A stretch of 64,000 nucleotides of DNA from Roseateles puraquae (GTDB taxonomy: Bacteria > Pseudomonadota > Gammaproteobacteria > Burkholderiales > Burkholderiaceae_C): contig NZ_NISI01000017.1 in NCBI RefSeq assembly GCF_002205845.1, forward strand, positions 1-64,000, read 5' to 3'. Shown here piece by piece: positions 1-64,000 of this stretch (positions are counted from its first letter, which is position 1; every line of letters starts with the position of its first letter). The notes below the pieces were generated by a model that saw nothing but the letters and a program-made list of their open reading frames with translations, made no database searches and was not told the origin of the DNA. The position numbers and the translations under genes are program-made.

Positions 1-124
1 GGATCAAGAGCTCACTGGGCTTTCGCAGTCCCGCCCAGCATCGTCGGCGCCTGGGCATCGCCGCATAACCAGTCCAAGTTTTTGTCCGCATCCCCGGTGG
101 GTCAAATTTCGGTCGGCGTCAACA
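1..124. mobile_element. Probable right end of an IS21-family element
   Basis: The stretch ends in GGTGGGTCAAATTTCGGTCG followed by GCGTCAACA at 116-124. This looks like the end at 3356-3409, which has GGTGGGTCAGTATTGAACGA and also finishes in TCAACA. IS21-type elements end in such GGGTCA-rich termini. The body of the element would lie to the left of the window and no istB-like reading frame is visible in these 124 bases, so this is a pattern match only. Confidence 0.4.
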
Positions 125-495
125 CCACTGGCAGAAGTTCTCCCACATGCTTCAGCCTGGCTCGCATAGCAGCGATATGTTGTTCGAGCCGTTGGCTGCC
201 ATGTCTTCTCCCTGTCAATTGATGTGCTTGAGGCAGCCTAGCAAAGCTTTGGTGGCCCATTCGGATCGCCGCCCCCTGTAGATGTTCACGCGCTACGGCG
301 CTGCGCGGAATTTCTTGATCCCCATGCCCGTGTAGACACCTCCTGAACAGCCTTCGCGCTCTCTCCATCCATATCGGCCTCCCCATCAATGTTGCCGGCC
401 TTTGATCTGGTCCCGCCGGAACCGTCAAGGCGTTGAAGCCCATTTAGATCTGTGCCACCGCAGCGCGGTCGTGGGCATCAAGTTGCTGCGGCCAG
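125..495. other. Gene-free stretch inside the transposon
   Basis: No coding frame here resembles a known family. A 113-codon minus-strand frame exists (102-443) but it starts across the IS-like end, has no Shine-Dalgarno sequence and its product is low in recognisable structure. The region is probably decayed passenger DNA of the Tn3-family element whose tnpS gene begins its 3' end at 496. Confidence 0.4.
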
Positions 496-1761
496 CTACC
501 AGCCGATCCGATGAACCGCGCTGATCGCGGAGTGCCGCGCGTCGTCTTCGCCGTGGATGTAAATGCTGGTGGTCGTCAGGCTGCTATGCCCGAGCGTGTC
601 GCGCGCATGGCGCAGGTCGGCGCCGTTGGCCAAGTTCGAGGCCGCAGTGTGCCGAAGCCAGTGCGTAGACGCGGCCCGCAGCTTGTCGGCCTGAACCTGT
701 CCACGGCCGTCAGCCTCCCAGCGGTCTGCCGCGGCGGCGAAGACTTCCTTGACGATGGTGTGCACGGCGCTGCGCGATATGGCCTCAGGCCAGGCCGGCG
801 CAGGATGGGAGGAGCGCCGCCAAGCCACCGGGAAGAGCAGGGGAGAGGGCTCACCAGGGGAGGGCAGGTCGCTCAACTCCAGCGCGCGGCGGTACTTCAT
901 CAGCTCGATCATCAACTCGGTCGTCGCCGGCACCAGCCTTTCCTTGTCGCCCTTGCCCAGGACCTGCACCCACCAGCGCGGATCGCCCGTCGTCGCGTCG
1001 GTGCGCATGAAGAAGTCGCCCATGTCGTTGCCGACAACCTCCGAGATGCGCAGGCCGGCCAGGAACAGCAGGCTGAAGAGCCATCGGGACCGTGCGTAGA
1101 CAGCGCGCTCGCGCAGCGTCTCCTGGGGCATGGCCACGATGGTCTCGCGCACAGCCTGCCAGAGGTCGGTCTCTAGGAAGCGGGTCACCCTGGGTGCGGC
1201 CGCCTTGCGGCGCCGCTTGGCCAGCGCCAAGGGGTTGCCTGACAGGTAGCCGGCCTCGACCAGCCAGCCCATCAGCGAGTTCAGGATCACCATGGACTGC
1301 CGGATGCTGGCATCGGCCAACGGGCCCGCAAAAGGCCGCCATGCCGGGTCGCGCCGGGCCAGCTTGCGCCCTGGCGGCATCACCCAGCGCGCTGCCGGCT
1401 GCGGGTTGGCCAGAAAGCGCCGGTAGATCAGCAGGTCCTCATGCGTGAGCGACGACAGCGGCTTGCCCCGTTCGACCACGCTCCACAGAAGCAGCCGCTC
1501 GGCCTCGCGTCGGCTGCTGGCCAACGTGTTGGGGCTGTCAACGAACCGGGCGAGCCAGGCCAGCACCGCATCCTGGTCGGTTTCGGCGTCGATCTGGCGG
1601 TGGCCGCGCGAGCGGTTCGTGCCGTCGCGGCCGGTGAGGGCGTCGAGCACGACCATTTCGCCCAAGGGTGCCTGACTCGCCAGCACCAGTTCGACGGGGT
1701 TCCCACGGCCTGATTTGGTCTCACGCATTGGCGCACACCGCTTTTTACAGATTTTTGACAT
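496..1761 (-). CDS. tnpS: Tyrosine recombinase, TnpS-type cointegrate resolvase
   Basis: This 421-residue protein is a phage-integrase-type tyrosine recombinase. The catalytic set is complete: Arg238 in AGLRISEV, Lys near 270, His367 and Arg370 in the HWLRH motif, His392 in LGHSS and the nucleophile Tyr401. It is divergent from a KfrA-like coiled-coil gene, the arrangement of tnpS and tnpT in Tn4651-type Tn3-family transposons, where TnpS with helper TnpT resolves cointegrates. A Tn3-like terminal repeat at 2953-2992 supports that reading. The first ATG (1761) lies inside the inverted repeat that should be the recombination site. Met12 (1728) is an alternative start, because a TATAAT hexamer reading leftwards covers 1765-1760. 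No strong ribosome site precedes either. The transposase gene is not in the window. Confidence 0.85.
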   Translation of the reverse strand: MSKICKKRCAPMRETKSGRGNPVELVLASQAPLGEMVVLDALTGRDGTNRSRGHRQIDAETDQDAVLAWLARFVDSPNTLASSRREAERLLLWSVVERGKPLSSLTHEDLLIYRRFLANPQPAARWVMPPGRKLARRDPAWRPFAGPLADASIRQSMVILNSLMGWLVEAGYLSGNPLALAKRRRKAAAPRVTRFLETDLWQAVRETIVAMPQETLRERAVYARSRWLFSLLFLAGLRISEVVGNDMGDFFMRTDATTGDPRWWVQVLGKGDKERLVPATTELMIELMKYRRALELSDLPSPGEPSPLLFPVAWRRSSHPAPAWPEAISRSAVHTIVKEVFAAAADRWEADGRGQVQADKLRAASTHWLRHTAASNLANGADLRHARDTLGHSSLTTTSIYIHGEDDARHSAISAVHRIGW

Positions 1762-1791
1762 TATAGGAGTAATGTCAAAACTCTACAAAGA
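1742..1791. other. Putative TnpS recombination core site (rst-like)
   Basis: A perfect 11-bp inverted repeat, TTTTGACATTA (1753-1763) and TAATGTCAAAA (1770-1780), flanks a 6-bp spacer TAGGAG. Symmetry continues imperfectly outward (TCTGTAAAAAG on the minus strand, TCTACAAAGAG on the plus strand). Two inverted arms around a 6-8 bp spacer is the usual layout of a tyrosine-recombinase core site. Both divergent genes have their first ATG inside the arms, so the two proteins begin with similar residues (MSKICKK and MSKLYKE). Confidence 0.65.
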
Positions 1792-2866
1792 GGAGTTGAA
1801 AATCCAACGTAATACACCGTACTATCAACGCATGAGCACCGAATCCGAGATCCTTGCCGAGATCGAGGCGCTGAAGGCCAAGATCCCCGAAACGAAGGCG
1901 TTGTACCGCGAAGTCTGCGGCCTGCTGTTCTTCAGGCATGGGATCACGCCGACGACCAACAAGCTCTACCAGTTCGTACGCAAGGGCACCATGGCCACGC
2001 CGGCGGAGGCACTGGCTGCCTTCTGGGAAGAGCTGCGCCTGCGAGCCCGCGTCGAGATCGACCACCCGGATCTGCCTGATGAGATCAAGGCGCTCGCAGC
2101 GGAGGCCATCGCCGGGCTGTGGGGCCACGCCACGGCCGCAGCCAGGGGCGAGCTGGCCGCCTCCCGCCTGGAGCACCAGGCCGCGGCGGAGCGTGCTCAG
2201 CAGGCCCAGGCCGAAGCTGAGCAGGCAACCGCCCAGGCCCAGGTCGTAGCGGACCATCTGCGGACCGAGCTGGCGAGCAGCGAGGAGCGCACTCGGCAAG
2301 CCCTGGCCGACCTCGAAGCGGAGCGGCGCGACCATGCTGGTTCCAAGGCCCGGGTGCAACAGATGCAGGCCCAGCTGGATCAGGCGCGCATCCAGCAGCA
2401 GGAGCTGCAAGACAGCTTCAGCACCGAGCTGGCCAAGGCCCGCGAAGCCACCGAGGGCGCCCAGGAGCGCGCAGCCGCCGCGGAACGCCGTGCCCTCATG
2501 GAGATCGAGCAGGAGCGCCAGGCCCGAGCCAAGGCCGAGAAAGCCACCGAGGTAGCGCGCGAGAAGCTGGCTCTGGCTGAAGCGCGTGAACGCCAGCAGT
2601 CGCTTGAGCACGCTGAGGCCGTCACACGGTTGCAAATGGAGGCCAACACGGCAAAGGCCGCGCTGCAGGCCACCCAGGAGGCTCAACGAGGTGTGGAGCA
2701 GCAACTGGGCGAGCTCCGCGCTCAGCTCGCCGATGCTCAGCAGGCCGCGGCACGCCACCAAGCCGAGGCCCAGACGCTTCAGGGCTTGGTCGCACGGCTC
2801 ACGCCCGCTGGCGCCCCAGCGCCAGCCCGACCAGCGCGCAAGAAGGCCGGGAAGGCGGACGGCTGA
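1772..2866 (+). CDS. tnpT: TnpT-like helper: KfrA-type DNA-binding domain plus long coiled coil
   Basis: The product (about 364 residues from this ATG) has an N-terminal globular part of roughly 120 residues resembling the KfrA N-terminal DNA-binding domain (ITPTTNKLYQFVRKGT, then AFWEELR). A very long Ala/Glu/Gln-rich coiled coil follows, with a basic Pro/Ala/Lys tail (PARPARKKAGK). This matches TnpT, the accessory DNA-binding partner of TnpS in Tn4651-type elements. The reading frame is open from 1715, but the ATG at 1772 is preferred because it has AGGAG just upstream (1765-1769), although only two bases away. An ATG at 1832 is also possible. The gene is divergent from tnpS and ends about 90 bp before the terminal inverted repeat. 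Confidence 0.75.
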   Translation: MSKLYKEELKIQRNTPYYQRMSTESEILAEIEALKAKIPETKALYREVCGLLFFRHGITPTTNKLYQFVRKGTMATPAEALAAFWEELRLRARVEIDHPDLPDEIKALAAEAIAGLWGHATAAARGELAASRLEHQAAAERAQQAQAEAEQATAQAQVVADHLRTELASSEERTRQALADLEAERRDHAGSKARVQQMQAQLDQARIQQQELQDSFSTELAKAREATEGAQERAAAAERRALMEIEQERQARAKAEKATEVAREKLALAEARERQQSLEHAEAVTRLQMEANTAKAALQATQEAQRGVEQQLGELRAQLADAQQAAARHQAEAQTLQGLVARLTPAGAPAPARPARKKAGKADG

Positions 2867-2952
2867 CCCGGAACAGAGATCGTCCCAACCCAGCACACCA
2901 ACATTGCCTAATTCGTCCAAGTCGCACTTGGAGCAAATGCTCATAACTAATA

Positions 2953-2992
2953 GTGTTATGACAGAAAATTGGCCTTATCCCGGCATGCCCCC
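2953..2992 (-). repeat. Terminal inverted repeat of a Tn3-family transposon (right end)
   Basis: Read on the minus strand from 2992 the sequence starts GGGGGCATGCCGGGATAAGG and continues CCAATTTTCTGTCATAAC. A GGGG start with ATGCCG.GATAAGG is the pattern recalled for ends of the Tn4651/Tn5041 group. The outer edge abuts an istB fragment directly, so the transposon is inserted within istB. The partner repeat and tnpA should lie left of the window. Confidence 0.7.
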
Positions 2993-3409
2993 GACTGATG
3001 TACGTGGACCTGCTCATCCTGGACGAGCTCGGCTACTTGCCGTTCAGCCAGGCCGGCGGGGCGCTGCTGTTCCACCTGCTGAGCAAACTCTACGAGCACA
3101 CCAGCGTGGTCATCACCACCAACCTGAGCTTCGGCGAATGGGCCAGCGTCTTCGGCGACGCCAAGATGACGACGGCCTTGCTCGACCGACTCACGCACCA
3201 CTGCCACATCGTCGAGACCGGCAACGAGTCCTGGCGCTTCAAGCACAGCAGCACGACCGTCGCGGCGGCGCGTGCCCGACCCACTCAACGCAAGAAGGGA
3301 GACTCCAAGACCTCAGAGATATCCACAGACTCGGGCTCCCTCGGGTAGCCTTCAGGGGTGGGTCAGTATTGAACGAGCACCCTGGGTCAGTTCGCTGCGA
3401 GCCTCAACA
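2993..3409 (+). mobile_element. IS21-family fragment, right part
   Basis: The fragment holds the C-terminal half of istB and the right terminus, which ends TCAACA at 3409. The left part of the element is missing because the Tn3-family transposon end replaces it at 2992. On the right, the IS interrupts the minus-strand DUF6119-like gene, whose codons run normally up to about 3410. Confidence 0.65.
2995..3348 (+). pseudogene. istB: IstB-like ATPase of IS21, 5'-truncated
   Basis: The frame encodes about 116 residues starting at the Walker B region ([14 protein letters not shown]). It continues through the typical IstB segments [16 protein letters not shown] and [14 protein letters not shown]. 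Full IstB proteins are about 250 residues, so the N-terminal half with the Walker A loop is lost. IstB is the AAA+ helper that guides the IstA transposase. The copy cannot be functional and its ATG at 2998 is an internal methionine. The 5' break coincides with the Tn3-type inverted repeat. Confidence 0.85.
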
Positions 3410-3696
3410 GACAGCAGAAAGGTGGCGTCGGCGGCGCGATAGATAAGCACGGCGCCGACGCTGTTCGGCCGACCGAAGGTGCCATCTGGAACCTCGGGGA
3501 GGGCGGTAAACAACCGGGTCCATGGTGGCTGCTGACGGACAACTTCGGTCTTCACGTAGAGCTGCGCCGCGCCTTCACCAATGTCAAGGTCGATCGGCGG
3601 ATCGGCCTTGTCCAGATTGACCAGTTCAGGATCCGGCAGATCCTTGTTCTTGATCAGGTAGATGGACAGGCTCAACACCTTGGGCTTCGTAGCCAC
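3410..3696 (-). pseudogene. DUF6119/TIGR04141-like protein, N-terminal remnant
   Basis: About 95 residues remain. They begin MATKPKVLSLSIYLIK, followed by QPPWTRLFTAL and NSVGAVLIYRAADATFLLSV, which resemble the N-terminus of the sporadically distributed DUF6119 (TIGR04141) family, whose members are roughly 500 residues. The frame then runs into the IS21 terminus at 3409 and stops at 3352, so the C-terminal four-fifths are lost. The family function is not established. Its patchy distribution suggests an accessory or defence role, which is inference. The family assignment is from memory of the pattern. Confidence 0.5.
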
Positions 3697-4311
3697 GCTT
3701 CCTCCCCGGCGAGTTGATCCCGCTCATGAAGCGAATTTGAAGTGGGCGATGGTGTTCGTCAACAGGGCCGACGCTATGCATCGCAGGAGCAGCATTGATG
3801 AGAGGGTTCTTCGATTGCCGTGCCTGGCGCCGGTCAACGACGCCAATTCATGAATCAATACAGGCGACGCGTGTCGTCGTGTGATTCAACGCATTGATTT
3901 ACAAAGGGTTTTTGCTGCCGTACGCTTGCAGCAAGAGCGGGGCACAGCCCTGTGACAGCAAACTTGAGCCGCTGCTAGCCACACACGGCGAGCCACTTGC
4001 TGCCTTTGTGGAGTGGGCTAGCACCGTTGTTTCATGTCGTCCGAAGACCTTCACTTCCGGCAGCCACAGATTGCCGAGACCAGTCATTTGCGTCGTACGA
4101 CAGAAAAGGGCGACTTGCCCAAGTTAAGGCCGGTAGGGCATTTGCGTCGCACTTTCCCTGGCGATCGTCACAGACATTCTTGTCGCCGGAGTGGTGTCAC
4201 CGACATTCCAGGCGACAGTCGGTTGATCTGATATTTTACATAATGCACATTGTCGCTATTGATCTGATCTGCTGGTGTCTCCGACCTGCCGGATGAAGCC
4301 GACAGCTTGGA
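3697..4311. other. Repeat-rich gene-free stretch, possible transposon end
   Basis: No convincing gene is present. The segment 4091-4275 is full of short repeats. CATTTGCGTCG occurs at 4085 and 4139, and the palindrome GTCGTACGAC lies near 4091. TGTCGCC/TGTCACC-type units recur at 4181, 4195 and 4251 with an inverted GGCGACA at 4211. GACATTC occurs at 4173 and 4202, and TTGATCTGAT at 4223 and 4259. Several short sites near a genomic junction recall the multi-site ends of Tn402/Tn7-like elements, but no transposase is present to support this. Confidence 0.35.
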
Positions 4312-5124
4312 CTACCCAAGTATTGATCGATACAGCATTGCCAGCGCCACACCGCCTGCCAAGAGCCCGAAGGCTTGCTGTATCCGCGCGCCGCTCAAGC
4401 GCTGGCTCACTTCCCGCCCGGCGACCAAAGCACCGGCGGCACCGGCCGCGAATGGCAGAGCGATTGCCCAATTCATGCCTCCTTGTGACGCGGCTCCCAA
4501 CACGCCGCCGACGGACACCAGTGCAATCACGGCCATCGATGTGGCCACCACACCGCGCGTTGGCACATCGCTGAAGCCGCCCAGCATCGGCACGATGACA
4601 AACCCTCCACCGACGCCGAGCAGCCCACTGAGCAGCCCGGAAAGTGCACCGGTTGCAGACAAGACTGCAGTGCATGGCGCGCGCCAGGACAGCCGCCCCG
4701 TGGCAGGATTCATCGCACAAACGGGACGCTTGCGCTGTAGTGTCGACGCGGATGTGCGCCGCGCCTGGCGCAAGTTGCGCCAAGCCACCCACCCCAGGAT
4801 CGCCGCGAAGACCGCCATCACGGGCCCGTTGGGAAGCAGGTGGGACAGCCAAACGCCCAGCGGCGCGATCAGCATCCCCGTCAACCCGATGAGCAGAGCC
4901 GCCCGGTACCGCACGACGCCCTCCCTCAGCCCAAGCAGCGCGCCCACGGAGGCCGCCAGGCCCACCGCCAGGAGCCCGACAGGTGCCGCCTGCGACATTT
5001 GCAGATGCAGACCAAACACCAAAAGTGGCACCGCCAGGATGCCGCCCCCGGCGCCGGTCAGCGCCAGCACGACCCCCACAGCGGCGCCCATCAGCAGACT
5101 GAGCGCGGTGACATCCATCACCAT
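4312..5124 (-). CDS. TauE/SafE-family sulfite/sulfur anion exporter
   Basis: This is a hydrophobic membrane protein of about 270 residues with two homologous halves, each carrying a glycine-rich signature (ALTGAGGGILAVPLLVFG and GLLGVGGGFVIVPMLGG), typical of TauE/SafE permeases. Members move sulfite, sulfoacetate or related sulfur anions across the inner membrane. The ATG at 5124 was chosen because it falls just after the stop of the upstream SQR gene at 5129. A longer frame from 5163 would overlap that gene. It is the last gene of the persulfide dioxygenase-SQR-TauE operon, which suggests export of sulfite or thiosulfate made during sulfide oxidation. Confidence 0.85.
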   Translation of the reverse strand: MVMDVTALSLLMGAAVGVVLALTGAGGGILAVPLLVFGLHLQMSQAAPVGLLAVGLAASVGALLGLREGVVRYRAALLIGLTGMLIAPLGVWLSHLLPNGPVMAVFAAILGWVAWRNLRQARRTSASTLQRKRPVCAMNPATGRLSWRAPCTAVLSATGALSGLLSGLLGVGGGFVIVPMLGGFSDVPTRGVVATSMAVIALVSVGGVLGAASQGGMNWAIALPFAAGAAGALVAGREVSQRLSGARIQQAFGLLAGGVALAMLYRSILG

Positions 5125-5128
5125 GGGC

Positions 5129-6796
5129 TCAACCCACCATTTCCGGTTCAGCCAGCCACTCACGCCCTTTGAGCATGCCTTCCCAGTACAGCGGCGGCAG
5201 GATGCGCTCCTTGAGCAGCCAGGCCAGGCGTGAAGGCTCGGTGCCGTTGATCAGCCACTTCGGGAAGCTCGGCGCGACCTTGCCGCCGTAGGTGAACTCC
5301 GCCAGCACGATCTTTCCGCGCTCCACGGTCAGCGGGCATGACCCGTAGCCGTCGTAGCGTGCCTCACCCTTGGCGGCGCCGCGAGCAGCGAGCACGTTGT
5401 GTGCGACGACCGGCGCCTGCTTGCGAGCTGCTGCCGCGGTCTTGGCGTTGCTGGTGTTGGCCGCATCGCCGAGTGCAAAGATGTTGGCGAAGGTCTTGTG
5501 GCGCAGCGTTGCCGGGTCCACGTCGACCCAGCCTGCCGCGTCGGAAAGGGGGCTCACGCGGATGAAGTCCGGCGCCTTCTGGGGCGGCACGACATGGATC
5601 ATGTCGAATTCGCGGACGACGCACGTCTTGCTGCCATCGGGATTCGCCATGCTGAAGGTCGCCTTGCGAGCGCCCCCGTCGATCGCGGTGAGCGTCTGGC
5701 CGAAGTTCAAATGAATGCCGTAGGTCTCCACGTAGCGCATCAGCGCGGGGACGTAGTCGGCAACACCGAACAGCACCGCGCCGGCGTTGCAGAACTGGAT
5801 GTCGATGTCCCGCAGCGCGCCAGTGCGAAGCCAGTGATCCGCCGACAGATACATCGCCTTCTGCGGCGCGCCAGCGCACTTGATGGGCATGGGAGGCTGG
5901 GTGAACACGGCACGACCACCGCGCAGCCGCTGAACCAGTTCCCAGGTGTAGGGCGCGAGGTCGTAGCGGTAGTTCGACGTGACGCCATTGCGCCCCAACG
6001 TCTCAACCAGACCCTCGATGCCATGCCAATCGAGCTTGAGCCCAGGGCACACCACCAACTGCTTGTACTTGACCACGCGGCAGCCATCGAGGATGACCGC
6101 ATCGCGCTCAGGCTCGAAGGCCGCCACGGCCGACTTCAGCCAGTGCACGCCCCTGGGCAACACGGACGCCAGAGTTCTCGCAGTCGTCGAGGCGTCGAAC
6201 ACACCGCCGCCCACCAGGGTCCAGCCCGGCTGGTAGTAGTGCACATCGGCTGGGTCGATGATCGCGATGTCCAGCCCGGGCTGGCGTGCCAGCAGGCTCG
6301 ACGCCACGGCGATGCCCGCGGCACCCGCGCCGATGATGACGACCTCGTGCGAGGCGTCCGCCACCTCGACCGGCGTCTTGCCGCCGTTGACCAGCCGGCG
6401 CACCACGCCTTTCAGGTCGTAGCCAGCACGGGCGGCGCGCTCGATGATCTCGGGTAGCGGCCGCTGGCCCGACTGCGACAGCGCCCACATCGTGGTCGAG
6501 CGCATCCCGGTGCGGCAGAAGGCCAGCACGGGCTTGGGGCTCGCGTCCATCAGCGCGCCGAACTGGCGCCCCTGCTCATCGGTCACCTTGCCGGATTCAG
6601 CGGGCAAGTAATGCAATGCAAGGCCCATTCCGCGCGCAGCGGCTTGCAGTTCGGCGAAGACGGGCTGGTCGTTGCCCTCCCCATCCGGGCGATTGCAGAT
6701 CACCGTGCGAAAGCCTGCGTTGGCAATCTCTTGCAGGTCAGGCGCGTGGATCTGGGCGGCGACCGCCAATTCAGGCGTCAGGGTCTTGAGTTCCAT
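5129..6796 (-). CDS. Fusion of DUF442 (TIGR01244) phosphatase-like sulfurtransferase and sulfide:quinone oxidoreductase
   Basis: The 555-residue protein has two parts. Residues 1-115 form a DUF442/TIGR01244 domain with a PTP-like loop CRTGMRS, catalytic Cys94, thought to act as a sulfur transferase. Residues from about 150 on are an FAD-dependent sulfide:quinone oxidoreductase (dinucleotide motif VVIIGAGAAGIAVAS; Cys in VVCPGLK and in PIKCAGAPQK; C-terminal EWL segments). SQR oxidises sulfide to sulfane sulfur and passes electrons to quinone at the membrane. The fusion would let the persulfide be handed on directly. It sits between a persulfide dioxygenase gene and a TauE gene, all on the minus strand behind a sigma54-type promoter. 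Confidence 0.9.
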   Translation of the reverse strand: MELKTLTPELAVAAQIHAPDLQEIANAGFRTVICNRPDGEGNDQPVFAELQAAARGMGLALHYLPAESGKVTDEQGRQFGALMDASPKPVLAFCRTGMRSTTMWALSQSGQRPLPEIIERAARAGYDLKGVVRRLVNGGKTPVEVADASHEVVIIGAGAAGIAVASSLLARQPGLDIAIIDPADVHYYQPGWTLVGGGVFDASTTARTLASVLPRGVHWLKSAVAAFEPERDAVILDGCRVVKYKQLVVCPGLKLDWHGIEGLVETLGRNGVTSNYRYDLAPYTWELVQRLRGGRAVFTQPPMPIKCAGAPQKAMYLSADHWLRTGALRDIDIQFCNAGAVLFGVADYVPALMRYVETYGIHLNFGQTLTAIDGGARKATFSMANPDGSKTCVVREFDMIHVVPPQKAPDFIRVSPLSDAAGWVDVDPATLRHKTFANIFALGDAANTSNAKTAAAARKQAPVVAHNVLAARGAAKGEARYDGYGSCPLTVERGKIVLAEFTYGGKVAPSFPKWLINGTEPSRLAWLLKERILPPLYWEGMLKGREWLAEPEMVG

Positions 6797-6824
6797 GGTT
6801 GTCTCCGGGTTGTTAGTTGGGAAC

Positions 6825-7748
6825 TCAGACCGCGTTGAGCGGGATCTTCAGGTAGCGCACACCGTTGTCTTCGGCCGGCGGCAAGGCACCCGCACGCATG
6901 TTGACCTGCACCGACGGAAGGATCAGCGTGGGCATGCCGAGCGTGGCGTCGCGTGCATTGCGCATGGCCACGAACGCGTCTTCGCTGATGCCGTCGCGAA
7001 CGTGGACGTTGCTGGCTCGCTCTTCCGCCACCGTGCTGACGAACTGCACCTCACGACCGCCGGGCTGGTAGTCATGGCACATGTAGAGCTTGGTGGCCGG
7101 CGGCAGGCTCAACACCTTGTTGATTGACCGGTACAGCATCCGGGCATCGCCGCCAGGGAAATCGCAGCGGGCGGTGCCGTAGTCGGGCATGAAGAGCGTG
7201 TCACCCACGAAGGCGGCGATCTCGGCATCGGTGCCCTCGCCTGCCGTCACCACGTAGGTCATGCAGGCCGGTGTGTGGCCAGGCGTGTGCAGCGCGCGGG
7301 CTTGCAGGCCGCCGATGGTGAAGGACTCGTCGTCCTTGAAGAGGTGGTCGAACTGGCTGCCGTCACGCGCAAAGTCCGGCCCGGCATTGAAGAGCGTGCC
7401 GAAAACGTTCTGCACGGTGGTGATGTGCTGGCCAATGCCCAGCCGACCGCCGAGCGCCTTCTGGAGGTAGGGCGCCGCCGACAGGTGGTCCGCGTGGACG
7501 TGCGTTTCAAGAATCCACTGAACCTGGGCGCCGAGGTCCCGCACGCGGGCGATGAGCCGGTCCGCACTGGCGGTGTCCGTGCGGCCGGACTTGGGGTCGA
7601 AGTCCAGCACGCTGTCGACCAACGCGCACTGCATCGTCTGTGCGTCCAGCACCAGGTAGCTCACGGTCCAGGTCGCAGGGTCGAAGAAGCCCTCCACCTG
7701 GAGGCGCGGGGCTGTTGCCGGGGCGGTTGTCGTTGGGGTGGTGCTCAA
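6825..7748 (-). CDS. MBL-fold persulfide dioxygenase (ETHE1/Blh type)
   Basis: This metallo-beta-lactamase-fold protein has the ETHE1-like iron/zinc site THVHADH, with later ligands in HTPGHTPAC and GDTLF. It is expected to oxidise glutathione persulfide to sulfite in the cytoplasm, the step after SQR. The start is set at TTG 7748 because AGGAG (7759-7755) lies six bases upstream and this gives the family length of about 307 residues. The open frame continues to an ATG at 7847, but that ATG would precede the predicted sigma54 transcription start. It is the first gene of the operon with DUF442-SQR and TauE. Confidence 0.88.
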   Translation of the reverse strand: MSTTPTTTAPATAPRLQVEGFFDPATWTVSYLVLDAQTMQCALVDSVLDFDPKSGRTDTASADRLIARVRDLGAQVQWILETHVHADHLSAAPYLQKALGGRLGIGQHITTVQNVFGTLFNAGPDFARDGSQFDHLFKDDESFTIGGLQARALHTPGHTPACMTYVVTAGEGTDAEIAAFVGDTLFMPDYGTARCDFPGGDARMLYRSINKVLSLPPATKLYMCHDYQPGGREVQFVSTVAEERASNVHVRDGISEDAFVAMRNARDATLGMPTLILPSVQVNMRAGALPPAEDNGVRYLKIPLNAV

Positions 7749-7821
7749 GGGGGTCTCCTGGTCGCTGACTGCTTCAGCCGGGGTGGCATGGCAGTTGCGG
7801 GTGGTCAAGTGCCCCAACATG

Positions 7822-7837
7822 ATCAAGAGCCGTGCCA
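7822..7837 (-). promoter_or_regulatory. Sigma54 (-24/-12) promoter of the pdo-sqr-tauE operon
   Basis: On the minus strand the sequence TGGCACGGCTCTTGAT matches the RpoN consensus TGGCACG-N4-TTGC except at the last base of the -12 element. It lies about 75 bp before the TTG start of the dioxygenase gene and is faced by a sigma54 activator gene. An almost identical element precedes the cyd operon at 27217. Confidence 0.75.
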
Positions 7838-7925
7838 ACCCTGGCAATCAGTAGACGACTCCGCTAAGTAACTGATTTGCAAAGAACTAGAGGCATCAAG
7901 CCCGAACCCTGCCGCCCGCTGCGCC

Positions 7926-7980
7926 ACTGCCATCTGCCGCTGCCTGGCACGCTGTGGCAGAAGATGGCAGAAGATGGCAA
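7926..7980. promoter_or_regulatory. Upstream activator sites (TGGCAG/CTGCCA repeats)
   Basis: The stretch holds ACTGCCATCTGCCGCTGCC and then a tandem repeat TGGCAGAAGA, TGGCAGAAGA, TGGCAA (about 7955-7980). It is 90-145 bp upstream of the -24/-12 element, the usual place for enhancer-binding-protein sites, and overlaps the start of the FisR-like gene, so it may also set its autoregulation. The 11-mer TGCCATCTGCC also occurs upstream of cydP. Confidence 0.6.
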
Positions 7981-9341
7981 CCACTTCCGTCAGCCTCACC
8001 ATGCCCACGCCACCCTCGCCCACTCCGCAAGTTCAAGCCCTGGTGTCCTACCTGGAACACGAGTCGCAGCCCATGATCGTGCTGGACCCGGACTACAACA
8101 TCCTCGCGGCGAACACGGCCTACCAGCGCCAGTTCGGGACAGCCGACCGGCCCTACCTCGGCCACAAGTGCTTCCGCGTCTCGCACCACTACGACGTGCC
8201 GTGCGACCAGGCTGGCGAGCACTGCCCGATGCGCCGCGCCTTCGAGCTCAAGGGGCCTGACCGCGTGCTGCACATCCATCACACGCCGCGCGGCCCGGAG
8301 CATGTGGACGTGGAACTGCGCCCCATCCTCGACGGCGATCGTCAGGTGGTGGCCTACGTCGAGCGGCTGACCACCGTGAAGCACGCCTCGGCCCGTGCCA
8401 ACCAGGCAGGTCTGGTGGGGCGGTCGCCGGCGTTCAATACCGCGCTGGAATCCGTCCAGCGGGTGGCTCGGTCGCAGCTGCCGGTGCTGTTGCAGGGGGA
8501 GTCCGGCACGGGCAAGGAATTGTTTGCGCGCGCTGTCCACGAGGTGAGCGATCGGCACGGCGGCCCGTTCGTCGTCGTCGACTGCTCAGGGCTGCCCGAG
8601 ACGCTCTTCGAGAGCGAGTTGTTCGGCCACGAGAAGGGTGCGTTCACTGGCGCCATGCACCGCAAGCCGGGGCTCGTCGAAACCGCGGCCGGTGGGACGC
8701 TGTTCCTCGACGAGATCGGCGACGTGCCGCTGGGCATGCAGGTCAAGCTGCTGCGGCTGATCGAGTCGGGTACTTTCCGGCGGGTTGGTGCAACCGAAAC
8801 CCAGCAGGCGGACTTCCGCCTCGTGGCAGCCACGCACAAGCCGCTCCAGCAGATGGTGGCCGACGGCAGCTTCCGGCAAGACCTCTACTACCGCATCGCC
8901 GCCTTTCCGATCTACCTGCCACCGCTGCGCGAGCGTGCGGGCGACATTCCCCTGCTCGTGGACTCATTCCTGCAGCGGGGCGGCAAGGCAGCATCGACGG
9001 TGGTGATCCAGCCTGCCGCCATGGCCCGGCTGCAGGCCCACAACTGGCCCGGCAACATCCGCGAGTTGCGGAACGTGCTGGAGCGCGCCCGGTTGTTTGC
9101 TGACGACGGCGTGGTGCGACCCGAACACCTGCCCGAGTGGCTGCACGGGCGCCCTCACCCACTGCCGCCGGCCGCACCCGCCACGTCGGCCAGCCCGCCG
9201 CCGGCGCCCGCGCGTGATGTCGATGCCGAGATTCGCCGCATGGTGCAGGACGGCCAGCTCAGCCGCCGTGAGATGGCGGAGTCGCTGGGCCTCAGCGAGC
9301 GTACCTTCTACCGGCGACTGAAGGCACTCGGGCTGAGTTGA
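7974..9341 (+). CDS. fisR: FisR-like sigma54-dependent activator sensing sulfane sulfur
   Basis: The 455-residue protein has an N-terminal PAS-like sensor, a central AAA+ domain (Walker [15 protein letters not shown] loop for sigma54 contact, Walker [11 protein letters not shown]) and a C-terminal Fis-type helix-turn-helix ([21 protein letters not shown]). The sensor has three cysteines at 66, 77 and 84, spaced 11 and 7. This is exactly the spacing described for the persulfide-sensing Cys53/64/71 of FisR from Cupriavidus, which activates pdo-sqr. It is divergent from such an operon. ATG 8001 (Met10) is an alternative start. The first ATG overlaps the TGGCAG repeats. Confidence 0.88.
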
Positions 9342-9390
9342 GCGTCACCGGGCATCGCCTAGGGTTGTCACCAAGGTTCTCTACTTCTGT

Positions 9391-9409
9391 AATCGTTAAT
9401 ATAACGATT
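9391..9409. promoter_or_regulatory. Palindromic operator upstream of the sox operon
   Basis: AATCGTTA and TAACGATT form perfect 8-bp arms around the spacer ATA. The dyad covers a plausible -10 (TAATAT, 9396-9401). It stands about 180 bp before soxC in an otherwise GC-rich gap. It would suit a repressor such as the thiol-rich ArsR protein at 21396, but no second copy was found beside that gene. Confidence 0.5.
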
Positions 9410-9589
9410 GACTGATGTTGCGGCAGCGCAGCATCCGGCGCGCAGCCAGACGGCATCGCGCCGTTCAGATGAACAAAGGCAGCGCGTTCAGAGCCTGCCG
9501 CAGGAGACAAGGCTTCCTATGCCGTGCTCGCAGCCTCTCGCGTGCATCGCACCCGCCGGCACTCGCCGCGCCTCGGGGGAGATGACATC

Positions 9590-10951
9590 GTGACGCACTC
9601 CAGCCTGCCCTCCGGCCGCTTGCGCCCGGCGCCTGAAAACTTCCTCGATGGCGATGGCATCCGCGCTGTCGTCGACGAGGCCAAGCAGGGCCGTCGTGAC
9701 TTCGTGCGCCATGCCTTCGCCGCCGCGCTGGCGGGCGGTGCCGCTGCGGCTACAGCCCAGCCCGCATCGGCCGGCGATCCCAATATCCTGAACTTGCCGG
9801 AGCACAGCCAGGGCCTGGGCCAGCCGGTGGCGGCGGAAGGGTATGGCAAGCCGTCCAAGTACGAAGCGAATGTGCAACGTCGCCCCAGCCCCGGGTTGAC
9901 GCAGACGACCCAGGCCTCGGTCTCCTTCGCACCCCTGCAATCGCTGTTCGGCATCGTCACCCCCAGCGGCCTGCATTTCGAGCGCCACCACCAAGGCTGG
10001 TGGGACATCGACCCGTCCAAGCACCGCTTGATGATCAACGGCAGCGACGACAGCCTGCTGAAGAAGCCGCTCGTGTTCACGATGGACGAACTGATGCGGC
10101 TGCCGAGCGTGAGCCGCTTCCACTTCATCGAGTGCGGTGCCAACACCGGCATGGAATGGGGCAACGTGGCCGTGCCGACCTGCCAGTACACGCACGGCAT
10201 GCTCAGCTGCAGCGAGTTCACCGGCGTGCCGCTGCGCGTGCTCTTCGACCTGTGCGGCGTCGACTACAAACGCGCCCGCTACGTCCTCGCCGAGGGCGCC
10301 GATGGCTCCAGCATGACGCGCACGGTGCCGATGGAACTCGTGGAGAGCGGCGAGGTGTTCGTCGCCTACGGCCAGAACGGCGAGATGCTGCGGCCCGAGC
10401 AGGGCTATCCGCTTCGGCTGGTCGTGCCGGGTGTGCAGGGCGTGAGCTGGGTCAAGTACCTGCGCCGGCTCGAAGTTGGCGATCAGCCCTACGGCACCAA
10501 GGACGAAACCGTCCACTACATCGACTTGATGCCCGGCGGCCTGCATCGTCAGTACACCAGCACGCAGGAATGCAAGAGCGTCGTCACAACGCCGTCCGGC
10601 GGCCAGGTGCTGCTCGACAAGGGCTACTACCAGATCAGCGGCCTGGCCTGGTCAGGGCGCGGCAAGGTCAAGCGCGTGGACGTGACGACTGATGGGGGCC
10701 GCAACTGGCGCACGGCGCGCCTGCAGGACCCCGTTATGAGCAAGTGCCTCACCCGCTTCACGCTCGACTGGCAGTGGGACGGCAAGCCGGCCCTCATCCA
10801 GAGCCGAGCCATGGACGAGACCGGCTATGTGCAACCCAGCACCCGCCAGCTGCGCGCGGTTCGCGGCACGCGGTCGATCTATCACAACAACGCGATCCAG
10901 TCCTGGCTGGTCGAAGAGAGCGGCGAGGTGCGCAATGTCCAGCTCTCGTAA
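9590..10951 (+). CDS. soxC: Sulfane dehydrogenase subunit SoxC (molybdoprotein)
   Basis: SoxC is the molybdopterin subunit of periplasmic Sox(CD)2, which removes electrons from the sulfane sulfur bound to SoxY. The product (453 residues) has a Tat-type leader (GRRDFVRHAFAAAL about 40 residues in, preceding Ala-rich hydrophobic residues). The sulfite-oxidase fold is visible in FIECGANTGMEWGN and in the C-terminal dimerisation part with GVSWVKYLRRLEV. GTG 9590 was chosen because GGGGGAG lies eight bases upstream. The frame is open further to 9524. It begins the soxCDYZAXB operon and overlaps soxD by 17 bp. Confidence 0.92.
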   Translation: MTHSSLPSGRLRPAPENFLDGDGIRAVVDEAKQGRRDFVRHAFAAALAGGAAAATAQPASAGDPNILNLPEHSQGLGQPVAAEGYGKPSKYEANVQRRPSPGLTQTTQASVSFAPLQSLFGIVTPSGLHFERHHQGWWDIDPSKHRLMINGSDDSLLKKPLVFTMDELMRLPSVSRFHFIECGANTGMEWGNVAVPTCQYTHGMLSCSEFTGVPLRVLFDLCGVDYKRARYVLAEGADGSSMTRTVPMELVESGEVFVAYGQNGEMLRPEQGYPLRLVVPGVQGVSWVKYLRRLEVGDQPYGTKDETVHYIDLMPGGLHRQYTSTQECKSVVTTPSGGQVLLDKGYYQISGLAWSGRGKVKRVDVTTDGGRNWRTARLQDPVMSKCLTRFTLDWQWDGKPALIQSRAMDETGYVQPSTRQLRAVRGTRSIYHNNAIQSWLVEESGEVRNVQLS

Positions 10952-12026
10952 GCCCTTCCTCGCCCTGCTGCTCGGAACCTTGGCAGTCCTGACCGCCTCG
11001 GCGCAGTCGACCTACCCAGGCATCGGGCGCGCCGCCACGCCCGCGGAGATCAAGGCCTGGGACATCGACGTCCGCCCGGACTTCAAAGGCCTGCCCAAAG
11101 GCGCCGGCACCGTGAGCCAGGGTCAGGACATCTGGGAAACCAAGTGCGCCTCCTGCCATGGCGTGTTCGGCGAGAGCAACGAGGTGTTCTCTCCCCTGGT
11201 GGGCGGCACGACGGCCGAAGACATCAAGACCGGCCGCGTCGCACGCTTGAACGACACCACCTTCCCGGGCCGCACGACGCTGATGAAGGTTTCCACCGTA
11301 TCGACGCTGTGGGACTACATCAACCGCGCGATGCCTTGGAACGCGCCCAAGTCGCTGAAGACGGATGAGGTCTACGCCGTCACGGCCTACCTGCTCAACC
11401 TGGGCGGCATCGTGCCGGACGGCTTCACACTGAGCGACACCAACATCGCCGACGTGCAGAAGCGCATGCCCAACCGCAATGGCGTGACGACCGCGCACGC
11501 CATGTGGCCCGGCAAGGGCATGGGCAAGCCCGGCGCCTTCGACGTGAAGGCGACCGCCTGCATGAAGGACTGCGAGGCCGAGCCCAAGGTGGCCTCGCTG
11601 CTGCCCGACTTCGCGCGGAACAACAACGGCAATCTGGCCGAACAGCAGCGCCTGATCGGCCCCCAGCGCGGCGTCGACACCACTCGCCCGCCGGGCGCTC
11701 GGCGCGACGGGCCGATCACTGTCGCTGCAACGCCTGCCGCCCCGCCTCCAGCCGCGCCGAGCGGCACGGCCAATGCACTGGCTCTGCTCAAGAAGCACTC
11801 CTGCACGGCCTGCCACGGCATGGAGCAAAAGCTCGTCGGCCCGGGCTTCAAGCAGGTCGCCACCAAGTACGCCGGCCGCGCGGACGCCGAGGCTTACTTC
11901 GCCGGCAAGATCAAGGCGGGGGGCCAGGGCGTCTGGGGTCCGATTCCCATGCCCGCACAGGCGCTATCCGACGCTGATCTCAAGACCTTGGCGAACTGGC
12001 TCGCCACCGGTGCGGCCAGCCACTGA
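10935..12026 (+). CDS. soxD: Sulfane dehydrogenase subunit SoxD (diheme cytochrome c)
   Basis: The 363-residue secreted protein has a signal peptide (KPFLALLLGTLAVLTASAQS) and two heme c motifs, CASCHG near residue 65 and CTACHG near 292, joined by a Pro/Ala-rich linker. This is the two-domain plan of full-length SoxD, the electron-accepting partner of SoxC. The ATG at 10935 gives the signal peptide directly and overlaps the end of soxC, pointing to translational coupling. Presence of SoxCD implies complete oxidation of thiosulfate without sulfur globules. Confidence 0.92.
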   Translation: MSSSRKPFLALLLGTLAVLTASAQSTYPGIGRAATPAEIKAWDIDVRPDFKGLPKGAGTVSQGQDIWETKCASCHGVFGESNEVFSPLVGGTTAEDIKTGRVARLNDTTFPGRTTLMKVSTVSTLWDYINRAMPWNAPKSLKTDEVYAVTAYLLNLGGIVPDGFTLSDTNIADVQKRMPNRNGVTTAHAMWPGKGMGKPGAFDVKATACMKDCEAEPKVASLLPDFARNNNGNLAEQQRLIGPQRGVDTTRPPGARRDGPITVAATPAAPPPAAPSGTANALALLKKHSCTACHGMEQKLVGPGFKQVATKYAGRADAEAYFAGKIKAGGQGVWGPIPMPAQALSDADLKTLANWLATGAASH

Positions 12027-12093
12027 CCCCTGGATTGCCCGCATGCATTCGCACACCAACACTTCTAACGTGGACCGCCTGAAGGAGACACCC

Positions 12094-12561
12094 ATGACGA
12101 ACCCCCTCAACCGCCGCATGGCGCTGGCCCGCTCCGCTCAGGTGGCCTTGATGCTCGGCGGACTGGGCTTGCTGCCCCGTGCTGCGCTGGCCGCCTACCC
12201 CACCGCGGCCTTCGAGGCCAAGACCATCGCCGACCTGATGAAGGCCCTCGGCGCTGGCGCTCCGGTCGAGAGCAAGGATGTGACCGTCACCGCGCCCGAC
12301 ATCGCCGAGAACGGTGCCGTCGTGCCGGTGGGCGCCTCTACCTCGCTGCCCGGCGCCAAGCGCCTGCTGCTGTTGGTCGAGAAGAACCCGAGCGTGCTGT
12401 CCGCAGCCTTCGACGTGAACGAGTTCGTCGAGCCCAGCTTCACCACGCGGGTCAAGATGGGCCAATCCTCCAACGTGCTCGCCGTGGCGCTGATGGCCGA
12501 CGGCCGCGTGCTTTACGCCCAGAAGGAAGTCAAGGTCACGCTCGGTGGCTGCGGCGGCTGA
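12094..12561 (+). CDS. soxY: Sulfur carrier subunit SoxY
   Basis: This is a 155-residue periplasmic protein with a Tat-like leader (NRRMALARSAQVALML) and the hallmark C-terminal swinging arm GGCGG. The cysteine of that arm carries the sulfur substrate between Sox enzymes. GGAGA precedes the ATG by six bases. It pairs with SoxZ, encoded 50 bp downstream, and the pair is exported as one complex. Confidence 0.95.
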   Translation: MTNPLNRRMALARSAQVALMLGGLGLLPRAALAAYPTAAFEAKTIADLMKALGAGAPVESKDVTVTAPDIAENGAVVPVGASTSLPGAKRLLLLVEKNPSVLSAAFDVNEFVEPSFTTRVKMGQSSNVLAVALMADGRVLYAQKEVKVTLGGCGG

Positions 12562-12610
12562 TCGCCCTGCCCCACCCGATCTCTCGCACAACGACATCAG
12601 GAGACAAAAC

Positions 12611-12922
12611 ATGCCCGATCCCATGCGCATCCGAGCCCAGGCGGCCGGCGACAAGACCACCGTTCGTGTGCTGATGAGCCACGAGATGGAAACCGGCCTC
12701 CGCAAGGACCCCGCCGGCAAGACGATTCCGGCCTGGTTCATCCAGGAAGTGACCGCCCAACTCAACGGCAAGCCCGTGCTCACCGCCGAGTGGGGTCCGT
12801 CCGTTTCCAAGAACCCCTTCCTGCAGTTCATCGTGAAGGGTGCCAAGGCCGGCGACAAGATCGCCGTCACCTGGCGCGACAACCGCGGCGAGACCCGCAC
12901 CGACGAAGCCACGGTCTCGTGA
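12611..12922 (+). CDS. soxZ: Sulfur carrier subunit SoxZ
   Basis: The 103-residue protein without a signal peptide has the SoxZ core (PMRIRAQ at the start, AWFIQEVTAQLNGKPVL and GPSVSKNPFLQFIVKGAKAGD). SoxZ is the immunoglobulin-fold partner of SoxY and hitch-hikes through the Tat system with it. AGGAGA lies about seven bases before the ATG. It is in the middle of the sox operon. Confidence 0.95.
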   Translation: MPDPMRIRAQAAGDKTTVRVLMSHEMETGLRKDPAGKTIPAWFIQEVTAQLNGKPVLTAEWGPSVSKNPFLQFIVKGAKAGDKIAVTWRDNRGETRTDEATVS

Positions 12923-12962
12923 CCGGCCGCTGATTCGCCCGTTCGCCACTGCAGGAGGGCCC

Positions 12963-13784
12963 ATGCGCTCACGACTGATTGCGTTCGCCGCCATCGCGGC
13001 CAGTGCCACTGCCACCCTACCCCTGGTGGCCCAGACCCCGCCCCAGCCCAAAACGGCCGCCGACGGCATCGCCGAATACCGCAAGATGCTCGAAGACGGC
13101 AACCCCGCCGAGCTGTTTGAAGCCAAGGGTGAAGACCTCTGGAAGACGCCTCGCGGGCCGAAGAACACCACGCTGGAGGCCTGCGACCTAGGGCTCGGCC
13201 CCGGCGTCGTCAAGGGTGCCTGGGCCCAGCTGCCTCGCTACTTTCCGGACACGAAGAAGGTGCAGGACCTGGAGTCGCGCCTGTTGACCTGCATGCAGAC
13301 GCTGCAGGGCTTCGATGCCGCCGAGATTGCCGCCACGCCCTTCGACAAGGATGAGCAGAAGTCGGTGACGGCCCTGGCCGCGTGGATCTCGTCGATGTCG
13401 CGCGGCATGAAGATGGCGTTGCCGCAGAAGCATCCTGAAGAGAAGCGCGCCTACGAGCTCGGCAAGCGGGCCTTCTTCTACCGCGGCGGGCCGATGGACT
13501 TCTCCTGCGCCAGCTGTCACGGCGAAGCCGGCAAGCGCATCCGCCTGCAGGATCTGCCCGACCTGACGAAGAACCCGGGCGACGGCGTGGGCTTCGCGGC
13601 GTGGCCTGCCTATCGCGTCTCCAGTGGCGAGATGTGGAGCATGCAGCGGCGGCTCAACGACTGCTTCCGCCAGCAGCGCTTCCCCTACCCCGGCTTCGCC
13701 TCCGACGTCACCATCGCGCTCGGGGTCTACATGGGCGTCAACGCCAAGGGCGCCGAGTCCATCGCCCCTGCCATCAAGCGTTGA
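12963..13784 (+). CDS. soxA: L-cysteine S-thiosulfotransferase subunit SoxA (monoheme)
   Basis: The 273-residue secreted cytochrome joins thiosulfate to the SoxY cysteine together with SoxX. A signal peptide ends near AQTPP. One heme site CASCHG is present in the C-terminal half, and the active-site cysteine is in RLNDCFRQQRFPYPG. The N-terminal domain keeps two cysteines (EACDLG and LLTCMQT) but no CxxCH, so it is the single-heme type of SoxA in which the first site has become a disulfide. Confidence 0.95.
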   Translation: MRSRLIAFAAIAASATATLPLVAQTPPQPKTAADGIAEYRKMLEDGNPAELFEAKGEDLWKTPRGPKNTTLEACDLGLGPGVVKGAWAQLPRYFPDTKKVQDLESRLLTCMQTLQGFDAAEIAATPFDKDEQKSVTALAAWISSMSRGMKMALPQKHPEEKRAYELGKRAFFYRGGPMDFSCASCHGEAGKRIRLQDLPDLTKNPGDGVGFAAWPAYRVSSGEMWSMQRRLNDCFRQQRFPYPGFASDVTIALGVYMGVNAKGAESIAPAIKR

Positions 13785-13794
13785 GGAGACCGAC

Positions 13795-14427
13795 ATGAAA
13801 ATCCGATACCTCACGGCCATGACGCTGATTGCGGCCACCGGCGCCCATGCCCAGACGGCCAAGCAACTCGACCAGCAGGCCGACGCCATGATGCGCGCCT
13901 CGTTCCGCGAGCAGGGCATTGCCAAGCTCGACCGGCTGAACCAGGACGACGCACAAAGGGCCTGCTCGCAGGCCAAGCCGCCATCAGCCGCCGTCACGAA
14001 GAAGATCGAAGCCGCCCAGATGGCCACCATCAAGTGGCCGGCCGACGGGCAGTACATCGGCGACTGGAAGGAAGGCGAGAAGCTCGCCCAGAACGGCCGT
14101 GGCATGACCTGGACGGACGCCAGCGCCGCCCCCGCCAAGAATGGGGCCATGTGCTACAACTGCCATCAGATCGACAAGAAGGAAATCTCCTTCGGCACGA
14201 TCGGCCCGAGCCTCTGGAACTACGGCAAGCTGCGCGGCGTCACCGACCCCGCGGACCCGGCGGCCGCCGCCATCGTCAAGTACACCTGGGGCAAGCTCTA
14301 CAACAGCAAGGCCTACTCGGCCTGCTCCAACATGCCGCGCTTCGGCCATGCCGAACTGCTCAACGAGCAGCAGATCCGCGACGTGATGGCCTTGCTGCTG
14401 GACCCGAAGTCTCCGGTCAACCAGTAG
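13795..14427 (+). CDS. soxX: Thiosulfotransferase cytochrome subunit SoxX
   Basis: The 210-residue monoheme cytochrome c has a signal peptide (YLTAMTLIAATGAHAQ), the heme motif CYNCHQ and a distal methionine in SNMPRFG. It is longer than minimal SoxX because of an N-terminal extension of about 70 residues (ADAMMRASFREQGIAKL, then QRACSQA). It forms SoxAX with the product of the gene ten bases upstream. GGAG precedes the ATG. Confidence 0.94.
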   Translation: MKIRYLTAMTLIAATGAHAQTAKQLDQQADAMMRASFREQGIAKLDRLNQDDAQRACSQAKPPSAAVTKKIEAAQMATIKWPADGQYIGDWKEGEKLAQNGRGMTWTDASAAPAKNGAMCYNCHQIDKKEISFGTIGPSLWNYGKLRGVTDPADPAAAAIVKYTWGKLYNSKAYSACSNMPRFGHAELLNEQQIRDVMALLLDPKSPVNQ

Positions 14428-14434
14428 GCGCGCC

Positions 14435-16174
14435 ATGTCCCTGTCCAAGCGCGATTTCCTGCAGGTGCTCGGCTGCGCGGCGGCGGCCGGTCTGCCGCTG
14501 GCCCGAGTAGCCGAGGCGGCTCCCGAGAAGGCAGAAGCCCAGTTCTACGACCTGCCACCCTTCGGCAACGTCTCCCTGCTGCACATGACGGACTGCCATG
14601 CGCAGCTCCAGCCCATCTACTTCCGCGAGCCCAGCGTGAATCTGGGCATCGGCAGCATGCAGGGGCAGTTGCCCCACCTCGTGGGCGAGCGCTTGCTGAA
14701 GGCTGCAGGCATGCGGCCGGGTACGGCGTCTGCACACGCGTTCACCGCACTCAACTTCGATGCGGCCGCGCGCCGCTACGGCAAGGTGGGCGGCTTCGCG
14801 CACCTCGCCACGCTGGTGAAGCGCCTGAAGGCCAGCCGCCCCGGCGCGCTGCTGCTCGACGGCGGCGACACCTGGCAAGGCTCCGCCACGTCGCTGTGGA
14901 CGAACGCGCAGGACATGGTCGACGCCTGCAAGCTGCTCGGCGTGGACGTGATGACCGGGCACTGGGAGTTCACCTACGGCATGGAGCGGGTGAAGGAGAT
15001 CGTCGACAAGGACTTCGCCGGCAAGGTCGAGTTCGTCGCCCAGAACGTGAAGACGGCCGACTTCGGCGACCCGGTGTTCAAGCCCTACACGCTACGCACG
15101 ATCAATGGCGTGCCCGTGGCGATCATCGGCCAGGCCTTCCCCTACACGCCCATTGCCAACCCGCGCTACATGGTGGCGGACTGGGAGTTCGGCATCCAGG
15201 ACGCCAACATGCAGAAGGTCGTGGATGAAGCGCGGGCCGCGGGCGCCCAGCTCGTCTGCATCGTGTCGCACAACGGGATGGACGTCGACCTCAAGATGGC
15301 CTCGCGCGTGCGCGGCATTGACGCGATCTTCGGCGGCCACACGCACGACGGCGTGCCGATGGCGGTGCCGGTCAAGAACGCCGGAGGCACCACGCTGGTC
15401 ACGAATGCCGGCAGCAACGGCAAGTTCCTCGGCGTGATGGACTTCGACGTCAAGGGCGGCCGGCTGGTGGACTTCCGTTACCGCCTGCTGCCCGTCTTCG
15501 CGAACCAGCTGCGCCCGGACGCCGACATGCAGGCGCTGATCACCAAGATCCGCGCTCCGTTCGAGAAGCGCCTGAACGAGAAGCTGGCCGTCACCGACGG
15601 CCTGCTCTACCGCCGGGGCAACTTCAACGGCAGCTGGGACCAGCTCATCTGCGATGCGTTGATGGACGTCCAGGGCGCCGACATCGCCTTCTCGCCCGGC
15701 TTCCGCTGGGGCACCAGCCTGCTGCCGGGCGACACCATCACGCGCGAGCTGCTGATGGACCAGCTCGCCATCACCTACCCGTACGCCACGCTCACCGAAA
15801 TGACCGGCGCGACGATCAAGACCATCCTTGAGGACGTCGCCGACAACCTATTCAACCCGGACCCCTACTACCAGCAAGGCGGCGACATGGTGCGCGTCGG
15901 GGGCCTGACCTACACGATGCAGCCCACGGAAGCCATGGGCCGGCGCATTGCCGACATGCGCCTGCACGGCAAGCCCATCGAGGCCGACAAGCGCTACAAG
16001 GTGGCCGGCTGGGCGCCGGTGGCGGAGGACGCCAAGAACGCGCCGGGCGTGAAGCCCGTGTGGGAGCACGTGGAGACCTGGCTGCGCAGCCAGGGCGGCC
16101 GCGTGAAGCCGCGCACGATCAACACGCCGAAGCTCGTGGCCATGCAGGGCAACCCCGGGCTGATGCCTTCCTGA
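14435..16174 (+). CDS. soxB: Thiosulfohydrolase SoxB
   Basis: SoxB (579 residues) hydrolyses the sulfate group from the SoxY-bound thiosulfate conjugate in the periplasm. It is a dimanganese enzyme of the 5'-nucleotidase/calcineurin-like fold. The metal motifs are visible: LLHMTDCHAQ, LDGGDTWQGS, SHNGMDVD and GGHTHDG. The N-terminus has a short Tat-like leader (SKRDFLQVLGCAAAAGLPLA). It begins seven bases after soxX. It is the last core sox gene of the cluster. Confidence 0.95.
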   Translation: MSLSKRDFLQVLGCAAAAGLPLARVAEAAPEKAEAQFYDLPPFGNVSLLHMTDCHAQLQPIYFREPSVNLGIGSMQGQLPHLVGERLLKAAGMRPGTASAHAFTALNFDAAARRYGKVGGFAHLATLVKRLKASRPGALLLDGGDTWQGSATSLWTNAQDMVDACKLLGVDVMTGHWEFTYGMERVKEIVDKDFAGKVEFVAQNVKTADFGDPVFKPYTLRTINGVPVAIIGQAFPYTPIANPRYMVADWEFGIQDANMQKVVDEARAAGAQLVCIVSHNGMDVDLKMASRVRGIDAIFGGHTHDGVPMAVPVKNAGGTTLVTNAGSNGKFLGVMDFDVKGGRLVDFRYRLLPVFANQLRPDADMQALITKIRAPFEKRLNEKLAVTDGLLYRRGNFNGSWDQLICDALMDVQGADIAFSPGFRWGTSLLPGDTITRELLMDQLAITYPYATLTEMTGATIKTILEDVADNLFNPDPYYQQGGDMVRVGGLTYTMQPTEAMGRRIADMRLHGKPIEADKRYKVAGWAPVAEDAKNAPGVKPVWEHVETWLRSQGGRVKPRTINTPKLVAMQGNPGLMPS

Positions 16175-16188
16175 ACGAGGAGACCGTG

Positions 16189-16698
16189 ATGCGGACACTG
16201 CTTGCTCCACTCGCGGCACTGGTGCTCAGCAGCGTAGGTGCAGCCCACGCGGCAGACGCACCACCGCTCTTCAGCACGCAGCAGCTGACGCCGGAAACCG
16301 CCCTCGTCGCCGCACGTGCCGCGCTGGCGCACTGCCGCGCGGCTGGCCACCAGGTCGCCGTCGCCGTGACGGACCGCAGCGGCCAGGTGCAGGTGCTGCT
16401 GCGTGACCGCTTCGCCGGTGCCCACACCCTCGACATCGCTCCGCGCAAAGCCTGGACGGCCGCGAGCTTTCGCATGCCCACCGCGGCACTGGCGACCGAA
16501 ACGCAAGCCGGCAAGCCCATGAGCGGCATTCGCCAGTCAGCCCAGGTGATGGCGATCGGCGGCGGCCAGGTCATCGAGGCAGCGGGCGCTGTTGTCGGCG
16601 CCATCGGCGTCTCGGGCGCCCCCGGCGGCGAGGCGGACGACGCCTGCGCGCTGGCCGGCGTCAAGGCCGTGACCGAGTTGATCGAACTGAACGGCTGA
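16189..16698 (+). CDS. Secreted GlcG/HbpS-family heme-binding-like protein
   Basis: The 169-residue protein has a signal peptide (LAPLAALVLSSVGAAHAA) and a GlcG/HbpS (DUF336) domain with the usual GHQVAVAVTDRSGQV opening and the glycine-rich AIGVSGAPGGEADDACA near the end. Members bind heme or small ligands, and the exact role is unknown. It starts 14 bp after soxB and belongs to the same operon, which suggests an accessory role in cytochrome or sulfur handling in the periplasm. Confidence 0.8.
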   Translation: MRTLLAPLAALVLSSVGAAHAADAPPLFSTQQLTPETALVAARAALAHCRAAGHQVAVAVTDRSGQVQVLLRDRFAGAHTLDIAPRKAWTAASFRMPTAALATETQAGKPMSGIRQSAQVMAIGGGQVIEAAGAVVGAIGVSGAPGGEADDACALAGVKAVTELIELNG

Positions 16699-16721
16699 TC
16701 GCCACCCGCGAGGAGACTTCC

Positions 16722-17135
16722 ATGCACAAGCGCTTCCTGCTCGTCCTGTTCACAATGTTCCTGGCGGCTCCGCTCGCCTGGGCGGGTGACCTCGTCGTCT
16801 ATCACTTCGACAACGCAGCCGCGCAGGGCCTCAAGGGCCTGCGCAACATCCGCAATCACCTCGACACCGACCCGTCCGCGCAGATCACCGTGGTGACCCA
16901 CGCCGAGGGCGTGGACCTGCTGATGGAAGGTGCGAAGGCGGCCAACGGCACCGAGTTCGCGCCGCTGGTGTCAGCGCTGAAGGCACGCGGCGTGCGCTTC
17001 GAGGTGTGCGAGATCACGCTGAAGAACCGGGGCCTGAGCAAGGACCAGTTCGTGCTGGATGCCGACTACACGCCCTCCGGCGTGGTGCGCCTCGTGAAAC
17101 TTCAGAAGTCCGGCTACGCCTACATCAAGCCTTGA
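16722..17135 (+). CDS. Periplasmic DsrE-family protein
   Basis: The 137-residue protein has a cleavable signal peptide (FLLVLFTMFLAAPLAWA) followed by a DsrE/DsrF-like fold (DLVVYHFDN, ITVVTHAEGVDLLMEG, GVRFEVCEITLKNRGL). DsrE-type proteins transfer sulfur via a conserved cysteine, and the single mature cysteine is in FEVCEIT. The secreted form next to sox and YeeE genes suggests handling of periplasmic persulfide sulfur. The sulfur-transfer role is inferred. Confidence 0.8.
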   Translation: MHKRFLLVLFTMFLAAPLAWAGDLVVYHFDNAAAQGLKGLRNIRNHLDTDPSAQITVVTHAEGVDLLMEGAKAANGTEFAPLVSALKARGVRFEVCEITLKNRGLSKDQFVLDADYTPSGVVRLVKLQKSGYAYIKP

Positions 17136-17179
17136 GCGTGCTCAACACGCGCTGACGCCCCTCGCCGCAGACTGCGGCC

Positions 17180-18283
17180 ATGGCCGCAATGCCCATGTCC
17201 ATCGAATCCCTGATCGACCGGCTCGGTGAACCGGCCACACTGGCGCTCGGCGCGGCTGTGATCGGCATGGCCTTCGGGGCCTTCACCCAGCGCTCGCGCT
17301 TCTGCCTGCGGGCCGCGGTCATCGAGTTCGCACGCAACCAGCGCACGGGCGGCCGCCTGACCGTGTGGCTCTTTGCCTTCGCCACCGCCGTGGGCGCCAC
17401 GCAGTTGCTGGCGCTGCTGGGCGCGTTCGATGCCAGCAATGCCCGCCAGATCGCTGCACGTGGCAGCTTGTCGGGCGCAGCCATCGGAGGGGCGCTGTTC
17501 GGCATCGGCATGATCCTTGCGCGGGGCTGCTCCAGCCGCATGCTGGTGCTGGCGGCACAGGGCAATCTGCGCGCGCTGCTGTCGGGCCTGATCTTTGCGG
17601 TGACGGCGCAATCCGCGCTGACGGGCGCCCTGTCCCCGTTGCGCCTGGCCATCTCCGAGTGGTGGACCATCGACGGCGGTGGCGCACGCGACCTGCTCGC
17701 GCGCACCGGGATAGGTCACACGGGCGCCCTGCTCTTCGCCGCCGTCTGGTTCGTCGCCGCCGTGTTCTGGGCGCGGCGCCAGCGTGTGGGGGCCTGCGGC
17801 TGGGGTGGGGCCATCGGCGTGGGCCTGACCGTGGCGGCCGGCTGGTGGTTCACTTATGCGGTCTCCAAACTCGCCTTCGACCCGCACCCCATCCAGTCGC
17901 TCAGCTTCACCGGCCCGTCGGCCGAAGTGCTCAGCCGCGTGCTGTTCGTCAGCGACAAGCCTTTGAGCTTCGACGTCGGCCTCATCCCGGGCGTGTTCCT
18001 CGGCGCCTTCCTGGCCGCGGCGCTGTCGGGCGACCTGAAGCTCGAAGGGTTCCAGGGCGGCGCGAGCATGCGCCGCTACATCGCCGGCGCGGTCTGCATG
18101 GGCTTTGGCGGCATGCTGGCCGGAGGATGTGCCGTCGGCGCCGGGCTCTCCGGTGCCGCGGTCTTCACCGCGACATCGTGGGTGACGCTGGCCGGCATCT
18201 GGATCGCGGCGGCGCTGACCGACCGCCTCGTCGACCAGGGCGACGCCCCTCCCGCCGTGACCGAAGCGGGCGCTGTGCGATGA
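17180..18283 (+). CDS. YeeE/YedE-family sulfur-compound transporter
   Basis: This is an integral membrane protein of about 367 residues (Met6 at 17195 is an alternative start). Three conserved cysteine signatures are typical of YeeE/TsuA thiosulfate transporters: RSRFCLRAA, ARGCSSRM and AGGCAVGAG. The hydrophobic profile suggests 8-10 transmembrane helices. It is co-transcribed with sox genes and overlaps the next gene by ATGA. Thiosulfate or persulfide uptake is the likely role. Confidence 0.87.
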   Translation: MAAMPMSIESLIDRLGEPATLALGAAVIGMAFGAFTQRSRFCLRAAVIEFARNQRTGGRLTVWLFAFATAVGATQLLALLGAFDASNARQIAARGSLSGAAIGGALFGIGMILARGCSSRMLVLAAQGNLRALLSGLIFAVTAQSALTGALSPLRLAISEWWTIDGGGARDLLARTGIGHTGALLFAAVWFVAAVFWARRQRVGACGWGGAIGVGLTVAAGWWFTYAVSKLAFDPHPIQSLSFTGPSAEVLSRVLFVSDKPLSFDVGLIPGVFLGAFLAAALSGDLKLEGFQGGASMRRYIAGAVCMGFGGMLAGGCAVGAGLSGAAVFTATSWVTLAGIWIAAALTDRLVDQGDAPPAVTEAGAVR

Positions 18284-19206
18284 AGTGGAGCCTAATCTCT
18301 GCGTTCTGGCTGCTGTCCGGGCTCAGTGCATGGGCAGCGCCACTCACGTTGCAGCCGGTCGCCCCCAACATCTGGTTCGCGCAGGGCGACGCCGCCCTCG
18401 GCACGCCGGAGAACCGCAACTTCATCTCCAACGCCGGCGTCGTCGTCACGCCTGCGGGCGTGGTTGTCATCGACGCCTTGGGTTCGCCCGCCGTGGCAGC
18501 CGATTTGCTCAAGGCCATCCGGCGCATCACGCCCCTCCCTGTTCGCTACGTCATCCTCACCCACTACCACGCCGACCACATCTACGGCCTGCAGGTGTTC
18601 AAGGACCAGGGCGCCACCGTGCTGGCCCACGAGGCGGGGCGTGAGTACCTGCAGTCCGACACCGCGCAGCTGCGGCTGCAAGCCACCCGCGAAAGCCTCG
18701 CGCCCTGGATAGACGCCAAGACGCGCCTCGTGCCCGCCGACCGCTGGCTGCGCGCCGACGAGGTGCTGGAACTGGGGGGCGTGCGCTTGCAACTGCGCCA
18801 CGTCGGCCCGGCGCACACGCCGGAAGACCTGACCGTGTTCGTCGAAGGCGCGCGCGTGCTGTTCGCGGGCGACCTCGCCTTCCGCGGCCGCATCCCTTAC
18901 GTGGGCCAGGCCGACAGCCGGGGCTGGATCGCTGCCCTCACCCGCCTCATCGACAGCGCGCCGGCCGCCATCGTGCCGGGGCACGGCCCCCTGTCCACCG
19001 AAGCCCTGGCCGACCTGCGGCTGACACGCGACTACCTGCAGTACCTCCGCGACACCATGGGCCGCGCCGCGGCCGACATGCAACCCTTCGAGGAAGCCTA
19101 CGCGGCCACGGACTGGAGCGCCTACGAGAGGCTGCCGCTGTTCAAGGCCGCGAACCGCATGAACGCCTACAACACCTACCTCCTGATGGAGCGCGCGGCG
19201 CCGTGA
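18280..19206 (+). CDS. Secreted MBL-fold hydrolase, SoxH-like
   Basis: The 308-residue protein has a signal peptide (SAFWLLSGLSAWAAP) and a metallo-beta-lactamase fold with the zinc motif LTHYHADHIYG, a later HVGPAHTPEDL and GDLAFRGRIPYV. It resembles SoxH and the quinoprotein relay system hydrolases of sox clusters, whose substrate is unknown. The ATG overlaps the YeeE stop (ATGA), so it is translationally coupled. It ends the operon that starts at soxC. Confidence 0.85.
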   Translation: MKWSLISAFWLLSGLSAWAAPLTLQPVAPNIWFAQGDAALGTPENRNFISNAGVVVTPAGVVVIDALGSPAVAADLLKAIRRITPLPVRYVILTHYHADHIYGLQVFKDQGATVLAHEAGREYLQSDTAQLRLQATRESLAPWIDAKTRLVPADRWLRADEVLELGGVRLQLRHVGPAHTPEDLTVFVEGARVLFAGDLAFRGRIPYVGQADSRGWIAALTRLIDSAPAAIVPGHGPLSTEALADLRLTRDYLQYLRDTMGRAAADMQPFEEAYAATDWSAYERLPLFKAANRMNAYNTYLLMERAAP

Positions 19207-19280
19207 GGGAGCCGTGCCCGATCAGGCGGGGGTCGCGGTGGCCGTGGTTTGCCCTGCATCAAAGCTCGTTGGCACAGCGC

Positions 19281-19311
19281 TTGACCTTCCCATGGGGGCA
19301 AGGTTCAGACT
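19281..19311 (+). promoter_or_regulatory. CueR/MerR-type promoter
   Basis: TTGACC (19281-19286) and CAGACT (19306-19311) are separated by 19 bp, the overlong spacer typical of MerR-family promoters. The spacer carries the dyad ACCTTCC...GCAAGGT that CueR-type copper sensors bind. It stands 29 bp before the HMA gene. No MerR-family gene lies in the window, so the regulator must be elsewhere. Confidence 0.75.
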
Positions 19312-19339
19312 GAGCATGCTGTTCAACCAGGAGTTCACC

Positions 19340-19600
19340 ATGCATACGTTCCAAGTCGCCGACATGACCTGTGGCCATTGCGTCAGCGCCATCACCAAGG
19401 CGGTTCAAGCGGTCGATGCCAATGCCCGCGTCGAAGTGGACCTCGCCCAGCATGCCGTGCGGATCGACGGCGCGCGAGTGGATGCCGATGCACTCGCGGC
19501 CGCGATCACGGACGCCGGCTACCACCCGGTCAAGATGGAAGCGCCCGCGTTTGCCGGCGCTGCGCCCCGGCGTTCGTCGTGCTGCGGCTCTTGCTGCTGA
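19340..19600 (+). CDS. Heavy-metal-associated (HMA) copper chaperone-like protein
   Basis: The 86-residue cytoplasmic protein is a single HMA ferredoxin-like domain with the metal-binding motif MTCGHC at residues 9-14. It is followed by a tail with an unusual cysteine cluster, SSCCGSCC, at the very C-terminus. CopZ-type proteins bind Cu(I) and deliver it to ATPases. The CueR-type promoter directly upstream supports copper. The extra C-terminal cysteines could add a second metal site. AGGAG precedes the ATG. Confidence 0.85.
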   Translation: MHTFQVADMTCGHCVSAITKAVQAVDANARVEVDLAQHAVRIDGARVDADALAAAITDAGYHPVKMEAPAFAGAAPRRSSCCGSCC

Positions 19601-19657
19601 CGTCAGCACCGTGTCTCGCGCCATCGCCACCTGCCGCCGCACCAGGACCCTCGACTT

Positions 19658-20197
19658 GTGCGCCCGCTCAAACGCCAGATGCTGAAGGTCCCGGTCTGCT
19701 GGCTGCTGGCGGGTTTGCTGGGCTTCAGCAGCTGGGTCCAGGCTGATCCAGCCGCCGAGGCGCTGTGGGCCGCATGCCCGTCTGGCCTGCCAAAGAGCGA
19801 CGTCCAAGGGCGGCCGCTGGATTGGGTCGCCTGGCGCCACACGCCCGTGCTGGCGGTGATCTGGTCGCCGGACTGCGCCTTCTGCCAGCGCCACAACGCC
19901 AAGCTCGACGCGCTGCTGCGCGAGGTGCCCGGCGCTGCCGTCATCGGCATTGCCGTGGACAGCCCGACGGAGGCGGTGACACGAACCGTGCAGCGCCGCG
20001 GCTATGCATTCCCCGTCATTGCCGATGGCAGCGGGCCATGCGCGGTGCGGCCGCAGCTGACGCCGCGCCGTGTGATCCCGATGACCTGCTGGCTCGGCGA
20101 CGCGCCCACGCAGCCACGCTGCATCCCGGGCGAGATGAGTGACGACGACCTGCGAGACCTGTTGAAGGCTCAGGCGCGGTCCAGGCGCCACTCCTGA
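19658..20197 (+). CDS. Secreted thioredoxin-fold protein with CxxC
   Basis: The protein has a signal peptide (VPVCWLLAGLLGFSSWVQA) and a TlpA/thioredoxin-like domain with the redox motif SPDCAFCQRHN and the cis-Pro region RVIPMTCW. Later cysteines (GPCAVR, QPRCIPG) may form a second disulfide. The start is uncertain: GTG 19658 or ATG 19679, the latter giving a more typical signal peptide. It converges with the YeeE gene on the other strand, overlapping it by 28 bp. A periplasmic disulfide-exchange role for Sox or copper proteins is inferred. Confidence 0.75.
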   Translation: MRPLKRQMLKVPVCWLLAGLLGFSSWVQADPAAEALWAACPSGLPKSDVQGRPLDWVAWRHTPVLAVIWSPDCAFCQRHNAKLDALLREVPGAAVIGIAVDSPTEAVTRTVQRRGYAFPVIADGSGPCAVRPQLTPRRVIPMTCWLGDAPTQPRCIPGEMSDDDLRDLLKAQARSRRHS

Positions 20198-21282
20198 TAT
20201 CGCAGCCCGACCCAGGCGCCGGCCACCATCGCGGCCAGAGCCAGGAAGCTGCCGAGGGACAGGGTGGACACCCCCGTGATGCCCTGCCCGACCGTGCAGC
20301 CCATCGCGACGATGCCGCCCACGCCCATGCAGACAGCGCCCACCAGATGCAGACCCAGGTCACCGACGCCAGCAAAGCCCTCCCACCGGAAGCTGCGCTC
20401 CCGCCAGGCCATCAGCCCCGCGCCGACGACGATGCCGCCGACCGTCGCGATGCCCAGCGTCAGCGTCTTGCTCTGGTCACTGAACATCAGCAGCCAGTCC
20501 ACCGCGTAGGCCACCGGCGCAATCGTGCTGAGAGATTCCATGCGGCGGGAGTTGGTGGCGAGATAGACAGGCTCGAGGGTTCGCGGGTCCTCCGGCAGAA
20601 ATCCCAGGTGGCCGGACACCCACCACAGCGCCGTGATGACCGCGGCCACGCCCGCGCCGATGGCGAGCACCGGCCAGGCACGCTCATCCCGCCCGCGCGA
20701 CGCGGCCATCAGCAACGCCAGGCCCAGCACGGCGGCGATGCCCCAGGCCCAGGTGACAGCACTCCCACCCACGAGGTGGGCTGCCAGCGTCGGCAGCGCC
20801 TGCCCGGCCGGCAGCTCGACGAAGACTTTCTCCAAGGTGCCCACGCGGGCCACCGCGGTAATGCCCCGCAGCGTCGCCCCGGCGGCAATCGCAGCGACGA
20901 GCAACACCACCAGGGACTTCAGGTTGCCGCCCCCCAGCCGAACCAAATTCCGGCTGATGCAGCCGGAACCCAGCACCATGCCAAACCCGAACAAGGCGCC
21001 GCCGAACAGCGCCGAGAGCCACAACAGTCGGGTGCCGGTGTAGATGCTGGCGGCCGGGTCGATGGCACCGCTGGCCGCGAGCGCCTGGAAGCCCAGCATG
21101 GCCGCACCACTGGCCGCCATCCACTGGCGCGCCCGCCGCCAGTCCCCCATCGTGTAGACGTCAGAGATGGCGCCCATCGTGCAGAAGCGCGTGCGCTGGC
21201 ACAGCGCCCCGAAGATCACGGCCAGGCCGAAAGCCGCCGCAAGCACCTGGCGTGTGAGGGCGGGCAAGCTCGATTCGTCCAT
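20170..21282 (-). CDS. YeeE/YedE-family membrane protein (second copy)
   Basis: This polytopic membrane protein of about 370 residues has the family cysteine signatures QRTRFCTMGAISD, GSGCISRN and AMGCTVGQG. It is a longer, two-module type than minimal YeeE and lacks an adjacent TusA-like gene. The start was set at MDESSLPAL (21282). The frame is open to 21330, but that extension is not typical. It is divergent from the ArsR repressor gene, and the pair probably shares a regulatory region (21283-21395). Confidence 0.85.
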   Translation of the reverse strand: MDESSLPALTRQVLAAAFGLAVIFGALCQRTRFCTMGAISDVYTMGDWRRARQWMAASGAAMLGFQALAASGAIDPAASIYTGTRLLWLSALFGGALFGFGMVLGSGCISRNLVRLGGGNLKSLVVLLVAAIAAGATLRGITAVARVGTLEKVFVELPAGQALPTLAAHLVGGSAVTWAWGIAAVLGLALLMAASRGRDERAWPVLAIGAGVAAVITALWWVSGHLGFLPEDPRTLEPVYLATNSRRMESLSTIAPVAYAVDWLLMFSDQSKTLTLGIATVGGIVVGAGLMAWRERSFRWEGFAGVGDLGLHLVGAVCMGVGGIVAMGCTVGQGITGVSTLSLGSFLALAAMVAGAWVGLRYQEWRLDRA

Positions 21283-21395
21283 GGCGGTCAGCGTTCTGCA
21301 AGTTGGGATGCCTCGCCATTCTCGGTTCAAGGGAGGCGCACATCGGCGCTTGCTGATACAGTGATTTTCCCGAGCTGTCCGCCCTGCCCTCCGCG

Positions 21396-21752
21396 ATGAC
21401 TGACGCCCCTGAAGAAGACCGCGTCTTCGAGTCTGCTGCTGAACTCTTCGGTGTGCTGGCCACCCCGATCCGCCTGAAGATCATCAGCGCGGTATGCAAC
21501 GGCGAGCGCAACGTCTCTGAGCTGCTGGCGCAGATCCCCACCACCCAGCCGAACATGTCGCAGCACCTGTCCACGCTCTACCGGGCCGGCATTCTGGGCA
21601 AGCGACGGGAAGGCACGCAGATCTACTACCGGCTGCAGAGCGAGAAGGTGGCGATGCTGTGCCGGGCCGTGTGCACGCAGATCGCAGTGGAGCTGGATGG
21701 CGATGAGCCGGTACCCAGCGAGGAACGGCTGCTGGTCGGCGGCCTGCGCTGA
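21396..21752 (+). CDS. ArsR-family thiol-sensing repressor (SoxR/SqrR-like)
   Basis: The 118-residue winged-helix protein has the recognition helix TQPNMSQHLSTLYRAG and the wing KRREGTQIYYRL. It has cysteines at 34 (AVCNGERNV), 89 and 93 (LCRAVC). Cys in the VCxGERxV position and one near residue 90-107 are the persulfide-sensing pair of SqrR/BigR-type repressors. It is divergent from a YeeE gene and followed nine bases later by a SoxW-like thioredoxin gene. This fits the SoxR repressors of sox clusters. Confidence 0.85.
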   Translation: MTDAPEEDRVFESAAELFGVLATPIRLKIISAVCNGERNVSELLAQIPTTQPNMSQHLSTLYRAGILGKRREGTQIYYRLQSEKVAMLCRAVCTQIAVELDGDEPVPSEERLLVGGLR

Positions 21753-21760
21753 GACGGTTA

Positions 21761-22276
21761 ATGCCTCTGCTGGACCGGCGCCAATGGAACACCCGCCTGG
21801 CGGCATTCCTCGCCGCTGCAGCCCTACCGGCGGCCCGTGCCGCTGAGCCCTTGAAGAACGTGCCAGCCTTGGGGGCCGCCCTGCGCTTGCCGGATGTGCC
21901 CTTGCTGGAAGGCGGTGAGTTCAAGGCCGCTGCGGCCCAGGGGCAGGTGGTCGTCGTGTACTGGTGGGCCAGTTGGTGCCCGTTCTGTGCCCAGGTCACG
22001 CCGCACATCCAGAAGCTCTGGCATGCCCAACGAGACCGCGGCCTGCAGGTGCTGGGCCTCTCCATCGACCAGGACCTGGCCGCCGCCAAGGCCTACCGCG
22101 CCCGCCGGAACTACGACTTCCCGAGCGGCTGTGTGACGCCCGCCGTGGAAGCCATCCTGCCCAAGCCCCAGGGCCTGCCCGTTACCGTGGTGCGGGGTCG
22201 TGATGGCCGTGTGGCCGCTGCCGAGACCGGCCAGATCTTCCCGGAAGACGTGGAAGCGTTGGCGCGCTTCCTCTAG
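21761..22276 (+). CDS. Secreted thioredoxin-like protein, SoxW/TlpA type
   Basis: The 171-residue protein has an N-terminal leader with RRQW and a hydrophobic Ala-rich stretch ending ARAAE, then a TlpA-like domain with the active site WASWCPFCAQ and the cis-Pro segment QGLPVTVV. SoxW-type proteins keep the SoxYZ cysteine reduced with electrons from SoxV/CcdA. No SoxV gene is in the window. It lies nine bases after the ArsR-type regulator gene and is likely co-transcribed with it. Confidence 0.82.
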   Translation: MPLLDRRQWNTRLAAFLAAAALPAARAAEPLKNVPALGAALRLPDVPLLEGGEFKAAAAQGQVVVVYWWASWCPFCAQVTPHIQKLWHAQRDRGLQVLGLSIDQDLAAAKAYRARRNYDFPSGCVTPAVEAILPKPQGLPVTVVRGRDGRVAAAETGQIFPEDVEALARFL

Positions 22277-22631
22277 GGCCTATAGGCCTCTAGGGTGCAG
22301 GCGCTGGCCTGTACTGCCGGTCGGTGTTGGCTTCGATTGACCACGGCGCCTGTGCGGCCCTTTCGTGAACGACGGCTCTGCAGAGATAGCTGCCCCTTGG
22401 CCGGATCATTCTGACTGTTGGCTCTGCATAGAAGCCGCCGCTGATGACCTCAGTCGTCGACCAGACAAGCGTTGGCAGCTCCTCCTTTGAGATTCGCCAG
22501 AACGTGCTCTGCTATCTTGCCACCAAGCGTCCGGCAGCCCCCGGGCAGGCCCCGTCCTGGCCGACTGATCGCGCCGCTAGGCATCGCGGCATGAGATGCG
22601 AATATCAAGACGCCGTTTGGAGGATTGTTGA
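22277..22631. other. Intergenic gap before the large frameshifted gene
   Basis: The gap contains the small palindromic string CCTATAGG with the repeated CCTCTAGG at its left edge and no convincing gene. A 63-codon plus-strand frame from 22444 ends at 22635, overlapping the next start, but has no recognisable product or ribosome site. A strong Shine-Dalgarno sequence GGAGG at 22618-22622 belongs to the gene starting at 22632. Confidence 0.4.
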
Positions 22632-25600
22632 ATGAAGTGGATTACCGCACTCGACCTGGACCAGTGGGCAGACACCCTGGCTGCCCGAGTCGACTTTCCT
22701 GGGATGGTTGGCGACCTGATCCGAGCATCGGTGGCGAACATCTCGGATTTCCGGTTTCCCAGCGGCGACAAAGGTCAGGTTCGCGGCTTTGACGCTGTGC
22801 TCGACGCGGAGAGCAACTACCCCTTCATTCCCGACGGCGAGTCGGTCTGGGAGTTCGGCGTCACCGAAGGGGGGGGGCGACGAAGGCAAACAGTGACTAC
22901 AAAAAGCGCACGGACCAGATCGACGAAGTGGTGCGAAAGCCTACGACGTTCGTGTTCGCTTCGCCGAGAACTTGGGACAGCAGCACAGGCAAGAAGCGCG
23001 AGGACTGGATCGAAGAGAAGCGCGGGCTCAACGAGTGGAAGGACGTCATGTACATCGACGGCTCAATGCTCGAAGTCTGGCTGACGGAGCGCCCCGCCGT
23101 CGCCGCCAGATACGCCAAGCATCACCTTAAGAAGATGCCTCTCGCCGGTGCGCAGAGCTCTGCCGACTTCTGGGAAGAGTTCTCCACCAGGTTCGCTCCC
23201 GAGCTAGCCGACAAGGTTCTGCTGGCTGGCCGGGAGGATCAAGCAAGGCAGTTCGTCCAACAACTCAGCGCGGGCCCTGGAAAGCTGCTCTATGCGGCCG
23301 ACGCGCCGGACGAGGTCGTCGCATTCGCCATTGCCGCCATCAGGAACGCAGATCCGGCGCTTAGGCTGTTTATCGAGGCGAAGACGCTGGTGGTCGATTC
23401 GGAGGACGCCGCGCGGCAGCTTTCACATAGGACGGGGCTCGTTTTTCTCCTCAAGGGCCAGGCACGCGGCCTGGCTGGCCTGACGATGCGGAGCGGCCCT
23501 ACCGTCGTGAGCGCTGGCGCCGACGAGCGGCGACCTGACCATATCAAGCTAGCCAGGCCGAATAGCTCCCAGCTGGCTGAGGCGTTCGTGGCAATGGGCT
23601 TCTCGCAGCAGGAAGGCTACGATTTGGCGCGGAAGTGCGGCCGCAGTCTCGCGGTCCTGGCTCGACTTCTTCCCAACGGCTATGCCGCGAAGCCCGAATG
23701 GCTTGACGTCGCCGAGTCGTTGATCCCGGCAATGCTCGCCGGCGCGTGGCACGCACCCACCAAGCCGGACACCGACGTTCTGTGCGCGTTGGCGCAGACG
23801 CAAGACTACGAAAACGTCGAAGCCCCGCTCCGTAGGTTGGCCAGGCTGCAAGACCCACCCGTGGACCGCGTTGGTGACGTGTGGTCTATGCGCGCGTCAG
23901 TCGATGCATTCGTTCACTTGGGCTACATGCTGGGACCCAAACACCTAGAGCGTTTCAAGGAAGCGGCCATCGCGGTGTTCTCTCAAGTGAGCGAGCCCCC
24001 TAAAGCGGACGAGGTCTTCCGCCCAAAGGCCGAGCGCGAGGCGGTACATAGCAGTTGGCTCAAGGATGGGCTCATGACGACGCTGCTGCACATGGCAGTG
24101 CTACACGAACAGGCTTACTTCACTGTCACGGGCAGCACGCCGACCGAATACGTCAACGGCATCGTACGAGCACTGCCCGGCCTTTCTAAGGATCACCGCC
24201 TTCTGGCGGCCCTCCAAGACCAACTGATTCTTCTCGCGGAGGCCGCCCCCGTCCCTTTCCTTGAAGCCCTCGAGCAGTTGCTCGAGGGCGACGCCTCGGG
24301 CATTAAACCCATCTTCGAAGAGTTCGACGGCTTGCTCACCTCGCGCGCCTACCACTACGGCGTGCTGTGGGCGCTGGAAGTGATCGCATGGGACCCAAAC
24401 CTTCTTCTGCGCGCGTCAATGTGCTTGGCTCGCCTGGCCGCCATCGACCCCGGCGGATCGGACAGCAACCGCCCCATCAACAGCTTGCGCGCCATCTTCC
24501 TGTCGTGGTCGCCGAACTCCTCCGCCAATGCCGCGCAACGCACGGGGGTGCTCACGCACGTCGTGGAGACCGTGTCCGAAATTGCCTGGCCACTGCTGGC
24601 CAAGCTTCTACCCAAACCCCATGACTCTTCCAGCCCCACGCAGAAGCCGAAGTTCCGTGAGTACGGCGATGGGAAACCGGAAGTTTTGACGTACGGGCTG
24701 GTGTGGGAAAGCCAAGCCGCCGTCATCAAGCTCGCGCTCGCCCGGGTTGGCCACGACCCGGCACGCTGGGCTGTGCTCATCGACGCACTCAACCAGTTCC
24801 CGGAGGCGGCCTTCCATGAAACCGTCGAGGCATTGCGCGTCGAACTGGCAACCCCGCACGACGGGACTTTCCAGATTTGGGACCGCCTTCGAAAGGAGGT
24901 GAACCGGCACAAGGCGTTCGCGGGCACAGATTGGGCGCTTCGGGACCGCCCCCTGTCCCTCCTCGACGAGCTCGTCACCCTGCACGCCCCTAAGAGCCCG
25001 GTGCTGCTCGTTTCCTGGCTCTTTGATGACTGGATGCCAGACGTGCCAGGCAAGGGTGCCGACGCGGACGATCCGATGTCGAGCGTCGAGGCAGCGCGTG
25101 CAAAAGCCATTGCTGAGGTGTACGCGGCGGGAGGGATAGGAGGTCTTGTGGAGCTGGCTGAAAAGGTTCAGCTTCCTCAGCATGTTGCATTTGCTGCCAG
25201 GACGCTGCAGCTCGATAAAGAAGAGCTGCTTCGCCTGCTCCATTTAGCGCTGGAGGTCGGGGCAGCGCTTGCTGGGTTTGCCGATGTCGTTCTGGCCGAG
25301 GCCGTTGAGCGCTTTGGCGACGATGGAGAAGCTCGCGTACGCACGGAGCTGCAGACCCACGGGTTCGAGCCAGATCGCATAGCTCGGCTGCTTATGAGCT
25401 TGCGCGAGGGCAAACGCGCCTGGACCTACGTGGCCACGTTCGGTGAAGCTGTTGAGGATGCCTACTGGCGAATCAAGCATTCCTACTTCGTCGATGGCAC
25501 CACGGAGGAGCTACTGGAGGCGATTGCTAACTACACAAGCCGAGACCGGTTCATCGCTGCGTTGGACGCTGCGACGAGGCGACTCAAAGACCTACCTACA

Positions 25601-26386
25601 GCCCTGTTGATGGATTTGCTCAGGAGCGCGATACCAGAAATCAATTCGCGGGACCGTGCCAGCGGGAACAAGCAGTACATCCTCGAGCGCGGCTTCGATG
25701 AGCTGAGGCTGCGCAGCGATGCGCCGCTCGATGACATTGCACAGCTTGAGTTCGCATACTTGCCCATGTTCCGCATGCGGGAAAAGCCGCTCGTGCTTCA
25801 CCGCCTGCTGGCCGAGAGACCCAGCTTGTTTGTCGAGGTTGTGACTGCGGTCTACAAGCCCGAACACGGCGAAGCTGGACCGATTGATGAAGGCGCGCAG
25901 GTCATGGCGACCTCCGCGTACGAGCTGCTTGAAGGGCTTCGCTCGCTGCCAGGTCAAGCCGACGGCCAGATTGATGAAGAGAAGCTGCTTGCGTGGTGCC
26001 AAGAAGTGCGCGAGCTAGCTACGAGGGCGGACCGATTGGCAATGGCGGAACAATGGATAGGGCAAGTGCTGGCTTGTGCCCCACATGATCCCCACGACGG
26101 CGCATGGCCTCACCGGGCGGTGCGGGTAGCAATTGAAAAGATCGCCTCCGACCGACTTGAGCGTGGATTGTCCCTGGCTCGCGTGAACCAACGGGGGGTC
26201 TATTCGAAGTCCATCGGCGAAGGTGGGGCTCAGGAACGTGAACGTGCAGCCCAGTGCCTTCGGTGGGCGGACGCTGTACCGGGCTATCCGCGTACTGCGG
26301 CAATGCTCAGGCGGATTGCTGAGAACTGGACACGGTATGCCGAGCGCGCGGATGTCGAAGCCGCAGAAGACGCACTGAAGTGGTAA
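22632..26386 (+). pseudogene. Very large probable defence protein, frameshifted at a G9 tract
   Basis: The gene starts at ATG 22632 with GGAGG nine bases upstream. The first frame runs to the nine-G run at 22869-22877 (VWEFGVTEGG). The continuing protein lies in another frame (GATKANSDYKKRTDQIDEVV) and is open to 26386, giving about 1250 residues in all. Seven or ten Gs would restore it. The N-terminus (WADTLAARVDFPGMVGDLI, then FGVT.GATKANSDYKKRT) resembles a nuclease-like domain. The rest is a large, mostly helical body without a clear Walker A motif (LAGREDQARQFVQQL in its place). Similar large proteins occur sporadically in bacteria. A defence role is inferred. Without a shift, translation could restart at GTG 22928 and give 1152 residues. 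Confidence 0.65.
22869..22877 (+). repeat. Homopolymer run of nine G inside a coding sequence
   Basis: The run marks the exact point where the reading frame of the large gene changes. Nine Gs put the two halves out of frame, while seven or ten would fuse them. Runs like this slip readily in replication and are also prone to assembly error. Confidence 0.9.
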
Positions 26387-26586
26387 CCAGGGGAGCAAGC
26401 CCTGAGGCAAGGTGGGGCGCCGCTAGTCCAAGTGTCGACTTCCAAGAAGCCTGGATGACTCCTGTGCGTCAGATTGCTGTGGGCGAAGCGGGCAACCCCG
26501 TGCGACTGCAATCAGCGGCCTAGTCCGGTCATCACCAGCAGTGGAGCTCAGTGAGGCCGGAATCCGCACCAGGGCTTCCAGCGCCC

Positions 26587-27012
26587 CTATCGCCGTAGGG
26601 TGCTATCCACCCAGACGCCCAGCTGCGCCGCAGTCATGGCCCCACTCTGGCGAGCCACCTCCCGCCCGCCCACGAAGAGCAGCGTGGTCGGGATGCTGCG
26701 AATCTGCAGCGCTGCGCTGCTCTGGGGCGCGGCGTCGCTGTCGACCTTGACGAAACGCAGGTCTGGCCGTGCCTGCGCCAGTTGCGCAAAGTGCGGCGCG
26801 TACGAACGGCAGGGGCCGCACCAGGCCGCCCAGAAGTCCACCAGCACGGGCGCCTCCGTGCCCTGAAGGTAGGCGCTGAGGTCGGCATCGCCGAGGGCCA
26901 CGGGCTGGCGAGGCGCCACCGGCTGGCCGCAACGCCCGCAGGTGGGGTCGTCGGCCAGGCGTTCATCGGGGACGCGGTTGCGGGTGCCGCAGTGGGGGCA
27001 GACGAGCAGCAT
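26587..27012 (-). CDS. trxC: Thioredoxin 2 (zinc-binding)
   Basis: The 141-residue protein has an N-terminal zinc ribbon with two CxxC pairs (VCPHCG and CGRCGQ) followed by a thioredoxin domain with the active site WAAWCGPCRS and cis-Pro in SIPTTLLF. This is the layout of TrxC, an oxidative-stress thioredoxin. ATG 27012 was chosen as it starts the canonical MLLVCPHCG. A longer frame to 27042 adds non-family residues. It is divergent from the cyd operon and close to its predicted FisR sites, so it could share that control. Confidence 0.92.
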   Translation of the reverse strand: MLLVCPHCGTRNRVPDERLADDPTCGRCGQPVAPRQPVALGDADLSAYLQGTEAPVLVDFWAAWCGPCRSYAPHFAQLAQARPDLRFVKVDSDAAPQSSAALQIRSIPTTLLFVGGREVARQSGAMTAAQLGVWVDSTLRR

Positions 27013-27072
27013 GTGGGGCTCCAACAGGGATTCCGAGCGCATATCGGGCGGCGCCGACGGGCTTCAAGGGCG

Positions 27073-27126
27073 GCATGCCATCTGCCATCGCCCACTGCCA
27101 TTTCTCATGTGGCAGTCGTGACTGCC
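27073..27126. promoter_or_regulatory. FisR-type activator sites upstream of the cyd operon
   Basis: The region repeats TGCCA: ATGCCATCTGCCATCGCC, then CACTGCCAT, then the perfect dyad GGCAGTC-GT-GACTGCC (27111-27126). The 11-mer TGCCATCTGCC is shared with the region beside fisR at 7928. It lies 90-145 bp upstream of the -24/-12 element at 27217, the same distance as in the sqr operon. Confidence 0.6.
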
Positions 27127-27216
27127 AGCCGGCCAGCCCCTGGCAGAACCGTGCTGCCAGATGGGAAAGTCAGCCGGGACAGCGACTTAGCGCGCAACCG
27201 CCCAGCTCGCCTCGGC

Positions 27217-27232
27217 TGGCACGGTTCTTGGA
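27217..27232 (+). promoter_or_regulatory. Sigma54 (-24/-12) promoter of the cyd operon
   Basis: TGGCACGGTTCTTGGA matches the element of the sqr operon (TGGCACGGCTCTTGAT) in 13 of the first 14 bases. The expected transcription start near 27242 nearly coincides with the cydP ATG at 27244, leaving little or no leader. Confidence 0.7.
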
Positions 27233-27243
27233 ATGACGTGGGC

Positions 27244-27420
27244 ATGCCTCGCGATGAACACCGCCTCGTCCGCCACCTGGCCTGGGTGGTCGTCATCAAG
27301 CTGCTGGCGCTCGGCGGGCTGTGGTGGGTGTTCGTGCGTGACCAGCATGTCCGCACCGACGCTGCCGCGGCCGCCCAGCACCTCACAGCGCCTGCCCCCG
27401 ACCAAGGAGAACCCCGGTGA
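27244..27420 (+). CDS. cydP: CydP, small membrane protein of the cytochrome bd operon
   Basis: The 58-residue protein has one transmembrane segment ([20 protein letters not shown]) after a basic N-terminus (RDEHRLVRH). It matches the small CydP subunits encoded before cydA in many proteobacteria. Its stop overlaps the GTG start of cydA (GTGA), so the two are coupled. The ATG is almost at the predicted sigma54 transcription start, so it may be translated leaderless or from a second promoter. Confidence 0.8.
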
Positions 27421-28973
27421 TCTCGGAACATGTCGTCGACCTGTCGCGGCTGCAGTTCGCAGCCACGGCGATGTACCACTTCCTCTTCGTGCCGCTGACG
27501 CTGGGCATGGTGTGGCTGCTGGTCATCATGGAGACCGTCTATGTGATGACAGGCAAGACGGTATGGAAGGACATGACCCGCTTCTGGGGCAAGCTCTTCG
27601 GCATCAACTTCGCACTCGGGGTCACCACGGGCATCACGCTGGAGTTCCAGTTCGGCACGAACTGGGCTTACTACTCGCACTACGTGGGCGACATCTTCGG
27701 GGCGCCGCTGGCCATCGAGGGCCTGATGGCCTTCTTCCTGGAATCGACCTTCATCGGCCTGTTCTTCTTCGGCTGGGACCGGCTCTCGCGCCCGCAGCAT
27801 CTGCTCGTGACCACCTTGATGGCCGTCGGCACCAACCTGTCGGCGCTGTGGATCCTGATCGCCAACGGCTGGATGCAGAACCCGGTGGGTGCCGAATTCA
27901 GCTATCAGACCATGCGCATGGAGATGACCGACTTCTGGGCCGTCGTGTTCAACCCCGACGCGCAGGCCAAGTTTGTGCACACCGTGTCGGCCGGCTATGT
28001 GACGGGGGCGATGTTCGTGCTGTCCATCAGCAGCTGGTATCTGCTCAAGGGGCGGGACGTGGAGTTCGCCAAGCGCAGCTTTCGCGTGGCGTCGGCCTTC
28101 GGCCTGGCCAGTGTGCTCAGCGTGATCGTGCTCGGTGACGAATCCGGCTACACGGTCGGCGAGGCCCAACAGACCAAAATGGCTGCCATCGAAGCGATGT
28201 GGGAGACCGAGCCCGCACCGGCCAGCTTCAACATGATCGCGGGCATCAACGAGGCCGAGCAGAAGAACGACTGGGCCGTCGAGATCCCCTACGTCATGGG
28301 CATCATCGGCACGCGCAGCTTGAGCAAAGAGATCCCCGGCATCCGCGACATCAAGGCCAAGAACCGCGAGCGCATCGAGCGCGGCGTCCAGGCCGTCATC
28401 GCCCTGGAAGCCCTGCGCAAGCACCGGGGCGACGCAGCAGCGCTGGAAGCCTTCGAGCGCCACAAGGCCGACCTCGGCTTCGGTCTTCTGCTGAAGAAAT
28501 ACGTCACCGATGTGCGCCAGGCCACGCCAGACATCATTGAGCGTGCTGTGAACGACACCGTGCCGCGCGTGGCGCCGATGTTCTGGAGTTTCCGCCTCAT
28601 GGTGGGTCTGGGCATGCTGATGCTGGCCCTGTTCGCCCTCTCGTTCTGGACGACGCTGCGCGGCGCCTGTGCCCACAAGCCTTGGCTGCTGAAGTGGGCG
28701 CTGTGGATGCTGCCAACGCCCTGGATTGCGTGTGAGCTGGGCTGGGTGGTGGCGGAGTACGGCCGCCAGCCGTGGACGATCTACGGCGTGCTGCCCACGC
28801 ACCTGAGCGTGTCGACGCTCAGTGCCGAAAGCCTCTACGGGTCGCTGGCCGGCTTCGTGGGCTTCTACACCGTGCTGCTGATCGTCGAGGTCTACCTGAT
28901 GGTGAAGTTCGCCCGTCAGGGCCCGGGCAGCCTGGGCACCGGCCGCTACCAGTTCGAACCGGCTCACGCCTGA
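27417..28973 (+). CDS. cydA: Cytochrome bd ubiquinol oxidase subunit I
   Basis: The 518-residue multi-helix membrane protein starts at GTG 27417 with AAGGAGA upstream. CydA features are visible: the opening [22 protein letters not shown] (heme ligand His), [38 protein letters not shown] and the [13 protein letters not shown] segment. It oxidises quinol and reduces oxygen with little sensitivity to sulfide, which fits co-control with sulfide oxidation. It forms an operon with cydP, cydB, cydX and ybgE. Confidence 0.96.
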
Positions 28974-28983
28974 GGAGAGAAGG

Positions 28984-30126
28984 ATGCTCGATTACGCCAC
29001 TCTCAAGATCATCTGGTGGGTTCTCGTCGGCGTGCTGCTCGTCGGCTTCGCCATCATGGACGGCCATGACATGGGCGTGGGCACCCTGCTGCCCTTCGCT
29101 GGCCGCATCGACGAGGAACGCCGCGTTGTCATCAACACGGTCGGCCCGCACTGGGACGGCAACCAGGTCTGGTTCATCACGGCGGGCGGGGCCATCTTCG
29201 CGGCCTGGCCGCTGGTCTACGCCACCGCCTTTAGCGGCTTCTACTGGGCGCTGCTTGCGGTCTTGTGGGCGCTGTTCTTCCGCCCCGTCGGTTTCGACTA
29301 CCGCAGCAAGATCCATGACGCCCGCTGGCGCAGCACCTGGGATTGGGGCCTGTTCGTTGGCGGCGCCGTGCCTCCGCTGATCTTCGGCGTGGCCTTTGGC
29401 AACCTGTTGCAGGGCGTGCCCTTCCAGTTCGACGACTACCTCGTCAGCACCTACACCGGCAGCTTCTGGCAGCTGCTCAATCCCTTCGCTCTGCTCGCTG
29501 GCGTGGTCAGCAGCGCGATGATCACGATGCACGGCGGCACCTACCTGGCGCACCGCACCGAGGGTGTGATCCAGTCTCGTGCAATCTCCGCTGCACGCGG
29601 TGCTGCGCTGGTCACGATCATGGCTTTCGTGGCTGCCGGTCTTTGGCTGCGAGTCGGCGGCATCGAAGGCTTCGCGATGGCCCAGACGCCCGACCCGAAC
29701 GCCTTGCCGGACCCGCTGGCCAAGGTGGTCGTTCGCAGCGCTGAGGGCTGGTGGACCAACTACCAGCACCAGCCCGCGCTGTGGGCCCTGCCGCTGCTCG
29801 GCGTGCTGGGCCCAGCCGCCGCGGCTGCACTGGTGAGCGTTCGGCGCACCCTGTCGGCCTTCGTGGCCTCGTCTCTGGCGATGCTCGGCATCATCGGCAC
29901 GGCGGGTGCTGCGATGTTCCCGTTCATCATGCCCTCCTCCAGCATGCCCAACGCCAGCCTCACCGTCTGGGACAGCGTCTCCAGCCCGATGACGCTCGCG
30001 CTGATGCTCGGTGCCACGGTCATCTTCATGCCGCTGATCGTGCTCTACACGAGCTGGGCCTACCGCGTGATGCGCGGCAAGGTCACGGTCGAGCACATCC
30101 GCGCCAACGAACACACCGCCTACTGA
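28984..30126 (+). CDS. cydB: Cytochrome bd ubiquinol oxidase subunit II
   Basis: This 380-residue polytopic protein begins MLDYATLKIIWWVLVGVLLV with the family segments MDGHDMGVGTLLPF, TVGPHWDGNQVWFIT and GFDYRSK. It is the structural partner of CydA. GAGGAGAAGG precedes the ATG and the gene starts ten bases after cydA. The N-terminal DGHD(M)G motif is as in canonical CydB. Confidence 0.96.
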   Translation: MLDYATLKIIWWVLVGVLLVGFAIMDGHDMGVGTLLPFAGRIDEERRVVINTVGPHWDGNQVWFITAGGAIFAAWPLVYATAFSGFYWALLAVLWALFFRPVGFDYRSKIHDARWRSTWDWGLFVGGAVPPLIFGVAFGNLLQGVPFQFDDYLVSTYTGSFWQLLNPFALLAGVVSSAMITMHGGTYLAHRTEGVIQSRAISAARGAALVTIMAFVAAGLWLRVGGIEGFAMAQTPDPNALPDPLAKVVVRSAEGWWTNYQHQPALWALPLLGVLGPAAAAALVSVRRTLSAFVASSLAMLGIIGTAGAAMFPFIMPSSSMPNASLTVWDSVSSPMTLALMLGATVIFMPLIVLYTSWAYRVMRGKVTVEHIRANEHTAY

Positions 30127-30137
30127 AAGGAACTGCC

Positions 30138-30260
30138 ATGTGGTACTTCGCCTGGATCCTCGGTGTCGGCTTTGCCGTGCTGCTGGCCGTGATGAATGCG
30201 ATGTGGGGCGAGATGGCCGAGGACCGCCGCGCCTCGCATCGCCGGGATGACGCGGCATGA
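30138..30260 (+). CDS. cydX: Cytochrome bd small subunit CydX
   Basis: The 40-residue protein begins MWYFAWILGVGFAVLLAVMNAMW and continues GEMAEDR, which is the CydX signature. It has one transmembrane helix and stabilises the oxidase hemes. AAAGGAAC lies before the ATG. It starts eleven bases after cydB and overlaps the next gene (ATGA). Confidence 0.95.
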   Translation: MWYFAWILGVGFAVLLAVMNAMWGEMAEDRRASHRRDDAA

Positions 30261-30535
30261 GCGCCCCGGCCCCAACAAGCCTGCATTGGCCCAGCCTCAC
30301 GGCGGGGTTGGTGCTGATGCTCGCCGGCACGGCCTATCCCCTCGTGTTCGCCCGTCCGGATGGACATGCCGACCATGGCCTGGCCCTGCTGCTCTTCTGG
30401 GCGATGAGCGCAGGGTTCGTGCGCGGGGTGGGCTTCATCCCGCGGCACCGGGCTTGGCGGGGGCTGTTTTCTGGATGGGCTTGCCTCGCTGCAATCGCGC
30501 TGGCGGCGTTGAGCGTCGGCCTAAGGGCGGGCTGA
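30257..30535 (+). CDS. ybgE: YbgE-like cyd operon membrane protein
   Basis: The 92-residue protein has three hydrophobic stretches (LTAGLVLMLAGTAYPLVFA, LALLLFWAMSAGFVRGVGF, WACLAAIALAALSVGL) and the FVRGVGFIPRHRAWR loop typical of YbgE proteins encoded after cydX. The function is unknown, probably oxidase assembly or regulation. It overlaps cydX by ATGA and closes the operon. Confidence 0.85.
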   Translation: MSAPAPTSLHWPSLTAGLVLMLAGTAYPLVFARPDGHADHGLALLLFWAMSAGFVRGVGFIPRHRAWRGLFSGWACLAAIALAALSVGLRAG

Positions 30536-30591
30536 AGGCGGGCTGAACCGCCAACCCGCTGCTGGCGGCCCATCGCCACGAACCGCCGGAT

Positions 30592-31524
30592 TCACTCCAG
30601 GGCGTCGTCGGTCAGGTTCGCCACGTCCGGGCTCTGCTGAGAACACACGGCGCGCAAACACGCCCGGAACCATCGATGGACGGGATCCGCCTCCATGCGC
30701 GGATGCCACACCATCGACACGGTGAACCCGGGGCTGTCCACCGGTAAATCGAAGGAGAACATGCCCTCCCGCAGCCCCGTGGTATGACGTTCGGGCACGG
30801 TGGCCACCAGATGGGACTGACGAGCCAGCGCCAATGCGGCGGCAAAGCCACCGACCGAGGCGACGGTCCTTCGCGACAGCTCTTCAGGCAGAAATGGGCG
30901 CTCGACCGCGTCCTTGTCCAGCCCGGTGCGCGAGACGATCACGTGGGACGCGGCGAGGTAGGTCTCGATGGAGATCACGTCTCGGGCAAGAGGATGCGAT
31001 CGGGCCGTCACTCCGATCAGCCGATCCCTGAAGAGCGCCTGCGTGCGCAACTCCGGCCCCATCGTGGGCCCGATCACCGCCGTTTCCAGGTCAATGCGTC
31101 CCTCGCGCAGCGGTGCGCTGTCCTTGTCGGGCTTCTGCAGAAAGTTCAGGCGAATGCCGGGCGCCTGCGCTTCGACCCGCGCCAGCAATCGCGGCCCGAA
31201 ACTCTCGACAAAGCCATCGCTGGTGCGCAGCGTGATGCTTCGCGTGACGCGGGATAGATCGAGGGTGTCCGCCGGACGTAGCAAGTCGCGACTCTCTTGC
31301 ACCAGGGCGCCGACGCGCTCCCTGAGCGCATGCGCGCGCGGCGTCGGCACAAGGCCTCGTCCCGCGCGCACCAGCAAGGGATCGCCCGTCGCTTCACGCA
31401 GTCGCGACAGCGTGCGACTCATCGCCGACGGGCTCAGGTTCAAGCGGCGTGCCGCCTCGGCCACGTTGCCGGTGTCCAGCAGCACATCGAGCGCGATCAG
31501 CAGGTTGAGGTCTGGCGGGCCCAT
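30592..31524 (-). CDS. LysR-family transcriptional regulator
   Basis: The protein (about 310 residues) begins MGPPDLNLLIALDVLLDTG, followed by the helix-turn-helix VAEAARRLNLSPSAMSRTLSRLREATGDPLLVR and an effector-binding domain. This is the NahR/YbeF-like group of LysR proteins. ATG 31545 (MSPRLDV) is an alternative start seven codons upstream. The gene is divergent from the cupin and MFS genes, which are its likely targets. Confidence 0.88.
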   Translation of the reverse strand: MGPPDLNLLIALDVLLDTGNVAEAARRLNLSPSAMSRTLSRLREATGDPLLVRAGRGLVPTPRAHALRERVGALVQESRDLLRPADTLDLSRVTRSITLRTSDGFVESFGPRLLARVEAQAPGIRLNFLQKPDKDSAPLREGRIDLETAVIGPTMGPELRTQALFRDRLIGVTARSHPLARDVISIETYLAASHVIVSRTGLDKDAVERPFLPEELSRRTVASVGGFAAALALARQSHLVATVPERHTTGLREGMFSFDLPVDSPGFTVSMVWHPRMEADPVHRWFRACLRAVCSQQSPDVANLTDDALE

Positions 31525-31659
31525 GACGTCCAGTCTAGGTGACATGGCGTCAAACGCACGGACACATTGCAATCGCTGCGCCTTCCGCCATGCCCAACCG
31601 CTGCCTAGGATTTCCTCGACGCAGGGCAGCCCGCCCGCCGAACCGGCAAGGAGATCTTC

Positions 31660-32199
31660 ATGACAACCGACACACTGGCAACTTCCATGGCGACGATCAG
31701 CGCCGCGTGGGGGCCCTTGAACAGCTCGCTCGCGCAACTCGCGCATCGCCAGATTGAAGCCCTGGCCAAGGCATCCCCCGAAGAGCCGTGGCTCGCGTCG
31801 CTGCATCACGACCGCCCGGCGAACCGCGAGCTCTACCGCGATCCTCGGCACGGATTCGTGCTGCTGGCCCACTTTGAGCCGCCTGCGCTGTACCGCCCGC
31901 CACACGACCATGGGCGCAGCTGGGTGGTGTACGCGGTGCAGCAAGGGGAAATCGAGATGGGCACGTACGACCGTGTCCCCGGCGCGGACGGCACGGAACA
32001 TCTCGCCCACCGTCAGGCCACCCTGTTGCGGCAGGGATGCGCGTCCGTCTACCTGCCAGGGGACGTGCATGACACCTTGTGTGTCGCCGGCCCCGCGCTG
32101 CTCTTTCGCTTCACCGAGCGGGACCTGAAGCACGAGGATCTGACCGAACACCGCGTGACGCGGTTCAAGGAACACAACGGCGTGTGGAGTGCACCTTGA
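31660..32199 (+). CDS. Cupin-fold protein, cysteine-dioxygenase-like
   Basis: The 179-residue protein has a double-stranded beta-helix core with the metal-binding segment YRPPHDHGRSWVVYAVQQGE and a second histidine in LPGDVHDTL. This resembles predicted metal-dependent cupins of the cysteine dioxygenase type. AAGGAGA precedes the ATG. It is divergent from the LysR gene and overlaps the MFS start, so it is co-transcribed with the exporter. The substrate is not evident. Confidence 0.75.
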   Translation: MTTDTLATSMATISAAWGPLNSSLAQLAHRQIEALAKASPEEPWLASLHHDRPANRELYRDPRHGFVLLAHFEPPALYRPPHDHGRSWVVYAVQQGEIEMGTYDRVPGADGTEHLAHRQATLLRQGCASVYLPGDVHDTLCVAGPALLFRFTERDLKHEDLTEHRVTRFKEHNGVWSAP

Positions 32200-33620
32200 C
32201 GGCCGAGCCAGCCGAGGCAGACGTCCGCAAGAGCACGCCCGAGCGCATGGCCATCGCGGTGGCCAGCGTCCTGGCAGCGATGACCCTCGTGGTGCTTGAC
32301 GCAGCGATGACCAATGTCGCCCTGCCGGCCATCAGTCAGTCGTTGGGGGTCACGCCGGCCGAGGCGGTGCGCGTGGTGAACGGCTACCAACTCGGCTTGC
32401 TTGTCGCGCTTCTTCCTTCGGCAGCGCTGGGTGGCAGCGTCGGCTTCCGCCGGGTGTTCGTCGCAGGCACGGTGTTGTTCATCACGGCGTCCTTGCTGTG
32501 CGCCCTCGCAACAACGTTGACGTGGCTGGTCCTGGCGCGGGTAGTGCAGGGCATGGGCGGCGCGGCGATCATGGCGCTGGGTATCGCGACGCTGCGTACC
32601 GTCGTCCCGGGCCACCGCCTGGGCGCGGCCATCGGATGGAACGCGCTGGCGGTGGCACTCGCTTCAGCCGCCGGCCCGGCCGTCGGGGCCTTGGTCCTGT
32701 CCACAACGACTTGGCCCTGGCTCTTCGCCATCAACTTGCCCGTCGGTGCCGTCGTGCTGGTCTGTGCTCGTGCGCTTCCAGCGTCTGTCGGCACGGGCAG
32801 CCCCGTCGATCGCCGCGGGTTCGCGCTGAATGCCGGCACCTTCGCCTTGCTCGTGCTGGCAGCGGAGTCAGGAACGGAAAACCCACTGCTCGGGATCGCC
32901 CTGGGTCTGATGGCGACGGCACTCGCAGTCCTGCTGATTCGCCGCGACCTGCACCGCGAGTCACCGCTGGTGCCGATGGACCTGCTGCGTGCGCCATCCA
33001 TGCGGGTGTCCGTCATCGCCTCGGTGCTGTGCTTTGCCGGGCAAAGCGCAGGTCTGGTCGCGCTGCCCTTCCTGCTTCTTCACGCGTTTCATTGGGCACC
33101 ACTGGCGGCCGGTCTGTGCTTGTCCGTTTGGCCGCTCACAGTCGCCCTCACAGGCCCGCTTGCCGGCAAGCTGGCCGACCGAGTGAGCACCGCCGGGCTG
33201 TGCGCGGTTGGCGGCATGCTGCTGGCGGCGGGCCTGGGCGCGGCTGCGACGCTGGATTCGTCGGCTGGACTGGTGACCGTTGCGGCCTGCCTGGGTGCCT
33301 GCGGTGTTGGATTCGGGATGTTCAACGTGCCGAACAACCGCAACATGTTCCTGTCGGTCCCGCCGCAGCGCAGCGGGGCCGCAGGCGGGCTCCAGAGTCT
33401 GGCCCGCTTGTCCGGTCAGACGTTCGGCGCACTCCTGATGTCCGCGCTGTTCAAACTGGCCGATCTCGATGATGCGGCGAGCATGGGGCTGGCGCTTGGC
33501 GCTGTCTCCGCGCTCGCGGCCGGAGCGACCAGCCTCCTGCGTCGGCAGTTCATTCCGGCAGCGCCGTCTGCGCAGGAGACCCGCAGCCGACCGCCTGGGT
33601 CGGATGGCTCGTCAGGCTGA
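32196..33620 (+). CDS. MFS exporter, EmrB/QacA (DHA2) type
   Basis: The protein of about 474 residues has 12-14 transmembrane helices and the DHA2 opening LVVLDAAMTNVALPAIS. Helix 4-5 features are ARVVQGMGGAAIMALG and WNALAVALASAAGPAVGALV. The most likely start is TTG 32196, overlapping the cupin stop (TTGA). GTG 32184 and ATG 32247 are also in frame. It is a proton-driven drug or metabolite exporter. The pairing with a cupin under a LysR regulator suggests efflux linked to a specific compound, not identified here. Confidence 0.85.
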   Translation: MTAEPAEADVRKSTPERMAIAVASVLAAMTLVVLDAAMTNVALPAISQSLGVTPAEAVRVVNGYQLGLLVALLPSAALGGSVGFRRVFVAGTVLFITASLLCALATTLTWLVLARVVQGMGGAAIMALGIATLRTVVPGHRLGAAIGWNALAVALASAAGPAVGALVLSTTTWPWLFAINLPVGAVVLVCARALPASVGTGSPVDRRGFALNAGTFALLVLAAESGTENPLLGIALGLMATALAVLLIRRDLHRESPLVPMDLLRAPSMRVSVIASVLCFAGQSAGLVALPFLLLHAFHWAPLAAGLCLSVWPLTVALTGPLAGKLADRVSTAGLCAVGGMLLAAGLGAAATLDSSAGLVTVAACLGACGVGFGMFNVPNNRNMFLSVPPQRSGAAGGLQSLARLSGQTFGALLMSALFKLADLDDAASMGLALGAVSALAAGATSLLRRQFIPAAPSAQETRSRPPGSDGSSG

Positions 33621-33689
33621 GTCACCTGGGCTGAGATAGGGCCTGACCATGGATCAAGCCAATTGGCTTGGGTCCTTAGCGCGCCAGCC

Positions 33690-33839
33690 TCAGCGTTGGC
33701 CTCCCTTGCGGGCTTCGTCCGCGTGCATGTGACGAACGAAGTAGCGGACAAAGAACGCGCCCATGCCCAGCATGAACGCAATGACGGCCAGGCTCAGCAG
33801 CCCGGCGTCGCTGGCGAAGATGTCCTTGAAGACTGTCAT
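33690..33839 (-). CDS. DUF3149 small membrane protein
   Basis: The 49-residue protein MTVFKDIFASDAGLLSLAV... has one long transmembrane helix (LLSLAVIAFMLGMGAFFVRYFV) and a short charged tail (HMHADEARKGGQR). This matches the DUF3149 family of unknown function common in betaproteobacteria. GGAGTGCGCC precedes the ATG at 33839. A longer frame from 33896 adds no family sequence. It stands alone between two regulators. Confidence 0.85.
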   Translation of the reverse strand: MTVFKDIFASDAGLLSLAVIAFMLGMGAFFVRYFVRHMHADEARKGGQR

Positions 33840-33962
33840 GGCGCACTCCTCGTGCAGTGGATGTGCAGGTGATTTCAGACCGTTCGACCGGCCCACGCCT
33901 TGATGTGCCGCAAGACCTCTTGCCGTGGCCCCGATAGCCTCTGAACCGCAGGACCGCCATCG

Positions 33963-34268
33963 ATGGACGCTCTCAACCCTTTAACCGAATGCATGCCTGG
34001 CACGCTGGATCGCGCTGCCGCCCTGCTTCGCGTGATGGGCAACGTCGACCGGCTCCAACTGCTCGCCGCCTTGCAGCGCGAGGAGCTCTGCGTGGGCCAA
34101 CTCGCGCAGCGCCTGGACATTCAGCAGCCCACGCTCTCACAACAGCTCACCGTGCTGCGCCAGCATGAGCTCGTCGTGACGCGCCGGGTGGGCAAGCACA
34201 TCTTCTACCGTCTGGCCCCAGGCTTCGCGCCGCAGCTGCGCCTGGCGCTGCAGTTGGCAGCGGCCTGA
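33963..34268 (+). CDS. ArsR-family regulator
   Basis: The 101-residue winged-helix protein has the recognition helix IQQPTLSQQLTVLRQHELV and wing RRVGKHIFYRL. It has cysteines at residue 10 (TECMPG) and in REELCVGQLAQRL. The latter position is that of the redox cysteine in BigR/SqrR-like sensors, but a second partner is not obvious. It ends one base before the stop of the convergent ArsR gene. Target genes are unknown. Confidence 0.82.
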   Translation: MDALNPLTECMPGTLDRAAALLRVMGNVDRLQLLAALQREELCVGQLAQRLDIQQPTLSQQLTVLRQHELVVTRRVGKHIFYRLAPGFAPQLRLALQLAAA

Positions 34269-34697
34269 TCAGCCGGCGCGCCGTGACGCCTTGGTCGACT
34301 TGAGGAAGGTGCTGCGCTGCGCCGCGGAACGTTCCATGTGGCGCCCAATGTTGCCGCACACCAGGTCGCACAGCGCGTAGACCGAGTCGTCCGCAATGCT
34401 GTAGTAGACGGCCGAGCCGCGCGATTCTCGAGCCACGAGGCCTTGCTGCATCAGCACGGACAGGTGCCGAGAAATGTTGGCCGACGTGAAGCCGCAGGCC
34501 TGCGCGATCTCGCCCACGTTGCGCTCGCCCTGGCGCAGCAGGTTGAGGATCTGCAGTCGGGTCGGCTCGGACAGCGCCTGGAAGTAGGCGGCCACCTGGT
34601 GAAGCGCTTCGTCGGGCAAATCCTGCATGGCAACACAAGGGTGTGGATCGGGCTGCCCATCATGCCCGATTTGCACGGCATTCGTCGGATTGCTCAT
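34269..34697 (-). CDS. ArsR-family repressor of the adjacent RND pump
   Basis: The 142-residue protein has an ArsR core (LSEPTRLQILNLLRQGERNVGEIAQACGFTSANISRHLSVL) and the wing ESRGSAVYYSI. Cysteines fall at IAQACGF and ALCDLVCGN, a CxxxC pair close to the one in the SoxR/SqrR-like protein at 21396. It is divergent from the RND pump genes with a strong dyad operator between them. Met24 (34628) is an alternative start. Confidence 0.87.
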   Translation of the reverse strand: MSNPTNAVQIGHDGQPDPHPCVAMQDLPDEALHQVAAYFQALSEPTRLQILNLLRQGERNVGEIAQACGFTSANISRHLSVLMQQGLVARESRGSAVYYSIADDSVYALCDLVCGNIGRHMERSAAQRSTFLKSTKASRRAG

Positions 34698-34705
34698 GTT
34701 GCCAC

Positions 34706-34734
34706 TTGACTATTTAACTACATAGCTAAATACT
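34706..34734 (+). promoter_or_regulatory. RND pump promoter overlapped by an ArsR operator
   Basis: TTGACT (34706-34711) and AATACT (34729-34734) are 17 bp apart. Between them lies ATTTAACTACATAGCTAAAT (34712-34731), a dyad symmetric at 16 of 20 positions, as in ArsR-family operators. Binding there would block RNA polymerase, so the divergent ArsR gene is the obvious repressor. Confidence 0.75.
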
Positions 34735-34771
34735 AGATCATCGCTTCACAGAAGTCACGCCCGGAGTTCAC

Positions 34772-35806
34772 ATGTCTCGCAGCTTCAACGCACTGGCTGC
34801 CGCCACCTTCGCTCTGGCAACCGCCCTCGCGACGGCACCCGCCCACGCAGCAGACACCCTCGCCACATGGACCGTCGCGTCGTCCAACCTCCAGGGGCAG
34901 AGCAGCCATGACGGCACCGTCGAAGCGGTACGACAGACGGTCGTGGCCGCGCAGGTGGCGGGTGCCGTCGTCGCCCTGCCCGTCAAGGCGGGCGATCGGG
35001 TCAAGGCCGGCCAGCTGCTGGCGCGGCTGGATGCGCGGGCTGCGGAACAACAGGCCGGCGCAGCCACGGCCCAGGTCGAAGTGGCTCGAGCCGCCCAGCA
35101 GGTGGCCACGCTGGAGGTGCAACGCCAACGCCAGCTCTTCGCCAGCCGTTTCATCAGTCAGGCAGCGCTCGATCAGGCCGAGGCACAGTTCAAGACGGCC
35201 ACCGCCCAGGCCAACGCGCAGCTGGCCGCCGCGCAGGCGGCGCGAACGGAAAGCGGTTACTTCGCTGTGAAGGCGCCGTATGACGGCATCGTCACGGAGC
35301 TCAACGTCATGCCCGGCGACATGGCCATGCCCGGCCGGCCCCTGCTGACGCTGTTCGACCCCGCCTCCCTGCGCGTGGCCGTCGCCGTCCCTGAATCCAG
35401 CGCCACCCAACTGCGCAATCGCCTCACCACGCCGGTGACTGTCGAGATCGCTGGCCAACGAATCACGGCCACCCGGTGGGAGGTGCTCCCCGCGGCGGAC
35501 ACGGTCACACACACCGTCATCGTCCGGATTGACCTGCCGGCCGGCACCGTCGCCACGCCGGGCAGCTTTGCTCGCACCTGGCTGCCGGGCGGTGCGGGAG
35601 GCGACTCACGCACCTTCATCCCGTCCCGCGCGCTGGTGCAGCGGGCCGAACTGAAGGCGGTCTACGTCGTCGGCGCTGACGGGCGCGCCTTGTTGCGCCA
35701 GGTTCGCGTCGGCCCCGCCAGCGGCGATCAGGTCGAGGTGCTGTCCGGCATCAAGCCGGGTGAGCGCATCGCGCTGGACCCGCAAGCCGCTTCGAGGAGG
35801 CCGTGA
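34772..35806 (+). CDS. RND efflux periplasmic adaptor (membrane fusion protein)
   Basis: The 344-residue protein has a signal peptide (ALAAATFALATALATAPAHA), a lipoyl/barrel-sandwich domain (VVALPVKAGDRVKAGQLLARLDARA), an alpha-hairpin (residues about 90-150) and the second lipoyl half (GYFAVKAPYDGIVTELNV). It connects an RND pump to an outer-membrane channel. Its stop overlaps the pump start (GTGATG). No TolC-like gene is adjacent. Confidence 0.92.
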   Translation: MSRSFNALAAATFALATALATAPAHAADTLATWTVASSNLQGQSSHDGTVEAVRQTVVAAQVAGAVVALPVKAGDRVKAGQLLARLDARAAEQQAGAATAQVEVARAAQQVATLEVQRQRQLFASRFISQAALDQAEAQFKTATAQANAQLAAAQAARTESGYFAVKAPYDGIVTELNVMPGDMAMPGRPLLTLFDPASLRVAVAVPESSATQLRNRLTTPVTVEIAGQRITATRWEVLPAADTVTHTVIVRIDLPAGTVATPGSFARTWLPGGAGGDSRTFIPSRALVQRAELKAVYVVGADGRALLRQVRVGPASGDQVEVLSGIKPGERIALDPQAASRRP

Positions 35807-38800
35807 TGGAACTCGGGATCTCCGGGCGCATCGCCCGCTTCTTCCAGTCAGCGCAGATCACGCCGCTGCTGGCCCTGGTGGCCCTCCTGCTGGGCGTCTT
35901 TGCCGTGGCCGTGACCCCGCGCGAGGAAGAACCGCAGATCAACGTGACGATGGCCAATGTGCTCATCCCCTTCCCCGGCGCGGCCGTGCAGGATGTGGAG
36001 CAGATGGTGGCGACCCCGGCCGAGCAGGTCCTGTCGCAGATGGCCGGCGTGGAACACGTGATGAGCGTGTCTCGCCCTGGCCTCGCGGTCATGACGGTGC
36101 AGTTCAAGGTGGGGGTCTCGCGCACCGAGGCGCTGGTGCGGCTGTACGACACCGTGCAGTCCCATGCCGACTGGCTGCCGGCCAATCTCGGGGCCCTGCC
36201 CCCGCTGGTCAAGCCCAAGGGCATCGACGACGTGCCCATCGTGACCTTGACGCTGCACGCGCGCGATGCCGGCACCGGCACCTTCGACCTGGAACGCATT
36301 GCCCACAGCCTGGAGGCCGATCTCAAGCGCGTGCCGGGCACACGCGAGGTCATGACCCTCGGCGGCCCGGGCCGCGCCATCCGCGTCGAACTGGACCCGG
36401 CGCGCATGGCTGCCGCCGGCGTCGGCGTGAATGAGCTGCGCCAGGCGCTGACGTCTGCCAACACCGGCGCTTCTGCCGGCCAACTGCTGGCGGGCGACCG
36501 CGCCGTGGATGTGCAGGCCGGCCCCTTCCTGCGTGACGCCCGTGAGCTGGGTCAGCTGGTGGTCGGCGCTCGCGGTGGCCGGCCGGTGTACCTGGCCGAC
36601 GTGGCGCAGGTGGTCGACGGCCCCCTGCCCCCGCAGCGCTACGTCTGGCACGGCACGCGGGAGGGCGACTTCCCCGCCGTGACGCTGGCCATCACGAAGA
36701 AGCCTGGTGAGAACGCCATCGAGGTGGCCAATGCGTTGACGCAGCGTGTGGCCGAGCTGCGCAACACCATCATCCCCAGCGGCGTGGAAGTTGCCGAAAC
36801 GCGCAACTACGGCGCCACGGCCAACGACAAGGCGATGAAGCTCATCCAGAAGCTGATGTTCGCCACGGCCTCGGTGGTCGCGCTGGTCTTCATCGCCTTG
36901 GGCCGGCGAGAGGCCGCCATCGTGGGCAGCGCCGTCATCCTGACGCTGACCGTCACGCTGTTCGCCTCCTGGGCCTGGGGCTTCACGCTCAACCGGGTGT
37001 CCCTGTTCGCGCTGATCTTCTCCATCGGCATCCTCGTGGACGACGCCATCGTCGTGGTGGAGAACATCCACCGCCACATGGCCCTGCACCCGAACAAGAC
37101 GCTGGCCGAACTCATTCCGGGCGCGGTGGACGAAGTGGGTGGGCCCACCATCCTGGCCACGCTCACCGTCATCGCCGCCCTGCTGCCGATGGCCTTCGTG
37201 TCCGGCTTGATGGGCCCCTACATGAGCCCCATCCCGATCAACGCCAGCATGGGCATGCTGCTGTCGCTGGCCATCGCCTTCATCGTCACGCCCTGGCTGG
37301 CGCGGCTGTGGCTCAAGCGCAGCGGGCATGGCAGCGACGCGTCGCATGGGCTGGCCGCGAAGCTCGGGCCCTTGTTCGAGCGCGTGTTCCGGCCACTGCT
37401 GGACGAAGCCCAGGGCAGCCGCAACCGCCGCTGGCTGGGTGCCGGTGTGGCGGCCCTGATTGCGGTGTCCCTGGCCTTGCCAGTGGTCGGGCTGGTCGTG
37501 CTGAAGATGCTGCCCTTCGACAACAAGTCAGAGTTCCAGGTCATCGTCGACATGCCGGCCGGCTCCACACTGGAGCGCACGGCGGCCGCGTTGCGCGAAC
37601 TCGGCGCCTACGTGGCGCAGCAGCCGGAGGTGACCGACTACCAGGCCTACGCCGGCACGGCCGCGCCGATCAACTTCAACGGACTGGTGCGCCAGTACTA
37701 CCTGCGCGCCGGCGGCGAGGTGGGTGACCTGCAGGTCAACCTCGTGGACAAGCACCACCGCAGCCAGCAAAGCCACGCCATCGCGACGCGCCTGCGCCCC
37801 GCCCTTCAGGACATCGGCCGCCGCCATGGCGCCAACGTGAAGGTCGTCGAGGTGCCGCCAGGGCCGCCGGTGCTGTCGCCGATCGTGGCCGAGATCTACG
37901 GCCCTGACGCCGCCGGCCGGCGCAGCGTCGCGCAGGACGTGCGTCGCCTGTTCGAGCGCACGCCGGGCCTGGTCGATGTCGACGACTCGGGCATCGTGGA
38001 TGCCCCCCGCAAGCTGCTGCTGGTCGACCGGCGAAAGGCTGCGCTGCTGGGTATTCCGCAGTCAGCCGTGGTGTCCACCCTGGCGGCGGGACTTGGCGGC
38101 GAAGCCACCACCTGGCTGCACGACGGCAGCAAGTACCCGGCCAGCGCCTGGCTGCAATTGCCGGCGGAGCGCCAGGGCGACCTGGACACGCTGCTGCAAC
38201 TGGGCGTTCGCAGCCCGGCGGGGCAACTCGTGCCGCTGCGCGAGTTGGTCACCGTGAGCGACAGCCTGCGCGAGCAGCCGATCTTCCACAAGGACGGCCT
38301 GCCGGTGCATTTCGTCGTTGGCGACATGGCCGGTGCGCTGGACAGCCCGCTGTACGGCATGTTCAAGATGCGCGGCGAGCTGGCGGCGCTCAAGACGCCG
38401 GACGGCAGCACGCTGGCCGAGACGTTCATCCACGCGCCCAGCGATGCCTGGCGCGGCTACACGCTGAAGTGGGACGGCGAGTGGCAGGTCACCTACGAGA
38501 CCTTCCGCGACATGGGCGCGGCCTATGCCGTCGGCCTGGTGCTGATCTACCTGCTCGTGGTGGCCCAGTTCGGCTCCTACCTCACGCCGCTGATCATCAT
38601 GGCGCCCATCCCGCTCACGCTGGTCGGTGTGATGCCGGGGCATGCGCTGCTCGGTGCGCAGTTCACGGCCACCAGCATGATCGGGATGATCGCGCTCGCC
38701 GGCATCATCGTGCGCAACTCCATCCTGCTGGTGGACTTCATCCGCCTGGAAGTGTCGCAAGGTCGCCCGCTCAAGGAGGCCGTCGTTCACTCCGCGGCGA

Positions 38801-39006
38801 CCCGCGCGCAGCCCATCGTGCTGACGGGCCTGGCCGCCATGCTCGGGGCCTTTTTCATCCTCGACGACCCGATCTTCAATGGGCTGGCCATCTCGCTGAT
38901 CTTCGGCATCCTGGTCAGCACGCTGCTGACGCTGGTGGTCATCCCGCTGCTCTATTTCGTGGCCTATCGCCACGTCCCGATCCACAACCCAAGGAGTGCT
39001 TCATGA
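35806..39006 (+). CDS. RND-family efflux pump, inner-membrane permease
   Basis: The 1066-residue protein has the AcrB-like plan of 12 transmembrane helices and two large periplasmic loops. Helix 4 has the proton-relay segment GILVDDAIVVVENIHRH. The start ATG 35806 has GAGGAGG six bases upstream. It belongs to the HAE-like pumps that share the opening EEEPQINVTMANVLIPFPGA. With the adaptor gene and the ArsR repressor it forms a thiol- or metal-responsive efflux unit. DUF2892 and rhodanese genes downstream hint at sulfur stress as the signal, which is inference. Confidence 0.92.
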   Translation: MELGISGRIARFFQSAQITPLLALVALLLGVFAVAVTPREEEPQINVTMANVLIPFPGAAVQDVEQMVATPAEQVLSQMAGVEHVMSVSRPGLAVMTVQFKVGVSRTEALVRLYDTVQSHADWLPANLGALPPLVKPKGIDDVPIVTLTLHARDAGTGTFDLERIAHSLEADLKRVPGTREVMTLGGPGRAIRVELDPARMAAAGVGVNELRQALTSANTGASAGQLLAGDRAVDVQAGPFLRDARELGQLVVGARGGRPVYLADVAQVVDGPLPPQRYVWHGTREGDFPAVTLAITKKPGENAIEVANALTQRVAELRNTIIPSGVEVAETRNYGATANDKAMKLIQKLMFATASVVALVFIALGRREAAIVGSAVILTLTVTLFASWAWGFTLNRVSLFALIFSIGILVDDAIVVVENIHRHMALHPNKTLAELIPGAVDEVGGPTILATLTVIAALLPMAFVSGLMGPYMSPIPINASMGMLLSLAIAFIVTPWLARLWLKRSGHGSDASHGLAAKLGPLFERVFRPLLDEAQGSRNRRWLGAGVAALIAVSLALPVVGLVVLKMLPFDNKSEFQVIVDMPAGSTLERTAAALRELGAYVAQQPEVTDYQAYAGTAAPINFNGLVRQYYLRAGGEVGDLQVNLVDKHHRSQQSHAIATRLRPALQDIGRRHGANVKVVEVPPGPPVLSPIVAEIYGPDAAGRRSVAQDVRRLFERTPGLVDVDDSGIVDAPRKLLLVDRRKAALLGIPQSAVVSTLAAGLGGEATTWLHDGSKYPASAWLQLPAERQGDLDTLLQLGVRSPAGQLVPLRELVTVSDSLREQPIFHKDGLPVHFVVGDMAGALDSPLYGMFKMRGELAALKTPDGSTLAETFIHAPSDAWRGYTLKWDGEWQVTYETFRDMGAAYAVGLVLIYLLVVAQFGSYLTPLIIMAPIPLTLVGVMPGHALLGAQFTATSMIGMIALAGIIVRNSILLVDFIRLEVSQGRPLKEAVVHSAATRAQPIVLTGLAAMLGAFFILDDPIFNGLAISLIFGILVSTLLTLVVIPLLYFVAYRHVPIHNPRSAS

Positions 39007-39212
39007 GTTCCTGGCAGATCGTCCGGCTGTTCGCCGGCAGCTTCATCCTCCTGTCCCTGCTGCTGGGTGTGCCCGGCAGTCCGGTGTTCGCCAGCACCTG
39101 GTGGCTGGCGTTCACGGCCTTCGTCGGAGCCAACCTGTTCCAGAGCGCCCTGACCCGCTGGTGCCCGCTGGAGATCATCCTGCGCAAGCTGGGCGTGAAG
39201 GGCGGATGCTGA
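39003..39212 (+). CDS. DUF2892 (YgaP-like) membrane protein
   Basis: The 69-residue protein has two hydrophobic helices (IVRLFAGSFILLSLLLG and WWLAFTAFVGANLFQSAL) and ends FQSALTRWCPLEIILRKLGV, the DUF2892 pattern also found as the membrane tail of YgaP rhodaneses. The ATG overlaps the RND stop, AGGAG precedes it, and a separate rhodanese gene follows, so the two proteins may act together like split YgaP. Confidence 0.87.
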   Translation: MSSWQIVRLFAGSFILLSLLLGVPGSPVFASTWWLAFTAFVGANLFQSALTRWCPLEIILRKLGVKGGC

Positions 39213-39577
39213 GCATGCTCGACGCCTTGCAACGCTGGCTGCAACGCCGAGGCACGCCGCCTTCACCGACCGACAGTGCAGCGACCATCGAGGTGATCCC
39301 CGGCGACGGCCCCGTGTTGATCGACGTGCGGACCGTGAGGGAGCATCGTGGCGGGACGCTGGCCGGAGCCATCAACGTGCCACTCAGCCAGTTGGACGGG
39401 TGGGTGGCCACCGCCATCCCCGACCGCGCCCGCCCCATCCAGCTCTTCTGCGCCAGTGGCTCACGCTCGGAAGGGGCTTGCCGCCTGCTGCGCCAGCTGG
39501 GCTACCAGCATGTCCACAACGCCGGCGGACTGCTCGTTGCGGCTGCCCGCTTGCACCTGCCCATCGAACACCCATGA
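39206..39577 (+). CDS. Rhodanese-domain sulfurtransferase
   Basis: The 123-residue single rhodanese domain has the catalytic loop LFCASGSRSEGA with the active-site cysteine and the DVRTVREHRGGTLAGAINVPL segment. It transfers sulfane sulfur and acts in the cytoplasm. The ATG overlaps the DUF2892 stop by seven bases. ATG 39215 is a second choice. Its stop overlaps the ATG of a decayed methyltransferase, so the original operon was longer. Confidence 0.9.
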   Translation: MLSMLDALQRWLQRRGTPPSPTDSAATIEVIPGDGPVLIDVRTVREHRGGTLAGAINVPLSQLDGWVATAIPDRARPIQLFCASGSRSEGACRLLRQLGYQHVHNAGGLLVAAARLHLPIEHP

Positions 39578-39813
39578 CCCATCCTGCTGCTACGGCCTGG
39601 GACGCCCGTTTTCCGACGCCCGACTGAGTCTTCGGCACGGAATCCAAGCAATGGCTCGCGGCGTACGCCAGCCGGTGGCGGGCCGGTGACCGTGTGCCGT
39701 GTGTGGCCGATGGCGAAGGACTCAACAGCGTCTCGCCGGGGGTCCGGCCATGGCGGGCCTTCGGTCTGATTGGCGCGGTCGCCTGCAGACGCCGCCGCTG
39801 GCCCGGCTCCTAA
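39574..39813 (+). pseudogene. Decayed class I SAM-dependent methyltransferase
   Basis: The frame starts ATGA-coupled to the rhodanese gene: THPAATAWDARFPTPD, then a stop at 39625. It continues in the same frame as VFGTESKQWLAAYASRWRAG and DRVPCVADGEGLNSV before losing similarity. Intact relatives read W-RF, then GTEPN-FLA, then VADGEGRN at the SAM-binding loop and are about 200 residues. The stop codon, altered loop and missing C-terminus show it is dead. Confidence 0.65.
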
Positions 39814-40074
39814 GTCTGCAACCGGCTAGGCCGATGGACGCGAACTGCGCATGCATGACGGCGGAGCCAATGCCCCCGTCGGCTTGCCATCAGCGCGGCT
39901 ATTGGACGGAAAATGTCCTACACGACAGTGCATTAGGTTGGAAAGTTCAAGTGAATTCTCGAACGTTCGGGCCAGTACCGCATCGTTCCATACCGGCTTT
40001 GCATAGGGTTTTCCCTGAATTGTCACAGTAGAAACCCTAAGATGCCGGCATCAACAACGAAGAAAGGGAAACAC
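39814..40074. other. Intergenic region with an AGGGTTTTCCCT palindrome
   Basis: No gene is seen. The AT-richer part from 39900 ends with the dyad AGGGTTTTCCCT (40005-40016), about 60 bases before a 32-codon ORF. It probably holds that gene's promoter. A TTGCAT box at 39999-40004 could be a -35 element but no good -10 follows. Confidence 0.4.
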
Positions 40075-40173
40075 ATGGAACTGCTGTTCATCACGCTCGC
40101 CATCGCCACCGTCGCCACGCTGGGTCAACTGGTGGACGCCACGGGCGGCCGCTTCGGCCAAAACGGTCGCTGA
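40075..40173 (+). CDS. Small 32-residue hydrophobic protein
   Basis: The ORF encodes MELLFITLAIATVATLGQLV followed by DATGGRFGQNGR. It has one short hydrophobic stretch, purine-rich GAAAGGGA eight bases before the ATG, and its own strong terminator 37 bases after the stop. The codons are GC-ending as in real genes here. I do not recognise a family. The unit could also be a small RNA. It sits apart from both neighbours in a 780-bp region. Confidence 0.5.
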   Translation: MELLFITLAIATVATLGQLVDATGGRFGQNGR

Positions 40174-40209
40174 TTCACACGACGGCGGGCGAGGCCCGCA
40201 CCACAGACA

Positions 40210-40240
40210 GGGGCTGCATCGCAGCCCCTTTTGCTTTTTT
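40210..40240 (+). terminator. Rho-independent terminator
   Basis: GGGGCTGC and GCAGCCCC form a perfect eight-base-pair stem around ATC, followed by TTTTGCTTTTTT. It ends the transcript of the 32-codon ORF and insulates the dgo operon. Confidence 0.92.
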
Positions 40241-40275
40241 GCGCCGAGCAGGGCGAGCAAGAGGCATGCAAAGTC

Positions 40276-40306
40276 AATATAGATTCACTCATAAAAACGA
40301 TATTTC
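40276..40306. promoter_or_regulatory. AT-rich dyad upstream of dgoD
   Basis: AATAT (40276-40280) and ATATT (40300-40304) flank an AT-rich centre; the right half reads CGATATTTC (40298-40306). A related CGATATTC half-site occurs in the dyad before the TonB receptor gene. It may bind the LysR regulator encoded at 54600. Confidence 0.4.
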
Positions 40307-40360
40307 AGGACTAGCTACGCCACCTAAGCTTGCCGCCGTTTCTCCAGCAGACCCGGCCCC

Positions 40361-41509
40361 ATGCGAATCACCAAGCTGACGACCTACCGCCTCGCGCCGC
40401 GGTGGATGTTCCTGAAGATCGACACCGACGAGGGCATCAGCGGCTGGGGCGAGCCGGTGATCGAGGGCAAGGCGCGCAGCGTCGAGGCCGCGGTGCATGA
40501 GTTCGAGCCCTACCTCATCGGCCAGGACCCCTCCCGCATCAACGACCTCTGGCAGGTCATGTACCGCGGCGGCTTCTACCGGGGTGGCGCCATCCTGATG
40601 AGCGCCATTGCCGGCATCGACCAGGCGCTGTGGGACATCAAAGGCAAGGCGCTGGGCGCGCCGGTCTACGAACTGCTCGGCGGCCTGGTGCGCGACAAGA
40701 TGAAGGTCTACTCCTGGGTCGGCGGCGACCGCCCGGCTGACGTCATTCGCGACATCAAGCGCCTGCGCGAAGGCGGCTTCGACACCTTCAAGATGAACGG
40801 CTCCGAAGAGATGGGCCTCATCGACAGCGCCCGCAAGGTCGACCAGGCCGTGGCGCGCATCGCCGAGATCCGCGAGGCCTTCGGGCACGACATCGAGTTC
40901 GGCATCGACTTCCACGGCCGCATCGGCGCGCCCATGGCCAAGGTGATGCTCAAGGCGCTGGAGCCCTATCGCCCGCTGTTCGTGGAAGAGCCGGTGCTGG
41001 CCGAACAGGACGAAACCTATGCGCGCCTGGCCGAGCACACCGCCATTCCGCTGGCTGCGGGCGAGCGCATGTATTCGCGCTTCGAGTTCAAGCGCGTCTT
41101 CCAGGCCGGCGGGCTGTCCATCGTGCAGCCTGACCTGTCGCACGCCGGCGGCATCACCGAGTGCCTGAAGATCGCGTCGATGGCCGAGGCCTACGACGTG
41201 GCGCTGGCGCCCCACTGCCCGCTCGGCCCCATCGCGCTGGCGGCCTGCCTGCAGGTGGACTTCGTCTCGCACAACGCCGTGCTGCAGGAGCAGAGCATGG
41301 GCATCCACTACAACCAGGGTGGCGAGCTGCTCGACTACGTGCTCAACAAGGAAGACTTCCACATCGAAAACGGCTACATCGCGCCGCTGCCCAAGCCGGG
41401 CCTCGGGGTGGTGGTCGACGAAGAGAAGGTGATCGAGGCCAGCCAACGCGCGCCCGACTGGCGCAATCCGCTGTGGCGCCACGAGGACGGGAGCGTCGCC
41501 GAATGGTGA
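40361..41509 (+). CDS. dgoD: D-galactonate dehydratase
   Basis: This 382-residue enolase-superfamily enzyme converts D-galactonate to 2-keto-3-deoxygalactonate. The opening [20 protein letters not shown], the metal-ligand segments FGIDFHGRI and FVEEPVL, and the His-containing SHAGGITE and APHCPLGP are those of DgoD. It is first in the De Ley-Doudoroff set (dgoD-dgoK-dgoA), and its stop overlaps the dgoK start (ATGGTGA). Confidence 0.95.
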
Positions 41510-42414
41510 CCGACGCTCGGCTCATCGCGCTGGACTGGGGCAGCACCCGGCTGCGTGCCTTCCTGCTGGGGGCGAAGGGCGAGGTGCTGGCTTCAAAGCA
41601 GTCCGACGACGGGGCCTCGACCCTTCACGGGCCCGCCGCCTTCGCCCAAGCCCTGGCCGCTGTCGCGGGTGACTGGCGCACGCATCACCCCGGCGTGCCA
41701 GTGCTTGCCTGCGGCATGGTGGGCAGCCAGCATGGCTGGCGCGAGGCGCCCTATGCGCCCTGCCCGGCCGATGCCGCCGCCTTGGCCGCCCAGACCCTGC
41801 ACCTGGCCGACGAAGGCGCGCGCATCGTGCCCGGCCTGATGCACGACGGCCTGCAACCCGACGTGATGCGAGGTGAAGAAACGCAGATCGTCGGCGCCCT
41901 CGCACGGCACCCCGAGCTGGCGACCGACGCATGCCTCGTGCTGCCCGGCACGCATGCCAAGTGGGCCCGCGTGCAGGAGGGCCGCGTCACCGGCTTTGCC
42001 ACCCACATGACCGGCGAGCTCTATGCCCTGCTGCGGCAGCACTCGGTGCTGGCGCGGCTGATGCCAGCCGACGGCGGCACGGCGCCAGACACCGCAGGCT
42101 TCATCGCCGGTGTCGACGCCGCGCGCCAGCCGGGGGCGCTCGGTCACCAGCTGTTCTCGGTGCGGACCCTCGGCCTGTTCAAGCGCCTGGCGCCTGAGCA
42201 GCTGCCGGACTACCTCTCCGGCCTGCTGATCGGCCATGAGATCGCCCACGAACTGCAGGGTGGCCTGCCGGCACGCCTCGCCCTCATCGGCGAGCCCACG
42301 CTCTGCGAACGTTATGCGCTGGCGCTGAGCCGCTTCGGCGTGACGGCACCGCTGCAGCTCGACAACACCGCACCGGCCGGCCTCTGGCAGCTGGCGCAAG
42401 CCCTGGGTCTTTGA
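41503..42414 (+). CDS. dgoK: 2-dehydro-3-deoxygalactonokinase
   Basis: The 303-residue sugar kinase phosphorylates 2-keto-3-deoxygalactonate. DgoK features include the N-terminal phosphate motif [42 protein letters not shown] and the [15 protein letters not shown] segment. The ATG at 41503 overlaps dgoD by seven bases, and the stop is one base before dgoA, so the three genes are tightly coupled. Confidence 0.94.
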
Positions 42415-42415
42415 C

Positions 42416-43033
42416 ATGCTCCATCAGGCACTGCAGCAGCTGCCCCTCGTCGCCATCCTGCGTGGCGTGCAGCCCGACGACGTCGAGGCCGTCGCCGACA
42501 GCCTCTACCACGAGGGCTTTCGGGTGATCGAGGTCCCGCTCAACTCGCCCCAGGCGCTGGAGTCCATCGCTCGCCTGGCTCGTCGCATGCCGGCCGATGC
42601 GCTGATCGGCGCGGGCACGGTGCTCAGCGCGGACGCCGTGCGCGACGTCCAGGTGGCCGGTGGCCGGCTCATCGTGATGCCGCATGCCGACGTGGCCGTC
42701 ATTCGGGTGGCCAAGGCGCGCGGCATGGCCTGCGTGCCCGGTGCGGCCACGCCCACCGAGGCCTTCGCGGCGCTGCAGGCGGGTGCGGATGCGCTCAAGC
42801 TCTTTCCGGCCGAACTCGTCACGCCGCCGGTGCTCAAGGCCATGCGGGCCGTGCTGCCGCGGGAGCTCAAGTTGCTGCCGGTGGGCGGCATCACGCCCGA
42901 CACCATGGCGCCCTACCGCAAGGCCGGCGCCGCAGGCTTTGGGCTCGGCTCGGCGCTGTACGCGCCGGGCATGACGGCCGATGAGGTCGGGCGGCGCGCC
43001 CGCGCCTTTGCCGAGGCCTGGCAGCACGGCTGA
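42416..43033 (+). CDS. dgoA: 2-dehydro-3-deoxy-6-phosphogalactonate aldolase
   Basis: The 205-residue class I aldolase splits KDPGal into pyruvate and glyceraldehyde-3-phosphate. Visible are the KDPG-aldolase signature (IEVPLNSPQALESI), the entry segment GAGTVLS and the Schiff-base lysine in DALKLFPAEL. It is closer to DgoA than to the Eda encoded at 62735, which has [10 protein letters not shown] instead. It completes the galactonate pathway here. Confidence 0.93.
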   Translation: MLHQALQQLPLVAILRGVQPDDVEAVADSLYHEGFRVIEVPLNSPQALESIARLARRMPADALIGAGTVLSADAVRDVQVAGGRLIVMPHADVAVIRVAKARGMACVPGAATPTEAFAALQAGADALKLFPAELVTPPVLKAMRAVLPRELKLLPVGGITPDTMAPYRKAGAAGFGLGSALYAPGMTADEVGRRARAFAEAWQHG

Positions 43034-43073
43034 ACGCCGACCCATCACCACGACAACGCCCCGGAGACACCCC

Positions 43074-45467
43074 ATGAACCGCATCCGCGCGCTCGGCTTC
43101 GCGCTGCTGCTCTCGCTCGCTCACGCCGGTCAGGCCGAAACGCTGCTGAAGCTGGACGGCAGGGCTGGCGTGGCCGCCCCTCAAGGCGAGCATCTCCAGC
43201 TGGGCAGCGTGCGCACTCCGCAAGGGCACACGCTGACCGCGAACAACCAAACCCTGTTGCTCGACGGCCAGCCCTGGCTGCCTGTCATGGGCGAGTACCA
43301 CTACAGCCGCGCCCCGGCCAGTCAGTGGGACACACAGCTGCGCCTGATGAAGGCGGCCGGCATCGACATCGTTGCCAGCTATGTGTTCTGGAACCATCAC
43401 CAGGCCCAGCCGGGCGCCATCAACTGGCAAGGCAACCGAGACCTCAGGCGCTTCGTGCAGCTGGCCCAGGCCGCAGGCTTGAAGGTGGTCGTGCGCCTGG
43501 GCCCCTGGGCGCACGGCGAGGCGAGGTACGGCGGCATCCCGGACTGGGTGGTCGACAAGATGCCCACGCGCCGCAACGATCCCGAGTACCTCGGCCACGT
43601 CGAGCGCCTTTATGCCGAGATCGGCACCCAGCTCAAGGGCCTGCTGTGGAAGAACGGCGGGCCCGTCATCGGCGTGCAGCTGGAGAACGAATACAACCTG
43701 CGCGGCGCCGGCCGCGGCGAGGCCCACATCCGCACGCTCAAGGCACTGGCCCTGAAGGCGGGGCTGGACGTGCCGCTCTACACGGTGACGGGCTGGGACC
43801 AGACGGTCTATCCGTCCGGCGAGGTGATGCCGGTCTTCGGCGGTTATGCCGACGAGCCCTGGGCCACCAGCACGAAGGAACTCCCGCCCAAGGAGACCCA
43901 TGCCTTCCGCTTCGGCACGCGCGTGAGCGGCGACCTCGGCGCCCAGACACGCGCCCATGAGCCTGGCACCGCCGAGACCGACCAGGACCTCGTCCCCTTC
44001 CTCGGCGCAGAGTACGGCGCCGGCCTGCCCGCCATGTACCGCCGGCGCACGCTGGTGTCGCCCGACGACATCGCCGCCATGCTGCCGGTGCAGCTCGGCT
44101 CGGGCGTGAACCTGCTCGGCTACTACATGTTCCACGGGGGTCGCAACCCACTCGGCCCTGGCGGCATCGGGCTGGAGGAGAGCACGCTCAGCGGTGGCTA
44201 CAACGACGTGCCTCGCATCAGCTACGACTTCCAGGCGCCGCTTGGCCCTGACGGCCAGCAACGCCCGGTCCTCACCCACCTGCGCCCCTTCCACTACTTC
44301 CTGCGCGACTACGGCAGCCAGCTCGCCAGCATGACCGTGCGCCAGCCCGAGCGTGTGCCAGCCGACCCGGCCGATCTGCAGACACCGCGCTGGTCCGTAC
44401 GCAGCCGGGGCGACCACGGATTCCTGTTCTTCAACAACCATGTGCGGCAGTACGCCATGCCAACCCAGGCCGGCGTGCGCTTCGAGGTCCAGCTGCCGAG
44501 CGGGGCCATGACCCTGCCAAGCCAGCCCATCGACATCCGCAACGGCACCTACTTCATCTGGCCGTTGAACCTGTCGCTGGACGGCGTGGCGGTGCGCTAC
44601 GCGACGGCCCAGCCGGTCGCCCGCGTCGATGCGGGGGCCCAGGGCATCGTGCACGTCTTCATGGCCACGCCCGGCGTGCCCAGCGAGTTCGATCTCGCCG
44701 GGGGGCTGAAGACCCTCACCGCCGGCACAGGCCTGCAGCGCCTCGGCACGGCACGCGACGGGCGTGCCGTGAGCGTGCTGCTGCTGTCGCCGGAGCAGGC
44801 CCGGCAGATGAGCGTGCTGGACATCGCGGGCCAGCGCCGCCTCGTCTTCAGCGAGCAGCAAGCGTGGGTGGCGGGCGGCCAGTTGCAGCTTCGCGGCGTC
44901 GGGTCGGCATCGCTGTCGGCCGCCGTGTTCCCAGCGCTGCCGAATCCACGCGCCCCGCGCCTGCAGGTGGTGCAGGATGGCCTGCTGCAGCGGCTGAACG
45001 TGGCGGCCGTCCCGGCGCAGCCGTTGCTCCAGGTCAGCCCCACACGCCAGGCCGACAACGCCCCCAAGGTGCTCACCGGCGGCCTGGCCGGCGCAGCGCT
45101 ACAGCCGGTGCCCGAGGCTTTCGCAGGCGCCGCAACCTGGGCGCTGAAGTTGCCCGCGCAGCTCCCACCCGACGCGGACGATGTGCTGCTGGAGCTGGAC
45201 TTCGTCGGCGACATCGGCCGGCTCTTTGCGGGCACGCGGATGCTGGACGACTGGTACTTCAATGGCCAGAAGTGGCAGATCGGCCTGAAGCCACTCGCGC
45301 TGAAGCCGGGCGCCGAACTCCAGCTCAGCGTGCTGCCGCTGCGCGCCGATGCGCCCATCTACATCGACGCCGCCCACCGACCCAACTTCGACGCCGGGCA
45401 GCGCCAGGTGGCGGCGTTGCGCGACGCCCGGCTGCTGGCGGTGCGGCGCGTCAGCATCCAACCCTGA
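43074..45467 (+). CDS. Secreted GH35 beta-galactosidase
   Basis: The 797-residue protein has a signal peptide (RALGFALLLSLAHAGQA) and a family 35 glycoside hydrolase domain: PVMGEYHYSR, SYVFWNHHQAQPG, VVRLGPWAHGE, the acid/base glutamate in GVQLENEYN and the nucleophile in FLGAEYGAGL. It releases terminal beta-galactose from oligosaccharides in the periplasm or outside. It follows dgoA by 40 bases with GGAGA before the ATG. With the GH53 enzyme downstream it would break galactan down to galactose. Confidence 0.92.
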   Translation: MNRIRALGFALLLSLAHAGQAETLLKLDGRAGVAAPQGEHLQLGSVRTPQGHTLTANNQTLLLDGQPWLPVMGEYHYSRAPASQWDTQLRLMKAAGIDIVASYVFWNHHQAQPGAINWQGNRDLRRFVQLAQAAGLKVVVRLGPWAHGEARYGGIPDWVVDKMPTRRNDPEYLGHVERLYAEIGTQLKGLLWKNGGPVIGVQLENEYNLRGAGRGEAHIRTLKALALKAGLDVPLYTVTGWDQTVYPSGEVMPVFGGYADEPWATSTKELPPKETHAFRFGTRVSGDLGAQTRAHEPGTAETDQDLVPFLGAEYGAGLPAMYRRRTLVSPDDIAAMLPVQLGSGVNLLGYYMFHGGRNPLGPGGIGLEESTLSGGYNDVPRISYDFQAPLGPDGQQRPVLTHLRPFHYFLRDYGSQLASMTVRQPERVPADPADLQTPRWSVRSRGDHGFLFFNNHVRQYAMPTQAGVRFEVQLPSGAMTLPSQPIDIRNGTYFIWPLNLSLDGVAVRYATAQPVARVDAGAQGIVHVFMATPGVPSEFDLAGGLKTLTAGTGLQRLGTARDGRAVSVLLLSPEQARQMSVLDIAGQRRLVFSEQQAWVAGGQLQLRGVGSASLSAAVFPALPNPRAPRLQVVQDGLLQRLNVAAVPAQPLLQVSPTRQADNAPKVLTGGLAGAALQPVPEAFAGAATWALKLPAQLPPDADDVLLELDFVGDIGRLFAGTRMLDDWYFNGQKWQIGLKPLALKPGAELQLSVLPLRADAPIYIDAAHRPNFDAGQRQVAALRDARLLAVRRVSIQP

Positions 45468-45481
45468 GCTATCGGGAAACT

Positions 45482-45503
45482 GAATAGCGACAGGGCGATA
45501 TTC
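45482..45503. promoter_or_regulatory. Dyad operator before the TonB receptor gene
   Basis: GAATAGCG and CGATATTC are inverted arms (seven of eight positions pair) around ACAGGG. It is the only clear dyad in the 137-bp gap after the GH35 gene and is a likely operator of a second promoter in the galactan locus. Its right arm resembles CGATATTTC before dgoD. Confidence 0.5.
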
Positions 45504-45604
45504 GATTAGTGCGCAATGAAACCGGGTCGTAACTTACGCATCGCCGGCTCCCACGAGCCGACCGGGCCCAGCGCCTGACAACAACATCACCCGGAGACTG
45601 CCTC

Positions 45605-48247
45605 GTGTCCTGCACCCCATCCGTTCCGTCCCGCCATCGCCTCGCCCTCGCGGCCAGCCTGCTGTGTGCCGCCCCCGCCTGGTCTCAGCAAGCGCCCACG
45701 GCGGCCCCCGAGTCCCTGGACACCGTTGTGGTGACGGGCATGAAGGCCAGCCTCAGCAAGGCACAGGACCGCAAGCGCAACGCCGAGCAGATCGTCGACG
45801 CCATCGTGGCTGATGACATCGGCAAGCTGCCGGATGCCAACGTAGCAGAAGCGCTGCAACGCATCGCCGGCGTCCAGATCTCGCGCGACCGCGGCGAAGG
45901 TGACCGGGTGCAGGTGCGCGGCCTGTCCCAGACGCAGACGCTGCTGAATGGCCGCTCCATCTTCACCGCGGGCAAGGAACGCGGGCTGTCGTTCCAGGAC
46001 GTGCCCGCTGAGCTGCTGGCGGGCGCCGATGTCTACAAGACCCCGACCGCCGACCAGGTCGAGGGCGGCATCGCCGGCCTCATCGACCTGCGCACCCGCA
46101 AGCCGTTTGACTTCGCGGGCGCCAAGTTCGCCGCCACCCTGAAGGACACCTACGCCGACCTCGCGCGCAAGAGCAAGCCCGAGGGTTCCGTGCTGGCCAG
46201 CAACCGCTGGCAACTCGGCGGTGGGCAGCAACTGGGCGCGCTGGTCAGCGTAGCCAAGCAAAAGCGCGCCTACCGTGCCGACACCCAGGAGCTGGGCGCG
46301 CCCGCACAGTTGGCCGACGGGTCCGGCATCTACGCGCCCACCGGCGTCTGGAACGCCTACGAGCTGGGCTCACGCGACCGCACCGGCGTGACCGCCGCCG
46401 TCCAGTACCGCCCCAATGCCGATACCGAGTACGCGCTGGACCTGCACCACACCCGCCTGAAGACCAAGACGGACACCTACGGCTTCTACGGCTCGCCGTT
46501 CTGGGCCAACTGGAGCGCCACCACCAACCTTGGCGCGCTGTGGCCCAACGGCAGCATCACCAAGGACGCCAATGGCAACCTCGCCGGCGGCAAGTTCTGG
46601 GGTGCCAGCATGAGCACCTCGGCCTTCGTCGCCGACAACGACACCAAGACCACGCAAGCAGCCCTGAGCGGACAGTGGAAGGTGGCCGACTGGCGCGTGA
46701 AGTCCGAGCTCGGCCACACCCAGAGCGACTTCAGTCGCCTCTACCAGGAGGCCCGGCTGGGCTTCTGGACCAACACGCCCGGCTTCGCCTATGACCTGAC
46801 GACCGAGCTGCCCTCTGCCTACCCCGTGCTCGGCAGTCCCAACGATCTGCTGACGCCGTCGCAGTACTGGGCGGACAAGGCGCTCTATTTCAAGCAGGAG
46901 AACCACGGCAAGGAGACCACCTGGCGCCTGGACGGCGAACGTCGCCTCGACGGCCTGGTCTCGCGCCTGCGTACCGGCCTGCGCGTGGCGGACCGCAAGG
47001 CCACGAGTGCCGAGATCAACACCATCAACGATCTCTTCAGCGCTGCTGCCACCGGCCCCGTCGCGGGTGCGGCGCCCGGCCTGGCCAGCAAGATCGGCGT
47101 CATTGCGTATGACGACCTGCTGAAGAACGCTGGCGCCGGCAACACGCCCCGCCAGTGGCTGTCGGTCACCGACCTGGGCTGGCTGCATGATCCCGCCACG
47201 GCGCGTGCGGCCATGGGCTTGAGCGTGCCGGCCTTCGATGCGGCGCAGACCTTCGACTACCGCGAGAAGACCCAGGCCGCCTACGCGGTGGCCGACCTGG
47301 AGGGCGACGTCGCCGGCCTGCCCTGGTCAGGCAACCTGGGCCTGCGCTACGTGCGCACCGAGGGCGCCCGCCACTACACCACCGCGGACGGTGTGCCGGC
47401 CTCGCTGAAGAGCAGCGACAACGACTGGCTGCCCAGCGCGAACTTCCGCCTGGACCTCACGAACCGGTTGATCGCCCGCGTGGCGGCGTCCAAGGTGGTC
47501 ACCCAGCCCAACTTCGACCAACTGACGCCGTCGCTCAGCCTGAACGCCAACGACAAGACCGGCTATCTCGGCAACCCGAACCTGGGTGCGTTGCATGCCC
47601 GCCAGTTCGACCTGTCGCTGGAGTACTACCTGAACAACAGCGACCACGTCTATGGCGCCGCCTTCCACAAGCGCGTGGACGGTTTCCTGCAGACGACGAC
47701 GCGCAGCCTCAACTACGGTGGCAGCACCTACACGGTGTCCACCCCCAGCAACGGAGCGGACGGCAGCATCAAGGGGCTGGAGATCGGCTACCAGGCCTTC
47801 TTCACCCGCCTGCCGGGCTGGCTGCGCGGCCTGGGCCTGCAGGCCAACTACACCTACGTCGACAGCTCCGCCCCCGGCCCGATCAATGGCCAGAAGACGC
47901 AGCTGGAGGGCTTGTCGCGCGACAGCTTCAACATCGTCGGCATGTATGACGACGATGCCTTCTCGCTGCGCCTGGCCTACAACTACCGTAGCAACTACAT
48001 CGCCGGGACGAGCAACTACTACCCCAGCAACGGCACCGTCATCGCCCAGACGCCCATCATCTTGAAGGGCTACGGCATGCTCGATGCCTACGCCAGCTGG
48101 GCGCTGACGCCGAGCCTGAAGCTCGCCGTCGAGGCCAACAACCTGACGCGCACGGTGCGCCACAGCCAGTACGGCATCGGGGATCTGCCCCGCGGCACCT
48201 ACGCCGATGACCGCCGCTACGCCGTCAGCCTGCACCTGAACTTCTGA
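45605..48247 (+). CDS. TonB-dependent receptor for galactan oligosaccharides
   Basis: The 880-residue outer-membrane protein starts at GTG 45605 (CGGAGA upstream). It has a signal peptide (LALAASLLCAAPAWSQQ), a TonB-box-like DTVVVTG, a plug domain (IADDIGKLPDANVAEALQRIAGVQISRDRGEG) and a long beta-barrel ending in aromatic NF. The plug sequence is that of the sugar-uptake TBDR group common in Xanthomonas and Caulobacter. Its place between GH35 and a sugar ABC transporter points to galacto-oligosaccharide import. The substrate is inferred from context. Confidence 0.9.
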   Translation: MSCTPSVPSRHRLALAASLLCAAPAWSQQAPTAAPESLDTVVVTGMKASLSKAQDRKRNAEQIVDAIVADDIGKLPDANVAEALQRIAGVQISRDRGEGDRVQVRGLSQTQTLLNGRSIFTAGKERGLSFQDVPAELLAGADVYKTPTADQVEGGIAGLIDLRTRKPFDFAGAKFAATLKDTYADLARKSKPEGSVLASNRWQLGGGQQLGALVSVAKQKRAYRADTQELGAPAQLADGSGIYAPTGVWNAYELGSRDRTGVTAAVQYRPNADTEYALDLHHTRLKTKTDTYGFYGSPFWANWSATTNLGALWPNGSITKDANGNLAGGKFWGASMSTSAFVADNDTKTTQAALSGQWKVADWRVKSELGHTQSDFSRLYQEARLGFWTNTPGFAYDLTTELPSAYPVLGSPNDLLTPSQYWADKALYFKQENHGKETTWRLDGERRLDGLVSRLRTGLRVADRKATSAEINTINDLFSAAATGPVAGAAPGLASKIGVIAYDDLLKNAGAGNTPRQWLSVTDLGWLHDPATARAAMGLSVPAFDAAQTFDYREKTQAAYAVADLEGDVAGLPWSGNLGLRYVRTEGARHYTTADGVPASLKSSDNDWLPSANFRLDLTNRLIARVAASKVVTQPNFDQLTPSLSLNANDKTGYLGNPNLGALHARQFDLSLEYYLNNSDHVYGAAFHKRVDGFLQTTTRSLNYGGSTYTVSTPSNGADGSIKGLEIGYQAFFTRLPGWLRGLGLQANYTYVDSSAPGPINGQKTQLEGLSRDSFNIVGMYDDDAFSLRLAYNYRSNYIAGTSNYYPSNGTVIAQTPIILKGYGMLDAYASWALTPSLKLAVEANNLTRTVRHSQYGIGDLPRGTYADDRRYAVSLHLNF

Positions 48248-49143
48248 TGAAGCTCGACGGCGAACTCGAACTCGTCCTGCCCCACGGCGCCACCCTCGGC
48301 GAAGGGCTGCTCTGGCAGCGTGGTCGCTGGTGGTGGACCGACATCGAGGCGTCGGTGCTGCATGCCTGGCGCCCGGGGCAGCGCACGGTCGAGTCTTGCC
48401 GTCTGCCCGATCGGCTGGGCAGCTTTGCCCATTGCCGTTCGGGCCGCTTGCTGCTGGGCCTGACCAAACGGCTGGCCATCGCCGCCCTCGATGACGCGAT
48501 GGCGCTCACGCAACTGCAGACCCTGGCCCCGGTGGACGCGGCCGAACCGCGCACGCGCATCAACGACGGACGCACCGACCGGCGAGGCAACTTCGTCTTC
48601 GGGACGCTGAACGAGGCCCGAGACAAGCGCGCCATCGCCAGCTTCTACCAGTTCTCGATGCAGCACGGCCTGCGCCGGCTGGCGCTGCCGGCCGTGGCCA
48701 TCGCCAACAGCATCTGCTTCAGCCTGGATGGCCGCACGATGTACTTCTGCGACACGCTGTCGCAGCGAATCCAGCAGTGCGACTACGACGCCGAGACCGC
48801 CCAGGTGGACAACCTGCGCCTGTTCACGCAAATGGACGACGCCGGCGCCTGGCCCGACGGCTCGATCATTGACGCCGAAGGCTGCCTGTGGAACGCGCAG
48901 TGGGGCGCGGGCCGCGTGGCACGCTACGACCCTGCAGGCATGCTGATGGGCGTGCTGACCGCGCCGGCCGCCCACACCACCTGCCCAGCCCTCGGCGGCG
49001 ATGGCATGGATGAACTGCTGCTCACCAGCGCCCGCTCCGGCTTGGGACGGGACGCGCTGGCCGCGCAGCCGCTGTCCGGCAGCCTGTTCGGGCTGCGCCT
49101 GCCCCAGGCCCTGGCGGTGCCCGAACCCCTGTTTGAAGATTGA
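48247..49143 (+). CDS. SMP-30/gluconolactonase-family lactonase
   Basis: The 298-residue beta-propeller protein has the SMP-30 features LGEGLLWQRGRWWWTDIE, TRINDGRTDRRGNFVFGTLNE, FSLDGRTMYFCDT and DAEGCLWNAQWGAGRVARYDP, with the metal-binding Glu and Asn/Asp residues. In this setting it most likely hydrolyses D-galactono-1,4-lactone to galactonate, linking the sugar dehydrogenase to dgoD. Its ATG overlaps the final base of the TonB receptor stop. Confidence 0.87.
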   Translation: MKLDGELELVLPHGATLGEGLLWQRGRWWWTDIEASVLHAWRPGQRTVESCRLPDRLGSFAHCRSGRLLLGLTKRLAIAALDDAMALTQLQTLAPVDAAEPRTRINDGRTDRRGNFVFGTLNEARDKRAIASFYQFSMQHGLRRLALPAVAIANSICFSLDGRTMYFCDTLSQRIQQCDYDAETAQVDNLRLFTQMDDAGAWPDGSIIDAEGCLWNAQWGAGRVARYDPAGMLMGVLTAPAAHTTCPALGGDGMDELLLTSARSGLGRDALAAQPLSGSLFGLRLPQALAVPEPLFED

Positions 49144-49165
49144 ACCGCGAGACAAGGAGACAACC

Positions 49166-50149
49166 ATGAAGATGCAACGACGCGCCGCCCTCTCCCTGGC
49201 CCTGCTGGCCGTGCTGCCGCTGGCGGCCCAGGCGGCCGAGCCGGTGAAAGTCGGCTTCCTCGTCAAGCAGGCCGAGGAGCCGTGGTTCCAGGATGAATGG
49301 CGCTTCGCCGAGCAGGCCGCCAAGGACAAGGGCTTCACGCTGGTCAAGATCGGCATCCCGAACGGCGAGAAGATGATGGCCGCCATCGACAACCTCGCGG
49401 CGCAGAAGGCCGTGGGCTTCGTCATCTGCGCGCCCGACGTGAAGCTGGGCGTGGCCGTCAACCGCGCGGCCAAGCGGCACAACCTGAAGGTGATGTCGGT
49501 CGACGACCAATTGGTCGACGGTGCCGGCAAGCCGATCGCCGATATCCCGCACATGGGCATCTCCGGCTACGAGATCGGCAAGCAGGTCGGCCAGGGACTG
49601 CTGGCCGAGATGAAGGCCCGCGGCTGGAAGCCGGAAGAAGTGGGCGTGCTGCGCGTGGCCTTCGACCAGCTCCCCACGGCGCGCGACCGCACCATGGGCG
49701 CCGTCGACGCCCTGCGCGCAGGCGGCCTGCCAGCCAGCAACGTGGTGGACGCCCCGCAGGCCAAGACCGACACCGAAAGCGCCTTCAACGCCGCCAACAT
49801 CGCCTTCACCAAGAATGCCAAGTTCAAGCGCTGGGTGGCGTTCGGCCTGAACGACGAAGCCGCTCTCGGCGCGGTGCGCGCCGCCGAGGGTCGCGGCATC
49901 AAGCAGGACGCGATGCTCGCGATCGGCATCGGCGGCAGCCAGACGGCGCTCAACGAGTTCACCAAACCCACGCCCACCGCCTTCTACGGCACCGTGCTGA
50001 TCAGCCCCAAGCGGCATGGCTACGAGACCGCGGTCGCCGTCTTCGAATGGGCCACCCAGGGCAAGGCACCGCCGCCGGTCACGCTGACCAGCGGTGTGCT
50101 GATGACCCGGCAGAACCAGGCCGAGATCCGCAAGCAGATGGGCTTGTGA
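49166..50149 (+). CDS. Periplasmic sugar-binding protein, AraF-like
   Basis: The 327-residue protein has a signal peptide ([20 protein letters not shown]) and a type I periplasmic-binding fold similar to arabinose-binding AraF ([65 protein letters not shown]). AraF itself binds L-arabinose and D-galactose, and galactose is the likely ligand here. It shares its last base with the ATPase gene start. Confidence 0.9.
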
Positions 50150-51660
50150 TGGCGCTGCTGCAGTTCGACAACATCAGCAAGCACTTCCCGGGTGTGAAGG
50201 CGCTGAACGGCGTGAGCTTCGAGGCGCGCCCTGGGCAGGTCATGGGCCTGCTCGGCGAGAACGGCGCGGGCAAGAGCACCTTGCTGAAGATCCTCGGCGG
50301 GCAGTACAAGCCGGACGGCGGACGGCTGCTCATCGACGGCCAGGCCCGGCACTTCGCATCGGCGGGTGACGCCATCGCCGCGGGCGTGGCCATCATTCAC
50401 CAGGAGCTTCAGTACGTGTCGGAGCTCACCGTGGCCGAAAACGTGCTGCTCGGCCGGCTGCCCACACGCTTCGGGCTGGTGGATCACAAGGCCGCGCGCC
50501 GGCAGGTCGCGGCACAACTCGCAGCCATCGGCGTCGATCTCGACCCGGCGGCGCGCCTGTCTGACCTTTCCATCGCGCAGCGCCAGATGGTGGAAATCTG
50601 CAAGGCGGTCATGCAGGACGCCAAGGTCATCGCGTTTGACGAGCCCACCAGCAGCTTGTCGCACCGTGAGACCGAGATCCTGTTTCGCCTCGTCAAGCGC
50701 CTGCGTGCGGAGGGTCGCACGTTGATCTACATCTCTCACCGCCTGGAAGAGCTCTACGCACTGTGCGATGCCTGCACCATCTTCCGCGACGGCCGCAAGA
50801 TCACCACGCACGACGTGATGGCCGACGTGCCCCGTGAACGCCTGATCGCGGACATGGTGGGCCGCGAGCTGCAGGACATCTACGACTACCGCAGCCGCGG
50901 CCACGGCCCGGTGCGGCTGGATGTCCGCGGCCTGCACAGCAAGCGCCTGCCCGAACCCCTGAGCTTCGCCATGCGCGGGGGTGAGGTGCTGGGTTTCTTC
51001 GGCCTCGTGGGTGCCGGGCGCAGCGAGCTGATGCGGCTGCTCTACGGCGCCGATGCCCGACGCGGAGGTGAGGTCTGGCTGGACGGCCAGCCGGTGGCGG
51101 CACGCAGCCCCGCCGATGCGATTGCGGCCGGTATCGTGCTCTGCCCAGAGGACCGCAAGGAGCAGGGCATCCTCGCGCAAAGCTCCGTTGCCGAGAACAT
51201 CAACGTCAGCTGCCGGCGGCACGGCCTGGCGGCCGGCGTGTTCCTGCGCCACGGCCAGGAGGCCCAGCGAGCCGACGACTTCATCAAGAAGCTGCGCATC
51301 AAGACCCCCAGCCGCGAGCAGGAGATCCGCCTGCTGTCCGGCGGCAATCAACAGAAGGTCATCCTGGCCCGCTGGCTGGCCGAGCCGGGCCTGAAGGTGC
51401 TCATCCTCGACGAGCCCACGCGCGGCATCGACGTGGGCGCCAAGAACGAGATCTACCGGATCATCCACGACGTGGCGGCCAGCGGCTGCTGCGTCATCGT
51501 CATCTCCAGCGAACTGCCCGAAGTGCTGGGCATCGCCGACCGGGTCATCGTGATGCGCGACGGTCGCATCAGCGGTGAACTGGACCGCGCCCATGCCAGC
51601 GAGACCGCCGCGCTCGCCCTCGCCCTCCCTGACGGCGCGCCCGCCGCGCCCGCACACTGA
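50149..51660 (+). CDS. Sugar ABC transporter ATPase, AraG-like
   Basis: The 503-residue protein has two ABC modules. The first has Walker [10 protein letters not shown], the signature LSIAQRQ and Walker [12 protein letters not shown]. The second has the degenerate P-loop GLVGAGRSE, the strong signature LSGGNQQK and [12 protein letters not shown]. This tandem plan is that of AraG/MglA/RbsA. It drives import through the neighbouring AraH-like permease. Confidence 0.93.
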
Positions 51661-51662
51661 CC

Positions 51663-52646
51663 ATGAACACCACCCCGACCGCCGCGACACCCGCGCCCGC
51701 GATGAACCCGACTTCACGTGCCCTGCTCAAGGAGCACAGCATGACGCTGGGCTACCTGCTGCTCTTCGTCGCCTTGTCCTTCACGGTCGAGAACTTCTTC
51801 TCGACGGCCAACATCGTCGGCCTGCTGTTGTCAGTCGCCCAGATCGGCATGGTGGCCTGCACCATGATGCTGTGCCTGGCCTCGCGGGACTTCGACCTCT
51901 CCGTCGGCTCCACCATCGCCTTCGCAGGCGTGCTGGGGGCCATGGTGCTGGAGCGCACCGGCAGCGTCGGCCTGGCGATTGGCAGTGGCCTGCTCGCGGG
52001 CGCGCTGATCGGCGCGGGCAACGGTGTGCTGATTGCCTATCTGCGTGTCAATGCACTGATCGCCACGCTGGCCACCATGCTGATGGTGCGCGGCCTGGCC
52101 TTCATCGCCTCGCAGGGTCAGGCCGTGGGCATCGCCGACGAGACCTTCATCTCCTTCGGTGACACCGCCGTGCTCGGCCTGCCGCTGCCGATCTGGCTGA
52201 CCTTCGTCTGCTTCATCGTGTTCGGCGTGCTGCTCAATCACACCGTGTTCGGCCGCAACACGCTGGCCATCGGCGGCAACCCGGAAGCCGCCCGCCTGGC
52301 CGGCGTGCGGGTCGAGCGTCTGCGGGTGTGGATCTTTCTGCTGCAGGGCGTGGTGACGGCCCTGGCCGGCCTGGTGCTGTCGGCGCGCATCACCAGCGGC
52401 CAGCCCAATGCGGCGACAGGCTTCGAGCTGGACGTGATCTCCGCCTGCGTGCTGGGTGGCGTGTCGCTGCAGGGCGGCAAGGCGCGCATCTTCGGCGTCG
52501 TGATCGGCGTGCTCATCATGGGCACGGTCGAGAACGTGATGAACCTGCTCAATGTGGATGCCTTCTACCAGTACCTGGTACGCGGCCTCATCCTGCTGGC
52601 CGCGGTGCTGCTCGACCAGCTCAAGACGCGCGGGGAGCGCCGCTGA
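51663..52646 (+). CDS. Sugar ABC transporter permease, AraH-like
   Basis: The 327-residue membrane protein has 8-10 transmembrane helices and the AraH/RbsC family segments LCLASRDFDLSVGSTIAFAG, NGVLIAYLRVNALIATLATM, AIGGNPEAARLAGVRVERL and ISACVLGGVSLQGGKARIFG. It starts three bases after the ATPase gene stop and its stop overlaps the GH53 start. Confidence 0.93.
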   Translation: MNTTPTAATPAPAMNPTSRALLKEHSMTLGYLLLFVALSFTVENFFSTANIVGLLLSVAQIGMVACTMMLCLASRDFDLSVGSTIAFAGVLGAMVLERTGSVGLAIGSGLLAGALIGAGNGVLIAYLRVNALIATLATMLMVRGLAFIASQGQAVGIADETFISFGDTAVLGLPLPIWLTFVCFIVFGVLLNHTVFGRNTLAIGGNPEAARLAGVRVERLRVWIFLLQGVVTALAGLVLSARITSGQPNAATGFELDVISACVLGGVSLQGGKARIFGVVIGVLIMGTVENVMNLLNVDAFYQYLVRGLILLAAVLLDQLKTRGERR

Positions 52647-53833
52647 TGCAACGTCGCAGCTTGCTGGCGTCGGCGCTGGCCGCCGCGCTGCCGGCGCACA
52701 CCGGCGCTGATCCGGGGGTGAACCCGGCGCCGCCTTTCCTCGCGGGTGGCGACATCTCCGCGCTAAGCTGGATGGAGGCGGCCGGCGCGCGCTACAGCGA
52801 CCGGACGGGCAGGACAGGCGACGTGCTCGCCATCCTGAAGGCGGCGGGCCACAACATCGTGCGCATCCGGCTCTACGAGCGCACCGGACCGGGCACGGGT
52901 CGCGACGGCTGGTACTGGCCGGCCGGCTCCATGGACTTGCCGGATGCGCTGGCCCTGTCACGCCGGGCGGCGGCGCTGGGCCTGCAGATCCAGCTCACGC
53001 TGCACTTCAGCGACTTCTGGACCAATGCCAAGGACCAGGACATCCCGCACCGCTGGGCTGAGCACCTGGCCACGCTGCCCGACGAGACGAGCCGCATGGA
53101 CCGGCTGGTGGAGCTGGTGGCCGCCCGTACGCGCGTCGTGATGCAGGCCCTGCTCAAGCAGGGCACGCCACCGGCCTTCGTGTCGCTCGGCAACGAGATC
53201 GAAGCCGGCATGCTCTACCCCTACGGCCGCGCGACGCCCGAGAACTGGCCGCGCCTGGCGGCGCTGCTGAAGGCGGGCCACGCGGCGGTGAAATCCGTGC
53301 TGCCGTCGGCGCGCACCGTGCTGCACCTGGACGGCGGGGGCGATCTCGCCAAGTACCGCGACTGGTTCGACCACGCCCGCGCCCACGGCGTCGACTGGGA
53401 TGTGATCGGCAGCAGCTACTACCCGTTCTGGACCGGCAAGACCGTGGCCGAGATGGCAGCCTTCTGCCGCAGCGTGACCGAACGCTACGACCGAGACCTG
53501 CTCGTCATGGAGACCGGCTTCAACTGGACGCCCCTGCGGCCCGATGGCTGGCCGGGCCAGTTGGAGCACAACGGCCCCTACCCCGCCAGCATGAGCAGCC
53601 CTGAAGGCCAACGCGATTTCATGGCCGATCTCCTCGGTACGCTGAAGGCCACGCCACGGGTGCTTGGCCTGCTGTACTGGGACCCGATCATGATCGCCAA
53701 CCCCAAGGTCGGCTGGGCACTGAAGGAAGGCAGCCACCTGCCGGGCCCCAACGTGGTCTCCAACACCACCCTTTTTGACTTCAAGGGCCGGGCCCTGCCC
53801 GTGCTCGACATCTGGCACCAGTACACCTCATGA
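52646..53833 (+). CDS. Secreted GH53 endo-beta-1,4-galactanase
   Basis: The 395-residue protein has a short Tat- or Sec-type leader (QRRSLLASALAAALPAHTGA) and a GH53 domain: FLAGGDISALSWMEAAG, HNIVRIRLYE, QLTLHFSDFWT, the acid/base glutamate in SLGNEIEAGML and the nucleophile in LVMETGFNW. GH53 cleaves beta-1,4-galactan of type I arabinogalactan and pectin side chains. The ATG overlaps the permease stop (TGATG), which shows the locus is for plant-derived galactan. Confidence 0.92.
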   Translation: MQRRSLLASALAAALPAHTGADPGVNPAPPFLAGGDISALSWMEAAGARYSDRTGRTGDVLAILKAAGHNIVRIRLYERTGPGTGRDGWYWPAGSMDLPDALALSRRAAALGLQIQLTLHFSDFWTNAKDQDIPHRWAEHLATLPDETSRMDRLVELVAARTRVVMQALLKQGTPPAFVSLGNEIEAGMLYPYGRATPENWPRLAALLKAGHAAVKSVLPSARTVLHLDGGGDLAKYRDWFDHARAHGVDWDVIGSSYYPFWTGKTVAEMAAFCRSVTERYDRDLLVMETGFNWTPLRPDGWPGQLEHNGPYPASMSSPEGQRDFMADLLGTLKATPRVLGLLYWDPIMIANPKVGWALKEGSHLPGPNVVSNTTLFDFKGRALPVLDIWHQYTS

Positions 53834-54603
53834 GTCTCGTTCCCCGTCTTCAAGGCAAGGTCGCGTTGGTGACCGGTTCAACCCAGGGCATTGGCCGGGC
53901 CATCGCCCGGCTGTTCGTGGAGGAAGGCGCGCAGGTCATCCTCAATGGCCTGCCCAGCGAGGCCGCGCTGGGTGAGGCGCTGGTCGAAGAGCTGGGGGCA
54001 CAGCACGTGCTGTTTGCACCGGCGGACATCGGCGATGAAGCCGCAGTGAAGGCCATGGTGGCGCGCGGCGTCGAGCGGTTCGGCGCCATCAACGTGCTGA
54101 TCAACAACGCCGGCATGGACGTGTTTGCCGAGCCGCTGGCGATGACGGCCGCCCAGTGGCAGCGCTGCCTCGCGGTCGATCTCGAAGGCGCCCTGCACTG
54201 CAGCCGCGCGGTGCTGCCGGGCATGCTGGCGGGCGGCGGCGGCAGCATCGTCAATATCGCCTCGGTGCATGGGCATCGCATCATCCCGAACGCCTTCCCC
54301 TACCCGGTCGCCAAGCATGCGCTGATCGGCCTCACCAAGGCCCTGGGCATCCAGTACGCCGCGCAGAACGTGCGGGTGAATTCCATCTCGCCCGGGCTGA
54401 TCCTGTCGGAGCGTGTGGTGCAGTGGTTGCAGAGCGACCCGGCCGCGGCGCAGCGCCAGATCGATCTGCTGCCGCCCAAGCGCATCGGGGAGCCGATCGA
54501 GGTTGCCTACACTGCGCTGTTCCTGGCCAGTGATGAAGCGCGCTTCATCAATGCCACCGACATCCTCATCGACGGCGGCCGCTCCCAGCTCTATCACGAA
54601 TGA
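53830..54603 (+). CDS. SDR-family sugar dehydrogenase, probable galactose dehydrogenase
   Basis: The 257-residue short-chain dehydrogenase has the cofactor loop TGSTQGIGRAI, NNAG, the catalytic Ser in NIASVHG and the YxxxK motif YPVAKHA. The likely reaction is D-galactose to D-galactono-lactone, the entry to the De Ley-Doudoroff pathway encoded at the start of this locus. The substrate is inferred. It overlaps the GH53 gene by four bases (ATGA) and the LysR gene by four. Confidence 0.87.
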   Translation: MSLVPRLQGKVALVTGSTQGIGRAIARLFVEEGAQVILNGLPSEAALGEALVEELGAQHVLFAPADIGDEAAVKAMVARGVERFGAINVLINNAGMDVFAEPLAMTAAQWQRCLAVDLEGALHCSRAVLPGMLAGGGGSIVNIASVHGHRIIPNAFPYPVAKHALIGLTKALGIQYAAQNVRVNSISPGLILSERVVQWLQSDPAAAQRQIDLLPPKRIGEPIEVAYTALFLASDEARFINATDILIDGGRSQLYHE

Positions 54604-55547
54604 CCGACCCGCGATCGGATCGCTTCGTCCGCTCCCACCTCAAGACCCGCCAGCTCGTGCTGCTGGTGGAGCTCGGCCGTCACGGCTCGATCCTGCATGC
54701 AGCCCAGGCAGCCAATCTCACGCAGCCGGCGGCCTCCAAGCTGCTGTCCGACCTGGAGCATGTCCTGGGCGTGAAGCTCTTCGAGCGCCTGCCGCGCGGC
54801 GTGGCGCCCACCTGGTACGGCGAGGTGATGATCCGGCGTGCCGGCGCGGCCCTCGCGGAGCTGGACGCGGCTCACCAGGAGGTCATGGAACTGCTGTCCG
54901 GCATGGCCGGGCGTGTGGCCGTGGGTGCGGTGCTCACGCCGTCCACCACGCTGCTGCCGGCCGCCATCACCGCGTTGAAGGCCCGCCAGCCGCGGGTGCA
55001 TGTCGCGATCCTGGTCGACACCAGCAAGATCCTCATCGAGCAGTTGCAAAACGGCGAGCTGGACGTGGTCATCGGCCGCGTGCTGGACAGCGAGTCAGCA
55101 GCGCAGTTGAGTTTCGAGCCGCTGACGGATGAACCCCACACCCTGGTCGCACGCGCCGGCCATCCGCTGGCTGGCCGGCAAGACCTGAGCCTGGCCGAGC
55201 TGGCGCGGCAGAGCTGGATCGTGCCGCCGGCGGGCAGCATCCTGCGGGACCGCCTGACGGCGGTATTCCTGTCGGCCGGCCTCGACCTGCCGCAGCACAC
55301 GGTCGAGACCCTGTCACTGCCGGTGATGACCAGCCTGATGGCGCAGTCCGACATGGTGTCTGCCCTGCCCTGCGAACTGGTGCGCCCCTATCTCGAAGCC
55401 GGGCAGCTGATCGAACTGCCCGTCGACCTGGGGCTGCGCATGGACGTCTATGGCATCGTCACCCGCCGGGGGCACCAGCTGTCGCCCGGCGCCGAGCTGA
55501 TGCTCGCCTGCCTGCGCGAGGCCGCAGGTCGACCGCCGTCCAGCTGA
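54600..55547 (+). CDS. LysR-family regulator of the galactan/galactose locus (GbpR-like)
   Basis: The 315-residue protein has the LysR helix-turn-helix (GSILHAAQAANLTQPAASKLLSDLEHVLGVKLFERLPRG) and an effector domain (GRVAVGAVLTPSTTLLPAAI). It resembles GbpR-type regulators of galactose and related sugar transport. The ATG overlaps the SDR stop (ATGA), so it is co-transcribed as the last gene of the operon and could close a feedback loop. Candidate targets are the CGATATT-containing dyads before dgoD and the TonB receptor. Confidence 0.85.
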   Translation: MTDPRSDRFVRSHLKTRQLVLLVELGRHGSILHAAQAANLTQPAASKLLSDLEHVLGVKLFERLPRGVAPTWYGEVMIRRAGAALAELDAAHQEVMELLSGMAGRVAVGAVLTPSTTLLPAAITALKARQPRVHVAILVDTSKILIEQLQNGELDVVIGRVLDSESAAQLSFEPLTDEPHTLVARAGHPLAGRQDLSLAELARQSWIVPPAGSILRDRLTAVFLSAGLDLPQHTVETLSLPVMTSLMAQSDMVSALPCELVRPYLEAGQLIELPVDLGLRMDVYGIVTRRGHQLSPGAELMLACLREAAGRPPSS

Positions 55548-55611
55548 CCTGCGGCGGCACCGGCGTCTGGGCGGGCTATCCTTGACTTGCCCGAGCCCCG
55601 GAGAGCTGCCC

Positions 55612-57033
55612 ATGACCCTGTCCTGCGATGTCGCCATCATTGGCGCCGGCTCTGCCGGCATGGCGGCCTACCGTGCCGCGCGCGCCCACACCGACCGGGT
55701 GCTGCTGATCGAAGCCGCGCATTACGGCACCACCTGCGCCCGTGTCGGCTGCATGCCCAGCAAGCTGCTGATCGCCGCCGGCGAGGCCGCGCAGGCCGTG
55801 CGCGAGGCCCACCGTTTCGGCGTGCAGGCTGAAGCGCCTCGCATCGACGGTGTGGCCGTCATGCAGCGGGTGCGCAGCGAGCGCGACCGCTTCGTCGGCT
55901 TCGTGCTCGACACCATCGAGGGCTGGCCGCAGGCCACGCGTCTGTGGGGCCGGGCTCGCTTCGTGGCGCCGGGCCTGCTGGACGTGAACGGCCAGCAGGT
56001 GGCAGCGCGTGCTGTCGTCGTGGCCACCGGCTCACAACCCGTCGTGCCGCCGGGCTGGCGGGAGCGACTCGGTCAGCGATTGATCGTCAACGATGATGTG
56101 TTCGACTGGCAGGACCTGCCGCGCTCGGTCGCCGTCGTCGGCGCTGGCGTGATCGGGCTGGAACTGGCCTTGGCCCTGCACAAACTGGGTGTCCGCGTGC
56201 GGCTCTTTGCCCGTGGCGACCGCGTCGGGCCGCTGACCGACCCCGACCTTCAGGCCTTGGCCCAGCGCCTGTTTGCCGAAGAGCTGCCGCTGGCACTCAA
56301 CGCCGGCCCCCTGGAGCCAGCGCTGGCGGGTGATCAGGTCAGCATCGGCGGCGAGCACTTCGACTTGCTGCTATGTGCTGCCGGTCGGCGCGCCAACCTC
56401 GATGACCTGGGCCTGGAGCACCTGGGCCTGCCGCATGACGCCCAGGGCCATCCGCTCGTGGATCGCCACACGGGCCAGTGGGGCAGCGCACCGGTGTTCG
56501 TGGCCGGAGACGTCACCAACGACCGGCCGCTGCTGCATGAAGCGGCGGATGCGGGGCGCATCGCGGGCGACAACGCGGCGCGCTGGCCCCGGGTGCACCA
56601 TCGTCCGCGCCGGGCACCGTTGGCGATCGTGTTCAGCGACCCGCAGATCGCCCTCGCGGGCGCGAGCCACGCCGAGCTCACGGCGGCGGGCCTGGCCTTC
56701 GACACCGGCCGCGTCAGCTTCGCCGACCAGGGCCGCAGCCGCGTGATGGGCGTCAACCGCGGCGCGCTGCATGTGTATGCCGAGCAAGGGAGCGGCCGGC
56801 TGCTCGGGGCCGAGATGATCGGCCCGGCCGCCGAGCATGTTGGGCATCTGCTGGCCTGGAGCGTGCAGCGCGGCGACACCGTGCAGCAGATGCTCGACAG
56901 CCCCTTCTACCACCCGGTCATCGAAGAGGGCCTGCGCACGGCGCTGCGCCAACTCAGCAGCGACCTTCATCTGCCTCCCCCGCCGCCCGAGCGTTGCCTG
57001 GACTGCGACACCTCGGCCGAGGCCGGCGCCTGA
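55612..57033 (+). CDS. Class I pyridine nucleotide-disulfide oxidoreductase (dihydrolipoamide dehydrogenase-like)
   Basis: The 473-residue flavoenzyme has the FAD motif VAIIGAGSAGMAAYRAA, the redox-active disulfide TCARVGCMPSK, the NAD(P) motif VAVVGAGVIGLELALAL, and the C-terminal His/Glu pair (FYHPVIEEGL). The N-terminal motif TTCARVGC is that of the Lpd/SthA-like stand-alone group. It is not next to 2-oxo acid dehydrogenase genes, so its partner is unknown. The C-terminal extension carries two further cysteines (ERCLDCDT). GGAGA precedes the ATG. Confidence 0.88.
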   Translation: MTLSCDVAIIGAGSAGMAAYRAARAHTDRVLLIEAAHYGTTCARVGCMPSKLLIAAGEAAQAVREAHRFGVQAEAPRIDGVAVMQRVRSERDRFVGFVLDTIEGWPQATRLWGRARFVAPGLLDVNGQQVAARAVVVATGSQPVVPPGWRERLGQRLIVNDDVFDWQDLPRSVAVVGAGVIGLELALALHKLGVRVRLFARGDRVGPLTDPDLQALAQRLFAEELPLALNAGPLEPALAGDQVSIGGEHFDLLLCAAGRRANLDDLGLEHLGLPHDAQGHPLVDRHTGQWGSAPVFVAGDVTNDRPLLHEAADAGRIAGDNAARWPRVHHRPRRAPLAIVFSDPQIALAGASHAELTAAGLAFDTGRVSFADQGRSRVMGVNRGALHVYAEQGSGRLLGAEMIGPAAEHVGHLLAWSVQRGDTVQQMLDSPFYHPVIEEGLRTALRQLSSDLHLPPPPPERCLDCDTSAEAGA

Positions 57034-57050
57034 AAAGTTAGGATGGCTGG

Positions 57051-57821
57051 ATGAAGAAGTTCGCCACCTGGAACGTCAATTCCCTCGCCATCCGTCTGCC
57101 GCAAGTGCTGGAGTGGCTGTCGACCCATCCGGTCGATGCCCTGGTGCTGCAGGAGACCAAGCTCACCGACGACAAATTCCCCACCGCCGACTTCGGCGCC
57201 GCCGGCTGGCAGGTGCAGTGGTTTGGCCAGAAGACGTACAACGGCGTCGCGCTGATCAGCCGTGAGCGGGCCACGGACGTGGTCAAGAACATCACCGGCT
57301 TTGCCGACGAACAGGCCCGCGTCATCGCTGGCACCGTGGATGGCGTGCGGGTCATCGGCGGCTACTTTCCCAACGGCCAGGCGCCGGGCAGCGACAAGTT
57401 CGCCTACAAGATGAGCTGGCTCGACGGCCTGCGCCGCTGGTTGACCGAGGAACTCAAGCAGCACCCGGCGCTGGTCCTGATGGGCGACTTCAACATCGCG
57501 CCTGAAGACCGTGATGTCTACGACCCGGTGGCCTGGGCCGGCCAGATTCATTGCACGCCCGAGGAACGCGAGCATTTCAGGCAGTTGCTGGGCCTCGGGC
57601 TGACCGACGCCTTCCGGCTCTTCGAGCAGCCGCCCAAGAGCTGGAGCTGGTGGGACTACCGCAACCTCGCCTTCCGCAAGAACCAGGGCCTGCGCATCGA
57701 TCACATCCTGGTCAGCGAGGCGCTCAAGTCGCGTGTGACGGCTTGCGAGATCGACAAACTGCCGCGCAAGAACGAGCGCCCGAGCGACCACGCGCCCGTC
57801 ATCGTCACCCTCGACGCCTGA
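57051..57821 (+). CDS. xth: Exodeoxyribonuclease III
   Basis: The 256-residue metal-dependent AP endonuclease/3'-exonuclease has all family motifs: TWNVNSLAIRLP, LQETKLTD, GGYFPNG, MGDFNIAPEDRD, WDYRNLAFRKNQGLRIDHIL and SDHAPV. It repairs abasic sites and 3'-blocked ends in the cytoplasm. It is 17 bases after the flavoenzyme gene and converges with the DUF2235 gene, eight bases from it. Confidence 0.94.
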   Translation: MKKFATWNVNSLAIRLPQVLEWLSTHPVDALVLQETKLTDDKFPTADFGAAGWQVQWFGQKTYNGVALISRERATDVVKNITGFADEQARVIAGTVDGVRVIGGYFPNGQAPGSDKFAYKMSWLDGLRRWLTEELKQHPALVLMGDFNIAPEDRDVYDPVAWAGQIHCTPEEREHFRQLLGLGLTDAFRLFEQPPKSWSWWDYRNLAFRKNQGLRIDHILVSEALKSRVTACEIDKLPRKNERPSDHAPVIVTLDA

Positions 57822-57829
57822 ACCGGTGG

Positions 57830-59521
57830 CTAGCGATGGCGACGCAGGAATGAGCTGACCACCAGCGCCGCGACGCTGGCCAGACCCAGCCACTTGACGG
57901 CACTGGCCACCGTCATCGCGACGCGAGGCACCCACAGCCACCCGGCCTCCGGTGCGGCCCGCAGGGCGATGATGCTCAGGCCCGAGAACAGGTCCTCCAG
58001 CAAATCGGCACCCACGGCAACCGGCAGCGCCCAGCCCAGGCGGTTCAACCAGGCCGGTGGCGTGCGGCCCACCTGGATCAAGCCCGCATGCCGTGCAAAG
58101 GCCCGGCAGGTCAGCAGAGACAGCACCCAGGCCCAGGCGGCGATGAGACCCAGATCCAGCAGCAGCGCGGCTTTGGGGCGGGCGAAGGTGGCCGCCCGTT
58201 CGACCCAAGCGGGCATGGCGTCCAGGCTCAGCTGCCACTGCTGGAAGCGGGCATTGGCCGCCATGATCTCGTCCAGGCTGCCCAGCGGAGGGAGCCAGCC
58301 CGCGGGCGACAGCTGCGCCCAACCCGCCAGCACCGCGAACACCACCACCATCACGACGCCGAAAGCGAGCTTGAGCCACGGGCCCAGTTCACCGCGGTCG
58401 CGCCAGGCAGTCTGGTTGGGAAAGGCATGCGTCCAGGCCGCCACGCTGGGATGGGCCTGCATCTTCACGCGGCGGCTCGGCTGCTCATCCACCAGGGCGC
58501 TGGCCGTGTCGCGCACCGTGAGGCCCGTGAGCGCCCAGAGCGGCGTGGCGTGGGTTTGGCTGTTGATGCGCGCCGCCAGACGCGGTGGCGTCGCCGGGTC
58601 GAGTTGCGGCATGACGGCGCGAACGTCGTCTTCCGTCACGCGCCCCGGATGCGACAGCGGCATCGGCACGCGCAGGCCGCAGTGCATGGCCTGCGACACC
58701 AACCAGGCGAAAGGCGCGCGCGACAGCTCGCTGTAGGGGTACTCGTTGCCGCCGCCGACATCGCAATGAGATCCGCGAAACCAGCATTGCAGGATGTCGC
58801 CGGTGCCACCGTTCTTCATGCGAAAGGCGCCGTCGTCCTGCTCATAGGCGCGGGGCAGGAACTGTGCGCGCTGCTCGTCCAGCGCCATGGCCTGACGCAC
58901 ATGGCGGAAGTGCTTGTCCTCCAGGTTCGGCCGGGCCGTGATCTTCAGGCCGAAAGGCGGCAGGCCCACACTGGCCACGGTGTCCCAAACGCCGACGAAA
59001 TGCACCTCGGGCCAGGATTCGGGCTGCTGCCCCTGGCCGAACAGCCGGGCCGCCTGCAACGTGATGTCGCTGCGCTCGGGTGAAGCCTTGGCGAAATAGG
59101 TCGACACCAGGCTGGCGACCAAGGTGTCCTGATGCTTGTCGATGATGCCAAAGGCGTTCACCAGGCCACCAATGGAGCGCGCCGTGAAGGCGCCGCGCGA
59201 GAAGCCGAACAGGAAGATCTGGTCGCCGGGCTGCCAATGCGACATCAGGAAGCGGTAGCCCTCGGCCACGTTGTCATACAGGCCACGACCAAAAGCCAGG
59301 CCGTCGATGCGGTCCAGCGCGCGGTGCAGCTTGTCCATGACGGTGGTGCCCGGCAACTGCGCCGGATTGCCCACGCCCGGGTCGTAATAGACCAGGCGCT
59401 GCGGGTCCGGGAAGAGGCGCAGCAGCTCGGCCAGCAGCACGACATGGGTGTCGGCATGGCGGCCGCTGAGGTTGTTGTTGGTGCCATCGCACAGCAGCAC
59501 CAGTTGACGGGGCGATGTCAT
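57830..59521 (-). CDS. DUF2235 alpha/beta-hydrolase with C-terminal membrane segments
   Basis: The 563-residue protein begins LVLLCDGTNNNLSGRHADTHV and has the lipase nucleophile motif GFSRGAFTARSIGG, the core of DUF2235 (the Tle1 phospholipase family). The C-terminal third has three or four hydrophobic stretches (LKLAFGVVMVVVFAVLAGW, LLLDLGLIAAWAWVLSLL and near the end ASVAALVVSSFL). DUF2235 occurs in type VI secretion effectors, but no VgrG, immunity or T6SS gene is nearby, so a housekeeping membrane lipase is equally possible. Confidence 0.85.
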   Translation of the reverse strand: MTSPRQLVLLCDGTNNNLSGRHADTHVVLLAELLRLFPDPQRLVYYDPGVGNPAQLPGTTVMDKLHRALDRIDGLAFGRGLYDNVAEGYRFLMSHWQPGDQIFLFGFSRGAFTARSIGGLVNAFGIIDKHQDTLVASLVSTYFAKASPERSDITLQAARLFGQGQQPESWPEVHFVGVWDTVASVGLPPFGLKITARPNLEDKHFRHVRQAMALDEQRAQFLPRAYEQDDGAFRMKNGGTGDILQCWFRGSHCDVGGGNEYPYSELSRAPFAWLVSQAMHCGLRVPMPLSHPGRVTEDDVRAVMPQLDPATPPRLAARINSQTHATPLWALTGLTVRDTASALVDEQPSRRVKMQAHPSVAAWTHAFPNQTAWRDRGELGPWLKLAFGVVMVVVFAVLAGWAQLSPAGWLPPLGSLDEIMAANARFQQWQLSLDAMPAWVERAATFARPKAALLLDLGLIAAWAWVLSLLTCRAFARHAGLIQVGRTPPAWLNRLGWALPVAVGADLLEDLFSGLSIIALRAAPEAGWLWVPRVAMTVASAVKWLGLASVAALVVSSFLRRHR

Positions 59522-59609
59522 CCGCAGGCCTCACGCTGAAAGGCGCAGTCTTGCACCACCGTCGCGCGCCGGCATCCCCACGAACGCGGACGTGCCGCGC
59601 CGTCCTCGA

Positions 59610-60257
59610 TCAGATGCCGTCCAGGTGCGCCTGGAAGGCTTGGAAGAATCGCCCGACGTGCACACCGTCGCACAGGGCGTGATGCACATCCACCGCCACC
59701 GGCATCATCAGTCGGTCGCCCTGCGGCGTGAAACGGCCGAAGGCGATCTTGGGCCGGTCATCGCCATGCCCGCGGGCATGGGTGAACGCCGTGAATGCGA
59801 ACCAGGGCAAGGCGGTCATGTGCACGAGCGTCTCCACGCGCACGTCGCCTGGGTCATCGGCCTTGAACAGGTCTCCGCTGGCGCTGCGCACGCGGTGCAG
59901 GTTGTGCTTCGCGCGAGCGGCAAAGGCCGCCAGTGAGGGGTCGCGCGGCAGGGTCAGGAAGCCGAAGCTGCCGTCGTCCCGCAGCACGGTGGTGCTCGCG
60001 TGGATGGTGGCGAACTCACGCACGCCTGCGCCGTCGTCGATCAAGGTCTGGCGCATCCCATCCACCGCGTTGGCCGCTTCCAGGGCCGCATGGTGATAGG
60101 CCAGCCAGGGGGTGGCACCGTGCCGGGCTGCCCGCTCCCGCAGGCCGGTGACATCGACGGGCGCCGTCACACTGAATGCCGGCTGCGCCATCTGCCGGAA
60201 ATGCGCGAGGGCCGCGCGCCGCGGCCAGTCAGCCAGGGGAATGTCTCGGTCTTGCAT
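59610..60257 (-). CDS. Chloramphenicol acetyltransferase-like protein
   Basis: The protein of about 215 residues has the CAT fold with the catalytic motif VDVHHALCDGVHVG (HHxxxDG) near the C-terminus, TALPWFAFTAFTHARG and FGRFTPQGDRLMMPV. It is shorter in its N-terminal part and divergent from CAT resistance enzymes, so the acyl acceptor is uncertain. ATG 60257 was chosen over 60287 because it avoids overlap with the terminator stem. It is monocistronic between terminator and the DUF2235 gene. Confidence 0.82.
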   Translation of the reverse strand: MQDRDIPLADWPRRAALAHFRQMAQPAFSVTAPVDVTGLRERAARHGATPWLAYHHAALEAANAVDGMRQTLIDDGAGVREFATIHASTTVLRDDGSFGFLTLPRDPSLAAFAARAKHNLHRVRSASGDLFKADDPGDVRVETLVHMTALPWFAFTAFTHARGHGDDRPKIAFGRFTPQGDRLMMPVAVDVHHALCDGVHVGRFFQAFQAHLDGI

Positions 60258-60288
60258 GCCCGCATGCTCGCACGACCGCGCCAACAAA

Positions 60289-60317
60289 AACGCCCGAGGC
60301 GCAAGCCTTCGGGCGTT
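60289..60317 (-). terminator. Bidirectional-looking rho-independent terminator
   Basis: AACGCCCGAGGC (60289-60300) and GCCTTCGGGCGTT (60305-60317) form a strong stem around GCAA. The T-run on the minus strand (TTTTTGTT) ends the transcript of the alpha-CTD-like gene. The plus strand also has TTTT. Confidence 0.88.
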
Positions 60318-60341
60318 TTGCAGGCAGACCTCGGGACCGGG

Positions 60342-60716
60342 TCAACCGGCGAGATCCTCGCGGGGACGCATGCCGAAATCATGGAGCGCTCGCTCCAGCT
60401 CTTCGGCGCGCTCTTCACCCAGATCCGTCAGCAAGGTCTGGCGAGAGGTACTTCGGACCTGACCGATCTGGTTGTAGCCCAAGGTCTTGGCCGACGCCAG
60501 CGTGCGCGGCGACAGCGCAAGACATTCAAGTGGCGCCTGATCGGCAAGACCGAGCAGTCGCGCATAGGTCTGGGCGGAAATCGCCACGGTCACCCTTCGT
60601 ACGGGCCTCGCGGGCAAGTGGACGACGACCGATGCGGAGCCCGTGTTCTGGGGCTGGTCACCGTGATCGCCGCTTGTCGCGAAATTCCCGGGCAAGTGTG
60701 CCGACCGCCGGATCAA
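60342..60716 (-). CDS. Small protein with an RNA polymerase alpha-CTD-like domain
   Basis: The 124-residue protein starts at TTG 60716, overlapping the stop of an 18-codon ORF. Residues about 62-115 (PLECLALSPRTLASAKTLG, then YNQIGQVRSTSRQTLLTDLG, then EERAEELERALHDFGM) line up with the helix-hairpin-helix C-terminal domain of RNA polymerase alpha (DLELTVRSANCLK..., IGDLV, ELLKTPNLGKKSLTEI). The DNA-contacting Arg265 equivalent is kept, Asn268 is not, and the GKKS loop is changed. The first 60 residues are unassigned. It follows luxR on the same strand, with a lux box upstream of its leader. A transcription-modulating role is a hypothesis. Confidence 0.6.
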   Translation of the reverse strand: MIRRSAHLPGNFATSGDHGDQPQNTGSASVVVHLPARPVRRVTVAISAQTYARLLGLADQAPLECLALSPRTLASAKTLGYNQIGQVRSTSRQTLLTDLGEERAEELERALHDFGMRPREDLAG

Positions 60717-60769
60717 CCGCCCAGGCGAGGCAGACCGAGAGTAACGAGGATGGCGTCGATGAGGCTCAT
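60713..60769 (-). CDS. 18-residue leader ORF coupled to the alpha-CTD-like gene
   Basis: The ORF MSLIDAILVTLGLPRLGG has AGGAG six bases before its ATG, the best ribosome site in this part of the window. Its stop TGA overlaps the TTG start of the 124-codon gene (TTGA). The peptide is hydrophobic. It may only couple translation to the weak TTG start, or be a functional peptide. Confidence 0.55.
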   Translation of the reverse strand: MSLIDAILVTLGLPRLGG

Positions 60770-60836
60770 GGTGGGCTCCTGAAGGAGAGAACAGAAATCG
60801 ATGGACTGAACTGTCTCTGTTTTCACCCCCCTAGAA

Positions 60837-60856
60837 ACCTAGCAAGTCTTCCAGGT
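60837..60856. promoter_or_regulatory. lux box upstream of the leader/alpha-CTD-like operon
   Basis: ACCTAGCAAGTCTTCCAGGT is a 20-bp element with ACCT/AGGT ends, the classic lux box format. It matches the second box at 61605 in 16 of 20 positions. It lies in the gap between the luxR stop (60876) and the leader ORF start (60769), right for activation of the latter. Confidence 0.68.
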
Positions 60857-60875
60857 TCTAGAGACAAACCCCGGC

Positions 60876-61604
60876 CTAGAAAACCCCAGCTGCGACGCAC
60901 TTCAGCACCGCCTGGTGCTTGGAGGTGACACCCAACTTGCGCATCGCATTGCCCAGATGGAAGTTCACCGTCTTCTCGCTCATGCCCAGGATCACGCTCA
61001 CCTCCCAGGCGGTCTTGCCCTGGGCTGTCCAGCTGAGCACGTCGAGTTCGCGGCGCGTCAGCTTGGGCAGGTCGCCCTTGGTGAGCTTGGGGCTCAACAG
61101 CCGATCGGCTGCCGTCAGCGCATGGGCGGCCAGCAACTGCAGGCCCGCCACCATCTGCATCAGCTCCATGCCGGGCGGCGGCAGGGGCTCCTCGCGGTCG
61201 ACGCCGAGCAGGAAATGCTTGTCGCCCGGCAGGTGCAGCTTGACCGCGATGCCGGTCTTGAAACCGTAAGGCGCCTGCATCTCCCAGAGGTCGCCTACGC
61301 CGGCGTCGATGTAGGTCTGGCGGTCGTAGACCACGGGCACCGACTGGGTCATGAGACTGGACATGACCGGGTCGCGGCGCGTGTCGCCCAGGTCTTTGGC
61401 GGCCTGCACATAGGGCTCGGGCGTGTTGCCCAGCGAGGTGATCTGCACGTTGGGGTCGTTGAACTGCCCCCGCATCAGCACGCCCGAGATGATGGGAAAG
61501 CCCATCACATCAGCGGTTGCGACGAGCCGACGCTCGAAGCTCAGGAAGTCTTCGCTCAGGCCAACGTCGATCAACTGCTGGTAGTTCATTTCGGCCGGCA
61601 CCAT
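60876..61604 (-). CDS. LuxR-family quorum-sensing regulator (autoinducer-binding)
   Basis: The protein of about 242 residues has an N-terminal autoinducer-binding domain (SFERRLVATADVMGFPIISG, the WEMQAPYGFKTGIAVKL segment with the conserved Trp/Asp-type pocket residues) and a C-terminal LuxR helix-turn-helix (LTRRELDVLSWTAQGKTAWEVSVILGMSEKTVNFHL). No LuxI synthase gene lies in the window, so it is a solo or uses a distant synthase. ATG 61604 and ATG 61589 are both possible starts. A lux box begins one base upstream of the first, which favours 61589 or autorepression. Confidence 0.87.
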   Translation of the reverse strand: MVPAEMNYQQLIDVGLSEDFLSFERRLVATADVMGFPIISGVLMRGQFNDPNVQITSLGNTPEPYVQAAKDLGDTRRDPVMSSLMTQSVPVVYDRQTYIDAGVGDLWEMQAPYGFKTGIAVKLHLPGDKHFLLGVDREEPLPPPGMELMQMVAGLQLLAAHALTAADRLLSPKLTKGDLPKLTRRELDVLSWTAQGKTAWEVSVILGMSEKTVNFHLGNAMRKLGVTSKHQAVLKCVAAGVF

Positions 61605-61624
61605 ACCTGACAAGTCTGCCAGCT
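61605..61624. promoter_or_regulatory. lux box between luxR and the divergent 138-codon gene
   Basis: ACCTGACAAGTCTGCCAGCT has the CTG-N10-CAG core of LuxR-type sites and shares 16 of 20 bases, including CAAGTCT, with the box at 60837. It lies between luxR and the divergent gene at 61685, about 60 bp from the latter's ATG. Confidence 0.62.
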
Positions 61625-61684
61625 TGTTGCGGGATGCACCTGACCAGAGACTGCATGGCATTCGATTCCGTCGGGAGTTTTGCC

Positions 61685-62101
61685 ATGTCGAGCTTGATCC
61701 AATTGCCCGAGGGCAGCGTGTGCTGGCCGGCCGATGCACTGTCGGCCGCCGTGCTGGATGTCGTTCACGCCCGCACACAAATCCGTCGCCCGCGAGGCGG
61801 CTCGCGTGGCGTGGGCGGCACAACCCGCTGGGAGCGCCCCTACGCCGATGCCAGCGCCTGGGTGGAATGGGACTGGGTCGAGATCAGTGCCGGCACCGTG
61901 GCGCAAGCCGACCCCTTGAACGTGCGCTCCAATGTGCTGCTGATCGACGAACGCGGCCGACCGGTGCTGTCATCGCGCCGGCGTGCGGCACTCGCCACGC
62001 TGGTATATCTGCTGCCCTGGCAAGGCCCGGTGCTCGACACGCTGCGCAACCCCGTCGCTGCCGGCACCCCCGCGCTGCCGCAGCAGCGGATTGCCGCCTG
62101 A
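61685..62101 (+). CDS. Hypothetical protein divergent from luxR
   Basis: The 138-residue protein (SSLIQLPEGSVCWPADALSA, later WVEWDWVEISAGTVAQADP and SNVLLIDERGRPVLSS) is not recognised. It has no signal peptide and one cysteine. ATG 61685 is preferred because GGGAG lies eight bases upstream. The frame is open from 61517 and an ATG at 61655 is possible. The lux box between it and luxR suggests quorum control. Confidence 0.6.
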   Translation: MSSLIQLPEGSVCWPADALSAAVLDVVHARTQIRRPRGGSRGVGGTTRWERPYADASAWVEWDWVEISAGTVAQADPLNVRSNVLLIDERGRPVLSSRRRAALATLVYLLPWQGPVLDTLRNPVAAGTPALPQQRIAA

Positions 62102-62167
62102 ACACAGGCGACAGCGCTGCCGGTGCCTCGTGCGCAGAATGAGGGCACCCCCCTCTTCTGCGCCACC

Positions 62168-62710
62168 ATGACATCCGTCTCACCCGATGACGTGCTCGCC
62201 CAATGGCGAGCCGATGAAGCCGCCGTCCGCGCCCGCCAGCATCTGCAGCCTGGCGTCGCATCACCCGCCCAGCTCGCCGGCAAGACAGGGCTACAGCAAA
62301 TGCAGGCGCTGCTCGCCGGCGAGGCGCCGCGGGCCCCGATCAGCGAGACGATGGACTTCCTGCTCGTGGCCGTGGACGACGGCCTCTCCGTATTCCAGGG
62401 GCAGCCCCAGGTCAAGCACTACAACCCGCTGGGTGGCGTGCATGGCGGCTGGTTTGCCACGCTGCTGGATTCGGCCCTGGGCTGCGCGGTGCACACGACC
62501 CTGCCGGTCGGCCGGGGCTACACGACGCTGGAGTTCAAGGTGAACCTGGTCCGCGGGTTGAACGACCGCGTGCCGCTGGTGCGAGCCACCGGCCGGGTGG
62601 TGCACCGCGGCCGCCAGGTGACGACGGCGGAAGCCGACCTCGTCGGGCACGACGGCAAGCTGTACGCGCATGCGTCCACGACTTGCCTGCTGTTCGACCT
62701 GCCAGCCTGA
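62168..62710 (+). CDS. PaaI-type hotdog thioesterase
   Basis: The 180-residue protein has a hotdog fold with the PaaI-type active segment NPLGGVHGGWFATLLDSALGCAVHTTL and the second strand TTLEFKVNLVRGL. It probably hydrolyses an acyl-CoA in the cytoplasm. The N-terminal 60 residues are an extension typical of one Burkholderiales subgroup. It stands alone, converging with eda. Confidence 0.87.
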   Translation: MTSVSPDDVLAQWRADEAAVRARQHLQPGVASPAQLAGKTGLQQMQALLAGEAPRAPISETMDFLLVAVDDGLSVFQGQPQVKHYNPLGGVHGGWFATLLDSALGCAVHTTLPVGRGYTTLEFKVNLVRGLNDRVPLVRATGRVVHRGRQVTTAEADLVGHDGKLYAHASTTCLLFDLPA

Positions 62711-62734
62711 TACGGCCAGCCAGGCCCTCGCGAC

Positions 62735-63372
62735 TTACCTGCGCAGGGCCGACGCCTCGGCGGCGAGCCGCGTGATGCGCGCCCAGTCCTTGGCATCCAC
62801 CGCGTCCTGCGGCGTCAGCCAGGAGCCGCCACAGACCTTGACGTTGGGCAGGCTCAGGAACTGCGGTGCCGACTCCAGCGAGATCCCGCCGGTCGGGCAG
62901 AAGGCGACGTCCGGGAACGGGCCGGCCAGCGACTTCAGCAGGTTGACGCCGCCCACGGCCACGGCCGGGAAGAGCTTGAGGAAACTGAAGCCGGCCGCAT
63001 TCGCCTGCATCACCTCCGACGCGGTGGACACGCCCGGCAGCAGCGGCAGCCCCTCGGCCTTGCAGGCGGAGGCCAGGGCATCGGTGTAGCCCGGGCTCAC
63101 GCCGAAGACACAGCCGGCGTTCCTGGCGTTCACCACATCCTGCGGGGTGCGCAGCGTGCCGGCGCCGACGATGGCACCCGGCACCTTGGCCATGGCCTCC
63201 ATCGCCTGCAGCGCCACGGGCGTGCGCAGCGTCACTTCCAGCACCTTGATGCCGCCAGCCACCAAGGCTTCGGCCAGGGGCACGGCGTCTTCCAGGCGCT
63301 GGATGACGATGACGGGAATGACAGGGCCATGGCTGGCCAGGCTCAGGGTGTCGAGCATGATGTTCTCGGAGT

Positions 63373-63376
<4 letters not shown>
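62735..63376 (-). CDS. eda: KHG/KDPG aldolase (Entner-Doudoroff)
   Basis: The 213-residue class I aldolase cleaves 2-keto-3-deoxy-6-phosphogluconate to pyruvate and glyceraldehyde-3-phosphate. The signature [29 protein letters not shown], the Schiff-base lysine in FSFLKLFPA and the CPTGGIS phosphate loop are present. Its ATG overlaps the edd stop (ATGA); Met7 at 63358 is an alternative. It forms the edd-eda operon. Confidence 0.95.

Positions 63377-64000
<624 letters not shown>

Follow-up and report, generated by a model that had tools for sequence, protein, structure and literature searches.

The DNA analysed here (the window) is a stretch of 64,000 nt from Roseateles puraquae (assembly GCF_002205845.1, contig NZ_NISI01000017.1, positions 1–64,000, forward strand). 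It carries a cytochrome bd operon that is complete for CydA, CydB and CydP according to Pfam and NCBIfam models, together with an upstream control region:

26587–27042, minus strand: TrxC-like thioredoxin gene (NCBIfam PRK10996 TrxC, over its cut-off)
27076–27159, plus strand: putative FisR enhancer array of seven TGCCA/TGGCA half-sites (starts at 27076, 27083, 27096, 27110, 27123, 27141 and 27155)
27177–27189, plus strand: degenerate IHF-like element GGACAGCGACTTA, between the array and the cyd promoter
27217–27232, plus strand: sigma54-type -24/-12 element TGGCACGGTTCTTGGA before cydP (promoter model score 18.0)
27244–27420, plus strand: cydP (NCBIfam NF045611, over its cut-off)
27417–28973, plus strand: cydA, cytochrome bd subunit I (Pfam PF01654; NCBIfam models below their cut-offs)
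28984–30126, plus strand: cydB, cytochrome bd subunit II (Pfam PF02322; NCBIfam TIGR00203 over its cut-off)
30138–30260, plus strand: cydX-like small ORF of 40 aa (MWYFAWILG...), which, read by eye from its sequence, we take to be cydX
30257–30535, plus strand: YbgE-like small membrane ORF, by eye presumably ybgE; similar ORFs (cluster c6) lie behind cydB in relatives

The TrxC-like gene and cydP diverge from either side of the array, as they do in the congener G005. Thioredoxins reduce persulfides, and this gene might come under the same control as cydP. Comparisons were made with 20 genus genomes, 399 family genomes and named loci from GTDB contigs. Gene clusters were derived with a crude ORF caller, which sometimes fused neighbours, and cluster c1 contains both PDO and Rieske proteins; neighbour genes are named with confidence only where the protein was checked against Pfam.

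A second locus, located 19 kb from cyd, carries predicted sulfide oxidation genes and their candidate regulator:

4312–5163, minus strand: gene assumed to encode a TauE-like transporter (no NCBIfam match)
5129–6796, minus strand: sqr with an N-terminal sulfur-transferase domain (TIGR01244 over its cut-off; SQR model below)
6825–7847, minus strand: pdo, persulfide-dioxygenase-like (below-cut-off match to the dioxygenase part of Blh), with a probable TTG start near 7748
7822–7837, minus strand: sigma54-type element TGGCACGGCTCTTGAT of pdo-sqr
7865–7877, minus strand: IHF-like element AATCAGTTACTTA, between the array and the pdo-sqr promoter
7928–7979, minus strand: five half-sites forming a putative FisR enhancer array for pdo-sqr
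7974–9341, plus strand: fisR, with PAS_4 and Sigma54_activat domains, an HTH-like C-terminus, GAFTGA and C-x10-C-x6-C motifs

The fisR gene is divergent from pdo, sqr and the TauE-like gene, and the sigma54-type promoter precedes pdo-sqr. Its product matches PAS_4 and Sigma54_activat well over the Pfam cut-offs, while the C-terminus combines a weak HTH_24 match below the cut-off (20.3 vs 21.9 bits) with a readable Fis-like sequence. Among the best 25 of 29 NCBIfam matches no model reached its cut-off, so the name FisR rests on the domains, cysteines, neighbourhood and published descriptions. Of 80 FisRs, 79, including that of the window, carry the C-x10-C-x6-C motif in the usual context and 77 carry GAFTGA; the third FisR cysteine is C71. 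At E<=1e-95 the genome encodes one FisR, the next best protein having an E-value of 3.3e-71, and two PF04552 matches over the cut-off represent rpoN. There is therefore one clear candidate regulator, provided that the array is a FisR array.

As stated in the preliminary description, two words are shared by the control regions of both loci: exact copies of the 14-mer TGGCACGGYTCTTG are located at 7824–7837 (minus strand) and 27217–27230 (plus strand), and those of the 11-mer TGCCATCTGCC at 7928 and 27076. The orientation of the 11-mer relative to the two promoters is opposite, since pdo-sqr runs on the minus strand. Taken singly, both words are weak evidence within the window: four hits to the 14-mer with up to two mismatches were found versus 1.40 expected (7 of 100 shuffles reached four), and five hits to the 11-mer with up to one mismatch versus 2.90 expected (17 shuffles reached five). 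A chance likeness of short words could draw on these figures. However, it has to contend with the clustering of half-sites, the uniqueness of the signal in the genome and its recurrence across genera, and it is disfavoured by the control cyd sets described below; we give it a practically negligible probability. Within 110 bp there are seven TGCCA/TGGCA half-sites at 27076 and five at 7928, and the cyd and pdo arrays rank first and second for half-site density in the window. Clusters of at least six half-sites appeared in none of 200 dinucleotide shuffles and clusters of five in 12 of 200, so the pdo array by itself is non-significant in this test. A search of the 6.06 Mb genome located exact TGGCACGGYTCTTG in two places only, the cyd and pdo-sqr promoters, and in seven more places with one mismatch. 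Of the 20 sigma54-like TGGCAYGNNNYTTG elements in the genome, only those of cyd and pdo-sqr had at least three half-sites in the 260 bp upstream (seven and six, respectively, versus 0–2 at the other 18).

The likeness of the cyd and sulfide promoters is thus real, given the array clusters and a 14-mer unique genome-wide to both. The signal resides in the array rather than in the exact words; the top word of the cyd array is that of pdo promoters. The exact 11-mer, considered as the key element, was set aside, since the half-site array carries the signal. The common distance of 90–145 bp between activator sites and promoter that had been proposed for both loci holds roughly: measured upstream from where the -24 element begins, half-sites start at 95–142 bp in the pdo array and at 62–141 bp in the cyd array.

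The sigma54 consensus is TGGCACG-N4-TTGCW, with GG at -24 and GC at -12. In the window the -24 box is perfect, while the -12 box has TTGG at cyd and TTGA at pdo in place of TTGC, which counts against control of cyd by FisR; TTGA is also the majority form at -12 among 27 non-cyd FisR-linked promoters. The IHF-like element GGACAGCGACTTA is identical in G005 and in part retained in G010. A strict match to the IHF consensus, WATCARNNNNTTR, was present in 9 of 27 cyd promoters and was not found in the cyd promoter of the window, which also counts against the proposed control; binding of IHF between array and promoter is plausible in some relatives.

Within the genus, this type of cydA is present in four of the 20 genomes, all of which have fisR. 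Retention of the motif before cydP in related species, on which the earlier proposal depended, was observed in all four, each carrying the TGGCACGGNTCTTG element; the sigma54-type element TGGCACGGTTCTTGGA is retained in G005, G010 and G018. The half-site array is present in three of the four (G000, G005 and G010, with seven, six and three half-sites), and in G010 the gene immediately upstream of cydP, in the same orientation, is fisR. Two results count against the link between FisR and cyd: G018 has retained the promoter and lost the array (0 half-sites), and four more genus genomes (4/8 of those bearing fisR) have fisR without this cydA. A second FisR-like gene (L206, G018:C31; 49%, cut by the stretch end) was noted in G018, at a distance of about 8 kb from its cyd operon.

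At the family level, cydA was detected in 86 of 399 genomes (E<=1e-150), and the matches fell into two groups, one of high identity (>=83%; 37 matches, 36 genomes) and one of lower identity (<=68%; 54 matches); FisR was detected in 75 of 399 genomes (E<=1e-95). FisR was present in 28 of the 36 genomes with high-identity cydA versus 47 of the 363 others (p 4e-16; kinship is ignored in this and the other tests), and in 7 of 50 genomes with lower-identity cydA. The eight high-identity genomes without FisR, two of them incomplete, count against a FisR–cyd link. We fetched 79 fisR loci, comprising 74 of 78 family matches and five congeners, with G289, G094 and G426 (contig ends) lying outside this set. 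In 28 of the 79, a high-identity cydA was located within about 5 kb of fisR, with an intervening gene in some; 25 of these were on the opposite strand and three in tandem. In named genomes, a FisR of at least 300 bits was found in the flanks of 15 of 27 loci with CydA of at least 70% identity versus 2 of 53 loci with CydA below 70%, and a FisR of at least 100 bits in 17 of 27 (one gene cut by a contig end) versus 5 of 53. The FisR-flanked loci with CydA of at least 70% come from Comamonadaceae, Sphaerotilaceae, Cupriavidus, Oxalobacteraceae, Chromobacteriaceae, Hydrogenophilales, Gallionellaceae, Azoarcus, one Pseudomonas and MAGs, the last accounting for several loci. FisR and cytochrome bd are a recurrent pairing in Betaproteobacteria.

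This pairing bears on whether cyd answers to a different sigma54 activator, the common word being convergent. The genome does encode 12 proteins besides FisR among the 13 that match it at E<=1e-3. Nevertheless, the enhancer word is the same as in fisR-divergent promoters and fisR itself adjoins cyd in relatives, and we hold such an activator to be exceedingly unlikely.

Several named clusters join sulfide oxidation genes and cyd directly. The C. basilensis KF708 cluster runs sqr, pdo, fisR, cydPAB, tauE. C. metallidurans CH34 has a similar array and promoter behind fisR, before tauE, and no cyd was found within the fetched 8 kb flanks of that fisR. In P. alcaliphila, pdo, sqr and cydPAB lie on the same strand within about 5 kb, as do sqr and cydPAB in Methylophilus aquaticus, where a PDO-like ORF was recognised by eye. 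Both of the CydA <70% loci with a 300-bit FisR are from Neptunomonas, with an SQR-like gene (35–36%) before cydAB and a FisR-like gene with three cysteines behind. Pseudomonas sp. LD120 (L214) carries a pdo-fisR-cydPAB run of betaproteobacterial type, and the presence of such a run in Pseudomonas suggests horizontal transfer of the unit.

A promoter model of 16 positions was trained on 27 FisR-divergent non-cyd promoters picked by consensus pattern, with a cut-off score of 14. This score was reached by 26 of 38 high-identity cyd loci, made up of 24 of 33 (30 family loci and three congeners), 0 of 2 later loci, both fisR-less, and 2 of the last 3, which bear fisR; G204 and G154 (cut by contig ends) were unscored among the 37 family matches. 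Among named loci it was reached by 9 of 25 with CydA of at least 70% and by 0 of 52 with CydA below 70%, and among lower-identity family loci by 1 of 38; two of the 27 named high-identity loci and one of the 53 named controls had less than 600 bp upstream and were unscored, and 16 of the 54 lower-identity family matches lay outside the test. In the family table (n=32), the cut-off was reached by 20 of 26 loci whose genomes bear fisR and by 1 of 6 whose genomes lack it (p 0.011). The 12 of 38 high-identity loci with scores below 14 count against the FisR–cyd link, as do the 6 of 26 low-scoring family loci from genomes with fisR, the single high-scoring one from a genome without it, and the one low score among the last three loci. 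Measured against mononucleotide shuffles, TGCCA/TGGCA was the top enriched 5-mer in all three promoter sets, with z values of 31 (20 clade A fisR-divergent promoters), 29 (27 cyd promoters) and 24 (22 other clade B promoters). In cyd promoters the half-sites often form inverted pairs with 3–4 base spacing (18 cases), whereas direct repeats with 4–6 base spacing are commoner in pdo promoters (29 cases); the arrays thus have the half-site in common and differ in layout.

In Anr/FNR control of cyd, which concerns the same oxidase family, the signal is oxygen and the boxes are TTGA-N6-TCAA, and cyd in the window could be chiefly under such control, the sigma54 element being minor. FNR-like boxes do occur at 4 of 33 cyd loci of FisR type, compared with 18 of 52 controls. 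They are thus rarer in the FisR-type loci than in the controls (p 0.024), and none was found in the 500 bp before cydA of the window. We consider control chiefly by FNR/Anr very unlikely. These box counts disfavour FNR as the main control of cyd.

The transcription start, predicted by stepping 12 bases on from the -12 position, coincides with the cydP start codon in the window. An in-frame ATG or GTG at predicted +1 to +4 was found in 19 of 27 cyd promoters (window 27230–27246 and relatives L010–L097), compared with 3 of 27 other FisR promoters under a lenient count of ATG/GTG in any frame (p 2e-5). With start codon and predicted sigma54 start falling together, these data suggest a leaderless or near-leaderless cydP mRNA from the sigma54-type promoter, including in the window.

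A quick tree of 98 FisRs (midpoint root, three short rows left out, 35 of 95 inner branches unresolved) contains two main clades. Clade A (31 rows, support 100) includes the window and Cupriavidus and has an adjoining pdo in 24 rows; clade B (58 rows, support 99) has an adjoining cyd in 29. Seven clade A rows at several separate places in the tree, including the window, have both pdo and cyd, and one has cyd and a more distant PDO homologue. All seven rows branching outside both clades (some on long branches) are cyd-linked. Among the 27 non-cyd promoters of FisR type, 17 belong to clade B fisRs. Since the window's FisR groups with the regulators of sulfide oxidation, persulfide is a likely signal for cyd. 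FisR could also bind the array in response to another cyd signal, such as NO, cyanide or general thiol/redox stress rather than sulfane sulfur, given that cytochrome bd withstands several poisons, that a cytochrome bd of Chromobacterium is reported to confer resistance to metals, NO, sulfide and cyanide, and that several clade B fisRs adjoin Rieske-like or CcoG-like genes, not sqr. However, in the window one protein must serve both operons and belongs to the clade with adjoining pdo in 24 of 31 rows, and the three cysteines are retained in both clades; a signal other than sulfane sulfur is therefore judged unlikely.

Taken together, these data make it quite probable that cydPAB(X) is a second FisR target, and that persulfide-sensing FisR induces sulfide oxidation and cytochrome bd together. 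The earlier proposal that FisR induces both sulfide removal and cytochrome bd is thus supported by sequence comparison and appears broader than first stated, as the arrangement recurs beyond the genus and fisR often adjoins cydPAB. In this mechanism FisR would occupy the TGCCA/TGGCA array 60–140 bp upstream of the cyd promoter, persulfide or polysulfide would modify the conserved cysteines in its PAS-containing sensor part, and its AAA+ domain would then drive sigma54-RNA polymerase at the -24/-12 element, possibly assisted by DNA bending by IHF. Transcription of cyd would begin at or beside the cydP start codon. Sulfide blocks haem-copper oxidases, and SQR passes electrons from sulfide to the quinone pool; sulfide would induce SQR, PDO and a sulfide-tolerant quinol oxidase able to take the SQR electrons from that pool. 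If true, one sensor raising SQR/PDO and such an oxidase would explain continued respiration under sulfide. It would also offer a direct, testable cause for the sulfide induction of cytochrome bd in Betaproteobacteria and a DNA signature for locating the FisR regulon, and hints at FisR-like sensors serving several respiratory components.

In published accounts, FisR is a sulfane-sulfur-responsive regulator (PMC12170894, PMC9774590, PMC8614764) with three conserved cysteines (PMC9774590) and a C53-C64 tetrasulfide (PMC8614764), and the FisR-pdo2/sqr regulon of Cupriavidus pinatubonensis JMP134 was described by Li et al. (2017, Mol Microbiol 105:373), as given in PMC12170894, PMC9774590 and PMC8614764. 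By these accounts the JMP134 protein resembles that predicted in the window as a sigma54 activator of sulfide-oxidising genes with three conserved cysteines and an 11-residue step corresponding to C53-C64. Here the target would be extended to cytochrome bd; the proteins compared were the C. metallidurans and C. basilensis homologues. In the available text on Acinetobacter baumannii, a FisR-dependent pdo-sqr-tauE operon is divergent from fisR, cydAB is induced by Na2S alongside it, and cytochrome bd is called refractory to sulfide; no FisR dependence of cydAB or fisR-mutant value was found in that text (PMC7315123). Both the FisR operon layout, which is as here, and the rise of cydAB with Na2S are points of likeness. 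As a difference that counts against the FisR–cyd link, the FisR-type promoter is absent at the two other Acinetobacter cyd loci scored (L250 and L263; scores 2.1 and -0.3).

Stress regulators of other families, not sigma54 activators, are also reported to adjust cytochrome bd, namely YgaV in the sulfide response of E. coli (PMC11858517) and a MarR-type repressor in C. violaceum (PMC11837568). PMC8148161 lists FisR among sulfide-specific repressors, yet draws it as an activator. CydP in Burkholderia is treated in PMC9104464, and RpoN, sigma54 and sulfide are absent from its text. PMC4626219 and PMC2864759 refer to cydAB, and no sigma54 control of these genes was found in the passages concerned; the latter paper records two cydAB pairs for CH34. 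The link had been presented as not known to have been described, and in the open-access literature searched we likewise found no naming of cyd as a target of FisR or sigma54.

More tentatively, and with rather less confidence than would make it the expected outcome, FisR-type sensors may guard the respiratory chain as a whole and not just sulfide oxidation, with cytochrome bd an old, perhaps original, target and sqr-pdo one branch (clade A); those of clade B may control cytochrome bd, Rieske-like proteins and a CcoG-type oxidase maturation protein via the TGCCA array and the TGGCACGnnTCTTGAT promoter. The cyd linkage of all seven rows outside the two clades and the 17 of 27 non-cyd promoters in clade B speak for this reading; a recount of these promoters and the lack of a Pfam match for a further neighbour, a 210-aa protein, lowered our confidence in it. 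Clade B fisRs without a nearby cyd (L149, L155, L157, L163, L172, L177–L179, L184–L187, L199 and L200) are oriented divergently to membrane genes that are Rieske-like, CcoG-like or cytochrome c-bearing, identified by Pfam in L157 and L186 and by cluster or by eye in the rest. Many of these loci have the same array and promoter, which raises the question of a wider respiratory regulon. Several cydPAB clusters adjoining fisR (L151, L158, L160, L162, L165, L188, L189, L191; L194, L195) carry a 210-aa protein that appears MBL-like by eye (no Pfam match for the L177 homologue searched), a Rieske-like protein or a truncated globin.
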